DNA of 61,405 nucleotides from Actinomycetota bacterium (GCA_030840805.1 JAVEDU010000089.1:1-61405); one strand, 5' to 3'; numbered from the stretch's first letter, positions 1 through 61,405 are shown. The notes: generated by a model not told the origin, from the sequence alone. Made by a program: numbers and translations.

Positions 1-40
1 CGTGGCAGCGACACCCCGCATCCGGGTGGTCGGGCGGCCG

Positions 41-1054
41 TCAGGCCGCCTCGACCCCACTCTCGGCGGCCATGGCGCGCAGATGCGCGACGGCCTCCTT
101 CTCGATCTGCTGCACCCGGGCCCGGGACAGGCCGAGCCGGGCGCCGATCTCGGTGAACGTGTGCGGCTCACCGTCCTCCATGCCGTAGCGCGCCCGCACC
201 ACCAGTGCGGACCGCTCGTCCAGGTGGTCGATCAGGCGGGACAGGTCGGCGTCGGCCTGCGCGGCCAGCACCACCTGCTCCGGACCCGGCGTCACCGCGT
301 CCCGGACGAAGTTCTCCAGCGCCGACTCCTCGTCGTCGCCCACCGGCGACTGGAGGCTCACGGGGTCCTTCGCCAGCCTGGTCAGCTCGGCGATCCGGGC
401 CGGCTCCACGCCCACGGCCTCGGCCAGTTCGGCCTCCGAGGGCTCGCGGCCGAGGTCACGGACGAGATCGCGCCGGGTGCGGTTCATGCGGCCGACCTCC
501 TCGCCCAGGTGGACGGGGAGCCGGATGGTCCGACCGTGCTGGGCGATCGCCCGGCTGATGGCCTGCCGGATCCACCAGGTGGCATAGGTCGAGAACTTGA
601 AGCCCTTGACGTAGTCGAACTTCTCGACCGCCCGGATCAGCCCGAGGTTGCCCTCCTGGATGAGATCGAGCAGCGACATGGAGGCGCGCGGGTACTTGCG
701 TGCCACCGACACGACGAGTCGGAGGTTCGCGGACAGGAACAGCTGCCGCGCCGCCTCACCCTCCGCGGCGAGCGTGCGCAGCTCCGCGGTGGTCACCTCC
801 GCGCCGGAGCTCAGCACGACGGACGGCTCGTCGCCGAGCGCCTCGAGCAGCTTCCGCGCGTACACGCCGGCCTCGATCCGCTGGGAGAGGTCGACCTCTT
901 CCTCGGCGTTGAGCAGCGGCGTCGCCGAGATTCCGTCCAGATACATCCTGACGAGGTCCGACGTAGAGTCGCTGTCACGGCTCGAGCGGACGTCGCGGCG
1001 TGCGGTCTTGGGCTTGCTGTTGGTCGTGGACAACTCCCTGGTGAGGGTCTGCAC
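41..1054 (-). CDS. RNA polymerase sigma factor, sigma-70 group 2 (SigB/HrdB-like)
   Basis: Sigma-70 protein of 337 residues that directs core polymerase to promoters. Region 1.2 (about residues 33-62) is followed by region 2, with the core-binding [11 protein letters not shown] at about 130-140 and the -10 recognition/melting segment [13 protein letters not shown] at about 154-166. Regions 3 and 4 follow, with a C-terminal helix-turn-helix ([19 protein letters not shown]). There is no long acidic region 1.1, so it resembles the non-essential or stress-type primary-like sigma factors of actinobacteria rather than the housekeeping one. The GTG start at 1054 has AGGAGG eight bases upstream. The loop before DLIQEGN (KYPRASMSL) differs from the usual RYTGRGM. 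A ParA gene lies upstream on the same strand. The exact paralogue is uncertain. Confidence 0.93.
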
Positions 1055-1174
1055 CGTTCGGGCCTCCTGATAGAGCGGCCTTCGTCGCCTGTGTGCCGGC
1101 CCGTTTCGGGCAGCACTGATGACAACGACCAGAACGCGTTCAGGATTCCCGGTACGCCCGCTACCGGCCGATTC

Positions 1175-1996
1175 TCAGGTTCGGGAGGCCCGGCGGCCCC
1201 GAGACCGCAGCATCCGGTCCAGCAGGGCGTCGAAGGCGGCGGCCATCTCGCGGCCGCCCGGCGTGGGCCAGCGCTGGATCGGCACGGCGGCACCCTGGGC
1301 CTGCTCGATCGCCGAGCGGTCCGGCAGCACCGGCGAGAGCACCAGCGGGCCGAAGATGCGCCGCAGCTCGTCGACGCGGTACTCGTGCTCCGCCGAACGC
1401 GGGCGGACCCGGTTGACCACCACGCCGAGCGGCTGGAGGTCCGGGTTGTGCGCGTCGCGCTCACTCTGGACGGCCTCGAACGCCCGCCGCACGCCCGACA
1501 CGGCGAACCGGGACGGCTCGGCGATGAGCATCGCCCGATCGGCGGCCACCAGGCCGCTGCGGGTGAGCTGCCCGAGGGACGGCGGACAGTCGATCAGCAC
1601 GAGGTCGTACGGCCCCGGGCCATCGTCCCGCCCGTCCAGCCGGCCCAGCGCGGTGCGCAGGCGGCCGAGGCGGTTGCGGCCCGGTTCGGGGTGGTCGTGG
1701 CCGGCGACGTCACCGGTACCGACCAGGACGTCGAGCCGCCCACCGGACCCGGCGTCGTCCGACCATGCGCTCCGGCCCACCGCGGCGGCGACCACCGCGC
1801 GCTTCGGGTCGGCCAGCACGTCGGCGAGAGACCGCTCGGTGGCGGCGGGCTCGAGCGTCACCGTCGCGTTGGTCTGCGGGTCGAGGTCCACCACGAGCGT
1901 CGACAGGCCGCGGTCGAGCGCGGCCCCGGCGAGACCGAGCACGGTGGTGGTCTTCCCGACGCCACCCTTGAGGCTCAGTACGGCGAGGGTCTGCAC
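1175..1996 (-). CDS. ParA/Soj-family ATPase, orphan
   Basis: Deviant Walker A P-loop KGGVGKTT at about residues 10-17, the DLDPQTNAT switch I motif and LIDCPPSLG (Walker B/switch II) identify a MinD/ParA-type ATPase of about 273 residues. Such proteins move chromosomes, plasmids or protein cargo by ATP-dependent dimerisation on DNA. No ParB gene and no parS-like cluster was seen next to it, so it is probably not the chromosomal ParA; cargo positioning is an inference. The start is uncertain. GTG at 1996 puts the P-loop close to the N-terminus as usual but has a weak ribosome site. An ATG at 2050 would add 18 residues and overlap the ARG box shared with divergent argJ. The sigma-factor gene follows after 120 bases. 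Confidence 0.85.
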   Translation of the reverse strand: MQTLAVLSLKGGVGKTTTVLGLAGAALDRGLSTLVVDLDPQTNATVTLEPAATERSLADVLADPKRAVVAAAVGRSAWSDDAGSGGRLDVLVGTGDVAGHDHPEPGRNRLGRLRTALGRLDGRDDGPGPYDLVLIDCPPSLGQLTRSGLVAADRAMLIAEPSRFAVSGVRRAFEAVQSERDAHNPDLQPLGVVVNRVRPRSAEHEYRVDELRRIFGPLVLSPVLPDRSAIEQAQGAAVPIQRWPTPGGREMAAAFDALLDRMLRSRGRRASRT

Positions 1997-2044
1997 GAGC
2001 GCACCGTACCCGAACGAACCCTCCCGTTCGCTTGATACAGTCAC

Positions 2045-2060
2045 TTGCATTCTTATGCAA
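2045..2060. promoter_or_regulatory. Candidate ARG box (ArgR operator) before argJ
   Basis: Perfect inverted repeat TTGCAT-TCTT-ATGCAA, 15 bases before the argJ start codon and inside the divergent parA/argJ region. Actinobacterial ArgR operators carry TTGCAT/ATGCAA half-sites four bases apart; the site used with mycobacterial ArgR, as I recall it, has the same arms and spacing. The position would let arginine-loaded ArgR block argJ transcription, and it may also touch the parA promoter. Confidence 0.7.
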
Positions 2061-2075
2061 TCATCGGGAGAACAC

Positions 2076-3218
2076 GTGACCGCACCGCAGGGCTTCCTGG
2101 CTTGCACCGCCAACCTCGGCATCAAGGACGGGACGCCGGACTTCGCCGCCGTGGTGTCGTCGGTGCCCGCGACCGTGGCCGCGGTGTTCACCCGGTCCCG
2201 CTTCGCCGGGCCGAGCGTCACGCTGAGCCGGGCGTCGCTGGACGGTACGGGCCGCGGTGTGGTCGTGGTCTCCAAGAACGCCAACGTCGCCACCGGTTCC
2301 ACCGGTGACGCGAACGCCGCCGAGATCCGGGCCCTCGTCGCCGCGCGCACCGGCGTCGCCCCCGCCGACCTGCTGATCGCCTCCACCGGTGTGATCGGCC
2401 GGCAGTACCCGATGGAGCGGATCCGCCCGGGGCTGGCGGCCCTGCCGTGGCCGTTCCCGGCGGCCGACTTCGACGCGGTGGCCGCGGCGATCATGACCAC
2501 GGACACCCACGCCAAGATCGTCCGGGTCCGGTGCGGGGACGCGACGATCGCCGGCGTCGCCAAGGGCGTCGGCATGATCGAGCCGAACATGGCCACCCTG
2601 CTCACGTTCTTCTTCACCGACGCCGAGGTATCCGCGCCCGCGCTCGACGCGGTGTTCCGCCGGGTGGTGGACCGGACGTTCAACGCGCTGTCGATCGACA
2701 CCGACACCTCGACCAGCGACACGGCCGCCGTGTTCGCGAACGGGCTCGCCGGACCGGTCGACCTCGTCGAGTTCGAGGAGGCGCTCTACGACGCGGCGCT
2801 CACGCTCGTGAAGCAGATCGCCCGGGACGGCGAGGGGGCCACGACGCTCATCGAGGTGCGCGTGACCGGCGCGCGCGACGCGGAGCAGGCCAAGCGGGTC
2901 GGCAAGACGATCGTGAACTCGCCGCTCGTGAAGACCGCCGTCCACGGCGCCGACCCGAACTGGGGCCGGGTCGCGATGGCGGTCGGCAAGTGCGAGGACG
3001 ACCTCGACATCGACCAGGAGCGCGTGCGGATCGCGTTCGGCGACGTCGAGGTGTACCCGTCGGGCGCCCCCGACGCGCTGGACCGCGCCCAGGAGCACCT
3101 CAGGGGCGACGACGTCGTCCTGGCCGTCGACCTCGGGATCGGCCCCGGCGCGTTCACCGTGTACGGCTGCGACCTCACCGACGGGTACATCCGGATCAAC
3201 GCGGACTACACCACCTGA
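2076..3218 (+). CDS. argJ: Bifunctional glutamate N-acetyltransferase / amino-acid acetyltransferase ArgJ
   Basis: ArgJ recycles the acetyl group from N-acetylornithine to glutamate in the cyclic arginine pathway, and bifunctional forms also use acetyl-CoA. The protein is 380 residues, the normal length. The autocleavage site is clear in KGVGMIEPNMATLL, where Thr174 becomes the N-terminal nucleophile of the beta chain. GTG at 2076 is chosen because GGGAG lies five bases upstream and the N-terminus then matches the family; the longer open frame upstream is a shadow of parA on the other strand. In most actinobacteria argJ sits in argCJBDFRGH. Here it stands alone, followed 58 bases later by an antiporter pair, yet it appears to keep an ArgR operator. 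Confidence 0.97.
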   Translation: MTAPQGFLACTANLGIKDGTPDFAAVVSSVPATVAAVFTRSRFAGPSVTLSRASLDGTGRGVVVVSKNANVATGSTGDANAAEIRALVAARTGVAPADLLIASTGVIGRQYPMERIRPGLAALPWPFPAADFDAVAAAIMTTDTHAKIVRVRCGDATIAGVAKGVGMIEPNMATLLTFFFTDAEVSAPALDAVFRRVVDRTFNALSIDTDTSTSDTAAVFANGLAGPVDLVEFEEALYDAALTLVKQIARDGEGATTLIEVRVTGARDAEQAKRVGKTIVNSPLVKTAVHGADPNWGRVAMAVGKCEDDLDIDQERVRIAFGDVEVYPSGAPDALDRAQEHLRGDDVVLAVDLGIGPGAFTVYGCDLTDGYIRINADYTT

Positions 3219-3276
3219 GCGTGGCCGCCGCCCGCACCCGTGGTCCACTGGACCCACCCCAGGCTGAGGAGCGCAC

Positions 3277-3759
3277 GTGGACATCGAAGAGACGAGGCTG
3301 CCCGGGATCGGGCTGCGCCACGACTTCGTCACGCGTCAGGGCCGTCGTATCGGGGTGATCTCCCAGAAGAACGGCGCTCGCGAGCTGTTCATGTACGACC
3401 CGGACGACCCCGACTCCTGCCGTGCCGTCATCGACCTCACCCCCGAGGAGAGCGAGGTCGTCGCCGAGCTGCTCGGCGCCCCGCGGGTGATCGAGCGCCT
3501 CGCCCGGCTCTCCGAGCAGGTCGAGGGCATCACCACCGAGGGCATCCCCGTCACGGCGGACTCGCCGTTCGCCGGCAGGACGCTCGCCGACGCGCAGATC
3601 CGCACCCGGACCGGCGCGTCCATCGTCGCCGTGATCCGCGGCGACCAGGTCGTGCCGTCCCCCGGACCCGACTTCCGCTTCCAGATCGGCGACAAGGTCG
3701 TCGTCGTCGGCACCGAGGAAGGCGTCCACGAGGCCGCGAAGATTCTCGGCGGCGGCTGA
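3277..3759 (+). CDS. Cation:proton antiporter regulatory subunit, TrkA_C domain (KhtT-like)
   Basis: 160 residues with no membrane span. The N-terminal part (about 1-70) is a KhtT-like domain, and the C-terminal part (about 75-158) is a TrkA_C/RCK_C domain, the fold that binds small ligands such as cyclic di-AMP or ADP in regulators of potassium channels and transporters (SPFAGRTLADAQIRTRTGASIVAVIRGD and the GDKVVVVGTEEGV end are typical). The GTG start at 3277 has GAGGAG upstream. It ends three bases before the antiporter gene, so the two are translated together and probably form a regulator/transporter complex that controls potassium efflux and pH. Confidence 0.93.
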   Translation: MDIEETRLPGIGLRHDFVTRQGRRIGVISQKNGARELFMYDPDDPDSCRAVIDLTPEESEVVAELLGAPRVIERLARLSEQVEGITTEGIPVTADSPFAGRTLADAQIRTRTGASIVAVIRGDQVVPSPGPDFRFQIGDKVVVVGTEEGVHEAAKILGGG

Positions 3760-3762
3760 GGC

Positions 3763-4962
3763 GTGCACACGACCCGGCTGCTGCTCGAGCTGGGCGCGGT
3801 CATCTTCTCGCTCGGGGTCGTCGGACGGCTGGCCGGTCGTGTCGGCCTCTCGCCGATCCCGCTGTACCTGATCGCCGGGCTCGCGTTCGGGTCCGGCGGG
3901 CTGCTGCCGCTGCGGGCACCCGAGGAGTTCTTCTCGACCGGATCCCAGGTCGGGGTCGTGCTGCTCCTGCTGCTGCTCGGGCTGGAGTACTCGGCCTCGG
4001 ACCTCGTCGGCCAGCTCCGCCAGCAGGCCCCGGTCGGCGTGCTGGACCTCGCGCTCAACGGCCTGCCGGGCGTGGTGTTCGCGCTCGTCATGGGCTGGGG
4101 GCCGGTCGGCGCCCTGGCGATGTTCGGGATCACCGCCGTGAGCTCGTCGGGGATCATCGCGAAGGTCCTGTACGACCTCGGGCGCCTCGGCAACCGCGAG
4201 ACCCCGTCCATCCTCTCGATCCTCGTGCTCGAGGACCTCGGGATGGCGGTCTACCTGCCGGTGCTCACCGCCGTCCTCGCCGCCTCCGGCGCGTCGGCCG
4301 CGGTCGTCTCCGTCGCCGTCGCGCTGTCGGTCCTCGGCGCCGTGCTCTACGTGGCGACGCGGTACGGGCACCAGGTCACCCGGGTGGTGGCCGCGGACTC
4401 GTCCAGCGAGGTCATGATGCTGCGCATCCTCGGGCTCGCGCTGCTGGTCGCGGGCGCCGCGGAGGGCATCCACGTGTCGGCGGCGGTCGGGGCGTTCCTG
4501 CTCGGGATCGCGCTGTCCGGCGAGGCCGCCGAGGTGGCCCGGCCGCTGCTGGAGCCGCTGCGCGACCTGTTCGCGGCGGTGTTCTTCGTGTTCTTCGGAC
4601 TGTCGACCGACCCGGGCCAGCTCCCCGCCGTGTTCCTGCCGGCCCTCGGCCTGGTCGTCGCCGGGATCGCCACCAAGATGTTCACCGGCTGGTATGCGGC
4701 CCGGCGCGCGGGGGTCGGACCCGGCGGCCGGCTGCGTGCGGCCGCGACGCTGGTGCCGCGTGGAGAGTTCTCGATCGTCATCGCCGGCCTCGCCGGGAAC
4801 AGCATCGACCCCCGGCTCGGGCCGACCGCCGCCGCGTACGTGCTGTCGCTGGCGATCCTGGGGCCGCTCATGCCGCGGGCGATCGACCCGCTGGCCCGAC
4901 GCGCGGCGCGGCGGGCCAGGGACAAGGCGGTCGCGGCGCGGGCAGCCGCCCTCCCGGCCTGA
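3763..4962 (+). CDS. CPA2-family potassium/proton antiporter (KhtU/KefB-like)
   Basis: 399 residues with about 12 hydrophobic segments, matching the Na_H_Exchanger/Kef core. Typical motifs are the re-entrant GITAVSSSGIIAKVL segment and SAAVGAFLLGIALS. There is no C-terminal TrkA_N domain; regulation is instead supplied by the gene three bases upstream. Start GTG at 3763. The family exchanges potassium (or sodium) for protons across the cytoplasmic membrane. Its stop codon lies four bases from the stop of convergent plsC, leaving no room for a separate terminator. A second unlinked CPA2 protein is encoded at 11773-12969. Confidence 0.94.
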   Translation: MHTTRLLLELGAVIFSLGVVGRLAGRVGLSPIPLYLIAGLAFGSGGLLPLRAPEEFFSTGSQVGVVLLLLLLGLEYSASDLVGQLRQQAPVGVLDLALNGLPGVVFALVMGWGPVGALAMFGITAVSSSGIIAKVLYDLGRLGNRETPSILSILVLEDLGMAVYLPVLTAVLAASGASAAVVSVAVALSVLGAVLYVATRYGHQVTRVVAADSSSEVMMLRILGLALLVAGAAEGIHVSAAVGAFLLGIALSGEAAEVARPLLEPLRDLFAAVFFVFFGLSTDPGQLPAVFLPALGLVVAGIATKMFTGWYAARRAGVGPGGRLRAAATLVPRGEFSIVIAGLAGNSIDPRLGPTAAAYVLSLAILGPLMPRAIDPLARRAARRARDKAVAARAAALPA

Positions 4963-4965
4963 TCC

Positions 4966-5655
4966 TCACCCTTCGGCCGAGGCCGCCCGGTCCTTCGCCT
5001 GCTGCGCGTAGATCGGGACGTACTCCTGACCCGACAGGCCCTGGAGCCGCCGCATCAGCTCGTCGGTGAGCTCCCGCTCGGCCGCCCTGCGGTCCGGGCG
5101 GCCCCGGTACGGCGCCAGGTCGAGCGGGGCGCCGATCCGGATCCGGACCTGCCGGATCTTCGGGACCACCGTGCCGGGCGGCTGGATCTCGTACGTGTTG
5201 AGCATCGCCACCGGGATCAGCGGCGCGCCGGTCTCCAGGGCGAGCCGGGCGACCCCGGTCTTGCCGCGATAGAGCCGGCCGTCCGGCGGCCGGGTGCCCT
5301 CCGGGTAGATCCCGAAGAGCTGCCCGGCCGCGAGGACCCGCTTCGCCACGTCCAGCGAGGCCAGCGCGGCCCGGCCGTGCCCGCGCTCGACCGGGATGTT
5401 TCCCGCGCCCGACATCAGCTGCCGGACGAGGAAGCCCTTCACCCCCGGACCCGCGAAGTACTCCGCCTTGGCGAGGAAGACGACCTTCCGCCGCGCGACC
5501 ACGCCGAGGAACGCCGAGTCGGAGAACGACGGGTGGTTGCCCGCGAGAATGGCGGGCCCGCACGCCGGGATGTGGTCGAGTCCCTCGACGTCGGGCCGGA
5601 ACAGCAGCCGCAGCGGCGGCCCGACGAGGAGGTGCTTGAAGACGGAGTACAACAC
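4966..5655 (-). CDS. 1-acyl-sn-glycerol-3-phosphate acyltransferase, PlsC family
   Basis: 229 residues with the acyltransferase motif I NHPSFSD (NHxxxxD catalytic pair) at about residues 41-47 and motif III EGTRPPDG for phosphate binding. The fold acylates lysophosphatidic acid or related acceptors at the membrane during phospholipid synthesis. The N-terminus (LYSVFKHLLVGPPLRLLF) is one hydrophobic anchor. Start GTG at 5655. It lies 22 bases downstream of the aldo/keto reductase gene on the same strand and probably shares its transcript. Actinobacteria carry several PlsC paralogues, so the substrate cannot be fixed from sequence. Confidence 0.93.
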   Translation of the reverse strand: MLYSVFKHLLVGPPLRLLFRPDVEGLDHIPACGPAILAGNHPSFSDSAFLGVVARRKVVFLAKAEYFAGPGVKGFLVRQLMSGAGNIPVERGHGRAALASLDVAKRVLAAGQLFGIYPEGTRPPDGRLYRGKTGVARLALETGAPLIPVAMLNTYEIQPPGTVVPKIRQVRIRIGAPLDLAPYRGRPDRRAAERELTDELMRRLQGLSGQEYVPIYAQQAKDRAASAEG

Positions 5656-5677
5656 CGGCGAACCGTACCGCCGGGGC

Positions 5678-6613
5678 TCAGTCCGAGGCGCGGGTCAGGC
5701 TCGCCAGCTCCGCCGGGGTCAGCTCCAGCTCGGCGACCGCGACGAGGTCGGGCAGCTGCCCGACGGTGCGGGCACTCGCGATCGGCGCCACCACGGTCGG
5801 CTGGGCGGCGAGCCAGCCGAGCGCGACGGTCGCCACCGCGGTACCCCGCGCCGCCGCGATCTCGTCGAGCGCGGCCAGCACCCGGCGGCCCCGGTCGTCG
5901 AGGTACCCCGCGGCGCCCTCGGCGCGCGGGCTGTCGCTGTCGGCCGAACCGTCGCGGTACTTGCCGGTGAGGAAGCCGCTCGCCAGGGCGTAGTACGGCA
6001 CGGCGGCCAGTCCCTCCCGGGCGGCGAGATCGGCGAGCGCGCCCTCGTACTCACCGCGGTGGACCAGGTTGTAGTGCGACTGGATCGCGGCGTACCGCGG
6101 CAGGCCCCCGGCGTCCGCGATCGTCAGCGCCCGCTCCAGCCGGTCGGCGGTGTAGTTCGACGCCGCGACGTACCGCACCTTGCCCTCGGTCACGAGCTCG
6201 CCGAGCGCGGTGACGGTCTCCTCCAGCGGGGTGTCCGCGTCGTCGTAGTGGGCGTAGTACAGGTCGACGTGGTCGGTCTGGAGCCGGCGCAGCGAGGCCT
6301 CGATGCCGCGGCGGATGCTCGCCCGGGAGAGCCCCTTCGCGTCGGGGTGCTGGCTGACCTTGGTCGCGAGGACCAGGTCGTCCCGGCGGCCCCGGCGGGC
6401 CAGCCACCGGCCGATGATCGTCTCCGACTCACCGCCCGAGTTGCCGTCCACCCACGCCGAGTACACGTCCGCGGTGTCGACGAAGTTGCCGCCCGCGGCG
6501 ACGTACCGGTCGAGGACCGCGAACGAGGCCTCCTCGTCGGCGGTCCAGCCGAAGACGTTGCCGCCGAGCGCGAGCGGGAAAACCTCGAGGTCGGTGGTAC
6601 CGAGCTTCCTCAC
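5678..6613 (-). CDS. Aldo/keto reductase
   Basis: 311-residue (beta/alpha)8 oxidoreductase that reduces aldehydes or ketones with NADPH. The tetrad is visible: Asp and Tyr in FVDTADVYSAW, Lys in LVLATKVSQ and His in DLYYAHYDD. The C-terminal VAPIASARTVGQL segment matches the cofactor phosphate-binding region (PIxGxR-like). The GTG start at 6613 has GGGAGG six bases upstream; the much longer frame running to 7600 is a shadow of the GntR gene. It is divergent from that GntR gene, and a short inverted repeat lies between them, so regulation by the neighbour is plausible. Substrate unknown. Confidence 0.94.
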   Translation of the reverse strand: MRKLGTTDLEVFPLALGGNVFGWTADEEASFAVLDRYVAAGGNFVDTADVYSAWVDGNSGGESETIIGRWLARRGRRDDLVLATKVSQHPDAKGLSRASIRRGIEASLRRLQTDHVDLYYAHYDDADTPLEETVTALGELVTEGKVRYVAASNYTADRLERALTIADAGGLPRYAAIQSHYNLVHRGEYEGALADLAAREGLAAVPYYALASGFLTGKYRDGSADSDSPRAEGAAGYLDDRGRRVLAALDEIAAARGTAVATVALGWLAAQPTVVAPIASARTVGQLPDLVAVAELELTPAELASLTRASD

Positions 6614-6638
6614 GACGTGCCTCCCGGATGCGAGATCA

Positions 6639-6653
6639 GTTGTCCGTGACAAC
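6639..6653. promoter_or_regulatory. Inverted repeat, candidate GntR operator
   Basis: Perfect inverted repeat GTTGTC-CGT-GACAAC in the 78- to 114-base gap between the divergent aldo/keto reductase and GntR genes. FadR/FCD-type GntR regulators bind short palindromes of the form TTGT-N-ACAA or TGGT-N-ACCA, so a role as the autoregulatory operator is reasonable but unproven. Confidence 0.5.
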
Positions 6654-6727
6654 CGCTGTGGACACGGGGCTATGCCCGCCGGGACGGCGAGATGTGGGCG
6701 GGCCGGGTGGCATGGGACCGTGAGCAG

Positions 6728-7369
6728 ATGGTCCTCCCGCACGACACGCTGTCGGAGAAGGTGAAGCAGGCGATCATCGAGCGGGTGCTCGACGGCACCT
6801 ACCCGCCGGGCACCCGGCTGCTCGAGCTGAGCCTCGCGCGGGAGTTCGGCGTGAGCCAGGGGCCGGTCCGGGAGGCGCTCCGCGAGCTGAGTGCCACCCG
6901 GCTGGTCGAGTCGAGGCCGCGGCGGGGCACGTTCGTGCGGGCGTCCAGTCAGGAGGACATGGCCGAGGTGTACCTCGTGCGGATGGCCCTGGAGGAGACC
7001 GCCGGGCGGTACGGGATGGAGGCGCTGCACGCCGACCCCTCGCCACTGCGCCGGGCCCTGGACCGGATGCGCGCCGCGGCCGACGCCGACGACGTCCGGG
7101 AGCTGGTGCGTGGCAGCGTCGAGTTCCACCGGGCCGTGGTGTCCGCGGCCGGCAACCGGCTGCTGCTGGAGATCTGGGACTCGCTGCACGTCGAGGCGCG
7201 GACGATGGCCACGGTGGTGCGCGGGCAGGTGGACCTGCACGCGGCGGCGGAGATGCACGCCCCCCTGCTGGACGCGTACATCCGCGGGGACGCCGAGGAG
7301 TGCGCCCGGCTGCTGGCCGAGCACCAGCAGGAGTACCTGAAGCTTCCGCAGGAGACCCTCGGCGGGTAG
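6728..7369 (+). CDS. GntR-family transcriptional regulator, FadR/FCD type
   Basis: About 213 residues. An N-terminal winged helix (LSEKVKQAIIERVLDGTYPPG, then SLAREFGVSQGPVREALREL) is followed by an all-helical FCD ligand-binding domain with metal-site histidines (EFHRAVV and the late AEHQQEYLKL helix). FCD regulators respond to small organic acids and usually control adjacent catabolic genes. The start is ambiguous: ATG at 6728 sits just before the DNA-binding domain, while ATG at 6692 would add 12 residues. The FAH-family catabolic operon begins 337 bases downstream on the same strand and the aldo/keto reductase is divergent; either may be its target. Confidence 0.93.
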   Translation: MVLPHDTLSEKVKQAIIERVLDGTYPPGTRLLELSLAREFGVSQGPVREALRELSATRLVESRPRRGTFVRASSQEDMAEVYLVRMALEETAGRYGMEALHADPSPLRRALDRMRAAADADDVRELVRGSVEFHRAVVSAAGNRLLLEIWDSLHVEARTMATVVRGQVDLHAAAEMHAPLLDAYIRGDAEECARLLAEHQQEYLKLPQETLGG

Positions 7370-7620
7370 CCCCGAATGGCCCGGTCCGATGTCCCGACAC
7401 CTCGCTGGGTGACCAGGCCACCACGCTCGGCATGCCGCGGGGAGGGCGCCCGACGCCCGCGGCTCCCGCACCCGGCTCGTGCGGTACGGCGCCGCCGCTG
7501 CGAGCCGGCTCGACCGGACCGCCGCCCCCAGTGGCCCGCCCCGGCGAGGCATCCGCCGGTCCGCGACCGGGCCACCACGCTGCGGAGTGGCCGCGGTCAC
7601 AGTATTTTCCCGGGCGCCCT

Positions 7621-7636
7621 TGTGACGACGCTCACA
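7621..7636. promoter_or_regulatory. Perfect CRP/GlxR-type palindrome
   Basis: TGTGA-CGACGC-TCACA matches the consensus TGTGA-N6-TCACA of CRP-family regulators exactly, including mycobacterial and corynebacterial Crp/GlxR. It lies 71-86 bases before the start of the FAH-family gene, where an activator or repressor of the catabolic operon could bind. A chance full match in GC-rich DNA is unlikely but possible. Confidence 0.6.
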
Positions 7637-7649
7637 CCTCGCTAGCTTT

Positions 7650-7664
7650 TATCAATAACCGATA
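7650..7664. promoter_or_regulatory. Short AT-rich inverted repeat
   Basis: TATC-AATAACC-GATA, four-base arms, inside the only AT-rich patch upstream of the FAH-family gene. It could be an operator for the upstream GntR regulator or simply part of a -10 region. The arms are short and the assignment is tentative. Confidence 0.3.
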
Positions 7665-7706
7665 GAGCCCGAGGCGCGGGGCCCCGGGCGGGCGGAGGAC
7701 AACAAC

Positions 7707-8597
7707 GTGAAGTTCGTCGGGTACCACCACCACGGCCGCCGGCAGGTCGGCGTCCTCGTCGGGGACGGATCGCATCTCGTGTCGCTGACCGACGCCCTCC
7801 CGGCGGGGGCGCTGCCGGACGGCGCCGGCCTCACCGAGCTGATCGAGCGGTGGGACATCCTCGGCGGCAAGCTCGACCTGGACTCCGCGAGCCCGATCGC
7901 GGTCGCCACCGTCACGCTCACGGCGCCGATCCCGACCCCGCGCCGCAACATCTTCTGCGTCGGCCGGAACTATCGCGAGCACGCCGAGGAGTTCGGCAGG
8001 TCCGGGTACGACGCCACCGGCGGCGCGAACAACCAGCCCGACGCCCCGGTGGTGTTCACCAAACCGCCGTCCGCGGTCATCGGCCCCGGCGCCGCCATCG
8101 ACCCGCACCCGGGCGTCACCGGCGAGGTGGACTACGAGGCCGAGCTCGGCGTGATCATCGGCCGCGGTGGCAGGGGCATCACCGCCGAGTCGGCCCTCGA
8201 CCACGTCTGGGGCTACACGATCATCAACGACGTCACCGCCCGGGACCTGCAGAAGTCCCACAAGCAGTGGTTCCTCGGCAAGGCGCTCGACACGTTCTGC
8301 CCGATGGGCCCGTACGCCGCCACCGCGGACGAGGTCGGCGCAGGTCCCCTGGACGTCCGTTGCACGGTCAACGGCGAGGTCCGCCAGGAGGCGAGCACCC
8401 GTGACCTGATCTTCGACATCCCGACGATCATCGCCACGCTCAGCGCCGGGATCACGCTCCAGCCGGGCGACGTCATCGCCACCGGCACGCCGGCCGGCGT
8501 CGGCATCGGCTTCACACCGCCCCGCTTCCTCACCAGCGGGGACCGTGTCCAGATCACCATCACCGGCCTCGGCACGCTCACCAACCATGTCTCCTAG
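7707..8597 (+). CDS. Fumarylacetoacetate hydrolase family protein
   Basis: 296 residues with the FAH fold (about residues 75-295). The family cleaves C-C bonds in acylpyruvates or decarboxylates/hydrates 2-oxo acids in aromatic catabolism, using a divalent metal held by acidic residues: here VDYEAELGVIIGRGG, with Glu, Glu and a later Asp. FCVGRNYREHAEEF is the typical entry motif with the catalytic His. The GTG start at 7707 has GGAGG. It is the first gene of an apparent operon with an alpha/beta hydrolase (14 bases downstream) and an amidohydrolase. The exact substrate cannot be told from sequence. Confidence 0.95.
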   Translation: MKFVGYHHHGRRQVGVLVGDGSHLVSLTDALPAGALPDGAGLTELIERWDILGGKLDLDSASPIAVATVTLTAPIPTPRRNIFCVGRNYREHAEEFGRSGYDATGGANNQPDAPVVFTKPPSAVIGPGAAIDPHPGVTGEVDYEAELGVIIGRGGRGITAESALDHVWGYTIINDVTARDLQKSHKQWFLGKALDTFCPMGPYAATADEVGAGPLDVRCTVNGEVRQEASTRDLIFDIPTIIATLSAGITLQPGDVIATGTPAGVGIGFTPPRFLTSGDRVQITITGLGTLTNHVS

Positions 8598-8610
8598 AGG
8601 AGCAGCCCTG

Positions 8611-9378
8611 ATGCAGATCCGGCACAAGCAGCTGTACGTCGAGAGCACCGGCGACGGGCCCACCGTGGTCGCGGTCCACGGGCTCGGCGGGACCACGAAC
8701 TTCTGGGAGCCGATCACCGCCGACCTCGCCACCACGTACCGCGTGGTCCGCTACGACCTCGACGGTCACGGCCGCAGCCCGCTCACCGGCCCCGTCTCGG
8801 TCACCGAGCTGGCCGAGGACCTGGCCGCGGTGATCGAGCAGACCGGCGGCCCGGCCCATGTGCTCGGGCACTCGATGGGCACGCTGGTCGTCCAGCAGCT
8901 CGCGGCCACCCGACCGGAGCTCGTCACGAGCATCGCCCTGCTCGGCCCGGTACGGGCGCAGCCGGACGCCGCCAAGGAGGCCAGCCGGGCCCGCGCCGCC
9001 ACGGTCCGCGAGCACGGCATGGCCGCCGTCGCGGACACCATCGTCGGCGCCGCGACGTCACCGGCCGCCCGCGCCGCGCACCCGGCCGTCGGCGCGCTGG
9101 TCCGCGAGCTGCTGCTCGGCCAGGACCCCGAGGCGTACGCCCAGGCCTGCGTTGCGCTGGCCGCCGCCCAGAGCCCCGACCTCGGCGCCATCACCTGCCC
9201 GGTCCTGCTGCTCACCGGGACCGAGGACAAGGTGAGCCCGCCGGCCACCAGCGTGGCGATGGCCGCCGAGCTGAAGGACGCCACCACCGCCGTGACCCAG
9301 GACTGCGGCCACTGGACCGCCGTGGAGGCACCCGCGTTCGTCCTCCACCAGCTCACGGCATTCCTGAACCAGGCCTGA
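8611..9378 (+). CDS. Alpha/beta-fold hydrolase
   Basis: 255 residues. The catalytic triad can be read: nucleophile Ser in GHSMGT (about residue 91), Asp in TGTEDKVSP and His in CGHWTAVE near the C-terminus; the oxyanion HGLGG motif is at about residues 25-29. It resembles 3-oxoadipate enol-lactonase and other carboxylic-ester or C-C hydrolases. ATG at 8611 is chosen because GAGGAG precedes it and the fold begins at once; the frame opening at 8545 overlaps the previous gene. Likely a hydrolytic step in the same catabolic route as its neighbours. Confidence 0.94.
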   Translation: MQIRHKQLYVESTGDGPTVVAVHGLGGTTNFWEPITADLATTYRVVRYDLDGHGRSPLTGPVSVTELAEDLAAVIEQTGGPAHVLGHSMGTLVVQQLAATRPELVTSIALLGPVRAQPDAAKEASRARAATVREHGMAAVADTIVGAATSPAARAAHPAVGALVRELLLGQDPEAYAQACVALAAAQSPDLGAITCPVLLLTGTEDKVSPPATSVAMAAELKDATTAVTQDCGHWTAVEAPAFVLHQLTAFLNQA

Positions 9379-9396
9379 TCAGCCGATCGCACCGCC

Positions 9397-9421
9397 CCGG
9401 GAACTGCTCGAGCGTTCCCGG
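9397..9421. terminator. Hairpin between alpha/beta hydrolase and amidohydrolase genes
   Basis: CCGGGAAC and GTTCCCGG form an eight-base-pair stem with a nine-base loop, 18 bases after the hydrolase stop codon and about 40 bases before the next start. There is no T-run, so it may be a weak terminator or an mRNA processing or stability element within the operon. Confidence 0.4.
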
Positions 9422-9462
9422 CTCCTGCGCACGACGACCATCCCGTCCCCGGAGGAGAGAGC

Positions 9463-10743
9463 ATGGCCACGATTCTGTTCACCCACGTCCGCATCATCGA
9501 CAGCACCGGCGCCGACCCGTACGACGGCGAGGTGCTGGTCACGGGCGACCGCATCGCCGAGGTACGCCCGGGCACCGGGGGTGACCTGCCCCGCGACGGC
9601 GCCCAGGTCGTCGACGGCCGCGGGGCCACCCTGATGTCCGGACTCTGCGACGCCCACACGCACTTCAGCTGGAACAACGGCGACCTGGATGCGCTCGGCC
9701 CGATGCCGGTCGAGGAGCACGTGCTGCACTCGATGCGGTCGGCCCGCATGTACATCGACTACGGCTACACGATGTGCGTGGGGGCGGCGAGCGCCAAGGA
9801 CCGCCTCGACGTGGTCATGCGCAACGCCATCGACGCCGGGGACATCCCCGGTCCCCGCTACCTCGCGAACGGCCGCGAGATCGCCACCACGGGGGGCGAT
9901 CTCGTCGCCAGCATCACCCAGTACGCGGACGGCCCGGAGGAGATGCGCAAGGTGGTCCGCCGGACCATCGCGCTGGGCGTGGACACCATCAAGCTGTCGA
10001 TGTCCGGTGAGGAGATCACCGGTCACCAGCGGGCGGAGGACAACTACTTCACCGACGAGGAGGTCGCGATGGCGGTGAAGGAGGCGCACAACCGCGGCAT
10101 CCGCGTGGCGGTCCACGCCCGCAGCGGCGAGAGCGTCAAGATCGCGGTCCGCAACGGGGTCGACATCGTGTACCACGCGAGCTACGTCGACGAGGAGGGT
10201 CTCGACCTGCTCGAGGCCGAGAAGGACCGCATCTTCGTCGCACCCGGGATCAACTGGCTGTACGCGACGCTGAACGAGGCGGAGCCGTTCGGCTACCCGC
10301 GGGACGTCGCGGTCGGACATGGGTACGAGAGGGAGCTGGCGGCCGCGATCGCCGGGCTCAAGGAGATGAAGCGGCGCGGGATCCGGCTCCTGCCCGGTGG
10401 CGACTACGGCTTCGCGTGGACGCCGCACGGTACCTACGCCCGCGACCTCGAGCACTTCGTGACCCTGCTCGGCTTCACCCCGATGGAGGCCATCCTGTCG
10501 GCCACCGCGCTCGGCGGCGAGATCATGCTGCGGCCGGAGGAGCTGGGCAAGGTCGCGACCGGGTACAAGGCCGACCTGATCCTGGTGGACGGCGACCCGC
10601 TGGAGGACATCGCGATCCTCCAGGACATCAGCCGGATCGTCGGCGTGATGAAGGACGGCGTCTGGCACCGCGAGCCCGCCGCCGTGCCGTCGGTCGTCCC
10701 GGTCAGCCCGGCACCGGCCGGCCCGGAGCTCGTCAGCTCCTGA
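9463..10743 (+). CDS. Amidohydrolase family protein (imidazolonepropionase/prolidase-like)
   Basis: 426 residues of the metal-dependent amidohydrolase superfamily. CDAHTHFSW supplies the HxH metal pair (about residues 64-66), VHARSG another ligand His, and PGGDYGFAW the catalytic Asp region. The small beta-sandwich domain is split between N- and C-termini (TGYKADLILVDGDPLEDIAIL), as normal for the group. The ATG start at 9463 follows GGAGAGAGC. It probably opens cyclic amides or ureas, or cleaves amide bonds, in the pathway of the two upstream hydrolases. A strong hairpin follows its stop. Confidence 0.93.
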   Translation: MATILFTHVRIIDSTGADPYDGEVLVTGDRIAEVRPGTGGDLPRDGAQVVDGRGATLMSGLCDAHTHFSWNNGDLDALGPMPVEEHVLHSMRSARMYIDYGYTMCVGAASAKDRLDVVMRNAIDAGDIPGPRYLANGREIATTGGDLVASITQYADGPEEMRKVVRRTIALGVDTIKLSMSGEEITGHQRAEDNYFTDEEVAMAVKEAHNRGIRVAVHARSGESVKIAVRNGVDIVYHASYVDEEGLDLLEAEKDRIFVAPGINWLYATLNEAEPFGYPRDVAVGHGYERELAAAIAGLKEMKRRGIRLLPGGDYGFAWTPHGTYARDLEHFVTLLGFTPMEAILSATALGGEIMLRPEELGKVATGYKADLILVDGDPLEDIAILQDISRIVGVMKDGVWHREPAAVPSVVPVSPAPAGPELVSS

Positions 10744-10759
10744 CCCGCGACAGGACGAC

Positions 10760-10790
10760 GGGGGCCGGATCCGGTGCGGATCCGGCCCCC
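10760..10790. terminator. Strong bidirectional hairpin between convergent genes
   Basis: GGGGGCCGGATCCG and its exact complement form a 14-base-pair stem around a GTG loop. GACGAC/GTCGTC outside the core can extend the stem. It sits 17 bases after the amidohydrolase stop and 20 bases after the stop of the convergent acidic-repeat gene, so it can end both transcripts, although neither side has a T-run. Confidence 0.8.
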
Positions 10791-10809
10791 GCGTCGTCCC
10801 TCCCCAGGG

Positions 10810-11706
10810 TCAGGTCGCGACCGACGAGAGCGTGATCCCCTCCAGCGCGCCGGACCTGCGGTCGCGGTCCAGCTCGACGACGGTCCGGTCGGGCTGGAGG
10901 TCGTCCACGGAGCCCTCCGCGGAACCGGTCCGGAGCGGCACGCTCTCGGACTCGCTGTCGTCGATCTCGATCTCGGTCGCGTCGGTGACGGTCACGTGGA
11001 TCTCGGTCTGCGCGTTGATGACCACCACGAGCGCACCGGTGGCGGCGTCGAACGAGCCGATCACGCCGAGCCGGTCGTGGTCGTCCTCGTCGGCCCGCCC
11101 GTCGTGGTCCGAGTCACCGAGGCAGCGGTCGCCGGCGTGGTCGTCGTCGTCCTCGTTCGACTGGCCGTCGTGGTCGGCGTCCTCGTTGCCGTCCGGGATC
11201 CCGTCGAAGTCCGAGTCGGACCGGGACACCTTGAGGCCGAGCTCGTTCTCGTCCTCGTCGGAGACGTGGTCGCCGTCGCGGTCGTCGTCGTCCGTGGCGC
11301 AGGACTCGGACGCGTCGTCCTCGTCCTCGTTCGCGATGCCGTCGCGGTCGTAGTCCTCGTCGCCGTCGACCTTGCCGTCCCGGTCGGTGTCCGCGGTGCG
11401 GACGCCCGTCTTGGTGAGGCGCTCGTCGCCGTCGTCCTGGCCGTCGTTGTCGGTGTCCTCGTCACGGGGGTTCGCGCCGAGCCGGTACTCGAGCAGGTTG
11501 GTCATCCGGTCGCCGTCGGGGTCCTGCCGGGCGTCCGAGGCCTTCCGCGGGTTCAGCTTGTGCTTGATCTCCCAGCTGTTCGACATCCCGTCGCGGTCGC
11601 TGTCCTTGGACGCCGCGGACGCCGGCGCGGCTGCCATCAGCACGGCGAGCGCGGTGACGGCACCCCCGACGGCGAACTTCCCGGCGATGGCCGTAGTCCT
11701 GTTCAT
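10810..11706 (-). CDS. Secreted acidic Asp-repeat protein (thrombospondin type-3/EF-hand-like calcium-binding repeats)
   Basis: 298 residues. A Sec signal peptide is clear (MNRTTAIAGK, then a hydrophobic stretch ending AAPASAA, cleavage near residue 32). Residues about 33-205 are calcium-loop repeats of the DxDxDG type (DSDRDGMSNSWE, DTDNDGQDDGDE, DTDRDGKVDGDE, DSDFDGIPDGNE), as in thrombospondin type-3 repeats and bacterial adhesins. The last 90 residues form a separate Asp-poor, beta-rich domain (GSFDAATGALVVVINAQTEI). It probably binds several calcium ions outside the cell; no LPXTG or membrane anchor is seen. Start ATG at 11706 with GGAGACC. Role unknown: a structural, adhesive or calcium-buffering part is an inference. 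Confidence 0.85.
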   Translation of the reverse strand: MNRTTAIAGKFAVGGAVTALAVLMAAAPASAASKDSDRDGMSNSWEIKHKLNPRKASDARQDPDGDRMTNLLEYRLGANPRDEDTDNDGQDDGDERLTKTGVRTADTDRDGKVDGDEDYDRDGIANEDEDDASESCATDDDDRDGDHVSDEDENELGLKVSRSDSDFDGIPDGNEDADHDGQSNEDDDDHAGDRCLGDSDHDGRADEDDHDRLGVIGSFDAATGALVVVINAQTEIHVTVTDATEIEIDDSESESVPLRTGSAEGSVDDLQPDRTVVELDRDRRSGALEGITLSSVAT

Positions 11707-11720
11707 GGGTCTCCTCGGTT

Positions 11721-11742
11721 GCGGCCGGCCTGGTCCGGCCGC
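11721..11742 (-). terminator. Hairpin downstream of second antiporter gene
   Basis: GCGGCCGG-CCTGGT-CCGGCCGC, an eight-base-pair GC stem in the 66-base gap between the antiporter stop codon (11773) and the start of the acidic-repeat gene, both on the minus strand. It could end the antiporter transcript and leave the secreted protein on its own promoter. No T-run is present. Confidence 0.45.
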
Positions 11743-11772
11743 TCCCTGGAGTCATCGGCATTCGCCCACCCA

Positions 11773-12969
11773 TTACTTGAGCGTTAAATTAGTTGCCTGC
11801 GGAAACCATCGCTCCGGCAGCCGGCGCGCCACGCGCGCCGACCAGGTGACCGCGAGCGGCCCGATGATCGCGAGGACCAGGACGTACCCCGCGGTGAACG
11901 CGGCGACCCGGGGATCGAGCCCGGCCGCCACGGCCAGCGACGCCAGGATCAGCGAGAACTCCCCGCGGGTGAACACGGTGAGGCCGATGTTCGCGGCCTC
12001 CAGCCGGCCGAACCGGTGCACGCGCGCCGCGATGATCCCGGCCGTCATGGCCAGCACCGCGGTGAGGAGGACGGCGGCGGCGACCAGCGGGATCACCCCT
12101 CCGACGGCCCCGGGGTCGATCGTCATGCCGAAGTGGAAGAAGAAGATCGCCCCGAACGCGTCCCGCAGCGGATGGGTGAGCTTCCGCAGCCGCTCGGCCT
12201 TCCGGGTCGCCCCGAGGATCAGGCCGACCATGAACGCGCCGATCGCGTCGGACACCCCGAGCTCCTCCGCGACGCCCGCGCCGAGGATGGCGAGCCCGAC
12301 GAAGAGGACGATCACGATCTCCTCGTCGTGCGTGTCGATCAGCCGCTCCACGACCCGCGCCCCGAACCGCGCCACCAGGGCGAGCACGAGCAGGAACCCG
12401 AACGCCTTGGCGATGTCGATCGCGGCCTCCGCCGCACCCGACGCGCCGCCGAGCACGGGCTGGAGCAGCGCCAGGTACAGCGCGAGGAAGATGTCCTCCA
12501 CCACGATGATCCCGAGGATGACCGGCGTCTCCCGGTTCCCGAGGCGTTTGAGCTCCACCAGCAGCTTCGTGACGATCGCCGAGGAGGAGACGCCGACGAT
12601 GCCGGCGACCACGAGCGCCTCTCGCCACCCCCAGCCGAGCGCGAAGCCGAACCCGAGCCCGCCACCGACGTTCAGCAGCAGGTACGCCAGGGCGGTGCCG
12701 AACAGCTTCTTACCGCCGCCGGTCAGCTGGTCGAGCGAGAACTCCAGCCCCAGGTAGAACAGCAGGAAGATCAGCCCGAGCGAGGCGATGAGCTTGAGCT
12801 CGTCGGGGTTCTCCACGAGCGCGACGCCGGGGGTGTGGGGACCGAAGATGACCCCGGCCACCATGAACAGCGGAATCGTCGGCAGGCCGAACCTGGCCCC
12901 GGCCCGGCCGAGCAGGCCGGAGACCAGGAAGGCGCCGCCGAGGGCGATGAGAGCTTCGGCCAGATGCAC
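11773..12969 (-). CDS. CPA2-family cation:proton antiporter (Kef-type), second copy
   Basis: 398 residues, about 12 membrane segments, Na_H_Exchanger domain throughout. Motifs VGVSSSAIVTKLLVELKRLGNRE and SDAIGAFMVGLILG are those of Kef-type potassium/proton antiporters. It has no TrkA_N domain and no regulatory partner nearby, unlike the 3763-4962 copy. GTG at 12969 is chosen because GGGAGG lies eight bases upstream and the first helix starts at once; the longer frame would add 19 hydrophilic residues. It lies 31 bases downstream of the SecDF-fusion stop on the same strand. Confidence 0.92.
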   Translation of the reverse strand: MHLAEALIALGGAFLVSGLLGRAGARFGLPTIPLFMVAGVIFGPHTPGVALVENPDELKLIASLGLIFLLFYLGLEFSLDQLTGGGKKLFGTALAYLLLNVGGGLGFGFALGWGWREALVVAGIVGVSSSAIVTKLLVELKRLGNRETPVILGIIVVEDIFLALYLALLQPVLGGASGAAEAAIDIAKAFGFLLVLALVARFGARVVERLIDTHDEEIVIVLFVGLAILGAGVAEELGVSDAIGAFMVGLILGATRKAERLRKLTHPLRDAFGAIFFFHFGMTIDPGAVGGVIPLVAAAVLLTAVLAMTAGIIAARVHRFGRLEAANIGLTVFTRGEFSLILASLAVAAGLDPRVAAFTAGYVLVLAIIGPLAVTWSARVARRLPERWFPQATNLTLK

Positions 12970-13000
12970 GGTCAGGACCTCCCGGTGGTGTGGTTCGAGT

Positions 13001-15271
13001 TCATACGACGGCCCCGCTGTCCGCACGCCGGGCCGGCTCGCCGCGGCGGGCCGGCTTCACCCGCGGCGGGGCGGCGCCGGTCCGCGCCTCGAGTTCGATG
13101 GCGAGCGGACCGGCCGTGAACATCGAGGAGTACGTGCCGACACCGATACCGATGAGCAGCGCGATCGCGAAGTCGGTCAGCGAGTCGCCGCCGAGGAACG
13201 CGAGCGCCGCCAAGATGAACACCGCGCCGAGTCCGGTGTTCACGGTCCGCGGCACCGTCTGGAGGATCGCCGAGTTCACCACCTCCGGGAACGGGGTCGT
13301 CCGCCGCGCGGTCCACAGCTCACGGATCCGGTCGAACACCACGACCGAGTCGTTCACCGAGTACCCGACGACCGTGAGCAACGCGGCCAGGAACACCCCG
13401 TCGAGCGGTTTGCCGAGCCAGGCGAACATCCCGACGAGGATCAGCACGTCGTGCGCCATCGCGACGACCGTGGAGGCCGCGAACGTCCACCGGAACCGGA
13501 CTGCCAGGTACGCCAGCTGGGCCGCCAGCGCGATGCCGAGGGCGATGAGCGCCTTGGTGCGCAGCTCGTCGCCCAGGCTCGGCCCGATGAGCTCGTCGCG
13601 CTCCTTGCTCACCGGCCCACCGGCGGCGTCCGCGAGCGCGGCGCGGAGGGTGACCTCCTCGTCGTTGCTCAGCTGACCGGTCCGGACCGAGAGGTTGTCC
13701 CGGCCGCTCTCCTGGACCACCGCACCCGGGAACCCCGCGTCGGACACCGCGGCCCGGGCGGCGTCGACGTCCAGCGGCGCCGACGTCGAGTACTCGACCA
13801 TCCGGCCGCCGGTGAACTCCACGCCGAGGTCGAGCCCGCGCACGGCGATGCCGCTGACGGCGAGCACGAGGGCGAGCGCGGAGACGGCGAGCCATCGACG
13901 GCGGTACCGCATCAGGTTCGGGTTCCGCCGCACCAGCCACTCGCGGACCCGGCCCGGGGCGGCGATGCCGCTGAGGCCCGGCCGGGACATCACGACGCCC
14001 CGGCGCAGCGCCCACTCCACGAACACCCGGGTGACGACGAGCGCCGACACCATCGAGGCGAGGACGCCGATCGCGAGCGTGACGCCGAACCCGCGCACCG
14101 GCCCCGACGCGAGGAAGAACAGCAGCCCCGCGGCGAGCAGGGTCGTGACGTTGGAGTCGATGATCGCGGACCACGCCTTGGCGAAGCCGGTCGTGACGGC
14201 GCTCCGCAGACCCTGACCGTGGTACTCCTCGCGGGCCCGCTCGAAGACGAGGACGTTCGCGTCGATCGCCATCCCGATCGCCAGCACGAACCCGGCCAGG
14301 CCGGGCAACGTGAGCGTGGCTCCGAGGGCGACCAGCGTGGCGTAGGAGATCAGCGCGTACCCGGCGAGGGCAACCGTCGCCAGCGCCCCCACCAGCCGGT
14401 ACACGACGATGATGAACAGGCCCGTCAGCAGGACGCCGAGGACGGCCGCCGTCGCGCTGGCCTCGATCGCCGCCACGCCCAGCGTCGCCCCGACGGTGCG
14501 CTGCTCGATGACCTCGACCGGGACGGGCAGGGCACCACCGCGGATCAGCACGGCGAGGTCCTTGGCCTCGGCACCGCCGAAGGAACCGGTGATCTGGGTC
14601 GACCCACCGGTGATGCCGATGCGGCAGGCCACGCTCTCCTCCACCTGCGGGGAGGAGATGACCTGGTCGTCGAGCACGATCGCGACCCGGCGCGCCGGGT
14701 CGCCGGGCGCCTCGCAGGCCGCCGCCCCGGTCAGCCGCTCCCAGGCGTCGCGGCCCGAGCCCTTGAAGTCGACCCCGACGTACCAGCCGCCGGCGGACTG
14801 GGGGTCCACCTGCGCCTTCGCGTCGCTCACGCCCGCACCCGTCAGCGCGGCCGGGCCGAGCCGCAGCCGCTGCCCGCTCTCGTCCGGCAGCACCGGACCG
14901 TCGGCCTCGCCCGCGCCGGCGACCGCGAGTACGGGATGGAACGCGAGCTGGGCGGTCCGGCCGATCACCTCGGCGGCCTCCCGGGGGTCCTGGACGCCGG
15001 GGAGCTCGACGATGATCCGCCGCTCCCCGGAGCGGGCGAGCGTGGGTTCGGAGATGCCGAGCGCGTCGACGCGCTGCCGGAGCACCTCGACGGCCCGGTC
15101 GGTGGACGCCGCGTCGGCGCGGACCGTGGGTGAGTCGCGCGTCTCCAGCACGATCTGGGTGCCGCCGCGGAGGTCCAGTCCGAGCCGGGCGGGCGAGGTC
15201 AGGGCGAAGTACAGCGAGGCGGCGAGGATGCCGAGCGCGACGAGCGCGCGGACGAGCGGGGCGCGGGACAA
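13001..15271 (-). CDS. secDF: Fused protein-export membrane protein SecD-SecF
   Basis: 756 residues with the complete SecD unit in the N-terminal half (LGLDLRGGTQIVLETRD start motif, the periplasmic P1 head, then six helices with AIGMAIDANVLVFERAREE) and the SecF unit in the C-terminal half (LGVEFTGGRMVEYST, VVGYSVNDSVVVFDRIRE). The Asp and Arg residues that carry the proton flow of this RND-type export motor are kept. The start is TTG at 15271, with GGAGG seven bases upstream. Actinobacteria usually encode separate secD and secF beside yajC/ruvABC; this fused copy next to an antiporter may be an accessory paralogue, as in streptomycetes. Confidence 0.95.
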   Translation of the reverse strand: MSRAPLVRALVALGILAASLYFALTSPARLGLDLRGGTQIVLETRDSPTVRADAASTDRAVEVLRQRVDALGISEPTLARSGERRIIVELPGVQDPREAAEVIGRTAQLAFHPVLAVAGAGEADGPVLPDESGQRLRLGPAALTGAGVSDAKAQVDPQSAGGWYVGVDFKGSGRDAWERLTGAAACEAPGDPARRVAIVLDDQVISSPQVEESVACRIGITGGSTQITGSFGGAEAKDLAVLIRGGALPVPVEVIEQRTVGATLGVAAIEASATAAVLGVLLTGLFIIVVYRLVGALATVALAGYALISYATLVALGATLTLPGLAGFVLAIGMAIDANVLVFERAREEYHGQGLRSAVTTGFAKAWSAIIDSNVTTLLAAGLLFFLASGPVRGFGVTLAIGVLASMVSALVVTRVFVEWALRRGVVMSRPGLSGIAAPGRVREWLVRRNPNLMRYRRRWLAVSALALVLAVSGIAVRGLDLGVEFTGGRMVEYSTSAPLDVDAARAAVSDAGFPGAVVQESGRDNLSVRTGQLSNDEEVTLRAALADAAGGPVSKERDELIGPSLGDELRTKALIALGIALAAQLAYLAVRFRWTFAASTVVAMAHDVLILVGMFAWLGKPLDGVFLAALLTVVGYSVNDSVVVFDRIRELWTARRTTPFPEVVNSAILQTVPRTVNTGLGAVFILAALAFLGGDSLTDFAIALLIGIGVGTYSSMFTAGPLAIELEARTGAAPPRVKPARRGEPARRADSGAVV

Positions 15272-15353
15272 GAGGGAGCCTCCGGGGCTGACCGCACGGG
15301 CCCGGACACGGACACGGCGGGAGAAACCGACCGGACAGGGGTCGGCGGGACGG

Positions 15354-15761
15354 TCAGGCGGCGCGCGGGGCGCCGGACCGCGGCGGAGCCCGCTGGTGCC
15401 GGAGACGACCGGTGGAGCCCGGGAACCGGAGGAACGCGCCTCGTGGCCGCAGAACGTACGCGAGGAGCGGGAACAGCAGCGCCGCGCCGGGCAGGACCGC
15501 CCACCCGAGCGGATCGCCCTGGCCGTCGGACGGCGTGGCCTGGACCGGGCCGCCACGCGCGGTGGTCGCGTGACCACGGGTACCGGTGACATGACCGCCG
15601 ACGACGCCGGCGAACCCGGCCGTGACCGTGGTGGCGGTGCGGTCCGCCGCCGCCCGCGCGGGGGAGGCCGAGAAGCCGAAGAGGCCGGCCACCACCAGGG
15701 CGACCATGGCCAGCGCGACGGAGGCGGTACGGGTCGGCGTCCTGCGGGCGCTGGCCGACAC
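15354..15761 (-). CDS. Small predicted membrane or secreted protein of unknown function
   Basis: 135 residues, not recognised. A signal-like N-terminal helix (ASVALAMVALVVAGLFGF, then SPARAA) is followed by a Gly/Thr-rich stretch, one further hydrophobic helix (LGWAVLPGAALLFPLLAYVL, about residues 85-105) and a basic, Pro-rich tail. The GTG start at 15761 has GGAGG seven bases upstream, which supports translation. It lies 82 bases upstream of the SecDF fusion on the same strand and downstream of tRNA-Leu. Whether it belongs with SecDF is unknown. Confidence 0.6.
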   Translation of the reverse strand: MSASARRTPTRTASVALAMVALVVAGLFGFSASPARAAADRTATTVTAGFAGVVGGHVTGTRGHATTARGGPVQATPSDGQGDPLGWAVLPGAALLFPLLAYVLRPRGAFLRFPGSTGRLRHQRAPPRSGAPRAA

Positions 15762-15907
15762 GGCGTCACCTCCGGGCGTCGTGGAGCACCCAGGGTACCT
15801 GGCGGCGCGGTGTGGGCCGAATTGTCCGATCACCACGAGAACCGCCGGTGTGATGTTCCCGACCAACGAAAACGACCGGCTCTCGCTGTGCGAGATCCGG
15901 TCGTCGG

Positions 15908-15993
15908 TGGTGGGCAAGGGGGGAGTTGAACCCCCACGTCCTTTCGGACACACGGACCTGAACCGTGCGCGTCTGCCATTCCGCCACTTGCCC
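15908..15993 (-). tRNA. tRNA-Leu(CAG)
   Basis: Full cloverleaf on the minus strand: acceptor GGGCAAG/CTTGCCC, discriminator A, encoded CCA (15908-15910), a long variable arm (TGTCCGAAAGGACG) typical of leucine tRNAs, and anticodon CAG in the loop TTCAGGT. The same tRNA stands beside fhaA in mycobacteria, which supports the conserved layout. Confidence 0.97.
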
Positions 15994-16090
15994 TGGCAAC
16001 CCGCCGAGAGTAGCACGACAGGGACGCATGACCGGACGGGGTACTTCCACCCGGATACCATCATGACCGGTCACTTGAAGGAGGAAGCCC

Positions 16091-16876
16091 GTGGGCGTGT
16101 TGCAGCGCTTCGAGAAGAGGTTGGAGAACCTCGTCGAGGGAGCGTTCGCCAAGGTCTTCAAGGGTGTGGTGCACCCCGTGGAGATCGCCAGCGCCATGCA
16201 GCGCGAGGCGGACGCCCACAAGTCGATCCTGGGAGCGGGACGCACGTTGGTCCCGAACCGCTACATCATCGACCTCTCCCCCTCCGATCACGACCGGCTG
16301 GAGTCGTTCGCGGCTCCGCTGGCCCAGGAGCTCGCGCAGGCCCAGGCCGAGTACATCGGCGAGCAGGGCTGGACGGTCTACGGCGACGTGATCGTCGAGA
16401 TCGAGCGCGGCGAGGGACTCGACACCGGGATGTTCCGGGTGGTCAGCGAGGTCTACACCGGGACGATGGACTCGCCGCAGGCGCCGTCGTACGGCGACGA
16501 CCCGTACGGCGACGGTGGCTACGGGTACGGCGCTCCGCCGGTCCCGTCTCCGCCGACGATGGCCCCCCCGGTCTCCGGCTCGCCCCTGGGCGGCGGCACG
16601 CCGCGACTGGTCGGGTCGGACGGGCGCCAGTACAGCATCGCGATGGGGTCGACGGTCCTCGGCCGCGGCGAGGCGGCGCAGGTCCGGATAGCGGACGTCG
16701 GCATATCCCGGCAGCATGCCCGCGTGGACTTCGACGGAACGCGGGTCGTGATCACCGATCTCGGCTCGACCAACGGCACCGCGGTGAACGGGTCACGGAT
16801 CAACGCCGCGGCGCTGCAGTCCGGCGACACCGTGCAGATCGGTACCACCACGCTCACGTTCCGGCTGGACGGCTGA
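16091..16876 (+). CDS. fhaA: FHA-domain protein FhaA (DUF3662 plus FHA)
   Basis: 261 residues. The N-terminal DUF3662 domain (about 1-120: GVLQRFEKRLENLVEGAFAK) is joined by a Pro/Gly/Tyr-rich linker to a C-terminal FHA domain (about 175-258) with GRGEAAQVRIAD, SRQHARV and GSTNGT phosphothreonine-binding motifs. In mycobacteria FhaA binds phosphorylated MurJ (MviN) and controls peptidoglycan precursor flipping. The GTG start at 16091 follows AAGGAGGAAG. It is the first gene of the seven-gene cell-wall kinase operon; a ten-base palindrome TGACCGGTCA lies 18 bases upstream of the start. The fhaB ATG overlaps its stop (TGATG). Confidence 0.97.
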   Translation: MGVLQRFEKRLENLVEGAFAKVFKGVVHPVEIASAMQREADAHKSILGAGRTLVPNRYIIDLSPSDHDRLESFAAPLAQELAQAQAEYIGEQGWTVYGDVIVEIERGEGLDTGMFRVVSEVYTGTMDSPQAPSYGDDPYGDGGYGYGAPPVPSPPTMAPPVSGSPLGGGTPRLVGSDGRQYSIAMGSTVLGRGEAAQVRIADVGISRQHARVDFDGTRVVITDLGSTNGTAVNGSRINAAALQSGDTVQIGTTTLTFRLDG

Positions 16877-17352
16877 TGCCCGAGGTCGTCCTCGCAGTCG
16901 CCCGGTTCGGGTTCCTGGCCCTGCTCTGGGTGTTCGTGTTCGCCGTGATCGGCGTGGTCCGCCACGACCTGTTCGGGAACCGCGGTACGCGGATCGTCGC
17001 GGCTCCCCGTGGGGTGAACGCGCCGGTCGCCACGCGACCCGCCCGGGTCAAACGGGGCAAGTCGGCCCGTACTCTCGTCGTGACCGACGGCGCCCTCGCG
17101 GGCACCCGCATCACGCTGGGAGAAAACCCGATCAGCATCGGACGCGCCGACGACTCCACGCTCGTGCTCACCGACGACTATGCCTCCACCAAGCACGCCC
17201 GGCTCACGCCGCGGAACGGGCAGTGGCTGGTCGAGGACCTCGGCTCCACCAACGGCACCTACCTCGACCGCGCGAAGGTGACCGGCCCGACGCCGGTCCC
17301 GCTCGGGTCCCCGATCCGGATCGGACGCACCGTGCTCGAGCTGCGATCATGA
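16876..17352 (+). CDS. fhaB: FHA-domain membrane-anchored protein FhaB
   Basis: 158 residues. One N-terminal transmembrane helix (VLAVARFGFLALLWVFVFAVIGVV) precedes a basic linker with a likely phospho-acceptor Thr (SARTLVVTDG) and an FHA domain (about 75-155; SIGRADDSTLVL, STKHARL, GSTNGTYL). In mycobacteria it is also called FipA and is recruited to division sites by phosphothreonine binding. ATG at 16876 overlaps the fhaA stop by one base and its own stop overlaps the pstP start (ATGA), so translation is coupled. Confidence 0.96.
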   Translation: MPEVVLAVARFGFLALLWVFVFAVIGVVRHDLFGNRGTRIVAAPRGVNAPVATRPARVKRGKSARTLVVTDGALAGTRITLGENPISIGRADDSTLVLTDDYASTKHARLTPRNGQWLVEDLGSTNGTYLDRAKVTGPTPVPLGSPIRIGRTVLELRS

Positions 17353-18707
17353 GCCTCACCCTGCGGTACGCCGCGCGTTCGGACCGGGGACTGATCCGGG
17401 AGGGCAACGAGGACTCGGTGTACGCCGGTCCCCGGTTGCTCGCCGTGGCCGACGGCATGGGCGGGATGGCGGCCGGCGAGGTCGCGAGCAACATCGTGGT
17501 GGCCGCGCTGGCCCCGCTCGACGAGGACGTCTCCGGGTCGGACCTCATCGACGCGCTGAAGGACTCCATCTCCGCGGCGAACCAGCAGCTCCGGGACGCC
17601 GTCGAGGCGAACCCGGCGCTCGAGGGCATGGGCACCACGCTCACCGCGATGCTGTTCGGTGGAGCCCGGATCGGCCTCGTGCACGTCGGCGACTCCCGCG
17701 CGTACGTGCTCCGCGACGGCGAGCTCACCCAGATCACCCGCGACGACACGTACGTCCAGATGCTGGTGGACGAGGGGCGGATCACGCCGGACGAGGCCAC
17801 CACGCACCCGCAGCGCTCGCTGCTCACCCGCGCGCTCGACGGGCGGGACATCGATCCCGAGTTCTCGGTCCGCGAGGCGCGGGTCGGCGACCGGTACCTG
17901 CTCTGCAGCGACGGCCTGTCCGGCGTCGTGAGCCCGGAGACGATGGCCGAGGCGCTGTCGCTGGCCGAGCCCCGCGAAGCGGCCGACCGCCTGATCGCGC
18001 TCGCGCTGCGCGGCGGCGGGCCGGACAACATCACCTGCATCGTCGCCGACATCGTGGACGCCGAGAAGGGCGACGACGCCCCGGTGGTCGGCGGCGCGGC
18101 CGCCCGGGACCGCGGCCGGGCCTCCTCGGCCTCCGCCGACAGCGCGGCCGGGCGCGCGGCGCTGGCCCGCAACACCGGTGAGGTGGAGCCGGACGAGGAC
18201 GACGACGACCCCGAGCCCCCGCCGCACCGCGTCCGGACGGCCGTCCTGGCCCTGCTGGCCCTCGCCCTGGTGGCGGGCACCGGCTACCTGGGCTGGCAGT
18301 ACACCCAGTCCCAGTACTACGTCGGCAAGACCGAGGACGGCTACGTCGCCGTGTTCCGCGGCGTCCGGGGATCGATCGGCGGCGTCCACCTGTCCGATGT
18401 CGCGCAGCGGTCCGAGCTGCGGATGAACGAGCTCCAGCCGGTCGTGCGCCGCCAGGTGCTCCAGGGCATCCCGGCCGAGAGCCGCACCGACGCCAACCAC
18501 ATCGTCCGCCGCCTCCAGGACCAGCGCCGCGAGTGCACCCCGGCCGCGAGCCCCACACCGTCCGCCGCCGCGAGCCCGCGCGCGAAGGCCACCCCGAGCG
18601 TCCGCGTCACGTCGACCCCGCGGCCGTCCCCGACGGCCGTCTCGTCGACCGCGGCCCCGACGCCCACCCCCAGCGCCGCCGCCACTCCGGATTGCGTCCC
18701 CAGGTGA
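17349..18707 (+). CDS. pstP: PP2C-type serine/threonine protein phosphatase PstP
   Basis: 452 residues. The cytoplasmic PPM/PP2C domain (about 1-235) has the metal-binding motifs EGNEDS, DGMGG, SDGLSG and GGPDNIT. It is followed by an acidic linker, one transmembrane helix (VLALLALALVAGTGYLGW, about 298-315) and an extracellular Pro/Thr/Ser-rich tail. It removes phosphates placed by PknA/PknB and so resets wall-growth signalling. ATG at 17349 overlaps the fhaB stop and the stop overlaps the rodA GTG. The repetitive Ala-Thr-Pro tail (about 395-450) is low complexity. Confidence 0.97.
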   Translation: MSLTLRYAARSDRGLIREGNEDSVYAGPRLLAVADGMGGMAAGEVASNIVVAALAPLDEDVSGSDLIDALKDSISAANQQLRDAVEANPALEGMGTTLTAMLFGGARIGLVHVGDSRAYVLRDGELTQITRDDTYVQMLVDEGRITPDEATTHPQRSLLTRALDGRDIDPEFSVREARVGDRYLLCSDGLSGVVSPETMAEALSLAEPREAADRLIALALRGGGPDNITCIVADIVDAEKGDDAPVVGGAAARDRGRASSASADSAAGRAALARNTGEVEPDEDDDDPEPPPHRVRTAVLALLALALVAGTGYLGWQYTQSQYYVGKTEDGYVAVFRGVRGSIGGVHLSDVAQRSELRMNELQPVVRRQVLQGIPAESRTDANHIVRRLQDQRRECTPAASPTPSAAASPRAKATPSVRVTSTPRPSPTAVSSTAAPTPTPSAAATPDCVPR

Positions 18708-20140
18708 GCGCGCCCACCGCCCCACCCGTCGCCGCACCGGCGAAGCCGGCGCCGCGGCGCAAGCCCACGCGCCGCAACACCGAGCTCGTCCTGGTGCTGG
18801 CGGTGTGCGGGATCGTGTGGGCCCTGTCGGTGGCGATCGAGGCCGCGGTCCAGCGGGACATCACGCCCGCCTCGTCGATGATCCCGGCGTTCCTCGCGGT
18901 GGCGTTCGTCGGTGCGCACTTCGGGGTGCGCTTCCTCGCCCCGTACGCGGACCCGATCATCCTGCCGTGCGCCGCGCTGCTGAACGGCATCGGCGTGATC
19001 TTCATCCGCCGCCTCGACATCGGGAAGCTCGACCCGGGCCAGCGCGTGTCGTACTCCGTGTTCGCCGGGGAGGGGATCCGGCAGGTCCAGTGGACGGTCG
19101 TCGCGATCGTCGGGCTCGCGGGCCTGCTGTACTTCCTCTCGGACCACCGCACGCTCTCGAAGTACGCGTACAGCGCCGGGCTGTTCGGGGTGGCGTTCAT
19201 CGCGATCCCGGCGATCCTGCCGGCCAGCCTGTCCGAGGTGAACGGCGCGAAGATCTGGATCATCATCCCGGGCCTGTTCTCGGTGCAGCCGGGCGAGTTC
19301 GCCAAGCTCGCCCTGATGGTGTTCTACGCGTCGTACCTGGTCACCAAGCGGGACGTGCTCTCGCTGGCCAGCAAGCGGATCGCCGGAATCGACTTCCCGC
19401 GCGGGCGCGACCTGGGGCCGGTGCTGGTGGTGTGGGCGGCGAGCCTGCTGGTGCTCATGTTCGAGCGCGACCTCGGCACGTCGCTCATGTACTTCGGGAT
19501 CTTCGTGGTGATGCTGTACATCGCCACCCAGCGCACGAGCTGGCTGCTGATCGGCGTGGGGCTGTTCGCGGGCGGCGCGCTGCTCGCGTGGCAGCTGGTG
19601 AGCCGCGTGCAGCTGCGGGTGGAGATCTGGCTGCACCCGTTCGCCGACGCGGACGACAAGGGCTTCCAGATCGTCCAGTCGTTGTTCGGCCTCGGCACCG
19701 GCGGGCTGTTCGGCACCGGGCCCGGCGCCGGCCAGCCGAACGGCGTGCCGTACGCGTCCACCGACTTCATCACCGCGACGATCGGCGAGGAGGTCGGGCT
19801 GTACGGCCTCACCGGCGTGCTGATCCTGTACCTGCTCATCTCCGCCCGCGGCATGCGGGCCGCGCTGGACGTCCGGGACTCGTTCGGCAAGCTCCTCGCC
19901 GGTGGGCTCGCGTTCTCGGTGGGCCTGCAGGTGTTCGTGATCGTCGGCGGCGTGTCCAAGCTGATCCCGCTCACCGGTCTCACGACCCCGTTCCTGTCCT
20001 ACGGAGGATCGTCGCTGGTGGCCAACTGGCTCCTCGTCGCCCTGCTCCTGCGCATCTCCGACGCGGGCCGCCGTCCGCCCGTACCGGCCGCGCCGCCGGT
20101 CCAGCTGCGGAGCGCGCCGACCGAGGTGGTCCGGCTGTGA
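18704..20140 (+). CDS. rodA: SEDS-family peptidoglycan glycosyltransferase RodA/FtsW
   Basis: 478 residues with about 12 transmembrane helices and the FTSW_RODA_SPOVE signature near the C-terminus (FLSYGGSSLVANW). SEDS proteins polymerise glycan strands from lipid II together with a class B transpeptidase; pbpA follows directly and is the expected partner. A Pro/Ala-rich basic cytoplasmic N-terminus of about 30 residues precedes the first helix. Start GTG at 18704 (overlaps pstP by GTGA); its stop overlaps pbpA by GTGA. Order and overlaps match the conserved actinobacterial elongation operon. Confidence 0.97.
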   Translation: MSAPTAPPVAAPAKPAPRRKPTRRNTELVLVLAVCGIVWALSVAIEAAVQRDITPASSMIPAFLAVAFVGAHFGVRFLAPYADPIILPCAALLNGIGVIFIRRLDIGKLDPGQRVSYSVFAGEGIRQVQWTVVAIVGLAGLLYFLSDHRTLSKYAYSAGLFGVAFIAIPAILPASLSEVNGAKIWIIIPGLFSVQPGEFAKLALMVFYASYLVTKRDVLSLASKRIAGIDFPRGRDLGPVLVVWAASLLVLMFERDLGTSLMYFGIFVVMLYIATQRTSWLLIGVGLFAGGALLAWQLVSRVQLRVEIWLHPFADADDKGFQIVQSLFGLGTGGLFGTGPGAGQPNGVPYASTDFITATIGEEVGLYGLTGVLILYLLISARGMRAALDVRDSFGKLLAGGLAFSVGLQVFVIVGGVSKLIPLTGLTTPFLSYGGSSLVANWLLVALLLRISDAGRRPPVPAAPPVQLRSAPTEVVRL

Positions 20141-21582
20141 ACGCCCCCCTGCGCCGTGTCGCGATGGCCGTGTTCGTGCTGTTCACGCTGCTGTTCGTGA
20201 ACCTGAACTACGTCCAGGTCGTCAAGGGCGGCGAGTACCGCCGCGACCCGCACAACAAGCGCGTCCAGCTCCAGGCGTACGAGCGTGAGCGCGGCGCGAT
20301 CGTGGTCGACGGGCAGGCCATCGCGCTGTCGAAGGCGACCACGGGCCGGCTCAAGTACCAGCGGCTGTACCCGGCCGGGAAGCTGTACGCCCCGGTGACC
20401 GGCTACAAGTCGCTCGTCTACGGCGCCTCGGGCATCGAGGAGGCCGAGGAGCCGGTGCTGTCCGGTGACGACGACCGCCTGTTCGTGCGCCGGGTGTCCG
20501 ACATCGTCACGGGCCGGCGTCCGGTCGGCGGCAGCGTCCTGCTGACCCTCCGGCAGCGCGTCCAGGCGGCCGCGTACAGCGCGCTGGGCAACCACACCGG
20601 TGCGGTCGTCGCCCTGGACCCGAAGAGCGGGCAGATTCTCGCGCTGGTGTCCAAGCAGAGCTACGACCCCTCGCCGCTGGCGTCGCACGACACCGCCGTG
20701 GAGCGGAAGGCCTGGACCCAGCTGCAGCGCGACCCGGACAAGCCGATGCTGAACCGCGCGCTGCGGGACACCTACCCGCCCGGTTCGACGTTCAAGGTGA
20801 TCCTGTCGGCGACCGCCCTCGCGAACGGCTTCGGCCCGGACAGCACGATCCCGTCGCCGCGCTCGTACACCGCGCCGGGCACGACCACGCCGATCCGGAA
20901 CTTCGCGGGCGAGAGCTGCACCGGTCAGACCAGCTCGCTGGCCGACGCGCTGCGGGTGTCCTGCAACACGGCGTTCGCCGAGCTCGGGGTGCGCCTCGGC
21001 GCGGACAAGGTGCGCGAGCAGGCGCATGCGTTCGGGTTCGACCAGCAGGCGCCGTCGGTGCCGCTGGAGACGGTGCCGAGCCAGGTCGGCGACCTCGCCG
21101 ACGTCCCGTCGCTGGCCCAGTCCTCGATCGGGCAGCGGAACGTCCGGATGACGCCGCTACAGGGCGCGATGATCGCCGCCGGCGTGGCGAACAACGGCCG
21201 GGTGATGAAGCCTTACCTGGTCAAGGAGATCACCGCACCGGACCTCAGCCCGCTGGACACCACCCAGCCGGAGGAGTTCAGCCAGGCGACCTCGCCCGAG
21301 GTGGCGGCGCAGCTCCAGCAGATGATGGTCGGCGTGGTCGAGCGGGGCACCGGGACGGCCGCCCGGCTCTCCGGCGTGACGGTGGGCGGCAAGACCGGGA
21401 CCGCGGAGAACGGCGGGGGCCAGAAGGACACCCTGTGGTTCATCGGGTTCGCGATCGTCGACAACACCCCGGTGGCCGCGGTCGCGGTGGTCCTCGACCG
21501 CGCCGGCGGGTCCAGCGCGCAGGCGACCCGGATCGCCGGCACCGTCCTCCAGTCGGCCGTCACCGCCCAGGGCGGCAAGTGA
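20137..21582 (+). CDS. pbpA: Class B penicillin-binding protein PbpA (transpeptidase)
   Basis: 481 residues. A single N-terminal anchor helix (VAMAVFVLFTLLFVNLNY), a non-penicillin-binding domain, then the transpeptidase domain with all three active-site motifs: STFK (in PPGSTFKVI, about residue 219), SCN (RVSCNTAF) and KTG (VGGKTGTAENG). It cross-links peptidoglycan on the outer face of the membrane. Start GTG at 20137, coupled to rodA. 22 bases separate it from pknA. In mycobacteria the orthologue is needed for normal septation. Confidence 0.97.
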   Translation: MNAPLRRVAMAVFVLFTLLFVNLNYVQVVKGGEYRRDPHNKRVQLQAYERERGAIVVDGQAIALSKATTGRLKYQRLYPAGKLYAPVTGYKSLVYGASGIEEAEEPVLSGDDDRLFVRRVSDIVTGRRPVGGSVLLTLRQRVQAAAYSALGNHTGAVVALDPKSGQILALVSKQSYDPSPLASHDTAVERKAWTQLQRDPDKPMLNRALRDTYPPGSTFKVILSATALANGFGPDSTIPSPRSYTAPGTTTPIRNFAGESCTGQTSSLADALRVSCNTAFAELGVRLGADKVREQAHAFGFDQQAPSVPLETVPSQVGDLADVPSLAQSSIGQRNVRMTPLQGAMIAAGVANNGRVMKPYLVKEITAPDLSPLDTTQPEEFSQATSPEVAAQLQQMMVGVVERGTGTAARLSGVTVGGKTGTAENGGGQKDTLWFIGFAIVDNTPVAAVAVVLDRAGGSSAQATRIAGTVLQSAVTAQGGK

Positions 21583-21604
21583 TGGCGCACCACCGGAGGG
21601 TTCG

Positions 21605-23098
21605 ATGACCGCCACGACCGGCACCGTGCTCGGTGGCCGGTACCGGCTGGACCGGCTGATCGCGACCGGCGGCATGGGTGAGGTGTGGCGCGGCCACGAC
21701 GAGATCCTCGGCCGCGCGGTGGCGGTGAAGGTCATGCTGCCGCAGCTGAGCCGCCAGCCGGGGTTCGTGGAGCGCTTCCGCGCCGAGGCCAGGCACACCG
21801 CGGCGCTGTCCCACCCGGGCATCGCGACGGTGTACGACTACGGCGAGAGCGAGCCCGCCGAGGGCTCCGGCGCGACCAGCGCGTACCTGGTGATGGAGCT
21901 GATCGAGGGGCAGTCCCTCGCGGACCTGCTGGAGTCCGCCGGCCGGCTGCCCGCCGACCGCACGCTCGACCTGGTCGCCCAGGTGTCGGCGGCGCTCCAG
22001 GCCGCGCATGCGGCCGGTGTCGTCCACCGGGACGTCAAGCCCGCGAACCTGCTGGTCCGCCCGGACGGCACCGTGGTGGTGACCGACTTCGGCATCGCCC
22101 GGAGCGCCGGGGCGGCGAGTGGCCTGACGATGACCGGCGAGGTGATGGGCACCGCCGGGTACCTCGCCCCCGAGCAGGCCGAGGGCAAACCGGCCACGGC
22201 CTCCACGGACGTGTACTCCCTCGGCGTCGTCGCGTACCAGTGCCTCGCGGGCCACCGCCCGTTCGACGGCGACACCCCGGTGAACATCGCGCTGGCGCAT
22301 CTGCGGGACGTCCCGCCGCCGCTGCCGGCCGACGTCCCCGCGGGCGCGCGGGCGCTCGTGGAGCGGACGATGGCGAAGAGCCCGGCGGACCGCTACCCGT
22401 CCGCGGCCGCCCTGGCCGAGGCCGCCCGCGCCGTGGCGACCGGGCAGGCCCCGGCGACCCCGACCGTTCTCGGCGCGCTCGCGCCGACCGGGCTGCTCCC
22501 GCGGCCGACGAACGGGCCCGTACCCCGCGCCGGGATGGGCCAGGCGGCCGCCGGGCAGGCCGCGGTCGGCACGGCCACCGTCGCCGCGCCGGTGCCCGCC
22601 CCGCGGCGCCGCACCCCGTCGCCGCTGGTGGCCGGGGCCGCCGCCGGCGTGGTCTTCGCGCTGCTGCTCGGTCTCGGGATCACCTCGCTGCTGACCTCCG
22701 GGTCCCGCACCGACGACGTGGCCCGTCCGGTGACCTCCCCCGCCGCGGTGACCACCTCGTCGCCGTCCCCCTCCCGCGCCTCGGGCACCGTCGTGGCGCA
22801 GACGCCGGTTTCCCCGTACCTCACGCTGCGTGCCGCGGACTACGTCGGACACCCGGCGACCACGGCGCGCGCCAAACTGACCGCGCTCGGCCTCCGGGTC
22901 AGCGAGGAGCGGCAGCCCGGCTGGCGGTACCGGTCGGGCATCGTCGCCGCCGTGTCGCCGACGCGCGTCAGGCGCGGTGGGACGGTGAAGCTCGTCGTCG
23001 CGACGGGCAACTCGACCGGTTCCGGGAATTCCGCCGAGTGGCAGAAGCGCGACAAGCGCAATCGGGACCACGGGGACGACCAAGGGGACGACGAATGA
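21605..23098 (+). CDS. pknA: Serine/threonine protein kinase PknA-like, with one PASTA-like domain
   Basis: 497 residues. The kinase domain (about 12-275) has a Gly-rich loop (ATGGMGEVW), catalytic Lys in VAVKVML, VHRDVKPANLLV, DFG and an APEQ-type activation segment. After a Pro/Ala linker comes one transmembrane helix (AAAGVVFALLLGLGITSLL), then an extracellular region ending in a single PASTA-like module (about 425-485). Mycobacterial PknA lacks a PASTA repeat, so this differs from that model. ATG at 21605 with GGAGG; stop overlaps the pknB ATG. Confidence 0.95.
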   Translation: MTATTGTVLGGRYRLDRLIATGGMGEVWRGHDEILGRAVAVKVMLPQLSRQPGFVERFRAEARHTAALSHPGIATVYDYGESEPAEGSGATSAYLVMELIEGQSLADLLESAGRLPADRTLDLVAQVSAALQAAHAAGVVHRDVKPANLLVRPDGTVVVTDFGIARSAGAASGLTMTGEVMGTAGYLAPEQAEGKPATASTDVYSLGVVAYQCLAGHRPFDGDTPVNIALAHLRDVPPPLPADVPAGARALVERTMAKSPADRYPSAAALAEAARAVATGQAPATPTVLGALAPTGLLPRPTNGPVPRAGMGQAAAGQAAVGTATVAAPVPAPRRRTPSPLVAGAAAGVVFALLLGLGITSLLTSGSRTDDVARPVTSPAAVTTSSPSPSRASGTVVAQTPVSPYLTLRAADYVGHPATTARAKLTALGLRVSEERQPGWRYRSGIVAAVSPTRVRRGGTVKLVVATGNSTGSGNSAEWQKRDKRNRDHGDDQGDDE

Positions 23099-24810
23099 CG
23101 GACGCGCGCCTGCTGGGTGGCAGGTACCAGCTCGGTGAGGTGCTGGGCTACGGCGGCATGGCCGAGGTCCACCGTGGCCGCGATCAGCGGCTGGGCCGGG
23201 ACGTCGCCGTGAAGGTGCTGCGCGCGGACCTCGCCCGCGACCCCGGCTTCCAGATGCGCTTCCGGCGGGAGGCGCAGAACGCCGCCGCACTGAACCACCC
23301 CGCGATCGTCGCCGTCTACGACACGGGCGAGGAGGCGGACGGCGCGACGCCGCTGCCGTACATCGTCATGGAGTACGTCGGCGGCCGGACGCTCAAGGAG
23401 GTGCTCACCGAGGAGCGCCGGCTGATGCCCGAGCGCGCCATGGAGATCACCGCGGACATCTGCGCCGCACTCGACTTCAGCCACAAGAACGGCATCGTGC
23501 ACCGGGACATCAAGCCCGGGAACGTCATGCTGACCCCGACCGGCACGGTCAAGGTCATGGACTTCGGCATCGCCCGCGCGGTCGCCAGCGGTACGTCGAC
23601 GATGACGCAGACCTCGGCGGTCATCGGCACCGCCCAGTACCTGTCGCCGGAGCAGGCCCGCGGTGAGTCCGTGGACGCCCGCTCGGACGTGTACTCCACC
23701 GGGTGCCTGCTGTACGAGCTGCTGACCGGTCAGCCGCCCTTCACGGGTGACAGCCCGGTGTCGGTGGCGTACCAGCACGTCCGGGAGGACCCGGTCCCGC
23801 CGGGCCAGGTGAACCCCGACGTGACGCCGACCATCGACGCGATCGTGCTCAAGGCGATGGCGAAGAACCCGGCCAACCGGTACCAGTCCGCGGGTGACAT
23901 GCGCGCCGACCTGCTCCGTGCGGTGGCCGGCCGGCCGATCTCCGCGACGCCGGTGATGTCCGACGCCGAGCGCACCGAGCTGATCGCGGCGCCGACCGGT
24001 GGCGGGAACGGCTCGCTGCTCCCCGCGGACGACCGGCGTTCGCGGCGCGGGCTCGCGTGGACGGGGATCGTCCTGGCCATCCTCGGCGTGTTCGCCGCGG
24101 CGGCCCTGCTCACCGCGTACCTCCTCGGCGACAACACGCCGCAGGTGGACGTGCCGAACGTCCTCCACAAGCAGGAGCAGGTGGCGCGGAGCCAGCTGGA
24201 ACAGGCCGGGTTCCGGGTGACCTCGCAGACGATCGCCGGTCCGCGGGACACCCAGGGCCAGGTGACCGCGCAGAACCCGAGCGGGGGCACCAGGGCCGAC
24301 AAGGGCTCGACCGTCTCCCTCACCGTGAACGGCGGGCCGGACCAGGTCGCCGTCCCGAACTTCGTCGGGATGTCCAAGGCCGCCGCGGAACAGACCGCCC
24401 AGCAGAAGAAGCTGAAGCTCGCCGAGCCGGTCGAGCGGGACAGCGCGAAGGCCGCGGGGACCGTGCTGAGCCAGGACCCGCCCGCCGGCGCGTCGGTGGA
24501 CGAGAACACCACGGTGCGGCTGACCGTCTCGAACGGCAAGCTCGCCACCGTCCCGAACGTGGTCGGCAAGATGCGCGACCCGGCCGTGGGCATGCTGTTC
24601 AAGGCGGGCTTCGAGCCGAAGGTGTCGTTCCGGGAGGACGGGAGCGTCCCGGAGGGTCAGGTCATCGAGCAGAACCCGCGCGGCAACCAGCGGCAGCCCA
24701 AGGGGTCGACCGTGACGATCGTGGTCGCCACGGCGCCGGCCGCCTCGCCGACGCCGAGCGCGAGCGCCAGCCCCTCGCCGTCGGCCAGCGCGTCGCCGCT
24801 GTTCCCGTAG
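23095..24810 (+). CDS. pknB: Serine/threonine protein kinase PknB with three PASTA domains
   Basis: 571 residues. The kinase domain (about 8-270) has GYGGMAEVHRG, VAVKVL, HRDIKPGNVML, DFG and a TSAVIGTAQYLSPEQ activation loop with autophosphorylation threonines. A juxtamembrane linker, one transmembrane helix (GIVLAILGVFAAAALLTAYLL, about 322-342) and three PASTA repeats (VPNVLHKQ, VPNFVGMSK, VPNVVGKM) follow. PASTA domains sense muropeptides or lipid II outside the cell. Mycobacterial PknB has four repeats; three here is a normal variant. Last gene of the operon; the convergent trpG stop is seven bases away. Confidence 0.97.
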   Translation: MTDARLLGGRYQLGEVLGYGGMAEVHRGRDQRLGRDVAVKVLRADLARDPGFQMRFRREAQNAAALNHPAIVAVYDTGEEADGATPLPYIVMEYVGGRTLKEVLTEERRLMPERAMEITADICAALDFSHKNGIVHRDIKPGNVMLTPTGTVKVMDFGIARAVASGTSTMTQTSAVIGTAQYLSPEQARGESVDARSDVYSTGCLLYELLTGQPPFTGDSPVSVAYQHVREDPVPPGQVNPDVTPTIDAIVLKAMAKNPANRYQSAGDMRADLLRAVAGRPISATPVMSDAERTELIAAPTGGGNGSLLPADDRRSRRGLAWTGIVLAILGVFAAAALLTAYLLGDNTPQVDVPNVLHKQEQVARSQLEQAGFRVTSQTIAGPRDTQGQVTAQNPSGGTRADKGSTVSLTVNGGPDQVAVPNFVGMSKAAAEQTAQQKKLKLAEPVERDSAKAAGTVLSQDPPAGASVDENTTVRLTVSNGKLATVPNVVGKMRDPAVGMLFKAGFEPKVSFREDGSVPEGQVIEQNPRGNQRQPKGSTVTIVVATAPAASPTPSASASPSPSASASPLFP

Positions 24811-24816
24811 GGCCGC

Positions 24817-25491
24817 TCAGGCGTACGCGGAGAGCCGGCGCTCCTCGGTCTGCTCGACCAGGGCGGGTGCGAGCCCGAGCGCGGCGGCGTCGCCGCACAC
24901 GGCGAGCCAGTTCGCCAGCATCAGGTGACCGGCCTGGGTGAGCACCGACTCGGGGTGGAACTGCACGCCCTCCACCGCGAGCTCGCGGTGCCGCAGCGCC
25001 ATCACCACGCCGGACTCGGTACGCCCGGTGATCTCCAGCTCCGGCGGCACGGTCTCCGCACGGACGGCGAGGGAGTGGTACCGGGTCGCGGTGAACGGGT
25101 CCGGCAGCCCGGCGAGCACCCCGTCGCCGCCGTGGTGCACGACGCTGGTCTTGCCGTGCAGCAGCTCGGGCGCGCGGTCCACCGTCGCGCCGTACGCCTC
25201 CGCGATCGCCTGGTGGCCCAGGCACACCCCGAACAGGGGCACCTCACCGGCGAGCGTGCGGACCATGTCCACGCACACGCCCGCGTCCGCGGGGGCGCCC
25301 GGGCCCGGGGACAGCAGGACGCCGTCCACCGGCGCGCCGTCGACATCGCCGGAGCGGACCTCGTCCGGGGTCACGGCGTCGTTGCGCCGCACGACCACCT
25401 CCGCTCCGAGCTGGCCCAGGTACTGGACCAGGTTGAAGACGAAGGAGTCGTAGTTGTCGACGACGAGCACTCGGGTGGTCACGGCATCCAT
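24817..25491 (-). CDS. pabA: Glutamine amidotransferase, anthranilate/aminodeoxychorismate synthase component II
   Basis: 224-residue class I glutamine amidotransferase that supplies ammonia to the chorismate-using subunit for tryptophan or folate synthesis. The triad is seen in FGVCLGHQA (Cys) and GVQFHPES (His, Glu); VDNYDSFVFNLVQYL is the family N-terminus and LLSPGPGAP the oxyanion loop. ATG at 25491 is preferred; the longer frame runs into the next gene. It is commonly called trpG in this conserved locus, although no trp or pab gene for component I is present in the window. Confidence 0.95.
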   Translation of the reverse strand: MDAVTTRVLVVDNYDSFVFNLVQYLGQLGAEVVVRRNDAVTPDEVRSGDVDGAPVDGVLLSPGPGAPADAGVCVDMVRTLAGEVPLFGVCLGHQAIAEAYGATVDRAPELLHGKTSVVHHGGDGVLAGLPDPFTATRYHSLAVRAETVPPELEITGRTESGVVMALRHRELAVEGVQFHPESVLTQAGHLMLANWLAVCGDAAALGLAPALVEQTEERRLSAYA

Positions 25492-25498
25492 GGTGCCA

Positions 25499-25654
25499 TC
25501 ACTGCACGGTGACGTCGTTGAAGGGCAGCAGGGGGTCCACCCACGGGAACACCACGAACCACAGCAACGCGGCGATCCCGAGGACGAGCACGAGCGTGCA
25601 GGCGAGCTTGCCGAGCGTTCCACCGGGGAAGACCCGCCACAACCACGAGTACAC
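25499..25654 (-). CDS. Conserved-context 51-residue membrane miniprotein
   Basis: Short frame from GTG at 25654: VYSWLWRVFPGGTLGKLACT, then one strongly hydrophobic helix (LVLVLGIAALLWFVVFPWV) and the polar end DPLLPFNDVTVQ. The aromatic N-terminus and the PLLPFNDVTV end resemble small proteins I recall between the class E sortase and trpG/pabA genes in many actinobacteria. It fits the gap exactly, with six bases to the sortase stop and seven to the pabA start. Function unknown; a sortase or wall-complex partner is a guess. Confidence 0.75.
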   Translation of the reverse strand: MYSWLWRVFPGGTLGKLACTLVLVLGIAALLWFVVFPWVDPLLPFNDVTVQ

Positions 25655-25660
25655 CGGCGG

Positions 25661-26323
25661 TCAGCCCTTCATCGCGGCGAGCTCGACGGGACGGACCCCG
25701 GGCTTCTTCGTCTCGACCCGGCTCTCCTCGCCGTGCACGATCAGCCGCTCGTAGTTGTCCCACTTCGGGTTGCAGGTGGTGAGCGTGATGAGCTTGCGGT
25801 ACCCGGTGGCGGCGGCGGGGCGGGCGGGGTTGGGCGCGACGACGCCGACCTCGGTAGGGAGCACGATGTGCACCCGGTACACCCGGTAGACGATCCACTG
25901 GTTCGCGGTCTCGACGACGATCGCGTCGCCGTTCTGCATCTTCTCGAGGTCCCAGAAGACGCTGGGCATGCGGTGCCCGGCGATGGCGAAGTTGCCCTTC
26001 TGGCCGGGGAGCGCGGACGCCGGGTAGTGCCCGGGCGCGAGCCGGATGTCCTCGGGGTCGGTGCCCTCGACGACCACCCACTCCTTGTTCAGCCGCGGGA
26101 TGTACATCCGGGCCATGCCCTTGCCCTTGATCGGCTTGGGGAGGCGGGCCTCGGGCTTCGGGTTGTCATGGGCCCAGGCGGCGCTCAGGCCGCCCTCGAG
26201 TCGCTTCTGCTCGGCGCCGACCTGCAGCGCCTTGCCGTAGACCTCGTACCCGGCGAACAGCATCACCACGAGGCCGAAGGTGATGAGTGTCTGGCCGAAT
26301 CCCCGCACCACCGTCCGGATCAC
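25661..26323 (-). CDS. Class E sortase
   Basis: 220 residues with an N-terminal transmembrane helix (TLITFGLVVMLFAGYEVYG) and a sortase barrel. Catalytic residues: His in IAGHRM, Cys in LTTCNPKW and Arg in NYERLIV. Class E enzymes of high-GC Gram-positives attach LAXTG-type proteins to peptidoglycan. The GTG start at 26323 overlaps the stop of the DUF881 gene (GTGA), so the two are coupled. No protein in this window ends in a recognisable sortase signal, so the substrates lie elsewhere. Confidence 0.94.
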   Translation of the reverse strand: MIRTVVRGFGQTLITFGLVVMLFAGYEVYGKALQVGAEQKRLEGGLSAAWAHDNPKPEARLPKPIKGKGMARMYIPRLNKEWVVVEGTDPEDIRLAPGHYPASALPGQKGNFAIAGHRMPSVFWDLEKMQNGDAIVVETANQWIVYRVYRVHIVLPTEVGVVAPNPARPAAATGYRKLITLTTCNPKWDNYERLIVHGEESRVETKKPGVRPVELAAMKG

Positions 26324-27132
26324 TGCGTGCCCCGCAGCGTGAACGGCAGCGAGACCTGACCCGTGTACCCCGGCATGCGTACGTCTCCCTCGTCCTTGAC
26401 CTGATATCCCAACTGGAAATCCCGGGCCGCCTGCTCGTACGCCTGCACCGACCGCGACTCGGCCAACGAGCCCCGGAGCCGGTCGACCGGCCCGATCGCG
26501 GTGACGGTGAACGGCGGCGAATAGGTCCGGCCGTACAGCAACAGCGTGTTTCCGACGCAGCGTACGGCGCCGGTCGAGATCACACGTTGCCCCATGATCG
26601 TCATTGCCTCGGCGCCACCGGCCCACAGGGCGTTGACCACGGCCTGCACGTCCTGCTGGTGCACGACGATGTCGTTGACGGTGGCGCCGGGCGGCAGCTG
26701 CCCGTCCGTGCGGGCCGGGGCGTCGTTCAGCTCGACCGTGAGGGCGGGACCGTGGACCCTGCCGAGCCCGGCGGGGGCCCGGAGGGCATCGGCGGCGGCC
26801 TGGGCCGCGGCGACGCGCGCATCGGCGCCGGCCTGGGCGCGGGTGTTCCGCTCGACCTCGGCGCGGAGGGTCGCGGCGCGGGCCTCGCTGGTCCTGACCT
26901 GCTGGTTCCGCTCGGCGATCAGCTGGGTGAGCTCGAGCCGGCGGCCGGCCCGGAGATCGGTTCCCCGCGCGGTCTCCGCGCTGGTCGCGAACAGCACCCC
27001 CGCCCCGAGGACCACGAGCGGTACGGCGAGCCGCCACGCCGAGGGCCGGGGGTGACGCGGGGACAGCCGGACGGCGGTGTCCAGGATCGTCCGGAGGCGA
27101 CGGGTGCGGTGCTCGGGACGCGCCGGGCGCAC
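26320..27132 (-). CDS. DUF881 family protein
   Basis: 270 residues. Basic N-terminus, one transmembrane helix (LAVPLVVLGAGVLFATSAETA, about 34-54), a coiled-coil stretch (about 70-115, ELTQLIAERNQQVRTSEARA) and the DUF881 domain (GPALTVELNDAP, DIVVHQQDVQAVVNALWAGGAEAM, IGPVDRL). The orthologue in mycobacteria (Rv0012) is next to crgA and trpG, and the family is linked by position to cell division. Start GTG with GGAGGAGGCA; divergent from crgA across 66 bases. Confidence 0.93.
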   Translation of the reverse strand: MRPARPEHRTRRLRTILDTAVRLSPRHPRPSAWRLAVPLVVLGAGVLFATSAETARGTDLRAGRRLELTQLIAERNQQVRTSEARAATLRAEVERNTRAQAGADARVAAAQAAADALRAPAGLGRVHGPALTVELNDAPARTDGQLPPGATVNDIVVHQQDVQAVVNALWAGGAEAMTIMGQRVISTGAVRCVGNTLLLYGRTYSPPFTVTAIGPVDRLRGSLAESRSVQAYEQAARDFQLGYQVKDEGDVRMPGYTGQVSLPFTLRGTQ

Positions 27133-27198
27133 TGTGCCTCCTCCACGGTCGGGGTGTGTTGTCTACGCTAGCGGCTGAGCCCCAGCCCAGGAGATACC

Positions 27199-27468
27199 GT
27201 GCCCAAGTCCCGCATCCGTAAGAAGAAGGTCTACACGCCGCCGACGGACGTCCGCCCGTCGACCGCGACCACGACCCGCAAGAAGCGGCCGAGCCCGCAG
27301 TGGGTGCCCGGCCTGGCCGTCGCCCTGATCACGCTGGGCATCGCCTGGCTTGCGACGTACTACATGAGCCAGACCAAGTACCCGGTGGAATCGCTGGGGG
27401 TCTGGAACCTCGCGATCGGCTTCGGTCTGATGGTCGGGTCGCTAGGCGTTTTCACGCAGTGGCGCTGA
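27199..27468 (+). CDS. crgA: Cell division protein CrgA
   Basis: 89 residues: basic N-terminus (PKSRIRKKKVYTPP), two transmembrane helices (VPGLAVALITLGIAWLATYYM and LAIGFGLMVGSLGVFT) separated by a short loop containing TKYPVESLGVWN, the family signature. CrgA interacts with FtsZ, FtsQ and PBPs and coordinates septum formation in actinobacteria. The GTG start at 27199 has AGGAGA. Position between DUF881 and the PH-domain gene is conserved. Confidence 0.97.
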   Translation: MPKSRIRKKKVYTPPTDVRPSTATTTRKKRPSPQWVPGLAVALITLGIAWLATYYMSQTKYPVESLGVWNLAIGFGLMVGSLGVFTQWR

Positions 27469-27478
27469 GTAGTCGACT

Positions 27479-27520
27479 TACACCGGTGTAGTTTTCCCCA
27501 GGCTTCATCCACAGTGTGGA
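27479..27520. promoter_or_regulatory. Two palindromes between crgA and the PH-domain gene
   Basis: TACACCGGTGTA (27479-27490) is a perfect 12-base palindrome, and TCCACA-G-TGTGGA (27508-27520) a perfect 13-base one, both inside a 74-base gap. The second overlaps TCATCCACA, which matches the DnaA-box consensus TTATCCACA at eight of nine bases. They may be operators of the downstream gene; a replication role is possible but unsupported by any cluster of boxes. Confidence 0.4.
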
Positions 27521-27542
27521 CGACGGGGAGATGTGAGGTTCC

Positions 27543-27974
27543 GTGATGCCCCGGATCGAATGGCGGGTACCCCGCCGCCGCCCGGCGGTGAAGCTGGTCG
27601 GCGCCGCCGTGTTCCTCGCGGTCGCCCTGGTGTACGCCCGCGACCCCGGTCGCTGGGTCACCGCCGTGCTGGCGGCCGTGGCCCTCGGCGCGTTCGCGCT
27701 GCGGGACGTGCTGGCGCCCGTGCGGCTCGCGGCGGACACCACCGGGGTGACGGTCGTCCACGGCTTCGCGGGGACCCGGCACATCCCGTGGGGCGAGGTC
27801 GAACGGGTCCGCGTGGACGCCCGCGGCCGGCTCGGCCGGCGGGACGAGGTGCTGGAGGTCGACACCGGGGAGTCGCTGCACCTGTTCGGTGCCCAGGAGC
27901 TCGGCGCGGACCTCGACACGGTCGCCGCGGCGCTGGTGGCCCTGCGGACCGGCAACCCGATCCCCGGCGGCTGA
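27543..27974 (+). CDS. PH-domain membrane protein (bPH, Rv0010c-like)
   Basis: 143 residues. Two adjacent N-terminal transmembrane helices (AVKLVGAAVFLAVALVYA and WVTAVLAAVALGAFALRDVL) precede a bacterial pleckstrin-homology-like domain (about 60-140; VTVVHGFAGTRHIPWGEVERVRVD). Matches the small PH-domain protein always found next to crgA. Start GTG at 27543 or the ATG directly after it. Function unknown; a role at the division site is inferred from position. In mycobacteria this gene is convergent with crgA; here it reads the same way as crgA. Confidence 0.88.
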   Translation: MMPRIEWRVPRRRPAVKLVGAAVFLAVALVYARDPGRWVTAVLAAVALGAFALRDVLAPVRLAADTTGVTVVHGFAGTRHIPWGEVERVRVDARGRLGRRDEVLEVDTGESLHLFGAQELGADLDTVAAALVALRTGNPIPGG

Positions 27975-27978
27975 CCGG

Positions 27979-28908
27979 TCAGCCGGTCAGCTGACCCGTC
28001 CGCCAGATCACGGCGAGCACGAGCAGGAGCGCGACGAGCGCCAGGCCGCCGAGCTGGACCGCGAGCCGGCCCTTCCGCGGCGCGTACGCGAAGGTCGCAC
28101 CGATCGCGGCACCGGCGGCGAGACCGCCGAGGTGCCCCATGATCGAGATGCCCGGTACCCAGAACGTGATGACCAGGTTCAGGGCGAGCAGGCCCAGCAG
28201 CCCCCGGACATCGGCCTTCATCCGGCGGAAGAAGAAGAAGAGCGCCCCGATCAGACCGAAGATGCTGCCCGAGGCCCCGACCGTGGCGGTGTTCGGGGCG
28301 AAGAGGTACACCGCGGTGGCGCCGCCGACCCCGGCGAGCAGGTACAGCGCGAGGAAGCGCCAGCGGCCCAGCAGCCGCTCGCACTCGCGGCCGAGAAGCC
28401 ACAGCGCGTACATGTTCAGGGCCAGGTGCAGCAGGCCGTAGTGCAGGAACCCGGCCGTCAGCAGCCGGTAGTACTCGCCCGCCGCGACGCCGCCGTAGCT
28501 GCCGTCGGTGTAGCGGAAGAGGTCGACGACCGCGCCCCAGTTCGTGACCGGGGAACTGCCGCCGTACGCGATCAGCTGGCCGAGCTCGGCCGGACGGTAC
28601 GCGCCGGACAGCACGACCGCCACCACGGTGAGCAGCCACATCGCGACGTTGACCGCGATGAGCGACCGGGTCACCTGGCCGCGCTCACCGGCGGTGTCCC
28701 CGCCGAACACGGTCTGGCCCCGGCGCACCGAGCGGCTGCCCTCGTGGACGCAGTCGGGGCACTGGTGGCCCACCGACGCCGCGTTCATGCAGTCGGGGCA
28801 GATCGGGCGGTCACAGCGGACACACCGGACGTACGTCTCCCGCCGGGGGTGCCGGTAGCAGACCGGCACGGCCGAGGTGTCGGCCGTGCCGGTCTCCTGC
28901 TCGCTCAC
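27979..28908 (-). CDS. Rhomboid-family intramembrane serine protease with N-terminal zinc finger
   Basis: 309 residues. The N-terminal cytosolic part has a B-box-like zinc-binding cluster (CYRHPRRETYVRCVRCDRPICPDC, then HQCPDC). A six-helix rhomboid core follows with catalytic Ser in GASGSIFG, His in GHLGGL, and the HYGLLHLALNMYAL oxyanion/WR-region motif. The GTG start at 28908 lies just upstream of the ppiA stop in transcription order. It would cut transmembrane substrates in the membrane; the substrates are unknown. Placed between ppiA and the PH gene as in other actinobacteria. Confidence 0.95.
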   Translation of the reverse strand: MSEQETGTADTSAVPVCYRHPRRETYVRCVRCDRPICPDCMNAASVGHQCPDCVHEGSRSVRRGQTVFGGDTAGERGQVTRSLIAVNVAMWLLTVVAVVLSGAYRPAELGQLIAYGGSSPVTNWGAVVDLFRYTDGSYGGVAAGEYYRLLTAGFLHYGLLHLALNMYALWLLGRECERLLGRWRFLALYLLAGVGGATAVYLFAPNTATVGASGSIFGLIGALFFFFRRMKADVRGLLGLLALNLVITFWVPGISIMGHLGGLAAGAAIGATFAYAPRKGRLAVQLGGLALVALLLVLAVIWRTGQLTG

Positions 28909-28915
28909 GACGGGG

Positions 28916-29446
28916 TCAGGCCGAACGACGCTCGACGGCGACCGACTGGATCGTCTGGTCGGTGCTCGGCCGGTCCCCGCGACCGGTCTGCGTCGCCGCG
29001 ATCCGGTCGACCACGTCGCGGCCGGCCTGGTCGGCGACCTCGCCGAAGATCGTGTGCTTGCCGGTGAGCCAGGCGGTCGGCGCCACCGTGATGAAGAACT
29101 GGGACCCGTTGGTGCCGGGGCCGGCGTTCGCCATCGCCAGCAGGTACGGGCGGTCGAACGACAGGTCGGGATGGATCTCGTCGCCGAACTGGTACCCGGG
29201 GCCTCCGGTGCCGGTGCCCAGGGGGTCACCGCCCTGGATCATGAAGTTCGGGATCACGCGGTGGAAGACCGTGCCGTCGTAGAGCTTCTTGGTCTCGGTG
29301 GTCCCGGTGCGGGGGTCGGTCCACTCCCGGGTGCCCTCGGCCAGCTCGACGAAGTTCTTCACGGTCTTCGGCGCATGGTCGGGGAAGAGCTGGACCGTGA
29401 TCGGCCCCTCGCTCGTGTTCAGGGTGGCGTACAGCTGCTCGGCCAA
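28916..29446 (-). CDS. ppiA: Cyclophilin-type peptidyl-prolyl cis-trans isomerase
   Basis: 176 residues, single cyclophilin domain. Active-site motifs FHRVIPNFMIQGGDP (Arg and Gln), FGDEIHPDLSF and GSQFFITVAPTAWL are intact, so it should be an active prolyl isomerase of the cytoplasm (no signal peptide). The start codon is TTG at 29446 with GGAGG eight bases upstream. The rhomboid gene follows and its start is eight bases past the stop, suggesting co-transcription. Confidence 0.96.
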   Translation of the reverse strand: MAEQLYATLNTSEGPITVQLFPDHAPKTVKNFVELAEGTREWTDPRTGTTETKKLYDGTVFHRVIPNFMIQGGDPLGTGTGGPGYQFGDEIHPDLSFDRPYLLAMANAGPGTNGSQFFITVAPTAWLTGKHTIFGEVADQAGRDVVDRIAATQTGRGDRPSTDQTIQSVAVERRSA

Positions 29447-29601
29447 CGAACTGTCCTCCGGTGCGGATGGGGATTATCCGATCATCCTCTCACCCGCGGT
29501 CCACCGCGCACCCTCGCATGGCTGATCGTCCCGCTCGTGTGGTGCTCGCGCCGCGTTGCGGGCAGGATGATCCGGGTCCTTATCCGGAGCAAGGGGGAGC
29601 C

Positions 29602-30468
29602 ATGGTGTTCGGCAGGAAGAAGTCCAAGGCGAGGCGTGCCCAGGAGATCGCCGCGGATCTCAGCGCAGGCGTCGGTCACCTGCGCTCTGCCGCCGGGACT
29701 GCCGCCGATGTGGCCAAGGACGCACTCGGTCCCAAGGTCGGCGCGGCGCGCGAGGCACTGGCGCCGAAGGTCGAGGTGGCGCGGGGCGCGCTCGCGCCAC
29801 ATGTGGAGGCGACGCGTGACGCGCTCTCCCCTCGACTCGACGCGGCGCGCGATTCGGCCCGTGACACGGTCGACGCCGGCCGCGACGCGGTGAAGCCAGC
29901 GTGGGACTCGGCCGTCGCGGCGCTGGCCCCGATGGTGGCCGCGGCGCTCGAGGCGCAGGCCTCCGGCAAGAAGACGACCCGTAAGGCGCTGAAGACGGCG
30001 GACAAGCGCACCCGCAGCCAGCGCCGCGAGGCGCAGCGGCGGGCGGCGGACGTCGCCCTCGCCCTGCGCGGCAAGAAGGCCCGCCGTTGGCCGCTGGCGT
30101 TGGGTGCGCTGGCCATCGGTGCGGCCGCCGGTGCGGCGGCGGGTCTGCTGGCCCGCCGGAACGAGCCCGAGTGGCAGGAGTACGACCCCGACGGCGCGTT
30201 CGGTGACGCGAAGGACCGCGTGTCCGGTGCGGGTGCGGCGGCGAAGGAGAAGATGTCGTCCGCCGCGGACGCGGCCCGGTCGAGGGTCTCCTCGGTGGCG
30301 AACTCGGTCGCGGACAAGGCCGCCGACGTTGCCGTGTCGGTGTCCGATGCCGCACACGCCGCGGCCGACAAGACCTCCGACGCGGCGCTGCGTGCCGCGG
30401 AGCGGGCCGGGGACGCGGCGCAGTCGGTCGCCGAGACCGACACGGGAGCGCACCACAAGCAGGGCTGA
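29602..30468 (+). CDS. Apolipoprotein-like amphipathic-repeat protein with one membrane helix
   Basis: 288 residues, not assigned to a named family. The N-terminal 110 residues are 11-residue amphipathic repeats (GPKVGAAREAL, APKVEVARGAL, APHVEATRDAL, SPRLDAARDSA), as in apolipoproteins and LEA-like proteins. A Lys/Arg-rich segment is followed by a transmembrane or membrane-inserting helix (WPLALGALAIGAAAGAAAGLLA, about 172-193) and an Ala/Ser/Asp-rich repetitive tail. The ATG start at 29602 has GGGGGAG. Probably binds membrane or DNA surfaces; function unknown. A strong hairpin ends the gene. Confidence 0.85.
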   Translation: MVFGRKKSKARRAQEIAADLSAGVGHLRSAAGTAADVAKDALGPKVGAAREALAPKVEVARGALAPHVEATRDALSPRLDAARDSARDTVDAGRDAVKPAWDSAVAALAPMVAAALEAQASGKKTTRKALKTADKRTRSQRREAQRRAADVALALRGKKARRWPLALGALAIGAAAGAAAGLLARRNEPEWQEYDPDGAFGDAKDRVSGAGAAAKEKMSSAADAARSRVSSVANSVADKAADVAVSVSDAAHAAADKTSDAALRAAERAGDAAQSVAETDTGAHHKQG

Positions 30469-30477
30469 GCACAGCGC

Positions 30478-30509
30478 AGCGGCCCCGTCGAGTGATCGAC
30501 GGGGCCGCT
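30478..30509. terminator. Hairpin terminator after amphipathic-repeat gene
   Basis: AGCGGCCCCGTCGA-GTGA-TCGACGGGGCCGCT, a perfect 14-base-pair stem with a four-base loop, nine bases after the stop codon and 22 bases from the convergent glycosidase stop. Suitable for termination on both strands. Confidence 0.85.
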
Positions 30510-30531
30510 GTCGTGTGTCGTGACCGGCCGG

Positions 30532-31857
30532 TCAGCCGCAGCTCGGCACGGTCGCGGAGGGCAGGAGTCCGACCGTGAGCTTCGCCGTGCCGCTCGTCAG
30601 GCACAGCACCCGCCCGGGTGCGGCCCAGCGGGACGTGACCGGCTGACCGGCGGCGAACCGCGGGCGCAGCCAGTTCAGCGCGTACGTCATCGGCAGGGCG
30701 TTGCCGCCGGACGCCGTCGAGGTGTCCGTCCACAGGGCGACCGACGTCAACGTCGGCCTGGCCTCGGGCTGCCAGAGCAGCACCACGGAGGCCCCGGCCT
30801 GCCGCACCTGGAGCAGCGCGTCGACCGCCACCGCGGAGCGCTCCCGGGAGCCCGCCCAGTTGTGGGGATCACGCATGCCGGGGTAGAACTCCGCCCACCA
30901 CACCGGCAGGGTGGTCTGCTGACGGATCCAGGTGGTGATGACCGCGAGCTTCCGGTTCGCCGTCGACTCGTCGGTGATGACGCCCTTGTCCTTGGTGGAG
31001 TTCCCGCCGTCCACCGCGATGAAGTCCGCCCCGGCGGCGTTCGCGAGCCAGTACCTGATCGCGTCGAGGTCCCGCTGGTCGACCACACCCCACGGTCCCC
31101 GGAGGGCGGAGGGGTGCGACATCGTCGCGGCGTTGCTCCAGCTGTTGACGACGAGGTAGGGCCCACCGACCTTGATCGCCGGGTTCACGGCCTTCAGCGC
31201 CCGGTACACCGTGTTGTAGAAGGCCGTGTACGCCTCGATGTTCCACCGGTTGCGGGAGGTGTCCCAGAAGCCCTTGAGCTCGTTCCAGACCATGAAGTGC
31301 TTCACGTCGGGGTAGCGCTTGGCCACCGTGGCCGCGAGCCGGGCGTAGTCGTCGTAGTGGTCGGGGGTCGGCGCGATCGCGAGCCGGGACCAGTCGGTCG
31401 TGCCTGCGGCGCCGCCCTTCATCCAGTCCGGCGAGCAGCACAGCGTGAGCACCGGCGTCCCGCCGTTGCGGCGCATGAGGTCCACCCGGGCGTCGAGGGT
31501 CGACCAGTCGTACCTGCCCGGGGACGGCTCCGGGCTGAGCGCGCCGAAACCCATGATGTGCTGGTTCTGGAGCGCCGCCGCGCTGCGCAGCGCGGTCTCC
31601 GCGCGGTCACGGGACGCGGCCGGGTTCCACTTGTCGGCGCTGTACTGGGTGTGGGTCACCCCGACCGACAGACCGCCCACGCTGCCCGTCGGACCGGCCG
31701 CGACGGCCATCCGTACCGGCGCGGGCTTGACGGCCCGGCCGGGTGCCGCCTCGGCCGGGGTACCCACGGTGACCGCGACGAGCGCCGCGAGTGCCAGACC
31801 GAACACCGAGCGTGTCACTCCTCGGAACCGACGAGGGGTGGAGGAGTCGTTGATCAT
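30532..31857 (-). CDS. Secreted glycoside hydrolase, clan GH-A (GH39-like)
   Basis: 441 residues. Sec signal peptide (residues about 1-38: basic RRFRGVTRS, hydrophobic VFGLALAALVAVTVG, cleavage after PAEA). TIM-barrel with the acid/base Glu in VWNELKGFWD and the nucleophile Glu in WWAEFYPG, as in beta-xylosidase/GH39 and related clan A enzymes. A short C-terminal beta region follows. Start ATG at 31857. It is the last gene of the polysaccharide operon, 77 bases after a small membrane-protein gene, so it may trim or release the polymer made there. Substrate unknown. Confidence 0.88.
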   Translation of the reverse strand: MINDSSTPRRFRGVTRSVFGLALAALVAVTVGTPAEAAPGRAVKPAPVRMAVAAGPTGSVGGLSVGVTHTQYSADKWNPAASRDRAETALRSAAALQNQHIMGFGALSPEPSPGRYDWSTLDARVDLMRRNGGTPVLTLCCSPDWMKGGAAGTTDWSRLAIAPTPDHYDDYARLAATVAKRYPDVKHFMVWNELKGFWDTSRNRWNIEAYTAFYNTVYRALKAVNPAIKVGGPYLVVNSWSNAATMSHPSALRGPWGVVDQRDLDAIRYWLANAAGADFIAVDGGNSTKDKGVITDESTANRKLAVITTWIRQQTTLPVWWAEFYPGMRDPHNWAGSRERSAVAVDALLQVRQAGASVVLLWQPEARPTLTSVALWTDTSTASGGNALPMTYALNWLRPRFAAGQPVTSRWAAPGRVLCLTSGTAKLTVGLLPSATVPSCG

Positions 31858-31934
31858 GAAGTCATCATCGACTCGGCAGCGTACCGGGTTGAGTCTCCAG
31901 CCGAATTCGTCGGCGGTGAGACCGAGTGCCGCGG

Positions 31935-32171
31935 TCAAGCGATCTGAACCCACACCCGGAGGGCGAGCGCTGCCACGAGCAGCACCGTGCCCAGGGCGAG
32001 CGCCCACCCGCTCCCCCGCCGGAGGGCCGACGGCCGGCGTCGCCCCTCCGGCCCGGCGAGCTGGGCCGCGACGGCGCGCGCCGTGGCGATCAGCACCACG
32101 ACGGCACAGAGCACCCCGGCCGCCAGGCTCAGGACATGAGGCTGGAGTACGGCGTCCATCGGCGTGCTCAC
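31935..32171 (-). CDS. Small membrane protein in polysaccharide operon
   Basis: 78 residues, two predicted transmembrane helices (VLSLAAGVLCAVVVLIATARAV and GWALALGTVLLVAALALRVWV) joined by a basic Pro-rich loop. No family recognised. GTG at 32171 overlaps the stop of the polymerase-like gene upstream (GTGA), so it is translated with it. Perhaps an accessory or assembly subunit. Confidence 0.75.
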   Translation of the reverse strand: MSTPMDAVLQPHVLSLAAGVLCAVVVLIATARAVAAQLAGPEGRRRPSALRRGSGWALALGTVLLVAALALRVWVQIA

Positions 32172-33889
32172 TCTCCCTGGGTACGTGCTCGGAGGGCGAT
32201 TCCTCCGGGCCCGGAGGTCATCACCTCGTATCGTCCGGACCGGACCAGCGCGTCGACCTGCCCGTCGGCCCAGGCGGCGGGCGAACCCCTGGAGAGCTCA
32301 CCCCACCGGACCATCGAGCGGGTGAACAGGACCACGTCGGCGGAGCGGTCTAGCGCGCACGGCACGACCTCGAGCTCTCCGTCGCACACCACCGCCACCG
32401 AGCCGTACCGGATCTCCCCGACGCGCGCGATCCGGACCGGCCCCTGCTCCTCGGCGAGCAGCAGGAGCCCGCCGGCGGGGACACTGTCGACGGCCTCGCT
32501 GGCGAGCGAGAGTTCCGCCGGGGTCACCAGCGAGAACCCGTCGTTGCCCCCCCGCGTGAAGACCAGGGTGCACGCGACGGCCGAGACGGCGACGAGCACG
32601 ACGCCGCGGCGCCAGACGCCGGGCGCGGCCCGGTGCCGCCGGGCCTCGCGGGCGCCCCATGCGGCCCATAGGGCCTCGCCCACCAGCACCGAGAGGTACG
32701 GGAGCCCGAACAGCGCACAGCGCATGTACAACTCGCCGCCGTAGCTCTGCAGCGGCGTCACGATCCACGGGACCGCGGCCAGGAAGACGAGCAGCCTGAC
32801 CGGGCGGCCGCGCCGCGCCCGGATCCGGGCGCCGAGCGCGGCCACGAGCACGACCAGCCCGAAGGTCGCCACCCGCACGAGGCGCACCACGACCAGTCCG
32901 GGGTCGCCCTGGGACAGCCGGTTGGTGACGTTGCTGCCGACCGACCCGCCGACATCCCCGAACCCGTCCGTCAGGAGGGCGAGCTGCCCGGTCCAGAACT
33001 CCCGGGCTCCGATCACGAACCAGGTCAGCTCCGCGACGATCAGGACCAGCAGCAGGGACCGCACCCGGCGGTCACCGGCCACCAGGAGGCAGAGCAGCTG
33101 GATGCCCAGCAGCGGCGGCGTGAGCTGATGCGAGACGACGATCGCCAGTTCGGCGAGCACGCAGACCGGGATGACGGCCGCGCTCAGGACGGCGGCCCGC
33201 CGCCCGGTCGGGTTCCGGGTGCCCAGGAGCAGCACGATCACGCCGAGCGCGAGCAGGAACGCCACGGCCTGCGGGGAGAAGTAGTCCTGCTCGATCCAGT
33301 TCGTCACGGTGACCACGCCCGCCGCCAGCCAGGCGACCGGCCGGGGGCTGCCGGCGTACCGGGCGAGCCACAGCGTCAGGGCGGCGATTCCGGCCGCGAC
33401 CACGACCGGGAACCAGTTGGCGACCGCGACGAGGTCGAAGCCACCGGCGCCGCGCAGCAGCCCCGAGGCCGCGAAGAACCCGGGCCAGCTGAAGCGGGCG
33501 TCCACCCCGGTGGCCACCGCGCCGTCCGTGACGAACCGCTCGACGAACCCGAGGTGCAGCCACACCGTCGTGGTGCGCGGCAGGCGCTCGGTCAGCGGCT
33601 GCAGCCCGTACAGCACGAACACGAGGACGACGAGCAGGACCGCCGCGCCCCGCTCGGAGAACCGAGGCCGGGCGACGTGGCCCACGAAGGCTCCGGTGAC
33701 GAGGACGATGCCGGCCCACACCGGCCAGGGCAGCGCCGGTGCCAGCCCGAAACCACCCAGGTCGCTCAGGTCGACAGAGGCGCTCCCGACCCCCCACAGC
33801 ACCAGGCCGCCGGCGGCGGCGACCGCGGCGGCGTGCCCGGCGGAGTACCGCCGCGTCACGTCCTCGGTGCGTTCCGTCGTGGTCGTCAC
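32168..33889 (-). CDS. Polymerase-like/GT-C-like multi-membrane protein
   Basis: 573 residues with about 11-13 membrane helices and a C-terminal soluble domain (about 455-570). Not matched to a named family with certainty; it resembles Wzy-type polymerases or GT-C glycosyltransferases. Key motifs DARFSWPGFF (about 130-139) in an extracellular loop, NWIEQDYFSPQA (197-208), SHQLTP and LQSYGGELYMR all recur in the middle domain of the 1222-residue protein, so the two are paralogues over their whole length, soluble tail included (NDGF near its start, RYEV near its end). Start GTG at 33889, coupled to the upstream acyltransferase gene (GTGA). Likely polymerises or transfers sugar units outside the membrane (inference). 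Confidence 0.85.
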   Translation of the reverse strand: MTTTTERTEDVTRRYSAGHAAAVAAAGGLVLWGVGSASVDLSDLGGFGLAPALPWPVWAGIVLVTGAFVGHVARPRFSERGAAVLLVVLVFVLYGLQPLTERLPRTTTVWLHLGFVERFVTDGAVATGVDARFSWPGFFAASGLLRGAGGFDLVAVANWFPVVVAAGIAALTLWLARYAGSPRPVAWLAAGVVTVTNWIEQDYFSPQAVAFLLALGVIVLLLGTRNPTGRRAAVLSAAVIPVCVLAELAIVVSHQLTPPLLGIQLLCLLVAGDRRVRSLLLVLIVAELTWFVIGAREFWTGQLALLTDGFGDVGGSVGSNVTNRLSQGDPGLVVVRLVRVATFGLVVLVAALGARIRARRGRPVRLLVFLAAVPWIVTPLQSYGGELYMRCALFGLPYLSVLVGEALWAAWGAREARRHRAAPGVWRRGVVLVAVSAVACTLVFTRGGNDGFSLVTPAELSLASEAVDSVPAGGLLLLAEEQGPVRIARVGEIRYGSVAVVCDGELEVVPCALDRSADVVLFTRSMVRWGELSRGSPAAWADGQVDALVRSGRYEVMTSGPGGIALRARTQGE

Positions 33890-34416
33890 AGGTCGCGGAT
33901 CCGCCGGGCGGGGACGCCGCCGTAGACGCCGGGGTCGGTGAGGTCCCGGGTCACCACCGAGCCCGCGGCGACGGCGACGTCGGCCGCGATCCGGACTCCC
34001 GGCAGCACCGTGACGCGGGCGGCCAGCCAGACACGGTCGCCGATCGTCACCGGCCGGTACTCCGGCACGCGCGACACGCCCGCGGGGCCGATCTCGTGGT
34101 GACTCGTGAGGATCATGACCTCCATGCCGAGCTGGCAGTCGGCACCGATGGTGATCGGCGCGACGGCCTCGAAGAAGCACCGCTGGTTCACGAACGTGCC
34201 CGAACCGATGTCGAGCCGGCTCCCGACGACGCGGCAGTTCCGCCCGATGTTGGCGGTCCGGAGGCGCAGGCCGAACGCACGGTAGACGAGGAACCGGAGC
34301 GGCCTTGGCGCCAGGGGCGATCCGGCACACCAGTCGAGCGCGATGTGCCGCCACGCGCCGCGCAGGTCGTCCCGGCACGCCCGGACCAGGAGCGCGGCCC
34401 TCGCCCGGTGCGTCAC
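33886..34416 (-). CDS. Hexapeptide-repeat O-acyltransferase (WcaF/NodL-like)
   Basis: 176 residues. Left-handed beta-helix hexapeptide repeats (about 55-165: IGRNCRVVGSRLDIGSGTFV, VTIGDRVWLAARVTVLPGVRI) and catalytic His in TSHHEIG. The family O-acetylates sugars using acetyl-CoA in the cytoplasm. The N-terminal 50 residues are helical, as in Wca/Wcm-type enzymes. Start GTG at 34416; its ends overlap both neighbours (four bases each). Likely modifies the repeat unit of the polysaccharide. Confidence 0.92.
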   Translation of the reverse strand: MTHRARAALLVRACRDDLRGAWRHIALDWCAGSPLAPRPLRFLVYRAFGLRLRTANIGRNCRVVGSRLDIGSGTFVNQRCFFEAVAPITIGADCQLGMEVMILTSHHEIGPAGVSRVPEYRPVTIGDRVWLAARVTVLPGVRIAADVAVAAGSVVTRDLTDPGVYGGVPARRIRDL

Positions 34417-35480
34417 GATCGCACCAGGCGCGGCTCACCGAGGACCGACTCCGCGAGGAGCGCCACCTCCTCGCGGAGCGCGCTCCGCAGCGCCGCGACC
34501 TGGCCGTTCATCCGCGCGACCGGGTCGGGCCCGGCCGCCCGGACCACGGCCTCGACCAGCTCGGCCGGCCGGACCCGGTCGACGCGGAGACACTGGTCGC
34601 CGAGCCCGACCGACTCCATGAAGTCACGGCACTTCGGCTGGTACTCGAGCATCACGACCGGCACGCCCGCCGCCGCGGCGAGGACTCCGGCGTGGAGCCG
34701 CTCGGAGACCATCGCCCGGCAGGACGAGACCGCCACGAAGAACTCCGCGGTGGTGACCGTCCGGACGATCTCGCAGGAGCCCGTGGGGAGCGCGGCGGCG
34801 AGCTGCTCGGCGTGCACGAGATCGGTGTCGTTGAGGACGACGCACCGGATCCGGTGGCCGTCCGCCACCCACGACCGCGCTGCCTCGGTCACGCGGCGCA
34901 GCAACGCCTCGTGGTCGTGCCCCCAGAGGTCGTCGCCGTACCCGAGACTGACGGCGATCGGTCCGGAGCCCGCCTCGGCAGCCACCAGGCCGTCCGGCGG
35001 TGTGAGCAGCAGGGCCGGGTCGCCGACCACCGTGGCGTCCACGCCGACTTCGGCGAGGAGCGCCGCCGAGCGGGGACCGCGGACGGTGACCCGCTCGAAA
35101 CCGGCGAGCGGCCGCCGCCACCGGGCCAGCTCGTGCGGCCCGGAGAAGGAGTTGCGGCCCTGGAACGCCGGGTCCTCCACGCCGACCCCGACGAGGTGGC
35201 GGCGTCCTCCCGCGACCAGCCGGGAGACGGCGAGGACGGCGCGCCAGTTCGCCCGGCCCACGGCCGTACCGCCGCCCAGCACGAGCGGCCGGGTCGCGCG
35301 CCCGCGGACGTCACCGGCGAGCAGATGCCCCGCCACGCCGCCGACGCTGTGGGCGACGGAGACGAAGGCCGTTCCCGGCAGGAGGTTCGCGACGACCTCG
35401 TGGAGCGCGTCGTCGCCGAGGTTCCCGTTGCCTGACCAGCCGAGATACCCCACGGAACGCTGGCGGGTGTCCTGCGTCAT
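34413..35480 (-). CDS. Polysaccharide pyruvyl transferase family protein
   Basis: 355 residues of the CsaB/WcaK-type fold (GT-B-like). The N-terminal GWSGNGNLGDDALHE motif, VLGGGTAVGR, the VSERLHAGVLAAAAGVPVVMLEYQPK segment and the later helices match the family, which places ketal pyruvate on sugars of surface polymers using PEP. ATG at 35480 is chosen, with GAGG upstream; a GTG at 35483 is an alternative that would give a GTGA overlap with the upstream gene. Lies between the acyltransferase and the flippase fusion. Confidence 0.92.
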   Translation of the reverse strand: MTQDTRQRSVGYLGWSGNGNLGDDALHEVVANLLPGTAFVSVAHSVGGVAGHLLAGDVRGRATRPLVLGGGTAVGRANWRAVLAVSRLVAGGRRHLVGVGVEDPAFQGRNSFSGPHELARWRRPLAGFERVTVRGPRSAALLAEVGVDATVVGDPALLLTPPDGLVAAEAGSGPIAVSLGYGDDLWGHDHEALLRRVTEAARSWVADGHRIRCVVLNDTDLVHAEQLAAALPTGSCEIVRTVTTAEFFVAVSSCRAMVSERLHAGVLAAAAGVPVVMLEYQPKCRDFMESVGLGDQCLRVDRVRPAELVEAVVRAAGPDPVARMNGQVAALRSALREEVALLAESVLGEPRLVRS

Positions 35481-38400
35481 CACCTGTTCCTCACTTTCGT
35501 GGCCGGTCCCGTGGTGGACAGGACGGCCTCGCCCACCGCGTCCGCGACCGCCTGGGCACCCGCGCGGGTCGGGTGTACGCCGTCGAGGACGAACCCCGGT
35601 CGCCAGCTGCCGTCGGGCTCCGCCAGCACGCCGTGGAGGTCGACCACCTGCACTCCCTCGGCAGCCGCGGACCGGAGGAGGAGCGCGTTGAACTCCTCGA
35701 CCCGCTGGCTCCGGCGCCGGGTCTCGGCGGGATCGGTCGACTCCTGGGGCGGCAGGGTCGCGACCAGCGGTACCGCACCGGCCGCCCTCGCCTCCTCCGC
35801 CATCGCGAGGACGTCGGCCACGGCCTCGGCTACGTTCCGCCGACCCCACATGTCGTTGGTCCCGGCGAGGACGAAGACCACGTCCGGCCGGACGGTCCCG
35901 AGCAACGGGGACAGTCGCGTCCGGACCGTGGACGAGTACTCGCCGGGGACGCCCGCGTTGACGACGTCGCCCAGCTCGTACCGCGCGGTCGCCGCCACCA
36001 TCGCCGGCCACGCGCGCGATCCGCCCAGCCCGCGGGACGGGTCCGCGTCGCCGCGGGTGATCGAGTCGCCCATCGCGAGGAGCGTCGGACCGTGCCGCCG
36101 CAGCACGGTGATCCCCGTTGCCTGCGTCTCGACGCGGTACCGGTGGCTGGCGACCAGGTCGCGGATGATCTGCCGGGTCCAGCCGGCCGGGCGGCCCGAG
36201 ACGAGCCGGCCGTAGAGGTCCTGCTCCGCGGTGACCACGATCGCGGCGGGCGCGTCCGCGAGCGTGCACGCGACCAGCTTCGCCGGCTCGCGGCACACCG
36301 CGGTGAGCGAGACGTGCTCGATGTCCCGGATGCGGTCGAACTTCCACGGCAGGTACGAGTCGAGTGCCGCGATCTGGCTGCCCGGCGGGAGCTCCCGGTA
36401 CAGCTTGCGCACGGCGCTGATCTGCTCGCCGTCGATCCGGACGAAGCCGTCGTTCGCGGACCGGCCGACGAGGCCGACCCCGGACAGGACCAGCACGGCC
36501 GTCACGGCCGCGACCACCCGCCACGGCGCCGGCCGATCCGGGTGGCGCCGGCCGCCCTCGTGCCCGACGAGGGCGTGCGCGGCGAGCAACCCGAGCCACG
36601 GCAGGGCGAACAGCCAGCCGCGGAGGACGAGTTCGCCGCCGTAGCTCTGGACCAGCACGAAGGCGAACGGGGCGATCGCCATGCCGAGCAGGGCGAGGGT
36701 GGTCCGGCGCCGGGTCCGGGCCAGGCGGTAGGCCCCGGCGACCGCGAGCAGGCCGATGGTGAGCGTGAGGCCGATCCGGACCACCTGGGCCACCGTGCGC
36801 TCGGGGCTCCCGACGAGCCGGGCGCCGACGTTCTCGCCGACCACGTTGTTGACGGCGCCGATGTCCCGGGTCAGCACCCCGAAGTGGCCCGACCAGAAGC
36901 CCTCCGCGCCGAGGACGAGCCAGGTGAGCGGCAGGGCCAGGCCGATGACGATCAGGTCGGACAGGCGCAACCGGGCGAGCACCGCCAGCACCACGAGATC
37001 CGCCACGAGCATGAACGGGGTCAGCTGGTGCGCGACCGCCAGGGCGGTCAGCCCGAGGACCACCACGATCACGACGGCGGCCCGCTGCCGGGCGGGCGCC
37101 ACCGGCCGGGTGACGGCATCCTGCCCCAGCAACCGGCTCCACCGGCCCCCGCCGGCGACCCCGAGCGGACGGACCCGCGTGGTGGCGAGCACCGCCGCGA
37201 GGAGGGACAGGTGCAGCAGGTACGCCAGCGCCTGCGGGGAGTAGTACTCCTGCTCGACCCAGTTCCCGGCGAGGAAGATCCAGACGGCGAGCCACCGGGT
37301 GCGCTCGCCGAACCGCAGCGCCTTGCCGATCATCAGCAGCGGCGGGATCCAGGCGAGCACCGCGACGACCGGGGCCCAGGCGAGGAAGTCGACCGCGGAG
37401 GCGGAGCCACCGGCCCGGCCCACCAGGCCGGCGACCTCGAAGAAGCCCGGCCAGCTGAACCGCGCGTCGAAGTTCTCGATCACCGCGCCGTTGCGCGCGA
37501 TGTAGTCGGTCCAGCCGGCGTGCAGATAGGCGATCGGCAGTCGCGCGGCGCGGTAGACCAGGGGCTGCAGCGCGTACGTCTCAACGGCGAGCAGGACGGT
37601 GAGCACCGCCAGCCGGCTGCCCCGTGGGCGGCGCCGGGTGACCTCCACGCCCGCCGCGACGGCCGCGATCGCGAGGCCGACCCAGGCGAGCGGGTGGAGA
37701 GCGTCGACGAGGCCGAGGAGCCCGACGGACTCGGGGCGGGTCCACCGCGCGCCGACGACCCAGCACGCCGCGCTGGCCACGACCAGTGCGCCGGTGATCG
37801 CCCGGTCCGCGCCGGCGCCGCGGCGCACCGACCGCCGGTGCCGCGACGGACCGGCCCCGGCCACCGCGGGCACGGCGTCCAGGTCGACCGCCCGGAACGC
37901 CCGGACGAGGTAGGCCCCACCCAGGACCGCCACGACCGCGGTGGCCAGGACGTAGGCGGTGCCCACCCCGACGAGCGCGCCCGCGGGCGAGTCGGCGAGG
38001 TGCAGGGCCACGACCGCGCCGGCGAGCAGCGCCGCCGCGTGACCGACCTGCACGGCGACGACCGGACCGGGCCGGCCGAGGCACTGGGCCACGCCGATGG
38101 TGAACACGGCGACCAGGCGCAGCGCGCAGCCGATGGCGAGCAGGCGCAGGGCGGTGCCGCCCTCCTCGGCGTACCGCGCCCCGAACACCCGGAGGAACGG
38201 GTCGCTGAAGACGGCCAGCCCGAGCAGCGCCGGCACGAAGAACGCGACGAACCGGCCGGCCACCGACCGGGCCAGCGCCGCGATGCGATCCGGCGCCTGG
38301 GCGACCCGGACGACCAGGGAGGCGGTGAAGGTCGAGGCGGCGAGCTCGATGCTGGTGATGACGGACCAGGCGATGAAGAACACGCCCCCGACCGCGGCGC

Positions 38401-39148
38401 CCCCGAGCGCGGTCACCACGAGCGGCAGACCGTTGAAGGCCGCCAGCTGCGCCAGCTGGGCGATCCAGTTGCCGCCGAGGTAGCGGACGAGATCCCGCCG
38501 CGACGGCAGGGCGCCGGGCTCGCGCCGGCCCCGCAGCATCCCCGGCAGCGCGGCGGTGACCACGACGATGAGGAACGCGGCCGGAACCAGCCAGGCGGTC
38601 AGCACCCCGTACGCACCGGCGAACGCCAGCAGCGGCAGCGCGACGAGCCGGGTGATGCCGAAGGCCGCGTTCTCCGCCGGCACCCAGACCGCGCGACCGA
38701 GCGCGGTCAGCACCTGGTCCTGGAGCTGGAACACCGCCCACACGAGGACGGCGAGCACGTACAGGGCGACCCGGGCCGGGGTGGCCGGGGTGGCGTGGAA
38801 GACGAGCGGCGACATGGCCAGCGCCACGATCAGCGCGCTCCCGGTCACCGCCGCGTAGGCGCGGCGGAGAAACGGCCCGGTCTCCGAGCCCGCACCGGGG
38901 AGCCAGCGGAACAGGGCGCTGCCCATGTTGAGCTGTCCGATGCTGCTCGCCAGGAGCATCGCCGACACGAGCGCGCTCGCGTGACCGACCTCGACCGGCG
39001 TCAGGATGCGCGCGGCCACGACCCAGCTGACGAACCCCAGCGCGCCGACGAGCACGATGCCGGCGCTCAGGGCCCAGGCGTCGCGCAGCAGCGGTGCACT
39101 TCCGCCGGCGGTACGAGCCGCCCGGCGGACGGGTGCCGAGACGGTCAT
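35480..39148 (-). CDS. Tripartite fusion: Wzx/MurJ-like flippase, polymerase-like domain and SGNH hydrolase
   Basis: 1222 residues. Residues about 20-425 form a MATE/MOP-type polysaccharide flippase with about 12 helices (LLRDAWALSAGIVLVGALGF, RILTPVEVGHASAL). After a basic linker (SRHRRSVRRGAG, 435-446), residues about 450-1015 form a second multi-helix unit with DARFSWPGFF (561-570), NWVEQEYYSPQA (629-640), AHQLTP and VQSYGGEL, paralogous to the 573-residue gene product three genes downstream. Residues about 1022-1215 are an SGNH/GDSL domain with GDSIT (1027-1031), AGTND and DGVHP catalytic blocks; by topology it should lie outside the membrane. One protein could flip, extend and de-acylate or acylate the polymer (inference). 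The frame is unbroken and ATG at 39148 overlaps the upstream stop (ATGA). Confidence 0.9.
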   Translation of the reverse strand: MTVSAPVRRAARTAGGSAPLLRDAWALSAGIVLVGALGFVSWVVAARILTPVEVGHASALVSAMLLASSIGQLNMGSALFRWLPGAGSETGPFLRRAYAAVTGSALIVALAMSPLVFHATPATPARVALYVLAVLVWAVFQLQDQVLTALGRAVWVPAENAAFGITRLVALPLLAFAGAYGVLTAWLVPAAFLIVVVTAALPGMLRGRREPGALPSRRDLVRYLGGNWIAQLAQLAAFNGLPLVVTALGGAAVGGVFFIAWSVITSIELAASTFTASLVVRVAQAPDRIAALARSVAGRFVAFFVPALLGLAVFSDPFLRVFGARYAEEGGTALRLLAIGCALRLVAVFTIGVAQCLGRPGPVVAVQVGHAAALLAGAVVALHLADSPAGALVGVGTAYVLATAVVAVLGGAYLVRAFRAVDLDAVPAVAGAGPSRHRRSVRRGAGADRAITGALVVASAACWVVGARWTRPESVGLLGLVDALHPLAWVGLAIAAVAAGVEVTRRRPRGSRLAVLTVLLAVETYALQPLVYRAARLPIAYLHAGWTDYIARNGAVIENFDARFSWPGFFEVAGLVGRAGGSASAVDFLAWAPVVAVLAWIPPLLMIGKALRFGERTRWLAVWIFLAGNWVEQEYYSPQALAYLLHLSLLAAVLATTRVRPLGVAGGGRWSRLLGQDAVTRPVAPARQRAAVVIVVVLGLTALAVAHQLTPFMLVADLVVLAVLARLRLSDLIVIGLALPLTWLVLGAEGFWSGHFGVLTRDIGAVNNVVGENVGARLVGSPERTVAQVVRIGLTLTIGLLAVAGAYRLARTRRRTTLALLGMAIAPFAFVLVQSYGGELVLRGWLFALPWLGLLAAHALVGHEGGRRHPDRPAPWRVVAAVTAVLVLSGVGLVGRSANDGFVRIDGEQISAVRKLYRELPPGSQIAALDSYLPWKFDRIRDIEHVSLTAVCREPAKLVACTLADAPAAIVVTAEQDLYGRLVSGRPAGWTRQIIRDLVASHRYRVETQATGITVLRRHGPTLLAMGDSITRGDADPSRGLGGSRAWPAMVAATARYELGDVVNAGVPGEYSSTVRTRLSPLLGTVRPDVVFVLAGTNDMWGRRNVAEAVADVLAMAEEARAAGAVPLVATLPPQESTDPAETRRRSQRVEEFNALLLRSAAAEGVQVVDLHGVLAEPDGSWRPGFVLDGVHPTRAGAQAVADAVGEAVLSTTGPATKVRNR

Positions 39149-39576
39149 ACCTCCGATGCCGACCCGTCTCGCACCGCGGTGGCCGGCTCCGGCGTGGCGC
39201 GCGGCCGGACCAGCTGGCCGACGAGCAGGACGCCCGACCCGGCCGCGAGGACCACGACGGCGACCTCGGGACGCCAGGCGTGCGCGAGGACCATGCCCTG
39301 GGCGATCAGCACGAACACCGCGACGCTCGCGACGACCGAGAGGATCGCCGCGAGGGCGCGGTCGGGCAGCCGCAGGTACGCGAGCACGGACCAGCCCGGG
39401 ACGACCGCCGCGAACAGCACGGTGGCCGGGAGCCGGCCGGGGTAGTGCACGTCGGCCGCCGTCCCGACCCCGACCACGACGGCGAGGACGAGCGCGACAA
39501 GGGCGGGGGCCCGCGGAGAGCCCGGCGCGGGCTCCTCCACGGGCTCCAGAAGCTGGGTCGGGTCGTCAGCGAGCAC
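39145..39576 (-). CDS. Small membrane protein in polysaccharide operon
   Basis: 143 residues. A soluble acidic start (LADDPTQLLEPVEEPAPGSP) is followed by four predicted membrane helices (APALVALVLAVVVGVGTAADV, PATVLFAAVVPGWSVLAYL, ALAAILSVVASVAVFVLIAQG, VAVVVLAAGSGVLLVGQLV). It resembles the membrane bundle often attached to polysaccharide biosynthesis enzymes; no named family recognised. GTG at 39576 overlaps the glycosyltransferase stop by 11 bases and its stop overlaps the next start (ATGA). Confidence 0.75.
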   Translation of the reverse strand: MLADDPTQLLEPVEEPAPGSPRAPALVALVLAVVVGVGTAADVHYPGRLPATVLFAAVVPGWSVLAYLRLPDRALAAILSVVASVAVFVLIAQGMVLAHAWRPEVAVVVLAAGSGVLLVGQLVRPRATPEPATAVRDGSASEV

Positions 39577-41833
39577 GTGCCACCGCCACGCGCAGGCGCC
39601 GGGCGGCGTAGGCGCAGGGGCCCACGGCGATGCCGGCGAGCTCGGCGAGGGCGAAGCGCCGCGGGAAGCTCGCGCTCCGGGCATTGTTCTTCGCCGAGGT
39701 CGGCGCGAAGAGGAAGTGGGCCGCCCGCGGCAGCCGCCGCGCGACCTCCCACACGGTGGACTTGTCCCGCGCGGTCTGCGCGCACAGCATCGCGGTGATC
39801 CCGCGCCCGTAGCTGTGCAGCTGCCGGAGCAGCTCGTCGGCGTGCTCGCGGTGGTCGTGCCGGACCAGGGCGTCGGGTGCGTACGCGAGCACCCGGCCGG
39901 ACCGGATGACCCGGAGGAACAGCTCGAGGTCCTCGCCCGAGCGGCACGAGGTTCCCGGGCCGAGGTTCTCGTCGTAGCCACCGAGGGCGAGCAACGCGTC
40001 GCGGCGGAAGGCCGCGTTGTTCCCCGAACCGAATGCACCGGCGGCGAACGGGTACAGGCTCGGCCGGTCGTGGCGCGGGTCGAGGTCGAACCGCTTCGGC
40101 TCCAGTCCCTTCGCGAAGCCGCCGTACTGCTCGAACCACACCTGGGCGGGGGTGTCGAGGCGCCGGGCGAGCACGAGCCCGGTCACGCAGGCGACGTCCG
40201 GGGAGTCGAACGCCGCGACCAGCGACTCGATCCAGTAGCGGTCCACCACGACGTCGTCGTCGGAGAACGCCACGAACTCGCCCCGGGCCGCGGCGAGGCC
40301 GCGGTTCCGGGCAGCCGACGCGCCGGGGCGCTCCGACTCCAGGTACCGCACGCCGTTCTCCGCGGCGAACGCGCGCAGGGCGGTCGCGGACGACGTGTCG
40401 TCGTGCCCGTCGTCCACCAGCAGGACCTCGAGGTTCGGCCACTGCGTGGCGAGCACGGAGCGGATCGCGCGCATGGCCAGCTCGGGACGGCCCTTGGTCG
40501 GCATCACCACGCTCACCGGCGGCGCGTGCGCGTCCGGGGCGGCCGGCGGCGGCGGGACGTCCACGGCGCTCAGCTCGCCGAGCCTCGCCTCGACGGCCGT
40601 GATGTGCTCGGGGCGGTCCCACGGGACCTGGAGCAGCGCGAGCGGCGTACGGCCGGTGCGGACCAGCAGCTCCGCGCCACCGTAGGTCTCGCCGTCGTGG
40701 CGGCGCAGCGGGAGCGGAAGTCGGCCGTTCCGCAGGTCGGCGACGTCGACGTCCGCCACCAGCACCGGACGGAAGCGGGTGGCCCCGCCGGGCCGCGCGG
40801 CGCTGCCGCCGGGCTCGCCGCCCGCGTACTCCACGCCCGCCCCGGCGGCCGCGAGGCTGAGGCGGCCCCGGAGGTAGCCGATGCCGGCGGCGGCCACGGA
40901 CGCGACGATGACCGTCGCGGCCCCGGCGCCGGCGAGCCGGCCCCGGCCGAGCCGGCCCAGCTCACGGAGCACGGCGCGGGGCAGGACGTGCTGGACGTAG
41001 CGACGCTCGGTCTCGAGCGCGTCGTCGGGGCCGACGAGACGCGAGACCATCGCCTTGGAGACACCCTCGCCGAGCGACCGCCGGATCGCGTACCGCGGCT
41101 GGACCCGGTCCTCGGTCACGCGGTGGCGGACCTTGGCATCGGGCAGGTACCTGATCCGCGCACCGGGCCTGGCCTGGCGCAACCGGATGCAGAGCTCGGT
41201 CTCCTCGCACCCGGTCGGCAGGGTGCCGACCCGGCCCACCTGGTCGGAGAACACGCCGGCGAGATCGAAGACCTCACGCCGGAAGGCCATGGCGGCGCCG
41301 ATCACGTTCCGGACGTCCGCGTCCGTCTCGGGCATTCCGCGGTACGCGCAGCCGACGATCCAGTCGAGCTCCGGCGGGAACCAGGCGGGTCGCTCCCCGC
41401 CCGGCCACCGCGGCACCGGGGCCGTGCCGACACCGAGGACGTCGGGCTCCGCGAACGCTTCGACCATCGCGGCGAGCCAGCCCGGGTCGGCGGTCGCGTC
41501 GTCGTCGAGGAACGCGACGATGCTGCCACCACCGGTCGTGATTCCGGTGTTGCGCCCCCCGGAGAGGCCGCGCTTGCCGGCGTTGGGGACGACCGTCACC
41601 CGGTCGAGCCCACCGAAGGTCTCGGTGGCGCGGGCGAACAGCTCGTCGTTGTGGTCGATGACCACGACGACCTCGTCGCCCGTGGAGAGCTGCGAGGTCA
41701 CCGACCGCACCGCGTCGACGATGTCGTCCCAGCGGCGCATCGTGTACGCGCAGATGACGACCGACACCGTCTCCCCGAGGGGGGTACCGCTCCGAGCGAG
41801 GTCCGTGCCGACACCGGTGTCCGGCAGGGTCAC
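39566..41833 (-). CDS. Two-domain family 2 glycosyltransferase
   Basis: 755 residues with two GT-A glycosyltransferase family 2 domains. Domain A (about 20-300): VSVVICAYTMRRWDDI, nucleotide-sugar DxD in VAFLDDDAT, CEETELCIRLRQ. A linker of about 150 residues includes one hydrophobic helix (GAATVIVASVAAAGIGYL). Domain B (about 435-690): VSVVMPTKGRPELA, DxD in VAFSDDDVV, GEDLELFLRV. It transfers sugars from nucleotide donors on the cytoplasmic side, possibly two consecutive linkages. The GTG start at 41833 overlaps the upstream GT gene stop (GTGA). Donor sugars cannot be deduced. Confidence 0.93.
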   Translation of the reverse strand: MTLPDTGVGTDLARSGTPLGETVSVVICAYTMRRWDDIVDAVRSVTSQLSTGDEVVVVIDHNDELFARATETFGGLDRVTVVPNAGKRGLSGGRNTGITTGGGSIVAFLDDDATADPGWLAAMVEAFAEPDVLGVGTAPVPRWPGGERPAWFPPELDWIVGCAYRGMPETDADVRNVIGAAMAFRREVFDLAGVFSDQVGRVGTLPTGCEETELCIRLRQARPGARIRYLPDAKVRHRVTEDRVQPRYAIRRSLGEGVSKAMVSRLVGPDDALETERRYVQHVLPRAVLRELGRLGRGRLAGAGAATVIVASVAAAGIGYLRGRLSLAAAGAGVEYAGGEPGGSAARPGGATRFRPVLVADVDVADLRNGRLPLPLRRHDGETYGGAELLVRTGRTPLALLQVPWDRPEHITAVEARLGELSAVDVPPPPAAPDAHAPPVSVVMPTKGRPELAMRAIRSVLATQWPNLEVLLVDDGHDDTSSATALRAFAAENGVRYLESERPGASAARNRGLAAARGEFVAFSDDDVVVDRYWIESLVAAFDSPDVACVTGLVLARRLDTPAQVWFEQYGGFAKGLEPKRFDLDPRHDRPSLYPFAAGAFGSGNNAAFRRDALLALGGYDENLGPGTSCRSGEDLELFLRVIRSGRVLAYAPDALVRHDHREHADELLRQLHSYGRGITAMLCAQTARDKSTVWEVARRLPRAAHFLFAPTSAKNNARSASFPRRFALAELAGIAVGPCAYAARRLRVAVARAR

Positions 41834-42684
41834 AGGGACACCCTCGACTCGACGGCGGAGGCGGAGTGGGACCGGGCCTCGGGCACCACGATGACGCGGG
41901 CGACCGGGGCCGCCGGGGCGGGGGCGAGCGGACGCGCCGGCGGGAGGGCGGTGAACCGCTCGCGCAGGATCGTCGCGAGGACGCGGAACCCGTCCCGGAA
42001 CGTCCGGAGGTTGCTCTCCCCGAACCGCCGCTCGCTCTCGAAGCTCGGCACCTCGCGGATCACGAGCCCGGCCTTGGCCACGCGGGTGTTGATCAGGGTC
42101 TCGATCTCGAAGCCGTCGCCCCAGCGCGGGCCCGAGCGGTCGTGCGGGTCGGGCAGGGCGAACGTGGCGACGCAGTCCCGGCGGAAGGCGTTGTAGCCAT
42201 AGCAGAGGTCGGAGTAGCGGGTCCGGAACAGGAGGTTCGTGGTGCCGTTCAGGAAACGGTTCCCGAGGTCCCGAAGAAGGCTGATGTCGTCGCTGCCCCC
42301 ACCCAGGGCGAAGCGGGTGCCCTTGGCGTAGTCCGCGCCGGCCCGGAGCGGGGCGACGAAGCTCGGGATCTCGGCGGGGTCCATCGAGCCGTCGGCGTCG
42401 ATCATGACGATGTACTCACCGGTGCAGGCGGCGAAGCCGGCGGCGAGCGCATTACCCTTGCCCCGGCGGGCCTGCTGGACGACGACGATGTCGGGCCGGA
42501 TGCCGAGGGCCACCTCGACCGTGCCGTCCACCGAGCCGCCGTCCACGAGCACGATCTCGGTCACCGAGTCGGGGAGGGCCTCCAGTACGAAGGGGATGTT
42601 CCGGGCCTCGTTGCGCGTCGGGATGACCACGCTGATGCTCGGCGTACCGCCCCCGGGCACGGAGAGTTCCTCGTTCTGAGTCAT
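41830..42684 (-). CDS. Family 2 glycosyltransferase, polyprenyl-phosphate mannose/glucose synthase-like
   Basis: 284 residues, GT-A fold: ISVVIPTRNEARNIPFVLEAL, DGGSVDGTVEVA, MIDADGSMDPAEI (DxD) and a C-terminal RFGESNLRTFRDGFRVL motif typical of DPM1-like enzymes that charge polyprenyl phosphate. It lacks the C-terminal membrane anchor of some relatives. ATG at 42684 has GGGGG about eight bases upstream. First gene of the minus-strand polysaccharide operon; a structured leader (42700-42743) precedes it. It may start the lipid-linked repeat unit or supply a polyprenyl-phosphate sugar for the GT-C-like proteins. Confidence 0.92.
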   Translation of the reverse strand: MTQNEELSVPGGGTPSISVVIPTRNEARNIPFVLEALPDSVTEIVLVDGGSVDGTVEVALGIRPDIVVVQQARRGKGNALAAGFAACTGEYIVMIDADGSMDPAEIPSFVAPLRAGADYAKGTRFALGGGSDDISLLRDLGNRFLNGTTNLLFRTRYSDLCYGYNAFRRDCVATFALPDPHDRSGPRWGDGFEIETLINTRVAKAGLVIREVPSFESERRFGESNLRTFRDGFRVLATILRERFTALPPARPLAPAPAAPVARVIVVPEARSHSASAVESRVSL

Positions 42685-42699
42685 GCAACAGCCCCCATT

Positions 42700-42743
42700 G
42701 ATCCACAGTCGTCGGTCGAGGTGACTCGAAGCCGACGTGGATC
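42700..42743 (-). promoter_or_regulatory. Interrupted hairpin in the leader of the polysaccharide operon
   Basis: GATCCAC/GTGGATC (seven pairs), GTCGG/CCGAC (five) and TCGA/TCGA (four) nest around a GGTGAC loop, with small bulges on each side. It lies 16 bases upstream of the first start codon, next to the ribosome site. The remaining 240 bases of the gap to 42985 show no gene and no other strong repeat. It could be an operator or a leader-RNA structure that controls translation. Confidence 0.45.
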
Positions 42744-42985
42744 CCGAGTCGCCGCGGGCGCAGTTGCCCCGCTGGCCCGCGGGCCGGCTGATCACATGTA
42801 ACCCGACGTGACGGCGTGCTCCTGACCACGGAGTTGCGAATCACCCAGGTGCGTTCGGAATCTGGCCGAAAGGACGATAAAGTTCTCGCCGTACGCGACT
42901 CCACAACTACAGCGGGTGACTCCGGTTGCCCTCCGGGTGACGACGTCGGCCGAGCGGTGCGGACCTTCGCGTCCGGAGAGGAAGC

Positions 42986-43174
42986 GTGATGACGGACGGT
43001 ACGCAGCGATGTGCCTGTGGTCACGATCGCGAGGCGCACGAGCACTATCGCCGCGGCTCGGAATGCGTTCTGTGCCCAGATGGTGACTGCCCCCGTTTCC
43101 GCCCGGACGGGTCTCCCGTACGACGGCTGCTCGGCTTCGTCCGGCGGGCCGGCGGTACCGGCCGCCCGCGATAG
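42986..43174 (+). CDS. Small Cys/His-rich, probable zinc-binding protein
   Basis: 62 residues. CACGHDREAHEHYRRGSECVLC, followed by DGDCPRF, holds four to five Cys and three His in a pattern (CxCGH-x4-HEHYR-x5-CxxC) that recurs in small actinobacterial proteins I recall but cannot name. The tail is basic. GTG at 42986 (or the ATG just after it) follows GGAGAGGAAGC. It probably folds around one zinc ion. Stands alone between the polysaccharide operon and convergent corA, three bases from the corA stop. Confidence 0.65.
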   Translation: MMTDGTQRCACGHDREAHEHYRRGSECVLCPDGDCPRFRPDGSPVRRLLGFVRRAGGTGRPR

Positions 43175-43177
43175 GCC

Positions 43178-44545
43178 CTACAGCCAGCCGCTCCGGCGGA
43201 ACCCCCGGTACAGCCCACCGCAGACGGTGGCCATGAGCAGCAGCACGACCCCGTAGCCGTACCGCCAGTGCAGCTCCGGCATGTGCTCGAAGTTCATGCC
43301 GTAGACCCCGGCGATCATCGTGGGTACCGCGGCGATCGCCACCCACGACGAGATCTTGCGCATGTCGTTGTTCTGCTGGATGCCGATCTGCGCGAGGTCG
43401 GCCTGCAGGATCGACGTGAGCAGGTCGTCGAACCCGGCCACCGAGTCGGTGACCCGCTGCTGGTGGTCGGCGATGTCGCGGATGTACCGCTGGATCTCCA
43501 GCGGCACGCTCGGCACCTGGCCGGAGACCAGCATCTCCAGCGGCCGGCCGAGCGGGACGACGGCACGCTTGAACTCCAGCAGCTCGCGCCGCAGGTGGTA
43601 GATCCTCTGCACGTCGGTGGCCTGCCGGCTGAACACGCCGTTCTCCACCTCGTCGATGTCGTCCTCGATCGCCTGGACGACCTCCTCGTACCGATCGACG
43701 ATGTTGTCGGTGATCCCGTGGAAGACCGCCCAGGGACCGTGGCGCAGCAGGTCGGCGCGCTCGTCCAGTTCCGCGCGCACCCCGACGAGCCGGCACGCGT
43801 CCTTGTGGCGGACGCTCACCACGTACTCGGCGCCGATGAACAGCATCACGTCGCCGGTCTCCACGACCTCGCTGGTCACCGTGAGCTCGTCGTGGTCGCA
43901 GTACCGCGCGGTCTTGAGGACCACGAACGTCATGTCGCTGTAGCGCTCGAGCTTCGGCCGCTGGTGTGCCTTGACCGCGTCCTCCACCGCGAGGGGGTGG
44001 AGGCCGAACGTCTCGGCGATCTCGGCGAACTCCTCCTCGGTGGGCTCGTGCACGCCGAGCCAGACGAACCCGTTGTGGCTCTCCCGCGCCGCCGCGAAGG
44101 CCTCCGCGTAGTGCCGGTACCCGGGCTGGCGCACCCCGTCGATGTACAGCGCGCAGTCGACCACGCACGGCGGATGCGCGGGCGCGCCGTCCGGCTCCGC
44201 GCCGTCCGGCTCGGGCGAGGTGCGGACCTCCAGCGGCGCGGGGTGCCGGCTCGCCTCGTCGAGGACCTCCAGCGGGCGGGTCGGCCGGCTCGCCTCGTCG
44301 AGGACCACCAGCGGCGCAGGGTGCCGGCTCGCCTCGTCGAGGACCTCCAGCGGGCGGGTCGGCCGGGTGTCCTCCTCGCCGCGCACGTCGAGCGGTTCAC
44401 GCGGGCGCTCCGCCTCGACGGGCAGTGCGTCCGGAACGAACTCGTCGCCGGGCGGTACGACGAGGACACGGACGACCTTCGGCCGGGCCTGCGCCGACTC
44501 GGGCATCTGCTCGTCGGCTGTCTTCTCGTCGGCCACGTCGCTCAC
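43178..44545 (-). CDS. corA: CorA-family magnesium/cobalt transporter with repetitive N-terminal extension
   Basis: 455 residues. The CorA core (about 125-455) ends in two transmembrane helices with the selectivity signature GMN in YGMNFEHMPELHWRYGYG; the cytoplasmic funnel helices precede it. CorA forms a pentameric Mg2+ channel. Residues 1-120 are an added acidic, Pro-rich extension not present in typical CorA (about 320 residues), with three 13-residue repeats of the type LEVLDEASRHPAP. The GTG start at 44545 opens inside this extension. A shorter start after the repeats cannot be ruled out but none has a better ribosome site. Confidence 0.93.
   Translation of the reverse strand: MSDVADEKTADEQMPESAQARPKVVRVLVVPPGDEFVPDALPVEAERPREPLDVRGEEDTRPTRPLEVLDEASRHPAPLVVLDEASRPTRPLEVLDEASRHPAPLEVRTSPEPDGAEPDGAPAHPPCVVDCALYIDGVRQPGYRHYAEAFAAARESHNGFVWLGVHEPTEEEFAEIAETFGLHPLAVEDAVKAHQRPKLERYSDMTFVVLKTARYCDHDELTVTSEVVETGDVMLFIGAEYVVSVRHKDACRLVGVRAELDERADLLRHGPWAVFHGITDNIVDRYEEVVQAIEDDIDEVENGVFSRQATDVQRIYHLRRELLEFKRAVVPLGRPLEMLVSGQVPSVPLEIQRYIRDIADHQQRVTDSVAGFDDLLTSILQADLAQIGIQQNNDMRKISSWVAIAAVPTMIAGVYGMNFEHMPELHWRYGYGVVLLLMATVCGGLYRGFRRSGWL
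44234..44350 (-). repeat. Tandem 39-base repeat within corA
   Basis: Three in-frame units encode LEVLDEASRHPAP, LVVLDEASRPTRP and LEVLDEASRHPAP (residues 66-104). Units one and three are nearly identical in DNA, giving a 78-base super-repeat. Likely generated by slippage or unequal exchange; length may vary between strains. Confidence 0.85.
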
Positions 44546-44631
44546 CTCCCACCCGCGCCGCGGCGAGGTCCGCCGGGCAATCGCCCAAGGCTACGCCGCG
44601 TGACCTGCGGTGATGCGGAGATTTCGCTGCG

Positions 44632-45780
44632 CTACAGCCCCAATTCGCGGGCGATCAGCATGCGCTGCACCTCGGAGGTGCCCTCGCCGATCTCCAGGAT
44701 CTTCGAATCGCGCCACATCCGAGCCACGGGGTACTCGTTCATGAACCCGTACCCGCCGTGGATCTGCGTCGCGTCCCGGGCGTTGTCGACGGCGATCGTG
44801 CTGCTGTACAGCTTCGCGATCGCGGCCTCCCGCTTGAACGGCTTGCCCGCGAGCATCTTCCGCGCCGCGTCGTGGTAGGCGAGGCGCGCGACGTGCGTCC
44901 GCATCTCCATGTCCGCGATCTTGAACTGGATGGCCTGGTACCTGCCGATCGGCTGACCGAACGCCTCCCGCTCCCGGGCGTACTTGACGCTCTCGTCCAC
45001 GCACCCCTGGGCGAGCCCGACGGCGAGCGCGGAGATCGCGATGCGGCCCTCGTCCAGCGTGCGGAGGAACTGCGCGTACCCGCGGCCCTGCTCGCCGAGG
45101 AGGTTCTCGGCGGGCACATGGCAGTCGTCGAAGGACAGCTCCCGGGTGTCGGAGCAGTTCCAGCCGACCTTGGAGTACTTCGGCGCCACGCCGAAGCCCG
45201 TCGTCCCGGCCGGGACGACGATCGACGAGATGTCCTTCCGGCCGTCGGCCTTGGTGCCGGTGACCGCCGTGACGGTGACGATGCTGGTGATGTCGGTGCC
45301 GGAGTTCGTGATGAACGCCTTGGTCCCGTTGATCACCCAGTCCCCGCCGTCGAGGTGCGCGGTCGTCCGGGTGGCGCCCGCGTCCGAGCCGCCGCCCGGC
45401 TCGGTGAGTCCGAAGCCGCCGAGCCGGCGCCCCGCCACCAGATCGGGGAGCCAGCGCTCCTGCTGCGCCCGGCTGCCGAAGCGGTACAGCGGCATCGCGC
45501 CGAGCCCGACACCCGCCTCCAGGGTGATCGAGACCGACGAGTCGACCCGGGCCAGCTCCTCCAGCGCCAGACAGAGCGCGAAGTAGTCGCCGCCCTGACC
45601 GCCCCACTCCTCGGGGAACGGAAGACCGAAGAGTCCCATCTCGCCCATCTGCGCGACGATCTCGTACGGGAACTCCTGCCGCTCGTACAGCTCGCCGATC
45701 TGCGGCGCGACGACCTTGTGCGCGAAGTCCTCGACGGAGGCGCGCAGTGCCTCGTACTCGTCGGACAGTCCGTGGTCCAT
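44632..45780 (-). CDS. Acyl-CoA dehydrogenase, likely isovaleryl/branched-chain type
   Basis: 382-residue FAD flavoprotein. FGLTEPGGGSDAG (FAD/substrate site), KAFITNSG and the C-terminal QIHGGYGFMNEYPVARMWRDSKI...GEGTSEVQR signature match the ACAD family; Glu in the GTSE region serves as base or partner. It lies 10 bases downstream of the carboxyltransferase gene and is probably co-transcribed with it, as fadE19 is with accD1 in mycobacterial leucine breakdown. That context suggests isovaleryl-CoA or 2-methylbutyryl-CoA as substrate. Confidence 0.95.
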   Translation of the reverse strand: MDHGLSDEYEALRASVEDFAHKVVAPQIGELYERQEFPYEIVAQMGEMGLFGLPFPEEWGGQGGDYFALCLALEELARVDSSVSITLEAGVGLGAMPLYRFGSRAQQERWLPDLVAGRRLGGFGLTEPGGGSDAGATRTTAHLDGGDWVINGTKAFITNSGTDITSIVTVTAVTGTKADGRKDISSIVVPAGTTGFGVAPKYSKVGWNCSDTRELSFDDCHVPAENLLGEQGRGYAQFLRTLDEGRIAISALAVGLAQGCVDESVKYAREREAFGQPIGRYQAIQFKIADMEMRTHVARLAYHDAARKMLAGKPFKREAAIAKLYSSTIAVDNARDATQIHGGYGFMNEYPVARMWRDSKILEIGEGTSEVQRMLIARELGL

Positions 45781-45790
45781 CGGGTGCCTC

Positions 45791-47374
45791 TCAGACCGGG
45801 GTGACGCCGTGGCGGCGCCGGGAGAACGAACGATCCTTGCCGCGCGCGGCCGCGAACCGGGCGATGAGCTCGGCGCGGAGCTCGGCCGGCTCGACGATCG
45901 TGTCCACGACCAGCTCGGCGGCGAGGTGCACGATGTCGATGTCGGTCTCGTACTCGTCGCGCTTCTGCTGCACGAACGCCGCCCGCTCGTCCGGGTCGCC
46001 GATGGCCGCGATCTTGTTCGCGTAGACGGCGTTCACCGCCGCCTCGGCGCCCATCACGGCGATCTTCGCGGTCGGCAGCGCGATCGTCGCGTCCGGGTCG
46101 AACCCGGGACCGGCCATCGCGTACAGGCCGGCGCCGTAGGCCTTCCGCACCACCACGCAGATCTTCGGCACGGTGGCCTCACTGACCGCGGTGATCATCT
46201 TGGCGCCGTGCCGGATGATGCCCTGCCTCTCCACCGCGCTGCCGACCATGAATCCCGGTACGTCGGAGAGGAACAGCAACGGGATGTTGAACGCGTCGCA
46301 CAGCTGGACGAACCGCGTCGCCTTGTCCGCGGAGTCCACGAACAGCACGCCACCCTTGAACATCGAGTTGTTGCCGACGACGCCGACGACCTCGCCGTTC
46401 AGCCGGCCGAGGCCCACGGTGAGCTCCCTGGCCCACAGTGCGTGGATCTCGAAGAACGACTCCGGGTCGAGGATCCCCTTGGCGTACCGCCGCATGTCGA
46501 ACGCCTGCCGGTCGCTCTCCGGCACCATGGCACCAATGTCCACAGTGGACTCCACAGCCTGTGGACAGTGGGCGGGCGGCTCCTGCGTCCAGTTCGACGG
46601 GAAGTACGACAAATGCCGCCGCACCGTCTCGATCGCCTCGGCCTCGGTCTTCACCAGGAAGTGCCCGACCCCGGACTGTGCACAGTGGACACGCGCACCG
46701 CCCATGTCCTCGAGCGTGGTCTTCTCGCCGGTGACCATCTCCACCATCCGGTCGGACCCTAGGTACATCGAGGCGTTGCCCTCGACCATCACCACGACGT
46801 CGCAGAACGCCGGGATGTATGCCCCACCCGCCGCGGACGGGCCGAACAGCGCACACACCTGCGGGATGGACCCGGACGCGCGGACCTGGGTGTGGAAGAT
46901 CTTGCCCGCGCCCCGGCGGCCCGGGAACAGGTCCACCTGGTCGGTGATCCGGGCACCCGCCGAGTCGACGAGGTACACCATCGGGACGCCATCGGCGTAC
47001 GCCCGCTCGATGATCCGGATGATCTTCTCGACCGTCCGGGCGCCCCACGAGCCGGCCTTGACGGTGGAGTCGTTGGCCATCACGCAGACCGGCCGGCCGT
47101 CGATGCGGGCGGCGCCGGTCACGACGCCGTCGGCGGGGAGGCCGGTGGCGTTCGCGTTGGCGTACCGGCCGTCCTCGACGAAGCTGCCCCCGTCCACCAG
47201 GAGGGCGACGCGCTCACGCGCGAACAGCTTGCCCTTGGCGGCGTTGGCCCGGTGGTACCGCTCCGCTCCGCCGGCCTCGATGCGGGCCCGCAGGTCCGCG
47301 AGGGCCTTGCCCGCGGGTGGGGGCTCGGTCTGGCCGTCCGTGCCGGCGTGGTCGCCGCCCGACTCGTGCGTCAC
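45791..47374 (-). CDS. Acyl-CoA carboxylase beta subunit (methylcrotonoyl-CoA carboxylase type, AccD1)
   Basis: 527-residue biotin-dependent carboxyltransferase with N- and C-terminal crotonase-like halves (YLVDSAGARITDQVDLFPGRRGAG; FLSDVPGFMVGSAVERQGIIRHGAK). KIFHTQVRASGSIPQVCALFGPSAAGGAY is typical of MCC/geranyl-CoA carboxylase beta subunits. GTG at 47374 is chosen because GGAGGG lies about eight bases upstream; a longer frame to 47416 would run into the operator. It carboxylates 3-methylcrotonyl-CoA when paired with an alpha subunit, whose biotin-carboxylase part lies at 50736-52067. A TetR-type palindrome sits 42 bases upstream. Confidence 0.95.
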   Translation of the reverse strand: MTHESGGDHAGTDGQTEPPPAGKALADLRARIEAGGAERYHRANAAKGKLFARERVALLVDGGSFVEDGRYANANATGLPADGVVTGAARIDGRPVCVMANDSTVKAGSWGARTVEKIIRIIERAYADGVPMVYLVDSAGARITDQVDLFPGRRGAGKIFHTQVRASGSIPQVCALFGPSAAGGAYIPAFCDVVVMVEGNASMYLGSDRMVEMVTGEKTTLEDMGGARVHCAQSGVGHFLVKTEAEAIETVRRHLSYFPSNWTQEPPAHCPQAVESTVDIGAMVPESDRQAFDMRRYAKGILDPESFFEIHALWARELTVGLGRLNGEVVGVVGNNSMFKGGVLFVDSADKATRFVQLCDAFNIPLLFLSDVPGFMVGSAVERQGIIRHGAKMITAVSEATVPKICVVVRKAYGAGLYAMAGPGFDPDATIALPTAKIAVMGAEAAVNAVYANKIAAIGDPDERAAFVQQKRDEYETDIDIVHLAAELVVDTIVEPAELRAELIARFAAARGKDRSFSRRRHGVTPV

Positions 47375-47415
47375 CGTGATCCCTCCGGTGGTGGGTCGCC
47401 TGGACGATCTGCTCA

Positions 47416-47437
47416 CCTAAACGATCGTTAGGTTACG
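47416..47437. promoter_or_regulatory. TetR-type operator, copy 1 (before carboxyltransferase gene)
   Basis: Core AACGATCGTT (47420-47429) is a perfect ten-base palindrome flanked by CCTA and AGGTTACG. The 22-base block matches the block at 52093-52114 at 21 of 22 positions. Placed 42 bases before the carboxyltransferase start codon, so a regulator bound here would affect the accD1-acyl-CoA dehydrogenase transcript. Confidence 0.75.
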
Positions 47438-47569
47438 CCGTCCGGTCGGCCCTTGACCAGGGCGGGGTGACCGGGATCCCGTGAGCGCAGTCACGACCGG
47501 TTTCGGAAACGATTCAGAAGGGCTGCCGGTTGAACAGGTGAGGAAACCACGCAACCCACTGGAGGAACC

Positions 47570-47671
47570 ATGCGCCGGCTCGCCGCCCAGGTACGAACCC
47601 TGGCCCGCCGCCTCGACGACTGGACCCTGTACGCCTACAACGCCCAGCCGCCGGTCCGCCGCACCCGCTGA
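47570..47671 (+). CDS. Possible 33-residue peptide
   Basis: ATG at 47570 with GGAGG five bases upstream opens MRRLAAQVRTLARRLDDWTL and ends AYNAQPPVRRTR. It is basic and may form an amphipathic helix; no family known. A GTTTC-G-GAAAC palindrome lies 60 bases upstream. It sits on the strand opposite all its neighbours, between the operator and the small membrane-protein gene. Support is the good ribosome site only. Confidence 0.4.
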   Translation: MRRLAAQVRTLARRLDDWTLYAYNAQPPVRRTR

Positions 47672-47687
47672 GCAACCCCCGCGGGAA

Positions 47688-47969
47688 TCAGCGCTCGGCG
47701 TCCGCCTCGGCGTCCGCCGGCTCGTGCTTCAACGGCCGGAGGCGGGCCCACGCCAGGAAGACGAGCCCGACGACGAGCATCCCCAGGCCGACCCACAGGT
47801 TGATGCGGATGCCGGCGGCCTTCGCCAACTCCGCGTCCGAGTCGAAGAGCCCGACCACGGCCAGCACCACGCCGTACAGCGTGAACAGGCCGCCGATCAG
47901 GTAGCGCAGGTCGAACAGCGTCGACGAACGGTCCGCGGGGTCGCGCGTCCGGTTCCCGGTCTGGGTCAT
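47688..47969 (-). CDS. Small two-helix membrane protein linked to symporter
   Basis: 93 residues, two transmembrane helices (YLIGGLFTLYGVVLAVVGLF and LWVGLGMLVVGLVFLAWARL), acidic C-terminus. Small proteins of this shape often follow sodium:solute symporter genes. It starts 19 bases after the symporter stop on the same strand (ATG at 47969 with GGAGG), so it is likely a subunit or partner of that transporter. Confidence 0.8.
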   Translation of the reverse strand: MTQTGNRTRDPADRSSTLFDLRYLIGGLFTLYGVVLAVVGLFDSDAELAKAAGIRINLWVGLGMLVVGLVFLAWARLRPLKHEPADAEADAER

Positions 47970-47988
47970 CAGAGGTCCTCCGTCCCGG

Positions 47989-49689
47989 TCACAGGAACAC
48001 GATCGAGAGCACGGCGGTCAGGGCGAGCGCGCCGAAGCCGAGGATCTTCGGGTTCTCCCACCAGGTCCGCGGCTTCTTGGCCTGCGCCGCGTCCGGCGCG
48101 TCCGGGTCCGGTACGCCCCACACCAGGCCACGCAGCTCCTCGATCGGTTTCGGCTTGGTCACCAGCGTGACCAGCACGGTCACCACCGCGTCGGCGACGA
48201 ACGCGACGATCGCGCTGTAGAAGTTCGCCATCTGCGCGTTGATCTCGGCGTGGTTGCTCGCGTTGCCCCCGGGGTAGAAGTACCCGATGTGGTAGGACGC
48301 CAGGTGCATCACGCCCGCGCCGACGGTGCCCGCGACGAGGCCCGCGAGACCCGCCCACGGGGTCGTCCGCTTCCAGAACATCGCGATGATGAACGTGGCG
48401 AACAGCGGCGCATTGAAGAACGAGAACAGCAGCTGGACGTAGACCATGATGTTCGAGTAGCCGGCCGCGATGAACGCGGTGCCGATGCCGATCACGATGC
48501 CGACGACCGTGATGGTCCGGCCGACGTTGAGGTAGTGCCGGTCCGACCGCCCCGGTCGGATGTAGGGGCGCCAGATGTCGTACGTGAACACGGTGTTGAA
48601 CGAGCTCACGTTCGCGGCCATGCCGGCCATGAACGCGGCGAGCAGGCCGGTGAGCGCGATCCCGAGCACGCCGTTCGGCAGGAACCTTCCCATCAGCTCG
48701 GGGATCGCGTCGTTGTACGTGGGTCCGCCGTCCTTGCCGAGGTTCGGCACGACCGCGATCGCGACGAGCCCGGGGATGATCGTCAGGGCCGGGATGAAGA
48801 TCTTCGGGTACGCGCCGATGAGCGGCGTGCGCTGCGCGGCGGACAGGTCCTTGGCCGAGAGGGCGCGCTGGACCTCGGCGAAGTTCGTGGTCCAGTAGCC
48901 GAACGACAGCACGAACCCGAGGCCCATGACGATGCCGATCCAGTCGCCGAGCGGGTTCGTCCAGTGCCCGGCCTGGGCCCCGGCCCAGGCGCTGAACAGG
49001 CGGTCTCCGTTCGGCACCGTGGACTCCACCTTGGCCTGGAGGCCGGACCAGCCGCCGACCGACACCAGGCCCACGATCACGACCGGGACGAGGCCCGCGA
49101 CGATCACGAAGAACTGGAGGACCTCGGTGTAGATCGCGCCGGAGAGGCCGCCGAGCGTGATGTACGCGAGGACGAACCCGGCGCCGACCGCGACGGCGAG
49201 GGGGATCGGCCAGCCGAGGAGGCTCCGCAGCACGAGGGCGAGCGCGTACAGGTTGATACCGGCCGTGAGCACCGAGGCCACCGCGAAGGTGAGCGCGTTG
49301 AACAGGTGCGTCGGTGCGTTGAACCGCCGACGCAGGTACTCGGGGACGCTGTGGACCCGGGAGCCGTAGTAGAACGGCATCATCACGAGCCCGAGGAACA
49401 CCATGGCCGGCACGGCGCCGATCCAGTAGAAGTGCACGGTCGGGATGCCGTACTGCGCCCCGTTCGCGGCCATGCCGAGGATCTCGAGGGCGCCGAGGTT
49501 CGCCGAGATGAACGCGAGCCCGGTGACCCAGGCGGGCAGCGAACGGCCGGACAGGAAGAAGTCCTCGCTCGTGGCGATCGCCCGCCGGGCCAGTACGCCG
49601 ATCACGACCACGATCGCGAAGTAGAGCGCCAGGATGCTGTAGTCCAGCGCGTTCACATCGAGGCGGCCCGCTGCCAGGATGCTGCTCAC
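47989..49689 (-). CDS. Sodium:solute symporter (SSS/SGLT family)
   Basis: 566 residues, about 14 transmembrane helices. Signature elements: EDFFLSGRSLPAWVTGLAFISANLGALEILG, YTEVLQFFVIVAG and AGMAANVSSFNTVFTYDIW (helix 8, sodium-site Ser/Thr). The family couples sodium entry to uptake of sugars, amino acids or organic acids; it looks closest to the SGLT branch. The GTG start at 49689 has GGAGG six bases upstream. A 132-base non-coding gap separates it from the HMG-CoA lyase gene. Substrate unknown; position suggests an organic acid related to branched-chain breakdown. Confidence 0.93.
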   Translation of the reverse strand: MSSILAAGRLDVNALDYSILALYFAIVVVIGVLARRAIATSEDFFLSGRSLPAWVTGLAFISANLGALEILGMAANGAQYGIPTVHFYWIGAVPAMVFLGLVMMPFYYGSRVHSVPEYLRRRFNAPTHLFNALTFAVASVLTAGINLYALALVLRSLLGWPIPLAVAVGAGFVLAYITLGGLSGAIYTEVLQFFVIVAGLVPVVIVGLVSVGGWSGLQAKVESTVPNGDRLFSAWAGAQAGHWTNPLGDWIGIVMGLGFVLSFGYWTTNFAEVQRALSAKDLSAAQRTPLIGAYPKIFIPALTIIPGLVAIAVVPNLGKDGGPTYNDAIPELMGRFLPNGVLGIALTGLLAAFMAGMAANVSSFNTVFTYDIWRPYIRPGRSDRHYLNVGRTITVVGIVIGIGTAFIAAGYSNIMVYVQLLFSFFNAPLFATFIIAMFWKRTTPWAGLAGLVAGTVGAGVMHLASYHIGYFYPGGNASNHAEINAQMANFYSAIVAFVADAVVTVLVTLVTKPKPIEELRGLVWGVPDPDAPDAAQAKKPRTWWENPKILGFGALALTAVLSIVFL

Positions 49690-49821
49690 CCGTCACCTCC
49701 GCCGCACGTACCGGGGCAGGGTCGCCGATGACCGGGGACGGCACACGCGGACGTGAGGGTGACCCCGCCGAGACGGCCGCGCAACTCGACGGCACGAACT
49801 GTGGCCCTTTTGTGATCTGGC

Positions 49822-50739
49822 TCAGCCGAGGACGGCCCGGCGGGTACGCGGTCCCGCCCGGAGCACCGCCGACGGCAGTTCGCGCCCGACGATGCGCTCG
49901 GCCAGCCGGGCGGCGTCGACGAGCGCGTCGAGGTCCACCCCCGTGTCGATGCCCATGTCCTCGAGCATGTGCACGAGCTCCTCGCTGGCGAGATTCCCAC
50001 TGGCACCGGGGGCGTACGGGCAGCCACCGAGGCCGCCGACACTCGCGTCGAACTCGGTGACCCCGAGCTGGAGCGCGGCGAGCACGTTCGCGAGCGCCGT
50101 ACCGCGGGTGTTGTGGAAGTGCAGCAGCAGCGGGAGCTCGGCGTGCCGGGACCGTACGGCGTCCACGAGCGCCGTGACCCGGGTCGGCGTGCCCATCCCG
50201 GTCGTGTCGCCGAACGCGATCCGGTCCGCCCCGGCGGCCGCGGCGCGGTCCACCACGGACACCACCCGCGAGGTCGCCACCTCACCCTCGTACGGGCAGC
50301 CGAACGAGGTCGACACGATCACCTCGACCGTGCCGCCCGCGCCGTGGACGGTGCCGATCAGCTCGGCGATGCCGTCGAGCGACTCCTCGGTGGACCGGTT
50401 GATGTTCTTGCGGTTGTGGGTGTCCGAGGCGGACACCACGACCTCCAGCTCGGTGAAGCCCGCCGCGAGCGCGCGTTCGGCGCCGCGCGCGTTGGGGACC
50501 AGCGCGCTGTAGGCGACGTCGGCGTTGCGCTTCGCGCCCGCCCAGACCTCCTCCGCGTCGGCCATCTGCGGGATCGCGCGCGGGTGGACGAACGACACGG
50601 CCTCGATCCGCCGCACGCCGGTCTGCCCGAGCGCGTCGAGCAGCGCAATCTTGTCGGCGGTCGGGACGGGCGCCTCGTTCTGCAGGCCGTCGCGGGGTCC
50701 GACCTCCCGCAGGCTGACCTTCGCCGGATACCTGCTCAC
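49822..50739 (-). CDS. Hydroxymethylglutaryl-CoA lyase
   Basis: 305 residues, TIM-barrel of the DRE-TIM family. Motifs SLREVGPRDGLQNE (metal and acid site), HFHNTRGTALANV (metal His) and the signature loop GGLGGCPYAPGASGN with the active-site Cys. It splits 3-hydroxy-3-methylglutaryl-CoA into acetoacetate and acetyl-CoA, the last step of leucine breakdown. The GTG start at 50739 overlaps the stop of the biotin carboxylase gene (GTGA). Confidence 0.96.
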   Translation of the reverse strand: MSRYPAKVSLREVGPRDGLQNEAPVPTADKIALLDALGQTGVRRIEAVSFVHPRAIPQMADAEEVWAGAKRNADVAYSALVPNARGAERALAAGFTELEVVVSASDTHNRKNINRSTEESLDGIAELIGTVHGAGGTVEVIVSTSFGCPYEGEVATSRVVSVVDRAAAAGADRIAFGDTTGMGTPTRVTALVDAVRSRHAELPLLLHFHNTRGTALANVLAALQLGVTEFDASVGGLGGCPYAPGASGNLASEELVHMLEDMGIDTGVDLDALVDAARLAERIVGRELPSAVLRAGPRTRRAVLG

Positions 50740-52067
50740 CCGCGCATCCTCCCCACGATGCCGGTGTCGTACTCGCCGGAGGTGAACTCCTCGGTGTCGA
50801 GCAGCTCGCGGAAGAACTCGAGGTTGCTCTTGGGGCCGGCGATCCGGAAGCCGGCCACCGCGTCCCGGGCCCGCTGGAGCGCGGTCTCCCGGTCCGGGCC
50901 GTGCACGATCAGCTTGGCCATGAGCGAGTCGTAGTGCGGCGTGACCGTCGTACCGGGGCCGTACCCGGCGTCGACGCGGACGCCCTCCCCGGCGGGCTCG
51001 ACCCACTCGGTGATCACGCCGGGTCCGGGCAGGAACCGCCTCGGGTCCTCGGCGTTGATGCGCAGCTCGATGGCGTGGCCGGACGGCGTGAGGGTGCCGA
51101 GCTCGGGCTCCTCACCGGACGCGATCCGCAGCTGGGCCGCGACGAGGTCGATGCCGTACACCGCCTCGGTGATCGGGTGCTCGACCTGGAGCCGGGTGTT
51201 CATCTCCAGGAACACGAACTCCCCGGTGTCCGGCGCCAGCAGGCATTCGACCGTGCCGGCGTTGCGGTACCCGACGGCCTCGCCCGCCTGGACGGCCGCG
51301 GCGAGCATCCGCGCCCGCAGGGCGGGGTCGAGCCCGGGCGAGGGGGTCTCCTCGGCGACCTTCTGGTTGCGGCGCTGGACCGAGCAGTCCCGCTCACCCA
51401 GCGCGACGACCCGGCCGTCCGGGAGGCCCAGGATCTGGACCTCGACGTGGCGCACGCGCGGGTAGTACCGCTCGAGGAGCACAGAGCCGTCGCCGAACAG
51501 CCGCTCGGCGAACGCGCGCACCTTGTCGTACTCGCGGGCGAGCGCCGCCGGGTCGGCCGCGACCGCCATGCCCATCCCGCCACCACCGGCGGAGGCCTTC
51601 ACCATGACCGGGTAGCCGATGCCCTCGGCCGCGGCGAGCGCACCGTCGGCATCGGACACCGGGGTCTCGGTGCCGGGCGAGACCGGGACACCCGCGGCCG
51701 CGACCAGGTTCCGGGCGTTGATCTTGTCGCCCATCCGCTCGATCGCGTCGGCCGGCGGGCCGACCCAGACCAGGCCCGCGCCGGCGACCGCGCGGGCGAA
51801 CCCGGCGTTCTCGGAGAGGAAGCCGTAGCCCGGGTGGATCGCCTCGGCGCCGGTGCGGGCGGCGATGGCGAGGAGCTGGGCGGAGTCGCGGTACGCCTGC
51901 GCCGGCGTGCCGGTGAGCGGGACCGCCTCGTCGGCCTCCGCGACGAACGGCAGCTTCTCGTCGGCCTCGGAGTACACGGCGATGGTGCGGATGCCGAGCC
52001 GCCGGGCGGTGCGGATGATCCGCCGGGCGATCTCGCCCCGATTGGCGACCAGTACGGAGGAGATCAT
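50736..52067 (-). CDS. Biotin carboxylase subunit (ATP-grasp), without biotin-carrier domain
   Basis: 443 residues: N-terminal VLVANRGEIARRIIRTARRLG, ATP-grasp lid KASAGGGGMGM, HVEVQILG, ERDCSVQRRNQKVAEE and EMNTRLQVEHPITE, all intact. It carboxylates biotin with ATP and bicarbonate. Alpha subunits of actinobacterial acyl-CoA carboxylases are usually about 600-670 residues because a BT and a biotin-carrier domain follow; here the frame stops right after the carboxylase domain, with no Met-Lys-Met site. ATG at 52067 with GGAAGG. First gene after the tetR gene; the carrier must come from elsewhere. Confidence 0.95.
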   Translation of the reverse strand: MISSVLVANRGEIARRIIRTARRLGIRTIAVYSEADEKLPFVAEADEAVPLTGTPAQAYRDSAQLLAIAARTGAEAIHPGYGFLSENAGFARAVAGAGLVWVGPPADAIERMGDKINARNLVAAAGVPVSPGTETPVSDADGALAAAEGIGYPVMVKASAGGGGMGMAVAADPAALAREYDKVRAFAERLFGDGSVLLERYYPRVRHVEVQILGLPDGRVVALGERDCSVQRRNQKVAEETPSPGLDPALRARMLAAAVQAGEAVGYRNAGTVECLLAPDTGEFVFLEMNTRLQVEHPITEAVYGIDLVAAQLRIASGEEPELGTLTPSGHAIELRINAEDPRRFLPGPGVITEWVEPAGEGVRVDAGYGPGTTVTPHYDSLMAKLIVHGPDRETALQRARDAVAGFRIAGPKSNLEFFRELLDTEEFTSGEYDTGIVGRMRG

Positions 52068-52092
52068 GTGGGCCTTCCGGTCCGTCGCGCTT

Positions 52093-52114
52093 CCTGAACG
52101 ATCGTTAGGTTACG
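52093..52114. promoter_or_regulatory. TetR-type operator, copy 2 (before biotin carboxylase gene)
   Basis: AACGATCGTT palindrome (52097-52106) followed by AGGTTACG, differing from copy 1 at one base of 22. It lies 26 bases before the biotin carboxylase start and 30 bases after the tetR stop, so the carboxylase-lyase pair probably has its own regulated promoter. Confidence 0.75.
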
Positions 52115-52143
52115 ACCCGGCCGCGCCGGGCGCCAGCATGTGC

Positions 52144-52746
52144 TCAGCCGCGTAGCGCCGCCAGCGCCATGTCGCGCAGCAGCGCGGACACCCGGCCCCG
52201 CGGCAGCGGCGACCGGAGGAACGGCGTCGAGTTCATCAGGCCGAACGCCGCGTGCGCGCACACCCGTGCCTCGTCCGGCGCCAGCTCCGGCCGGAGCCGG
52301 GTCAGCACGTCGACCCACTCCTCGACGTACTCACGCTGGAGGCGCCGGATCATCCGCCGGGGCTCGTCCGGGAGCCGGTCCAGCTCGTTGAGGTGGACGC
52401 TGATCACCGCGGGGTGCTCGAGGGCGAACTCGACGTGGAAGTCCACCAGGGCCTCGAGGGCGGCCTCGTCCCCCTCGGCCGACTCGACCCGGGCGCGCCC
52501 GCCGTCGCGCAGTCCCTCGCTCACCGGGATGAGGGCGGCGCTCAGCATCGCCTCCTTGCCGGCGAAGTGGTGGTACAGCGCCGGACCGGTCACGCCCGCG
52601 GCGCTGCCGATGTCGTCCATGCTCACGCCGTGGTACCCGCGGGTGGCGAACAGGGCGACCGCGATCGTGAGGATCTCGTCCCGCCGTGAGCGACGCCGGG
52701 GCGGGCCCGCGGAGGAGCCGGGCACGGTGTCGAGGTCGGCGGTCAC
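52144..52746 (-). CDS. TetR/AcrR-family regulator of the branched-chain acyl-CoA locus
   Basis: 200 residues. N-terminal helix-turn-helix (RRDEILTIAVALFATRGYHGVSM, then DIGSAAGVTGPALYHHFAGKEAM at about 50-72) and an all-helical ligand domain. GTG at 52746 gives the normal length for the family; the longer frame reads through the apparent operator. Three related palindromes precede this gene and two target operons, so it is the likely repressor. In mycobacteria a TetR protein (Rv2506) adjoins the same accA1/accD1/fadE genes. The inducer is probably a branched-chain acyl-CoA (inference). Confidence 0.92.
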   Translation of the reverse strand: MTADLDTVPGSSAGPPRRRSRRDEILTIAVALFATRGYHGVSMDDIGSAAGVTGPALYHHFAGKEAMLSAALIPVSEGLRDGGRARVESAEGDEAALEALVDFHVEFALEHPAVISVHLNELDRLPDEPRRMIRRLQREYVEEWVDVLTRLRPELAPDEARVCAHAAFGLMNSTPFLRSPLPRGRVSALLRDMALAALRG

Positions 52747-52769
52747 CGGCTCAGCGTAGTTCGTACGTG

Positions 52770-52779
52770 AACGGTCGTT
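52770..52779. promoter_or_regulatory. TetR-type operator, copy 3 (before tetR itself)
   Basis: AACGGTCGTT, one mismatch from the AACGATCGTT core of the other two copies, followed by AAT. It lies 24 bases upstream of the tetR GTG and suggests autoregulation, perhaps with weaker binding. The divergent GNAT gene starts 76 bases away. Confidence 0.55.
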
Positions 52780-52855
52780 AATCCCCCACTCGCGCGAGTG
52801 GCGGGTGGCACGTGGCCGCGTACGGTCGGGCCCGGGCCCGGACCGAGGAGGACAC

Positions 52856-53155
52856 GTGGACATGACGGTCACCGACGCACCCGACCGGCAGCGCTACGAG
52901 GCCCATGTCGGCGACGTCCTCGCGGGCTTCACCCGGTACACGACCGAGGGCGCTGCCGTGATCTTCACGCACACCGAGGTCGAGCCGCAGTTCGAGGGCG
53001 AGGGGGTCGGCAGCACCCTGGTCGCCGGCGCGCTCGACGACGTTCGGCGGCAGGGGCGCAAGGTCGTCCCGTTGTGCGAGTTCGTCGCGGAGTACATCCA
53101 GAAGCACCCGGTCCGGTACGGGGACCTCGTCGATCCCGGCGACCCGGCCTCCTAG
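52856..53155 (+). CDS. Small GNAT-type N-acetyltransferase (YjdJ/Acetyltransf_CG-like)
   Basis: 99 residues, a single compact GNAT fold with the acetyl-CoA loop FEGEGVGSTLV (R/QxxGxG/A form) and a C-terminal CEFVAEYIQKHP segment that matches the small YjdJ-type enzymes. GTG at 52856 with GAGGAG five bases upstream is chosen; an ATG six bases later is possible. Divergent from tetR. Substrate unknown. Confidence 0.9.
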   Translation: MDMTVTDAPDRQRYEAHVGDVLAGFTRYTTEGAAVIFTHTEVEPQFEGEGVGSTLVAGALDDVRRQGRKVVPLCEFVAEYIQKHPVRYGDLVDPGDPAS

Positions 53156-53236
53156 GGCACCGCGGCCGGCGCGGGGGTCGCGGGGGAACCGTCCCGGCCG
53201 TACCGTGAAGGCGGCGCATCGCGGCGGGAGCACGCC

Positions 53237-53824
53237 ATGACTGATGAGCGTTCGGTGGCCGACTGGACCCTGAGCCGGGACCTCGTGGACCGGTTCGTGG
53301 CCGGCAAGGCCACCGAGGCGGAAGAGGCGGCGCTGGCCGACGAGGTCGCCCGTGTCCTGCCGTTCCACACCGAGCTGCCGAATCCGCTCGTGGCCGCCCT
53401 CGAGAAGGTCATGGACCACCTCGGCGGCGAACCGTCGCTCTGGGCGTGGCTGGACCGCCACGCGGGGCGGCCCCGCAAGACCGCCCGGCTGTATCTCGTG
53501 ATGGCGCTGCTGGACCGGATCAGCACCGAGCCGGCCGTGACGACCGCGTTGACCGAGCGCCGGTCGCACACCCGCTATCCGCCCGGACTCGAGGAGTACC
53601 TCCCGCCGGTGACCTCGGAGGAGACGCTCGCCGACCTGTCCGGGCAGATCGAGCTGCTGCTCCGGGCCGACCGGGTGGACACCGCCGTCGCGCTCGCGGC
53701 GGCGGTCGTCGACCTCCTCGACGCACTCGCGCGGCGGATCGCCGAGCTCGACCCCGCGCTGCAGGGCCTGCGCGACCAGGTGGCCGAGCTGCGGCGGGAC
53801 CTCCAGCAGGTCGCCGCCGCCTGA
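53237..53824 (+). CDS. Hypothetical protein with C-terminal coiled coil
   Basis: 195 residues, soluble, largely helical, no recognised domain. The first 40 residues (SRDLVDRFVAGKATEAEEAALADEVARVL) are charged and helical; residues about 150-193 (DLLDALARRIAELDPALQGL, then AELRRDLQQVAA) predict a coiled coil. The ATG start at 53237 follows GGCGGGAGCACGCC. Stop codon six bases from the convergent chemoreceptor gene stop. Function unknown. Confidence 0.75.
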   Translation: MTDERSVADWTLSRDLVDRFVAGKATEAEEAALADEVARVLPFHTELPNPLVAALEKVMDHLGGEPSLWAWLDRHAGRPRKTARLYLVMALLDRISTEPAVTTALTERRSHTRYPPGLEEYLPPVTSEETLADLSGQIELLLRADRVDTAVALAAAVVDLLDALARRIAELDPALQGLRDQVAELRRDLQQVAAA

Positions 53825-53829
53825 GCACC

Positions 53830-55797
53830 TCAGGTCCGGAACTGGTCCAGCCTGCTCTGCACGCCCTGGGCCAGCGCGGCCAGCCGGTCCGCCGCGACTC
53901 CGGCGTGCTCGGCCGTCTCGGCGGTGGTCGCGGCCGTGGTCGCCAGGGCGGTGACGTTGGTGCTGATCTCCTCGGTGCCCTTCGCCGCCTCGGACACGCT
54001 CCGGGACATCTCGGCGGTCGTCGCGGTCTGCTCCTCCACCGCACCGGCGATCGTGGTCTGGTTGTCGCTGATCCCCCGGATCAGCGCGGAGATGTCCCGC
54101 ACCGCCTCCGCCGCGGACGCCGCGTCGGCCTGGAGTCCGCCCACTCTGGACACGATGTCCTCGGTGGCCTTCGCGGTGCTCTGCGCCAGCTCCTTGACCT
54201 CGGTCGCGACCACCGCGAAGCCCTTGCCGGACTCACCGGCACGGGCCGCCTCGATGGTGGCGTTGAGGGCCAGGAGGTTGGTCTGCTCCGCGATGGAGGT
54301 GATCACCTTGACGATCTCCCCGATCTGCTCCGACGACGTACCGAGCTGGGCCACGGAGCGGTTCGCCGCGTCGGCCTGCGCCACCGCCTCGGCGGCGATG
54401 CCGACCGCGTTCGTCGCGTTGCTGGAGATCTCGCTGATGCTGGCGCCCATCTCCTCGGTGCTGGTGGCCACGGTCTGCACGTTCGCGGTGACCTGGTTGG
54501 CGGCGGCGGCGAGGATGCCGGCCTGCGTCGAGGTGCCCTCGGCGGCGCTCTGCATCTCCCGGCCGAGCTGGTTGAGCTCGTCGGCCGTCGCCGTGACGGA
54601 GGCGGCATCGGCCCGCACCGCGCGCAGCGTGTCGGCGATCTTGCCGGTGAACGCGTTGAACGCGGCGGCGAGCTGGCCGATCTCGTCCGGCTTGGAGTCG
54701 TCGGCCCGCTGGGTCAGGTCACCGTCGCCGTTCGCGATCTCGTCGAGCCGGTTGCGCAGCGCCACGATCGGCGCGGTGATCTTGCGGGCCAGCCACACGG
54801 CGACGGCGCCGGAGACCAGGACCGCGAGCAGTGCCACGAGCAGGATCACGTTCCGGAGCGCGTTGGAGTCGGCCAGGACCTTGCTCAACGGCATCGAGAC
54901 GACGAGGGCCCAGGTGTCCTGTGCGCCGACCTTCACCGGCACGAACAGCTGCAGGGCCTCGGCACCGGTCCGCGCGTCGGTACCGGTCACCCGCACGGTC
55001 TTGCCGGTCTTCACGGCCGCGGCCGCGTGACGCGCCGCGGCGTCGCCGAGGCCCTTGCCCACCAGCTTCGCGTCGGGGTGCGCCACGACGGCCCCGGCTC
55101 CGGTGACCAGTGCGGCGTACCCGGTCTCGTACGGCTTGATCGCGTCGACCTGCTGCTGCAGCGTCGAGAGCGCCACGTCCACGCCCGCGACGCCGTACGC
55201 CTTGCCCCTGACCAGGATCGGGGCGGTCAGCGAGGTCATCATCGTCGGCACGCCGTTGACGTCGTAGGAGTACGGGTCGATGACCTTCTCCGCCTTGGAG
55301 TTCCGCGCCAGCAGGTAGTAGTCGCCGGCACCCGGCTTCTCGTAGTCGGCCAGGACACTCAGCTCGATACCCGACTTGCCGCGGCTCCAGTACGGCAGGT
55401 ACCGGCCGGTGGAGTCGGTGGAGTCCTGGCCACGGGCGGCGCGGTCACGGCCGTCGGCGGCATTCGGCTCCCACGCCGTCCAGGTACCGAGGTAGGACGG
55501 GTTCGCGGTCACCAGGCCGCGCAGGGTCTCGTCGACGTCGGTGCGCCGGAGCGGGTGCGCGGTGCGCTGCGCCGCGAGCCCGGTCGCGAGGTCGCGGGCG
55601 GTACGCATCGGGGCGGCGAGCTCCAGCTCCGCGGCCACGGCGTGGCGCTCGGCGAGCTGCTGCCCGTAGTCGATCGCCTGCTGGTGGGCGAGGGCCGACG
55701 TGCGGACCACGACGACACCGACGACGGCGGCGCACGTGAGGACCAGCATCACCACCATCGCGGCGATGATGCGGATACGAACGGTCATGGTCGGCAT
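53830..55797 (-). CDS. Methyl-accepting chemotaxis protein (dCache-HAMP-MA)
   Basis: About 655 residues. First helix ([24 protein letters not shown]), extracellular dCache sensor (about 35-280: [24 protein letters not shown]), second helix ([22 protein letters not shown]), HAMP, then the signalling domain with the conserved tip [32 protein letters not shown]. It signals to a CheA/CheW array that is not encoded in this window. ATG at 55797 is preferred; a GTG at 55842 would add 15 residues. Ligand unknown; dCache domains often bind amino acids or organic acids. Confidence 0.95.
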
Positions 55798-55987
55798 TGC
55801 GCCACCGATCTCGAAGACGGGAGGACTTGTGTCCCTGCTCACTTCTTCGTCCGGGGAGCCGCGTGCTTGAGGTCTCAATCGGCCACAGTTGGTAACGGTA
55901 ATCGATAACTCCACTGCCCGGGTGGTGGGGCGGAGCCGGATCGGGCAGAGTTTGACCACCTGTCAACGCTCACGGAGGAGGACAACG

Positions 55988-56137
55988 ATGGGACTGCTCA
56001 AGGGAGCGGTGAAGGCTGCCATCGCGGCGAAGATCCTGGACATCGCCCGGCGCGAGATGAGCAAGCCGGCGAACCAGCAGAAGGCCAAGGAGCTCGTCGG
56101 CAAGCTGGCCAGCCGCGCCAAGGCCACCCGGCGCTGA
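55988..56137 (+). CDS. Small basic helical protein
   Basis: 49 residues, GLLKGAVKAAIAAKILDIAR, then REMSKPANQQKAKELVGKLA and a basic end. Amphipathic helix followed by a charged tail, as in small conserved actinobacterial proteins of unknown role. The ATG start at 55988 has GGAGGAGG. It has its own promoter space and a strong terminator (56147-56180). Function unknown. Confidence 0.7.
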   Translation: MGLLKGAVKAAIAAKILDIARREMSKPANQQKAKELVGKLASRAKATRR

Positions 56138-56146
56138 CCACGTGAC

Positions 56147-56180
56147 CCGGCCGGGTCCCCCCGAGGCGGGACCCGGCCGG
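56147..56180. terminator. Strong hairpin between convergent genes
   Basis: CCGGCCGGGTCCC and GGGACCCGGCCGG form a perfect 13-base-pair stem with an eight-base loop, nine bases after the small-protein stop and 12 bases from the stop of the convergent alcohol dehydrogenase. Confidence 0.85.
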
Positions 56181-56192
56181 ATCGGCGGGTGG

Positions 56193-57365
56193 CTACGGGT
56201 AGAGCACGATCTTGTTGCAGTCGTCCTGCTTGTCGCGGAACATCCGGTAGCCGCTCGGCGCATCGGACAGGCTCATCTTGTGGCTGATCACGAAGCTCGG
56301 GTCGATGTCGCCGTTCCGGATCCGATCCAGCAGCGGCTTCATGTACCGCTGGACATGACACTGTCCGGTTCGGACAGTCAGCGAACGGTTCATCAGCGAA
56401 CCCATCGGGAACTTGTCCACGAGGCCCCCGTACACACCGATCACCGAGACCGTCCCGCCGTTGGCGCACGCCAGGATGGCCTCCCGGATCGCGAAGGGAC
56501 GGTCGGTCTCCAGCCGCGCCGCCTGCTTGGTGCGGTCGTACGCGTACATCGCCGGGTTCGCGTGATGTGACTCCATGCCGACCGCGTCGATGCACGCGTC
56601 GGGCCCGCGCCCGGCGGTCATCTCCTTCAGTGCCTCCAGGACGCTGACCTGCTCGTAGTTGAGGACCTCCGCGCCGGTCTTCTCCCGCACGCGACGGAGC
56701 CGGTAGTCGAACCGGTCGATGCCGATCACCCGCTCCGCACCGAGCAGGAAGGCGCTCGCGATGGCGAACTGCCCCACCGGCCCGCAGCCCCACACCGCCA
56801 CCACGTCACCCGGCTTGATGTCGCACATCTCCGCGCCCATGTACCCGGTCGGGAAGATGTCGGACAGGAACAGCACCTGCTCGTCCGGGATGCCGTCGTC
56901 GATCACGATCGGGCCGACGTCGGCGAAGGGCACCCGGGCGTACTGCGCCTGGCCTCCCGGGTAGCCACCGAGCATGTGCGAGTAGCCGAAGATGCCGGAC
57001 GGGGAGTGCCCCATCATCATCTCCGCGATCCCGGCATTCGGGTTCGAGTTCTCGCAGCACGAGTACAGCCCCCGCTGACAGGAATTGCACCGTCCACAGG
57101 CGATCGGGAACGGCACGACCACCCGATCACCGATGTTGAGGTTGCCGACCTCGCGGCCGACGTCCACGACCTCGCCCATGAACTCGTGACCCAGGATGTC
57201 GTGCTTCTTCATGGTGGGGATGAACCCGTTGTACAGGTGGAGATCCGACCCGCAGATCGCGGAGGAGGTGATCCGGACGATCGCGTCGTGCTCGTTGAGG
57301 ATCTTCGGGTCCGGGACCTCCTCGACCTCGACCGAGGAGATGCCCGTCCAGCAGTTGGCCTTCAT
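56193..57365 (-). CDS. Zinc-dependent alcohol dehydrogenase (formaldehyde-dismutase/FDH-like medium-chain)
   Basis: 390 residues. Catalytic zinc ligands in CGSDLH and GHEF, structural zinc cluster [15 protein letters not shown], and the Rossmann motif [11 protein letters not shown]. The length and the [21 protein letters not shown] insertion match the glutathione-independent formaldehyde/aldehyde dehydrogenase branch. The ATG start at 57365 has GGGAAGC upstream. The SRPBCC gene lies 38 bases upstream on the same strand; the pair occurs together in other actinobacteria as I recall. Substrate uncertain. Confidence 0.94.
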
Positions 57366-57403
57366 CGTGAGCTTCCCTTTCGTTGTCGCGGCGAGCGGAC
57401 CGG

Positions 57404-58390
57404 TCAGCTGGGCAGGGGCTGGGCGGGGCGCTGCCGCAACAGCTGCCGGGTGTGGGTGCCCTCGGGGCTTCCCTCGGAGCGGACGATCTCGCCGATCTCG
57501 ATCAGCTGCTTGAACCGGCGGAGGTCGTCCCGGGCCTGCTGGTCCGGCGCCTCACCCGCGAGCTTCGCGACCGCCATGCCGACCCTCCCGGCCGGGGACT
57601 CCGGGTAGTCCAGCTCCATCCGCACCTCGGTCCCGCGCCCACCCGGCGCCGTGTCGAAGTGCACCGCGCCCATGCTCGGGCCGACCGCACCGTCGACCGA
57701 ACGCCAGGCGATCAGCTCGTTGGGACGGTCCTCGACGATCTGCGCGTCCCACTCCATCCTCTTGTGCCGCAACGGTTCCTCGGCCCGCCAGTGCAGCATT
57801 CCGTCGCCGCGCGGCTCCACCGAGTCCACGTGGATCATGAACCGCGGCAGGTTCGAGAAGTCGTGCCAGAACTGGTAGGACTCCTCGGGCGACCGGTTCA
57901 CGGTCACCGCCGCCTCGACGTGCTTGGGACCGACGGAACCGCTCGTCCGGTCCTGGACCCGGCGCATCGCGGTGTACACGTTGTCCGCCGTCACGCCCCC
58001 GCGTTCACCCTGCCGTCGCTCGGACAGGGTCCGCCACGCGGTGTACACGTCGGCCGCGGTGATGCCGGCGACGGCCGCGGTGGCCAGCACGGCACGGAGC
58101 CGGCGGGTGCCGTGCCGGTTCCCCATCGCGATCAGCAGAGCGGGCAGGTCCATCGCGTCGCCCGCGACCCGCGTCCACACCAGTTCCGGCGGGCCGGCGA
58201 GCAGCCCGGCGGCGTGCATCAGCTCCCGCATGCCGACGACCCGGGTCATCAGCCGCGCCAGCGCGGAGTCGTCGACGCCCGCCAGCGTGGTGACCACCCG
58301 TGGGGCGAGGGTCATCGACGCCCCCAGGCCGAGACTGACGTAGCCCAGCGTCTGGGCCATCCGTTCCGTCGTGGGGTCGTATTTGCTCAC
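57404..58390 (-). CDS. SRPBCC-family protein with N-terminal helical membrane-like domain
   Basis: 328 residues. The N-terminal 140 residues contain hydrophobic helices ([38 protein letters not shown]) and the C-terminal part (about 170-315) is a polyketide-cyclase/START-like SRPBCC domain ([24 protein letters not shown]). The family binds hydrophobic ligands. The GTG start at 58390 has GAGG five bases upstream. Read divergently from the LysR gene and immediately upstream of the alcohol dehydrogenase, with which it probably shares a transcript. Confidence 0.9.
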
Positions 58391-58522
58391 GGTGTCCTCA
58401 CATCCCTCGTCTGCCCGGCGGTACCTGCGCTGTGATCGAACGCCTACCCGCGCTCTCCGAGGACACGCGGGCGCCGCATGATCGGTTCGCTCATGCGGTG
58501 AGGGCCGACCTAACATCGGGGT

Positions 58523-59434
58523 GTGGAGCTGCGCCAGCTGCGCTACTTCGTCGCGGTAGCGGAGGAGCACCATTTCGGGCGGGCCGCCTCTCGGCTGCGG
58601 ATCGCGACACCGTCCCTGTCCCAGCAGATCCGCGTGCTGGAACGGGACCTGCACGCCGTCCTCCTCGACCGCGACTCCCACGGGGTCGCGCTCACGCCGG
58701 CGGGCGAGGCCCTGCTCCAGCACGCGCGCGCACTGCTGAGCCGGGCTCAGCGGGCGCGGGACGACGTGCGGTCGGCGGAGATCCACCCGCGGTGTCTCTC
58801 CATCCGGGTCACGGCGGGGGCCGAGACCCTCTTCGGCGAGCTGCTGCGGGATCTCCTCCGGCGGGCACCCGTGCTCCGGGTGAGCGTGGCGATGACGCAC
58901 GGCGTGGACGCACTGCACGCGGTACGGCAGGAACGGGCCGATGCGGCCGCGGTCTGGGGCGGCGCCGGCGCGGAGTCCGACCTCTCCGGCGTGACGCTCC
59001 GGGAGGTCCCGGTCCACCTGGCGGTCCCGGCGGACCACCGGCTCGCGAGGGAGCGGACGGTGCCGGTCGGCGAGCTGGCCGACGAGACGCTCGTGCTGTT
59101 CCCGCGCGAGCTCGCGCCGGGCCTGTGGGACCGGTTGGTCGGCCACCTGCTGCCGTGGCCGGCGCCGCGGCCCGGGCAGGTCGTCACCGATCCGGATCCG
59201 CTCGGCGGGGAGGCGACGCTGCTGACCGCGGTGGCGGCCGGCGGTGGGCTGGGCCTGGTCGCTCCGGCGCTGGGGCGGCGTACCGGCGTGGCCGGGATCG
59301 CGCTGCGTCCACTCGACCCGCCGCTGAGGCTGGCGCTGGACCTCGTGTGGCGGGAGCCGGTGGACCCGGTGCTACAGCAGTTGCTCTCCCTGCTCGCCCC
59401 CGGATCGCCCACCCCGCCGAGACGGCAGGGCTGA
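58523..59434 (+). CDS. LysR-family transcriptional regulator
   Basis: 303 residues. N-terminal winged helix (ELRQLRYFVAVAEEHHFGRA, LRIATPSLSQQIRVLERDL) and a periplasmic-binding-type effector domain. GTG at 58523 without a clear ribosome site, so the message may be leaderless. Divergent from the SRPBCC/alcohol dehydrogenase operon across 132 bases, which makes that operon the likely target. The effector is unknown. Confidence 0.94.
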   Translation: MELRQLRYFVAVAEEHHFGRAASRLRIATPSLSQQIRVLERDLHAVLLDRDSHGVALTPAGEALLQHARALLSRAQRARDDVRSAEIHPRCLSIRVTAGAETLFGELLRDLLRRAPVLRVSVAMTHGVDALHAVRQERADAAAVWGGAGAESDLSGVTLREVPVHLAVPADHRLARERTVPVGELADETLVLFPRELAPGLWDRLVGHLLPWPAPRPGQVVTDPDPLGGEATLLTAVAAGGGLGLVAPALGRRTGVAGIALRPLDPPLRLALDLVWREPVDPVLQQLLSLLAPGSPTPPRRQG

Positions 59435-59506
59435 CCGGGACGGCAGGACAACCCGACGATCTGGAGCGTCAGGCCTCCGCGACCGGCGCCTCCGCTGGTC
59501 GTGGGC

Positions 59507-59582
59507 TGGTGGAGACGAGGGGAATCGAACCCCTAACCCCCGCCTTGCAAAGGCGGTGCTCTGCCAATTGAGCTACGTCCCC
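59507..59582 (-). tRNA. tRNA-Ala(TGC)
   Basis: Full cloverleaf on the minus strand with acceptor GGGGACG/CGTCTCC (one G-T pair), anticodon stem CCGCC/GGCGG and anticodon TGC in TTTGCAA; CCA encoded at 59507-59509. Lies near tRNA-Ile, as in mycobacterial alaT/ileT. Confidence 0.97.
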
Positions 59583-59620
59583 GGCGGCGCCCAGCATACC
59601 GGGGCGCGTGCTCGGCGAGG

Positions 59621-60274
59621 TCAGCGCGCCCGCGCCACGGTGAGTACCACGGCGGGGCACGAGGCGGCCAGGCGCGTCAGCGTCGCCTTCTCCGCGGTGT
59701 CCGCGGTCAGCCGCCAGCGGACCTTCACCGCCGTCCACTCCCGGACGTACCGGCACCGGTCGTACGTCGGCAACCACTCCGCCGGGTCCCGGTCGGACTT
59801 CGACCGGTTCACCGAGTCCGTGACGCCGACCAGCGAACGCGGGTCGCCGAGGTCGTTCGCGTACGCCGTCCGCATCGCTGCGCTCCAGGTCCCGGCGCCG
59901 GAGTCCCACGCCTCCGCCAGCGGCACCATGTGGTCGATGTCGATCCGGCCGCGGTCGGTCCAGGTCCGGCGGTCGTAGTACGAGACCCACTTGCCCCCGG
60001 CCAGCGCGCATCGCGAGCCGAGCCCGGGCCTGGTGACCGCCTCGGCGATGAGCACCTCGTTGCGGGTGTCGCAGCCGTCGCCGTCCGCGTCGACCCAGTG
60101 CGTGAAGGCGCTACGGGCGTACCCCGTGCGCCTCTCGGCCGCCGCCGGCAGGGCGGCGACCGCGGCACGCAGCGATGCCTTGTACGTGGTGGCCGCGGCG
60201 GCCGGCTGGGCGGGGACGATGCCGAGCAGCGGCAGGGCCACCGCGGCGACGACGGCGTGGACGAGACGGCGCAT
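59621..60274 (-). CDS. Secreted HNH-family endonuclease (DUF1524-like)
   Basis: 217 residues. Signal peptide (RRLVHAVVAAVALPLLGIVP, cleavage near AAAA, residue 28). The mature part has the GmrSD/DUF1524 HNH core: DIDHMVPLAEAWDSGA (catalytic His and metal Asp), NLxxVxxxxNRSK-like LVGVTDSVNRSKSDRDPAEW and a C-terminal Cys (about residues 66 and 174, possibly a disulfide). Likely an extracellular DNase. Inserted between tRNA-Ala and the DLW-39 gene. Start ATG at 60274 with GGAGG-like CCGGTATG context weak. Confidence 0.88.
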   Translation of the reverse strand: MRRLVHAVVAAVALPLLGIVPAQPAAAATTYKASLRAAVAALPAAAERRTGYARSAFTHWVDADGDGCDTRNEVLIAEAVTRPGLGSRCALAGGKWVSYYDRRTWTDRGRIDIDHMVPLAEAWDSGAGTWSAAMRTAYANDLGDPRSLVGVTDSVNRSKSDRDPAEWLPTYDRCRYVREWTAVKVRWRLTADTAEKATLTRLAASCPAVVLTVARAR

Positions 60275-60348
60275 ACCGGAGGCATCGACAGCACCGGACG
60301 CGGACTTGAGCGGTCAGCCGGTGTCCACCCCCCGCACAAACGACAACA

Positions 60349-60371
60349 GCACCACCCTCGTCGGGTGGTGC
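60349..60371 (-). terminator. Intrinsic terminator after DLW-39 gene
   Basis: GCACCACCC-TCGTC-GGGTGGTGC, nine-base-pair stem, 19 bases past the DLW-39 stop on the minus strand and followed in that direction by the T-rich run TGTTGTCGTTTGTG. One of the few hairpins here with a T-rich tail. Confidence 0.8.
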
Positions 60372-60390
60372 CGCTCGGTGAGGCGGAAGG

Positions 60391-60516
60391 TCAGCGCAGG
60401 TCGGGGGCGGTGGTGGCCTCGTGCCACAGCTCACGCTCGTCGTTCGCGCTCTTGACCTTCTTGGCCACGAGGCCGGCGATTCCCAGCGCGCCCAACAGGA
60501 AAAGGACCTTCTTCAT
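60391..60516 (-). CDS. DLW-39 family miniprotein
   Basis: 41 residues from ATG at 60516 (GGGAGC upstream): MKKVLFLLGALGIAGLVAKK, then VKSANDERELWHEATTAPDLR. The single hydrophobic helix, the Lys pair and the (D/E)LW motif followed by ATT match the DLW-39 family, tiny proteins encoded beside tRNA-Ile near gyrA in actinobacteria. Function unknown. Too short for most gene finders. Confidence 0.85.
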   Translation of the reverse strand: MKKVLFLLGALGIAGLVAKKVKSANDERELWHEATTAPDLR

Positions 60517-60545
60517 GAGCGGCTCCCCTCGTCGACGGGATGGTG

Positions 60546-60622
60546 TGGTGGGGCTAGCTGGAATCGAACCAGCGACCTCATCGTTATCAGCGATGCGCTC
60601 TAACCGACTGAGCTATAGCCCC
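60546..60622 (-). tRNA. tRNA-Ile(GAT)
   Basis: Cloverleaf on the minus strand: acceptor GGGGCTA/TAGCCCC, anticodon loop CTGATAA with anticodon GAT, discriminator A and encoded CCA at 60546-60548. It lies between DLW-39 and DUF3566, the standard place after gyrA. Confidence 0.97.
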
Positions 60623-60690
60623 GCGTGCGAGACGCAAGACTACCGCATGCCCGAGGGCCTCCCAACGCGGAGGGGCCCCGGACCGGGCCG

Positions 60691-61401
60691 TCAGTCCCGC
60701 TCGGCCAGCGTGACCTCGATGCCGCCGACCAGATCCGAACACACGTTGTAGACGAACGCCGAGAGCGTGGCGATCGCGGTGAACAGCACCATGTTGAGGA
60801 TGCCCAACAGGGCGGCCCCGCCGATGACGCCCTTGGCGGTGATCACCACGTTCACGTTGCTGCCCGCCGTGCCGTCGCTGGTTCCGGACGTGAGGAAGTT
60901 GCTCACGAGGTCGTTCACGCTCGCGAACACGCCCATCCCGTCGAGAATCACGTAGAGCACGCTCGTCGCGACGACGGTGACGACGAACATCACCAGCGAT
61001 ACGGCGAACGAGAACTTCATGACCGACCACGGGTCGATCCGCTTGAGCTGGAGCTTGGCCCGGCGCGGGCTGCGGGCCGCGGCCGCGGTGACGGTGGCCC
61101 GCGCGTTGCGGACGGCCTCGCCGACAGAACCCCGGGCGGTGCCGGGCGGCGCGGACGCCGGCCGGACCCCGGGCGGAGCCGAGGCGGGGCGCACCCCGGG
61201 CGGAGCCGAGGCCGGGCGCACCGCGCCCGGTACCTCGGCGGGTTCCGGCCCGGTGGGCTCGGGCCCGGCCGGTTCGCGGACCCGCCCCCCGGTGAGCCGG
61301 GGCAGCGCGACGGTGCCGCCGGCGCGGGGCGGCGCGCCGGCCGGCCGGCCGGCCGGCGCGCCGCCCCGCGCCGGCGGCACCGTCGCGCTGCCCCGGCTCA
61401 C
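60691..61401 (-). CDS. DUF3566 membrane protein, N-terminus unreliable at window end
   Basis: The last about 130 residues form the DUF3566 domain with two transmembrane helices (VMKFSFAVSLVMFVVTVVATSVLYVIL and IGGAALLGILNMVLFTAIATLSAFVYNV), preceded by a basic region (RRAKLQLKRIDPW) and a Pro/Ala-rich low-complexity stretch with three VRPASAPPG repeats. Mycobacterial Rv0007 next to gyrA is of this type. The frame is open to 61401, but residues 1-18 are read from one arm of a perfect palindrome at the window end, so the true start is not visible and the gene should be treated as partial. Confidence 0.8.
   Translation of the reverse strand: MSRGSATVPPARGGAPAGRPAGAPPRAGGTVALPRLTGGRVREPAGPEPTGPEPAEVPGAVRPASAPPGVRPASAPPGVRPASAPPGTARGSVGEAVRNARATVTAAAARSPRRAKLQLKRIDPWSVMKFSFAVSLVMFVVTVVATSVLYVILDGMGVFASVNDLVSNFLTSGTSDGTAGSNVNVVITAKGVIGGAALLGILNMVLFTAIATLSAFVYNVCSDLVGGIEVTLAERD
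61141..61221 (-). repeat. Three 27-base repeats encoding VRPASAPPG
   Basis: Tandem in-frame units in the low-complexity N-terminal region of the DUF3566 gene; units two and three are almost identical in DNA. Such stretches expand by slippage. Confidence 0.8.
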
Positions 61402-61405
61402 CGGG
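61288..61405. repeat. Perfect 118-base palindrome at the window end
   Basis: Two 59-base arms are exact reverse complements with no spacer, centred between 61346 and 61347, and the right arm ends at the last base of the window. No mismatch was found on base-by-base check. A spacer-free palindrome of this length at a sequence end is typical of an assembly fold-back, although a genuine inverted repeat cannot be excluded. Confidence 0.9.

Follow-up and report, generated by a model that had tools for sequence, protein, structure and literature searches.

Can a single membrane protein combine a glycan flippase, a glycosyltransferase and a hydrolase, and what would such a chain do? The question is raised by one gene of an Actinomycetota bacterium (GCA_030840805.1), located in a window, i.e. 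the whole stretch of DNA analysed, of 61,405 nucleotides (JAVEDU010000089.1:1-61405). A sequence-only reading of this window had described one unbroken frame of 1222 residues joining a Wzx-type flippase, a polymerase/GT-C-like membrane unit and an SGNH hydrolase. The gene and its units are the following.

35480..39148, minus strand: fusion gene, 1222 aa, MOP flippase, GT-C glycosyltransferase and SGNH hydrolase (open reading frame, codon pattern, model)
37874..39103, minus strand: unit 1, residues 16-425, 12-helix MOP-superfamily (Wzx-type) flippase (fold and homologue matches)
36089..37828, minus strand: unit 2, residues 441-1020, two extra transmembrane helices, then a GT-C with a predicted extracytoplasmic C-terminal alpha/beta domain (AlphaFold2 model, fold matches)
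37451..37468, minus strand: DARFSW motif in the first outer loop of unit 2, residues 561-566, with the putative catalytic acid D561 (conservation)
37235..37261, minus strand: W-x-x-Q-[DE]-Y-[FY]-S-P motif of unit 2, residues 630-638, with the second conserved acid E634 (conservation)
35504..36088, minus strand: unit 3, residues 1021-1215, SGNH/GDSL hydrolase with S1029, G1066, N1098, D1189 and H1192 (Pfam, fold, blocks)

The frame starts with ATG and comprises 1222 codons with no internal stop. GC3 lies between 0.89 and 0.99 in all blocks along its length (13/13), which argues for one coding frame throughout. The sequence CGGAGGT, a GGAGG-type, Shine-Dalgarno-like element, is located immediately 5' of the ATG. 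No such element was present at the candidate internal starts of either junction (residues 406-457 and 1015-1026), and separate products from internal starts are hence disfavoured. The gene overlaps with its upstream neighbour by 4 bases and with its downstream neighbour by 1 base. Although the source is a draft assembly (4.46 Mb, 111 contigs), it is very improbable that two or three genes were joined by a sequencing or assembly error, because the GT-C to SGNH junction is independently present in two Actinoplanes-group genomes (at 45-46% identity), the MOP to GT-C junction is independently present in many genomes, and the codon pattern is even along the whole gene. The single unbroken frame described earlier is confirmed, and it encodes three folded units.

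In an AlphaFold2 model of residues 16-1212 (pLDDT 86, pTM 0.67), these units have MOP, GT-C and SGNH folds. The models place the flippase at about 16-421, a low-confidence linker at about 425-440, the two extra transmembrane helices and the GT-C from about 441-445 to 1020 and the SGNH domain at about 1021-1212/1215. Unit 1 shows the two-bundle 12-helix MOP fold in the model. Among solved folds, WzxE matches it best (Z 29.7 over 387 residues, rmsd 3.7 A), and MATE transporters and MurJ rank next. In a single-sequence HMM search, neither the Polysacc_synt nor the MatE profile matched unit 1 of the fusion protein itself; among its homologues in the alignment, 13 of 51 are matched by Pfam Polysacc_synt, with 5e-13 as the best value. 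Unit 1 is a MOP/Wzx-type flippase, as had been proposed, and is predicted to flip a lipid-linked glycan. A sequence search of solved structures revealed no relative of the MOP unit or the GT-C unit. In the single-sequence search, Lipase_GDSL_2 was the only named Pfam family matched by the fusion protein, the other two units being identified via homologues and fold.

Unit 2, when modelled alone with AlphaFold2 (residues 441-1020), reached a pLDDT of 90. Oligosaccharyltransferases rank first among its fold matches, namely yeast Stt3 (VIA Z 22.3 over 421 residues) and AglB (20.8); the lower-ranked matches include ArnT (17.0), AftA (16.7), Pmt4 and ALG12, and Foldseek retrieved AglB (6e-8) and ArnT (1e-7). 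From these matches, unit 2 has a GT-C fold of the Stt3/AglB/ArnT/AftA class. Neither unit 2 nor its homologues matched any family in the Pfam and NCBIfam searches, the STT3 families included, and unit 2 therefore represents an unnamed sequence family. Its assignment as a Wzy is disfavoured, since no Wzy family of Pfam or NCBIfam matched the sequence and the top fold matches are all GT-Cs of the OST/ArnT/AftA type; Wzy is not among the matches listed, an absence which by itself is not proof. Of the polymerase/GT-C-like unit in the sequence-only reading, the GT-C part was retained and the polymerase was not. Within the GT-C family, D561 is D or E in 52 of 54 members and E634 in 53 of 54. An acidic pair is catalytic in other GT-Cs, and fold and position suggest D561 and E634 as the putative catalytic pair. 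Further conserved positions of unit 2 are W566, Q633, H707, E839 and R843.

The fusion gene belongs to a run of overlapping genes between 42684 and 32168, which is followed, after a gap, by a GH39 gene. Its neighbours are listed here in the direction of transcription.

41830..42684, minus strand: first operon gene, AglJ-like GT2, putative polyprenyl-phosphate sugar synthase (NCBIfam TIGR04182, 2.5e-35, below cut-off)
39566..41833, minus strand: protein with two GT2 domains, best NCBIfam model AglG-like (6.6e-93, below cut-off)
39145..39576, minus strand: TM4, small membrane protein of 143 aa with four helices as judged from the sequence, weakly DUF1616-like
34413..35480, minus strand: polysaccharide pyruvyl transferase, CsaB-like (family searches)
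33886..34416, minus strand: hexapeptide-repeat protein, putative cytoplasmic acyltransferase (sequence)
32168..33889, minus strand: second GT-C of the family of unit 2, stand-alone, 34% identical to unit 2 (sequence)
30532..31806, minus strand: GH39-like glycoside hydrolase with a signal-peptide-like N-terminus (sequence)

The operon (30532-42684) thus encodes a putative GT-A lipid-sugar synthase, a flippase and a GT-C together, and the earlier remark that it has no separate wzx gene was borne out. The cut-offs that the AglJ-like and AglG-like GT2 scores do not reach are the NCBI equivalog cut-offs. No initiating phosphoglycosyl transferase is encoded in the operon; the only Bac_transf initiating transferase of the host genome is located on another contig. 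This, together with the AglJ-like and AglG-like transferases at the head of the operon, points to polyprenyl monophosphate as the likely carrier. TM4 is probably a partner subunit of the GT-C. A role as GtrA-type flippase was rejected for TM4, for which no GtrA match was obtained and DUF1616 was matched weakly in 7 of 24 members. In several genomes, a TM4-type protein is fused to the N-terminus of the GT-C. The second GT-C may serve to attach another glycan, or it may act as a partner of the fused copy. In the tree it groups near Pseudonocardia-type copies, and two other loci (L092, L093) have two GT-C, two TM4 and a pyruvyl transferase per cluster, like the double GT-C operon described here.

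The locus had been attributed to a Wzx/Wzy pathway. In such an exopolysaccharide machine, the GT-C would polymerise flipped units, the SGNH unit would edit acetylation, and the GH39 enzyme, which may resemble that of PslG-type loci, would trim or release the polymer. The Wzx-like flippase is compatible with this attribution, as are the pyruvyl and acyl transferases, the secreted-looking GH39 and the two GT-Cs of the operon. However, the GT-C fold is of the Stt3/ArnT/AftA class and no Wzy was seen, the initiating enzyme is missing from the operon, and no co-polymerase gene was seen there. Fold class and missing initiating enzyme weaken the case for polymerisation, and we consider a Wzx/Wzy-type machine unlikely.

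Unit 3 matches Pfam Lipase_GDSL_2 with 9e-31, and its fold resembles GDSL hydrolases. The SGNH blocks I, II, III and V are present as GDSIT (1027), NAGVPG, AGTND (1095) and DGVHP (1189); GDSIT, AGTND and DGVHP had already been recognised in the sequence-only reading. In sequence, the solved structures closest to unit 3 are those of generic GDSL acylhydrolases, TesA and a sialate O-acetylesterase. In a search of a phage-protein library, the SGNH matches alone were noteworthy. Regarding its placement, the twelve MOP helices leave the linker inside the cell by helix count in the model, the two extra helices allow the first GT-C helix to start on the cytoplasmic side, and the C-terminal domain of the GT-C resembles extracytoplasmic AglB domains. 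Helix count and the known placement of GT-C C-terminal domains suggest that the SGNH unit is extracytoplasmic and sits on the outer C-terminal domain of the GT-C, which agrees with the outer side assigned to it before.

Acyl editing by the SGNH unit is plausible, and the hexapeptide protein is a possible source of the acyl group removed. Unit 3 could also be something other than an esterase: an acyltransferase like that of AT3-SGNH proteins, or a domain that binds glycans without catalysis. In OafB and similar AT3-SGNH proteins, which acetylate glycans, a membrane enzyme ends in an SGNH domain (PMC9833829), and the SGNH copies of the Actinoplanes group are without the oxyanion Asn. Both roles appear rather doubtful, though, since the SGNH of the fusion protein retains Ser, Gly, Asn, Asp and His. 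An acyltransferase is further disfavoured by the score of the AT3-SGNH Pfam family (0.036, below cut-off), far inferior to that of Lipase_GDSL_2, and by an operon with neither an AT3 nor an MBOAT partner: the Acyl_transf_3 membrane domain is absent from the fusion protein and the operon, and the AT3 gene of the host genome is located on another contig.

The GT-C family of unit 2 is frequent in Actinomycetota and occurs also in Chloroflexota and a few others. Its gene company is conserved: in 123 loci, the GT-C is accompanied by TM4 (111), GT2x2 (106), MOP (95), an AglJ-like GT2 termed GT2a (90) and GH39 (42). Among these 42 loci, the GH39 gene often sits on the opposite strand. MOP and GT-C share one frame in 26 of 122 loci and are adjacent same-strand genes in 43, while the MOP gene is farther off in 25 and absent from the stretch examined in 28; in many relatives it is directly upstream of the GT-C gene. 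The single-frame loci are typical of Streptomyces and occur also in Microtetraspora, Planotetraspora, Actinoallomurus, Solihabitans and others; none of them includes an SGNH. Flippase and GT-C appear from these layouts to be a functional pair that was fused more than once. One locus (L098:8013-11921, minus strand) has a MOP flippase, a GT2 domain and a GT-C in one frame, which makes it another kind of three-part fusion within this pathway. A plasmid search yielded partial MOP or MOP/GT-C matches only.

A combination of SGNH and GT-C was recovered from a 355-genome family search, in which large runs scored two candidates per genome. Besides the present fusion, the matches listed show it in two genomes of one genus and in no others: that of Paractinoplanes tereljensis (L171; L213/G723 is the same genome) and a second one (L212/G724). 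Further three-part fusions may exist in other genomes. The chain of the Actinoplanes pair consists of TM4, GT-C and SGNH, preceded by an AglJ-like GT2 and followed by GH39. Their clusters are without a MOP gene, and the most similar MOP proteins encoded by the two genomes reach just 28% identity. In the GT-C tree, the GT-C of the present fusion and the two Actinoplanes-group GT-Cs form one clade with a support of 100. The SGNH domains of the pair (L171:9708-10268, L212:11153-11713) read GGPDD or GGADD for GGTND; they have lost the oxyanion Asn but kept Ser and His, so that SGNH activity may not be conserved. Since the SGNH accompanies the GT-C also in the absence of a flippase, it belongs with the GT-C, and the flippase joined separately. 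The SGNH thus appears to have joined the GT-C once, and a MOP gene of the upstream type would have fused as well in this lineage or been lost on the other branch. The MOP-GT-C and GT-C-SGNH parts recur elsewhere, but the full three-part order was not found among the matches listed. A three-in-one scaffold as the defining idea, as in the sequence-only reading, is therefore not supported: flippase-GT-C fusions are common in Streptomyces and relatives, and the SGNH accompanies a GT-C without a flippase.

With moderate confidence, we consider the fusion protein to form the core, within the membrane, of a glycosylation system that uses a lipid carrier, combining flipping, extracytoplasmic glycan transfer and de-acylation on one chain. 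The layout of GT-A, TM protein, flippase and GT-C and the order AglJ-AglG-flippase-AglB favour a glycan that is assembled on a monophosphate, flipped and transferred outside. At the inner face, the glycan would be begun on polyprenyl monophosphate by the AglJ-like GT2 and lengthened to a short glycan by the AglG-like double GT2, and the pyruvyl transferase and the hexapeptide acyltransferase would decorate it. The MOP unit would then flip the decorated lipid-linked glycan, and on the outer side the GT-C unit would pass it on to an acceptor, either a protein or a cell-surface glycan. Finally, the SGNH unit would strip acyl groups, probably acetyl, from the donor glycan or the product. Against this proposal, the GT-C fold alone tells neither whether a single sugar or an oligosaccharide is transferred nor what the acceptor is, and the conserved GH39 gene also fits an exopolysaccharide polymerisation locus. 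That one chain channels the glycan from the flippase to the OST-fold GT-C and on to acyl editing by the SGNH, as part of an oligosaccharyl-transfer pathway that is widespread in actinobacteria, hitherto undescribed and analogous to haloarchaeal AglJ/AglG/AglR/AglB, is a tentative and rather improbable extension. A hand-over from MOP to GT-C is not needed for the GT-C/SGNH part, given the Actinoplanes relatives without a flippase in the cluster.

The transfer of a single sugar, as in decorations of the Gac/Gtr type, is possible if somewhat improbable. The flippase would move a polyprenyl-phosphate monosaccharide, and the GT-C would add it to a wall polymer. The fold matches to ArnT and AftA are in line with such a role, and the whole set in Actinoplanes is one GT2 plus the TM4-GT-C-SGNH fusion. 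However, a further GT2 or double GT2 is present here and in most relatives (106/123 loci), which suggests a longer lipid-linked glycan, and the usual cargo of MOP flippases are oligosaccharides. A single-sugar route would also follow the logic of GacI/GacJ/GacK/GacL and GtrA/B/C (PMC8035078).

Should flippase and transferase work as a single machine, their fixed 1:1 particle would make the hand-over of substrate across the membrane directly testable, a question shared with Wzx, PglK and AglR. The GT-C family is without a Pfam or NCBIfam entry though it resides in a conserved cluster in Streptomyces, Amycolatopsis, Micromonospora, Pseudonocardia and Chloroflexota. Judging from the fusions, flippase and GT-C, TM4 and GT-C, and SGNH and GT-C would be partners, which gives the cluster a first proposed function. 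The widespread, unstudied part is the flippase-GT-C pair of actinobacteria; the rare part, among the matches listed, is the added SGNH. The broader result is an unnamed GT-C family, common in Actinobacteria with a fused or adjacent flippase, that merits study.

All three folds are known, and so are membrane enzymes that carry an SGNH at their outer C-terminus. In the open-access literature, we found no description of a Wzx-Wzy, MOP-GT-C, GT-C-SGNH or three-part fusion, in agreement with the earlier statement on the latter. The fusion has a Wzx-like (WzxE) fold in common with Wzx/Wzy pathways, but its operon is devoid of a Wzy-like unit and of the enzyme that initiates them. Close relatives are the Paractinoplanes tereljensis and L212 proteins, which are 44-46% identical overall across GT-C and SGNH and have GH39 directly downstream and an AglJ-like GT2 upstream; in contrast to the present protein, TM4 takes the place of the MOP flippase and the SGNH is without the Asn of block III. 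The Streptomyces-type fusions (L083-L088, L095, L103, L104, L106, L107, L167, L170, L180) consist of the same MOP and GT-C families in the same order with the same neighbours (AglJ-like GT2, GT2, GH39). They differ in having no SGNH, a linker that is mostly longer (usually more than 80 residues, in a range of about 43 to 290) and a separate GT-C clade.

Among characterised systems, the AT3-SGNH acyltransferases OafB and OatA are likewise integral-membrane enzymes with a C-terminal extracytoplasmic SGNH (PMC9833829), but their membrane part is an acyl-CoA transporter/transferase, whereas the fusion has a flippase and a GT-C and scores below the cut-off of the Pfam AT3-SGNH family. In haloarchaeal N-glycosylation, dolichol phosphate carries the glycan that AglJ and AglG assemble, AglR participates in flipping, and the oligosaccharyltransferase AglB transfers the glycan (PMC4335974). 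The AglJ-like and AglG-like GT2s, the flippase and the OST-fold GT-C of our operon parallel this pathway, in which the carrier is a monophosphate, although the GT-C of the fusion scores against no STT3 family by sequence and the haloarchaeal components are separate proteins. Lastly, GacI/GacJ/GacK/GacL, GtrA/B/C and CsbB/GtcA/YfhO are multi-component transmembrane glycosylation systems, and a GT-A, a small TM protein, a Wzx-type flippase and a GT-C form a recognised set, e.g. in GacI/J/K/L (PMC8035078). The operon resembles these systems in its GT-A for a lipid-linked sugar, its small TM protein, its flippase (Wzx-type or GtrA in the known systems) and its outer-side GT-C. In contrast to their separate proteins, flippase, GT-C and SGNH reside here on one chain, and more than one GT2 domain precedes it.
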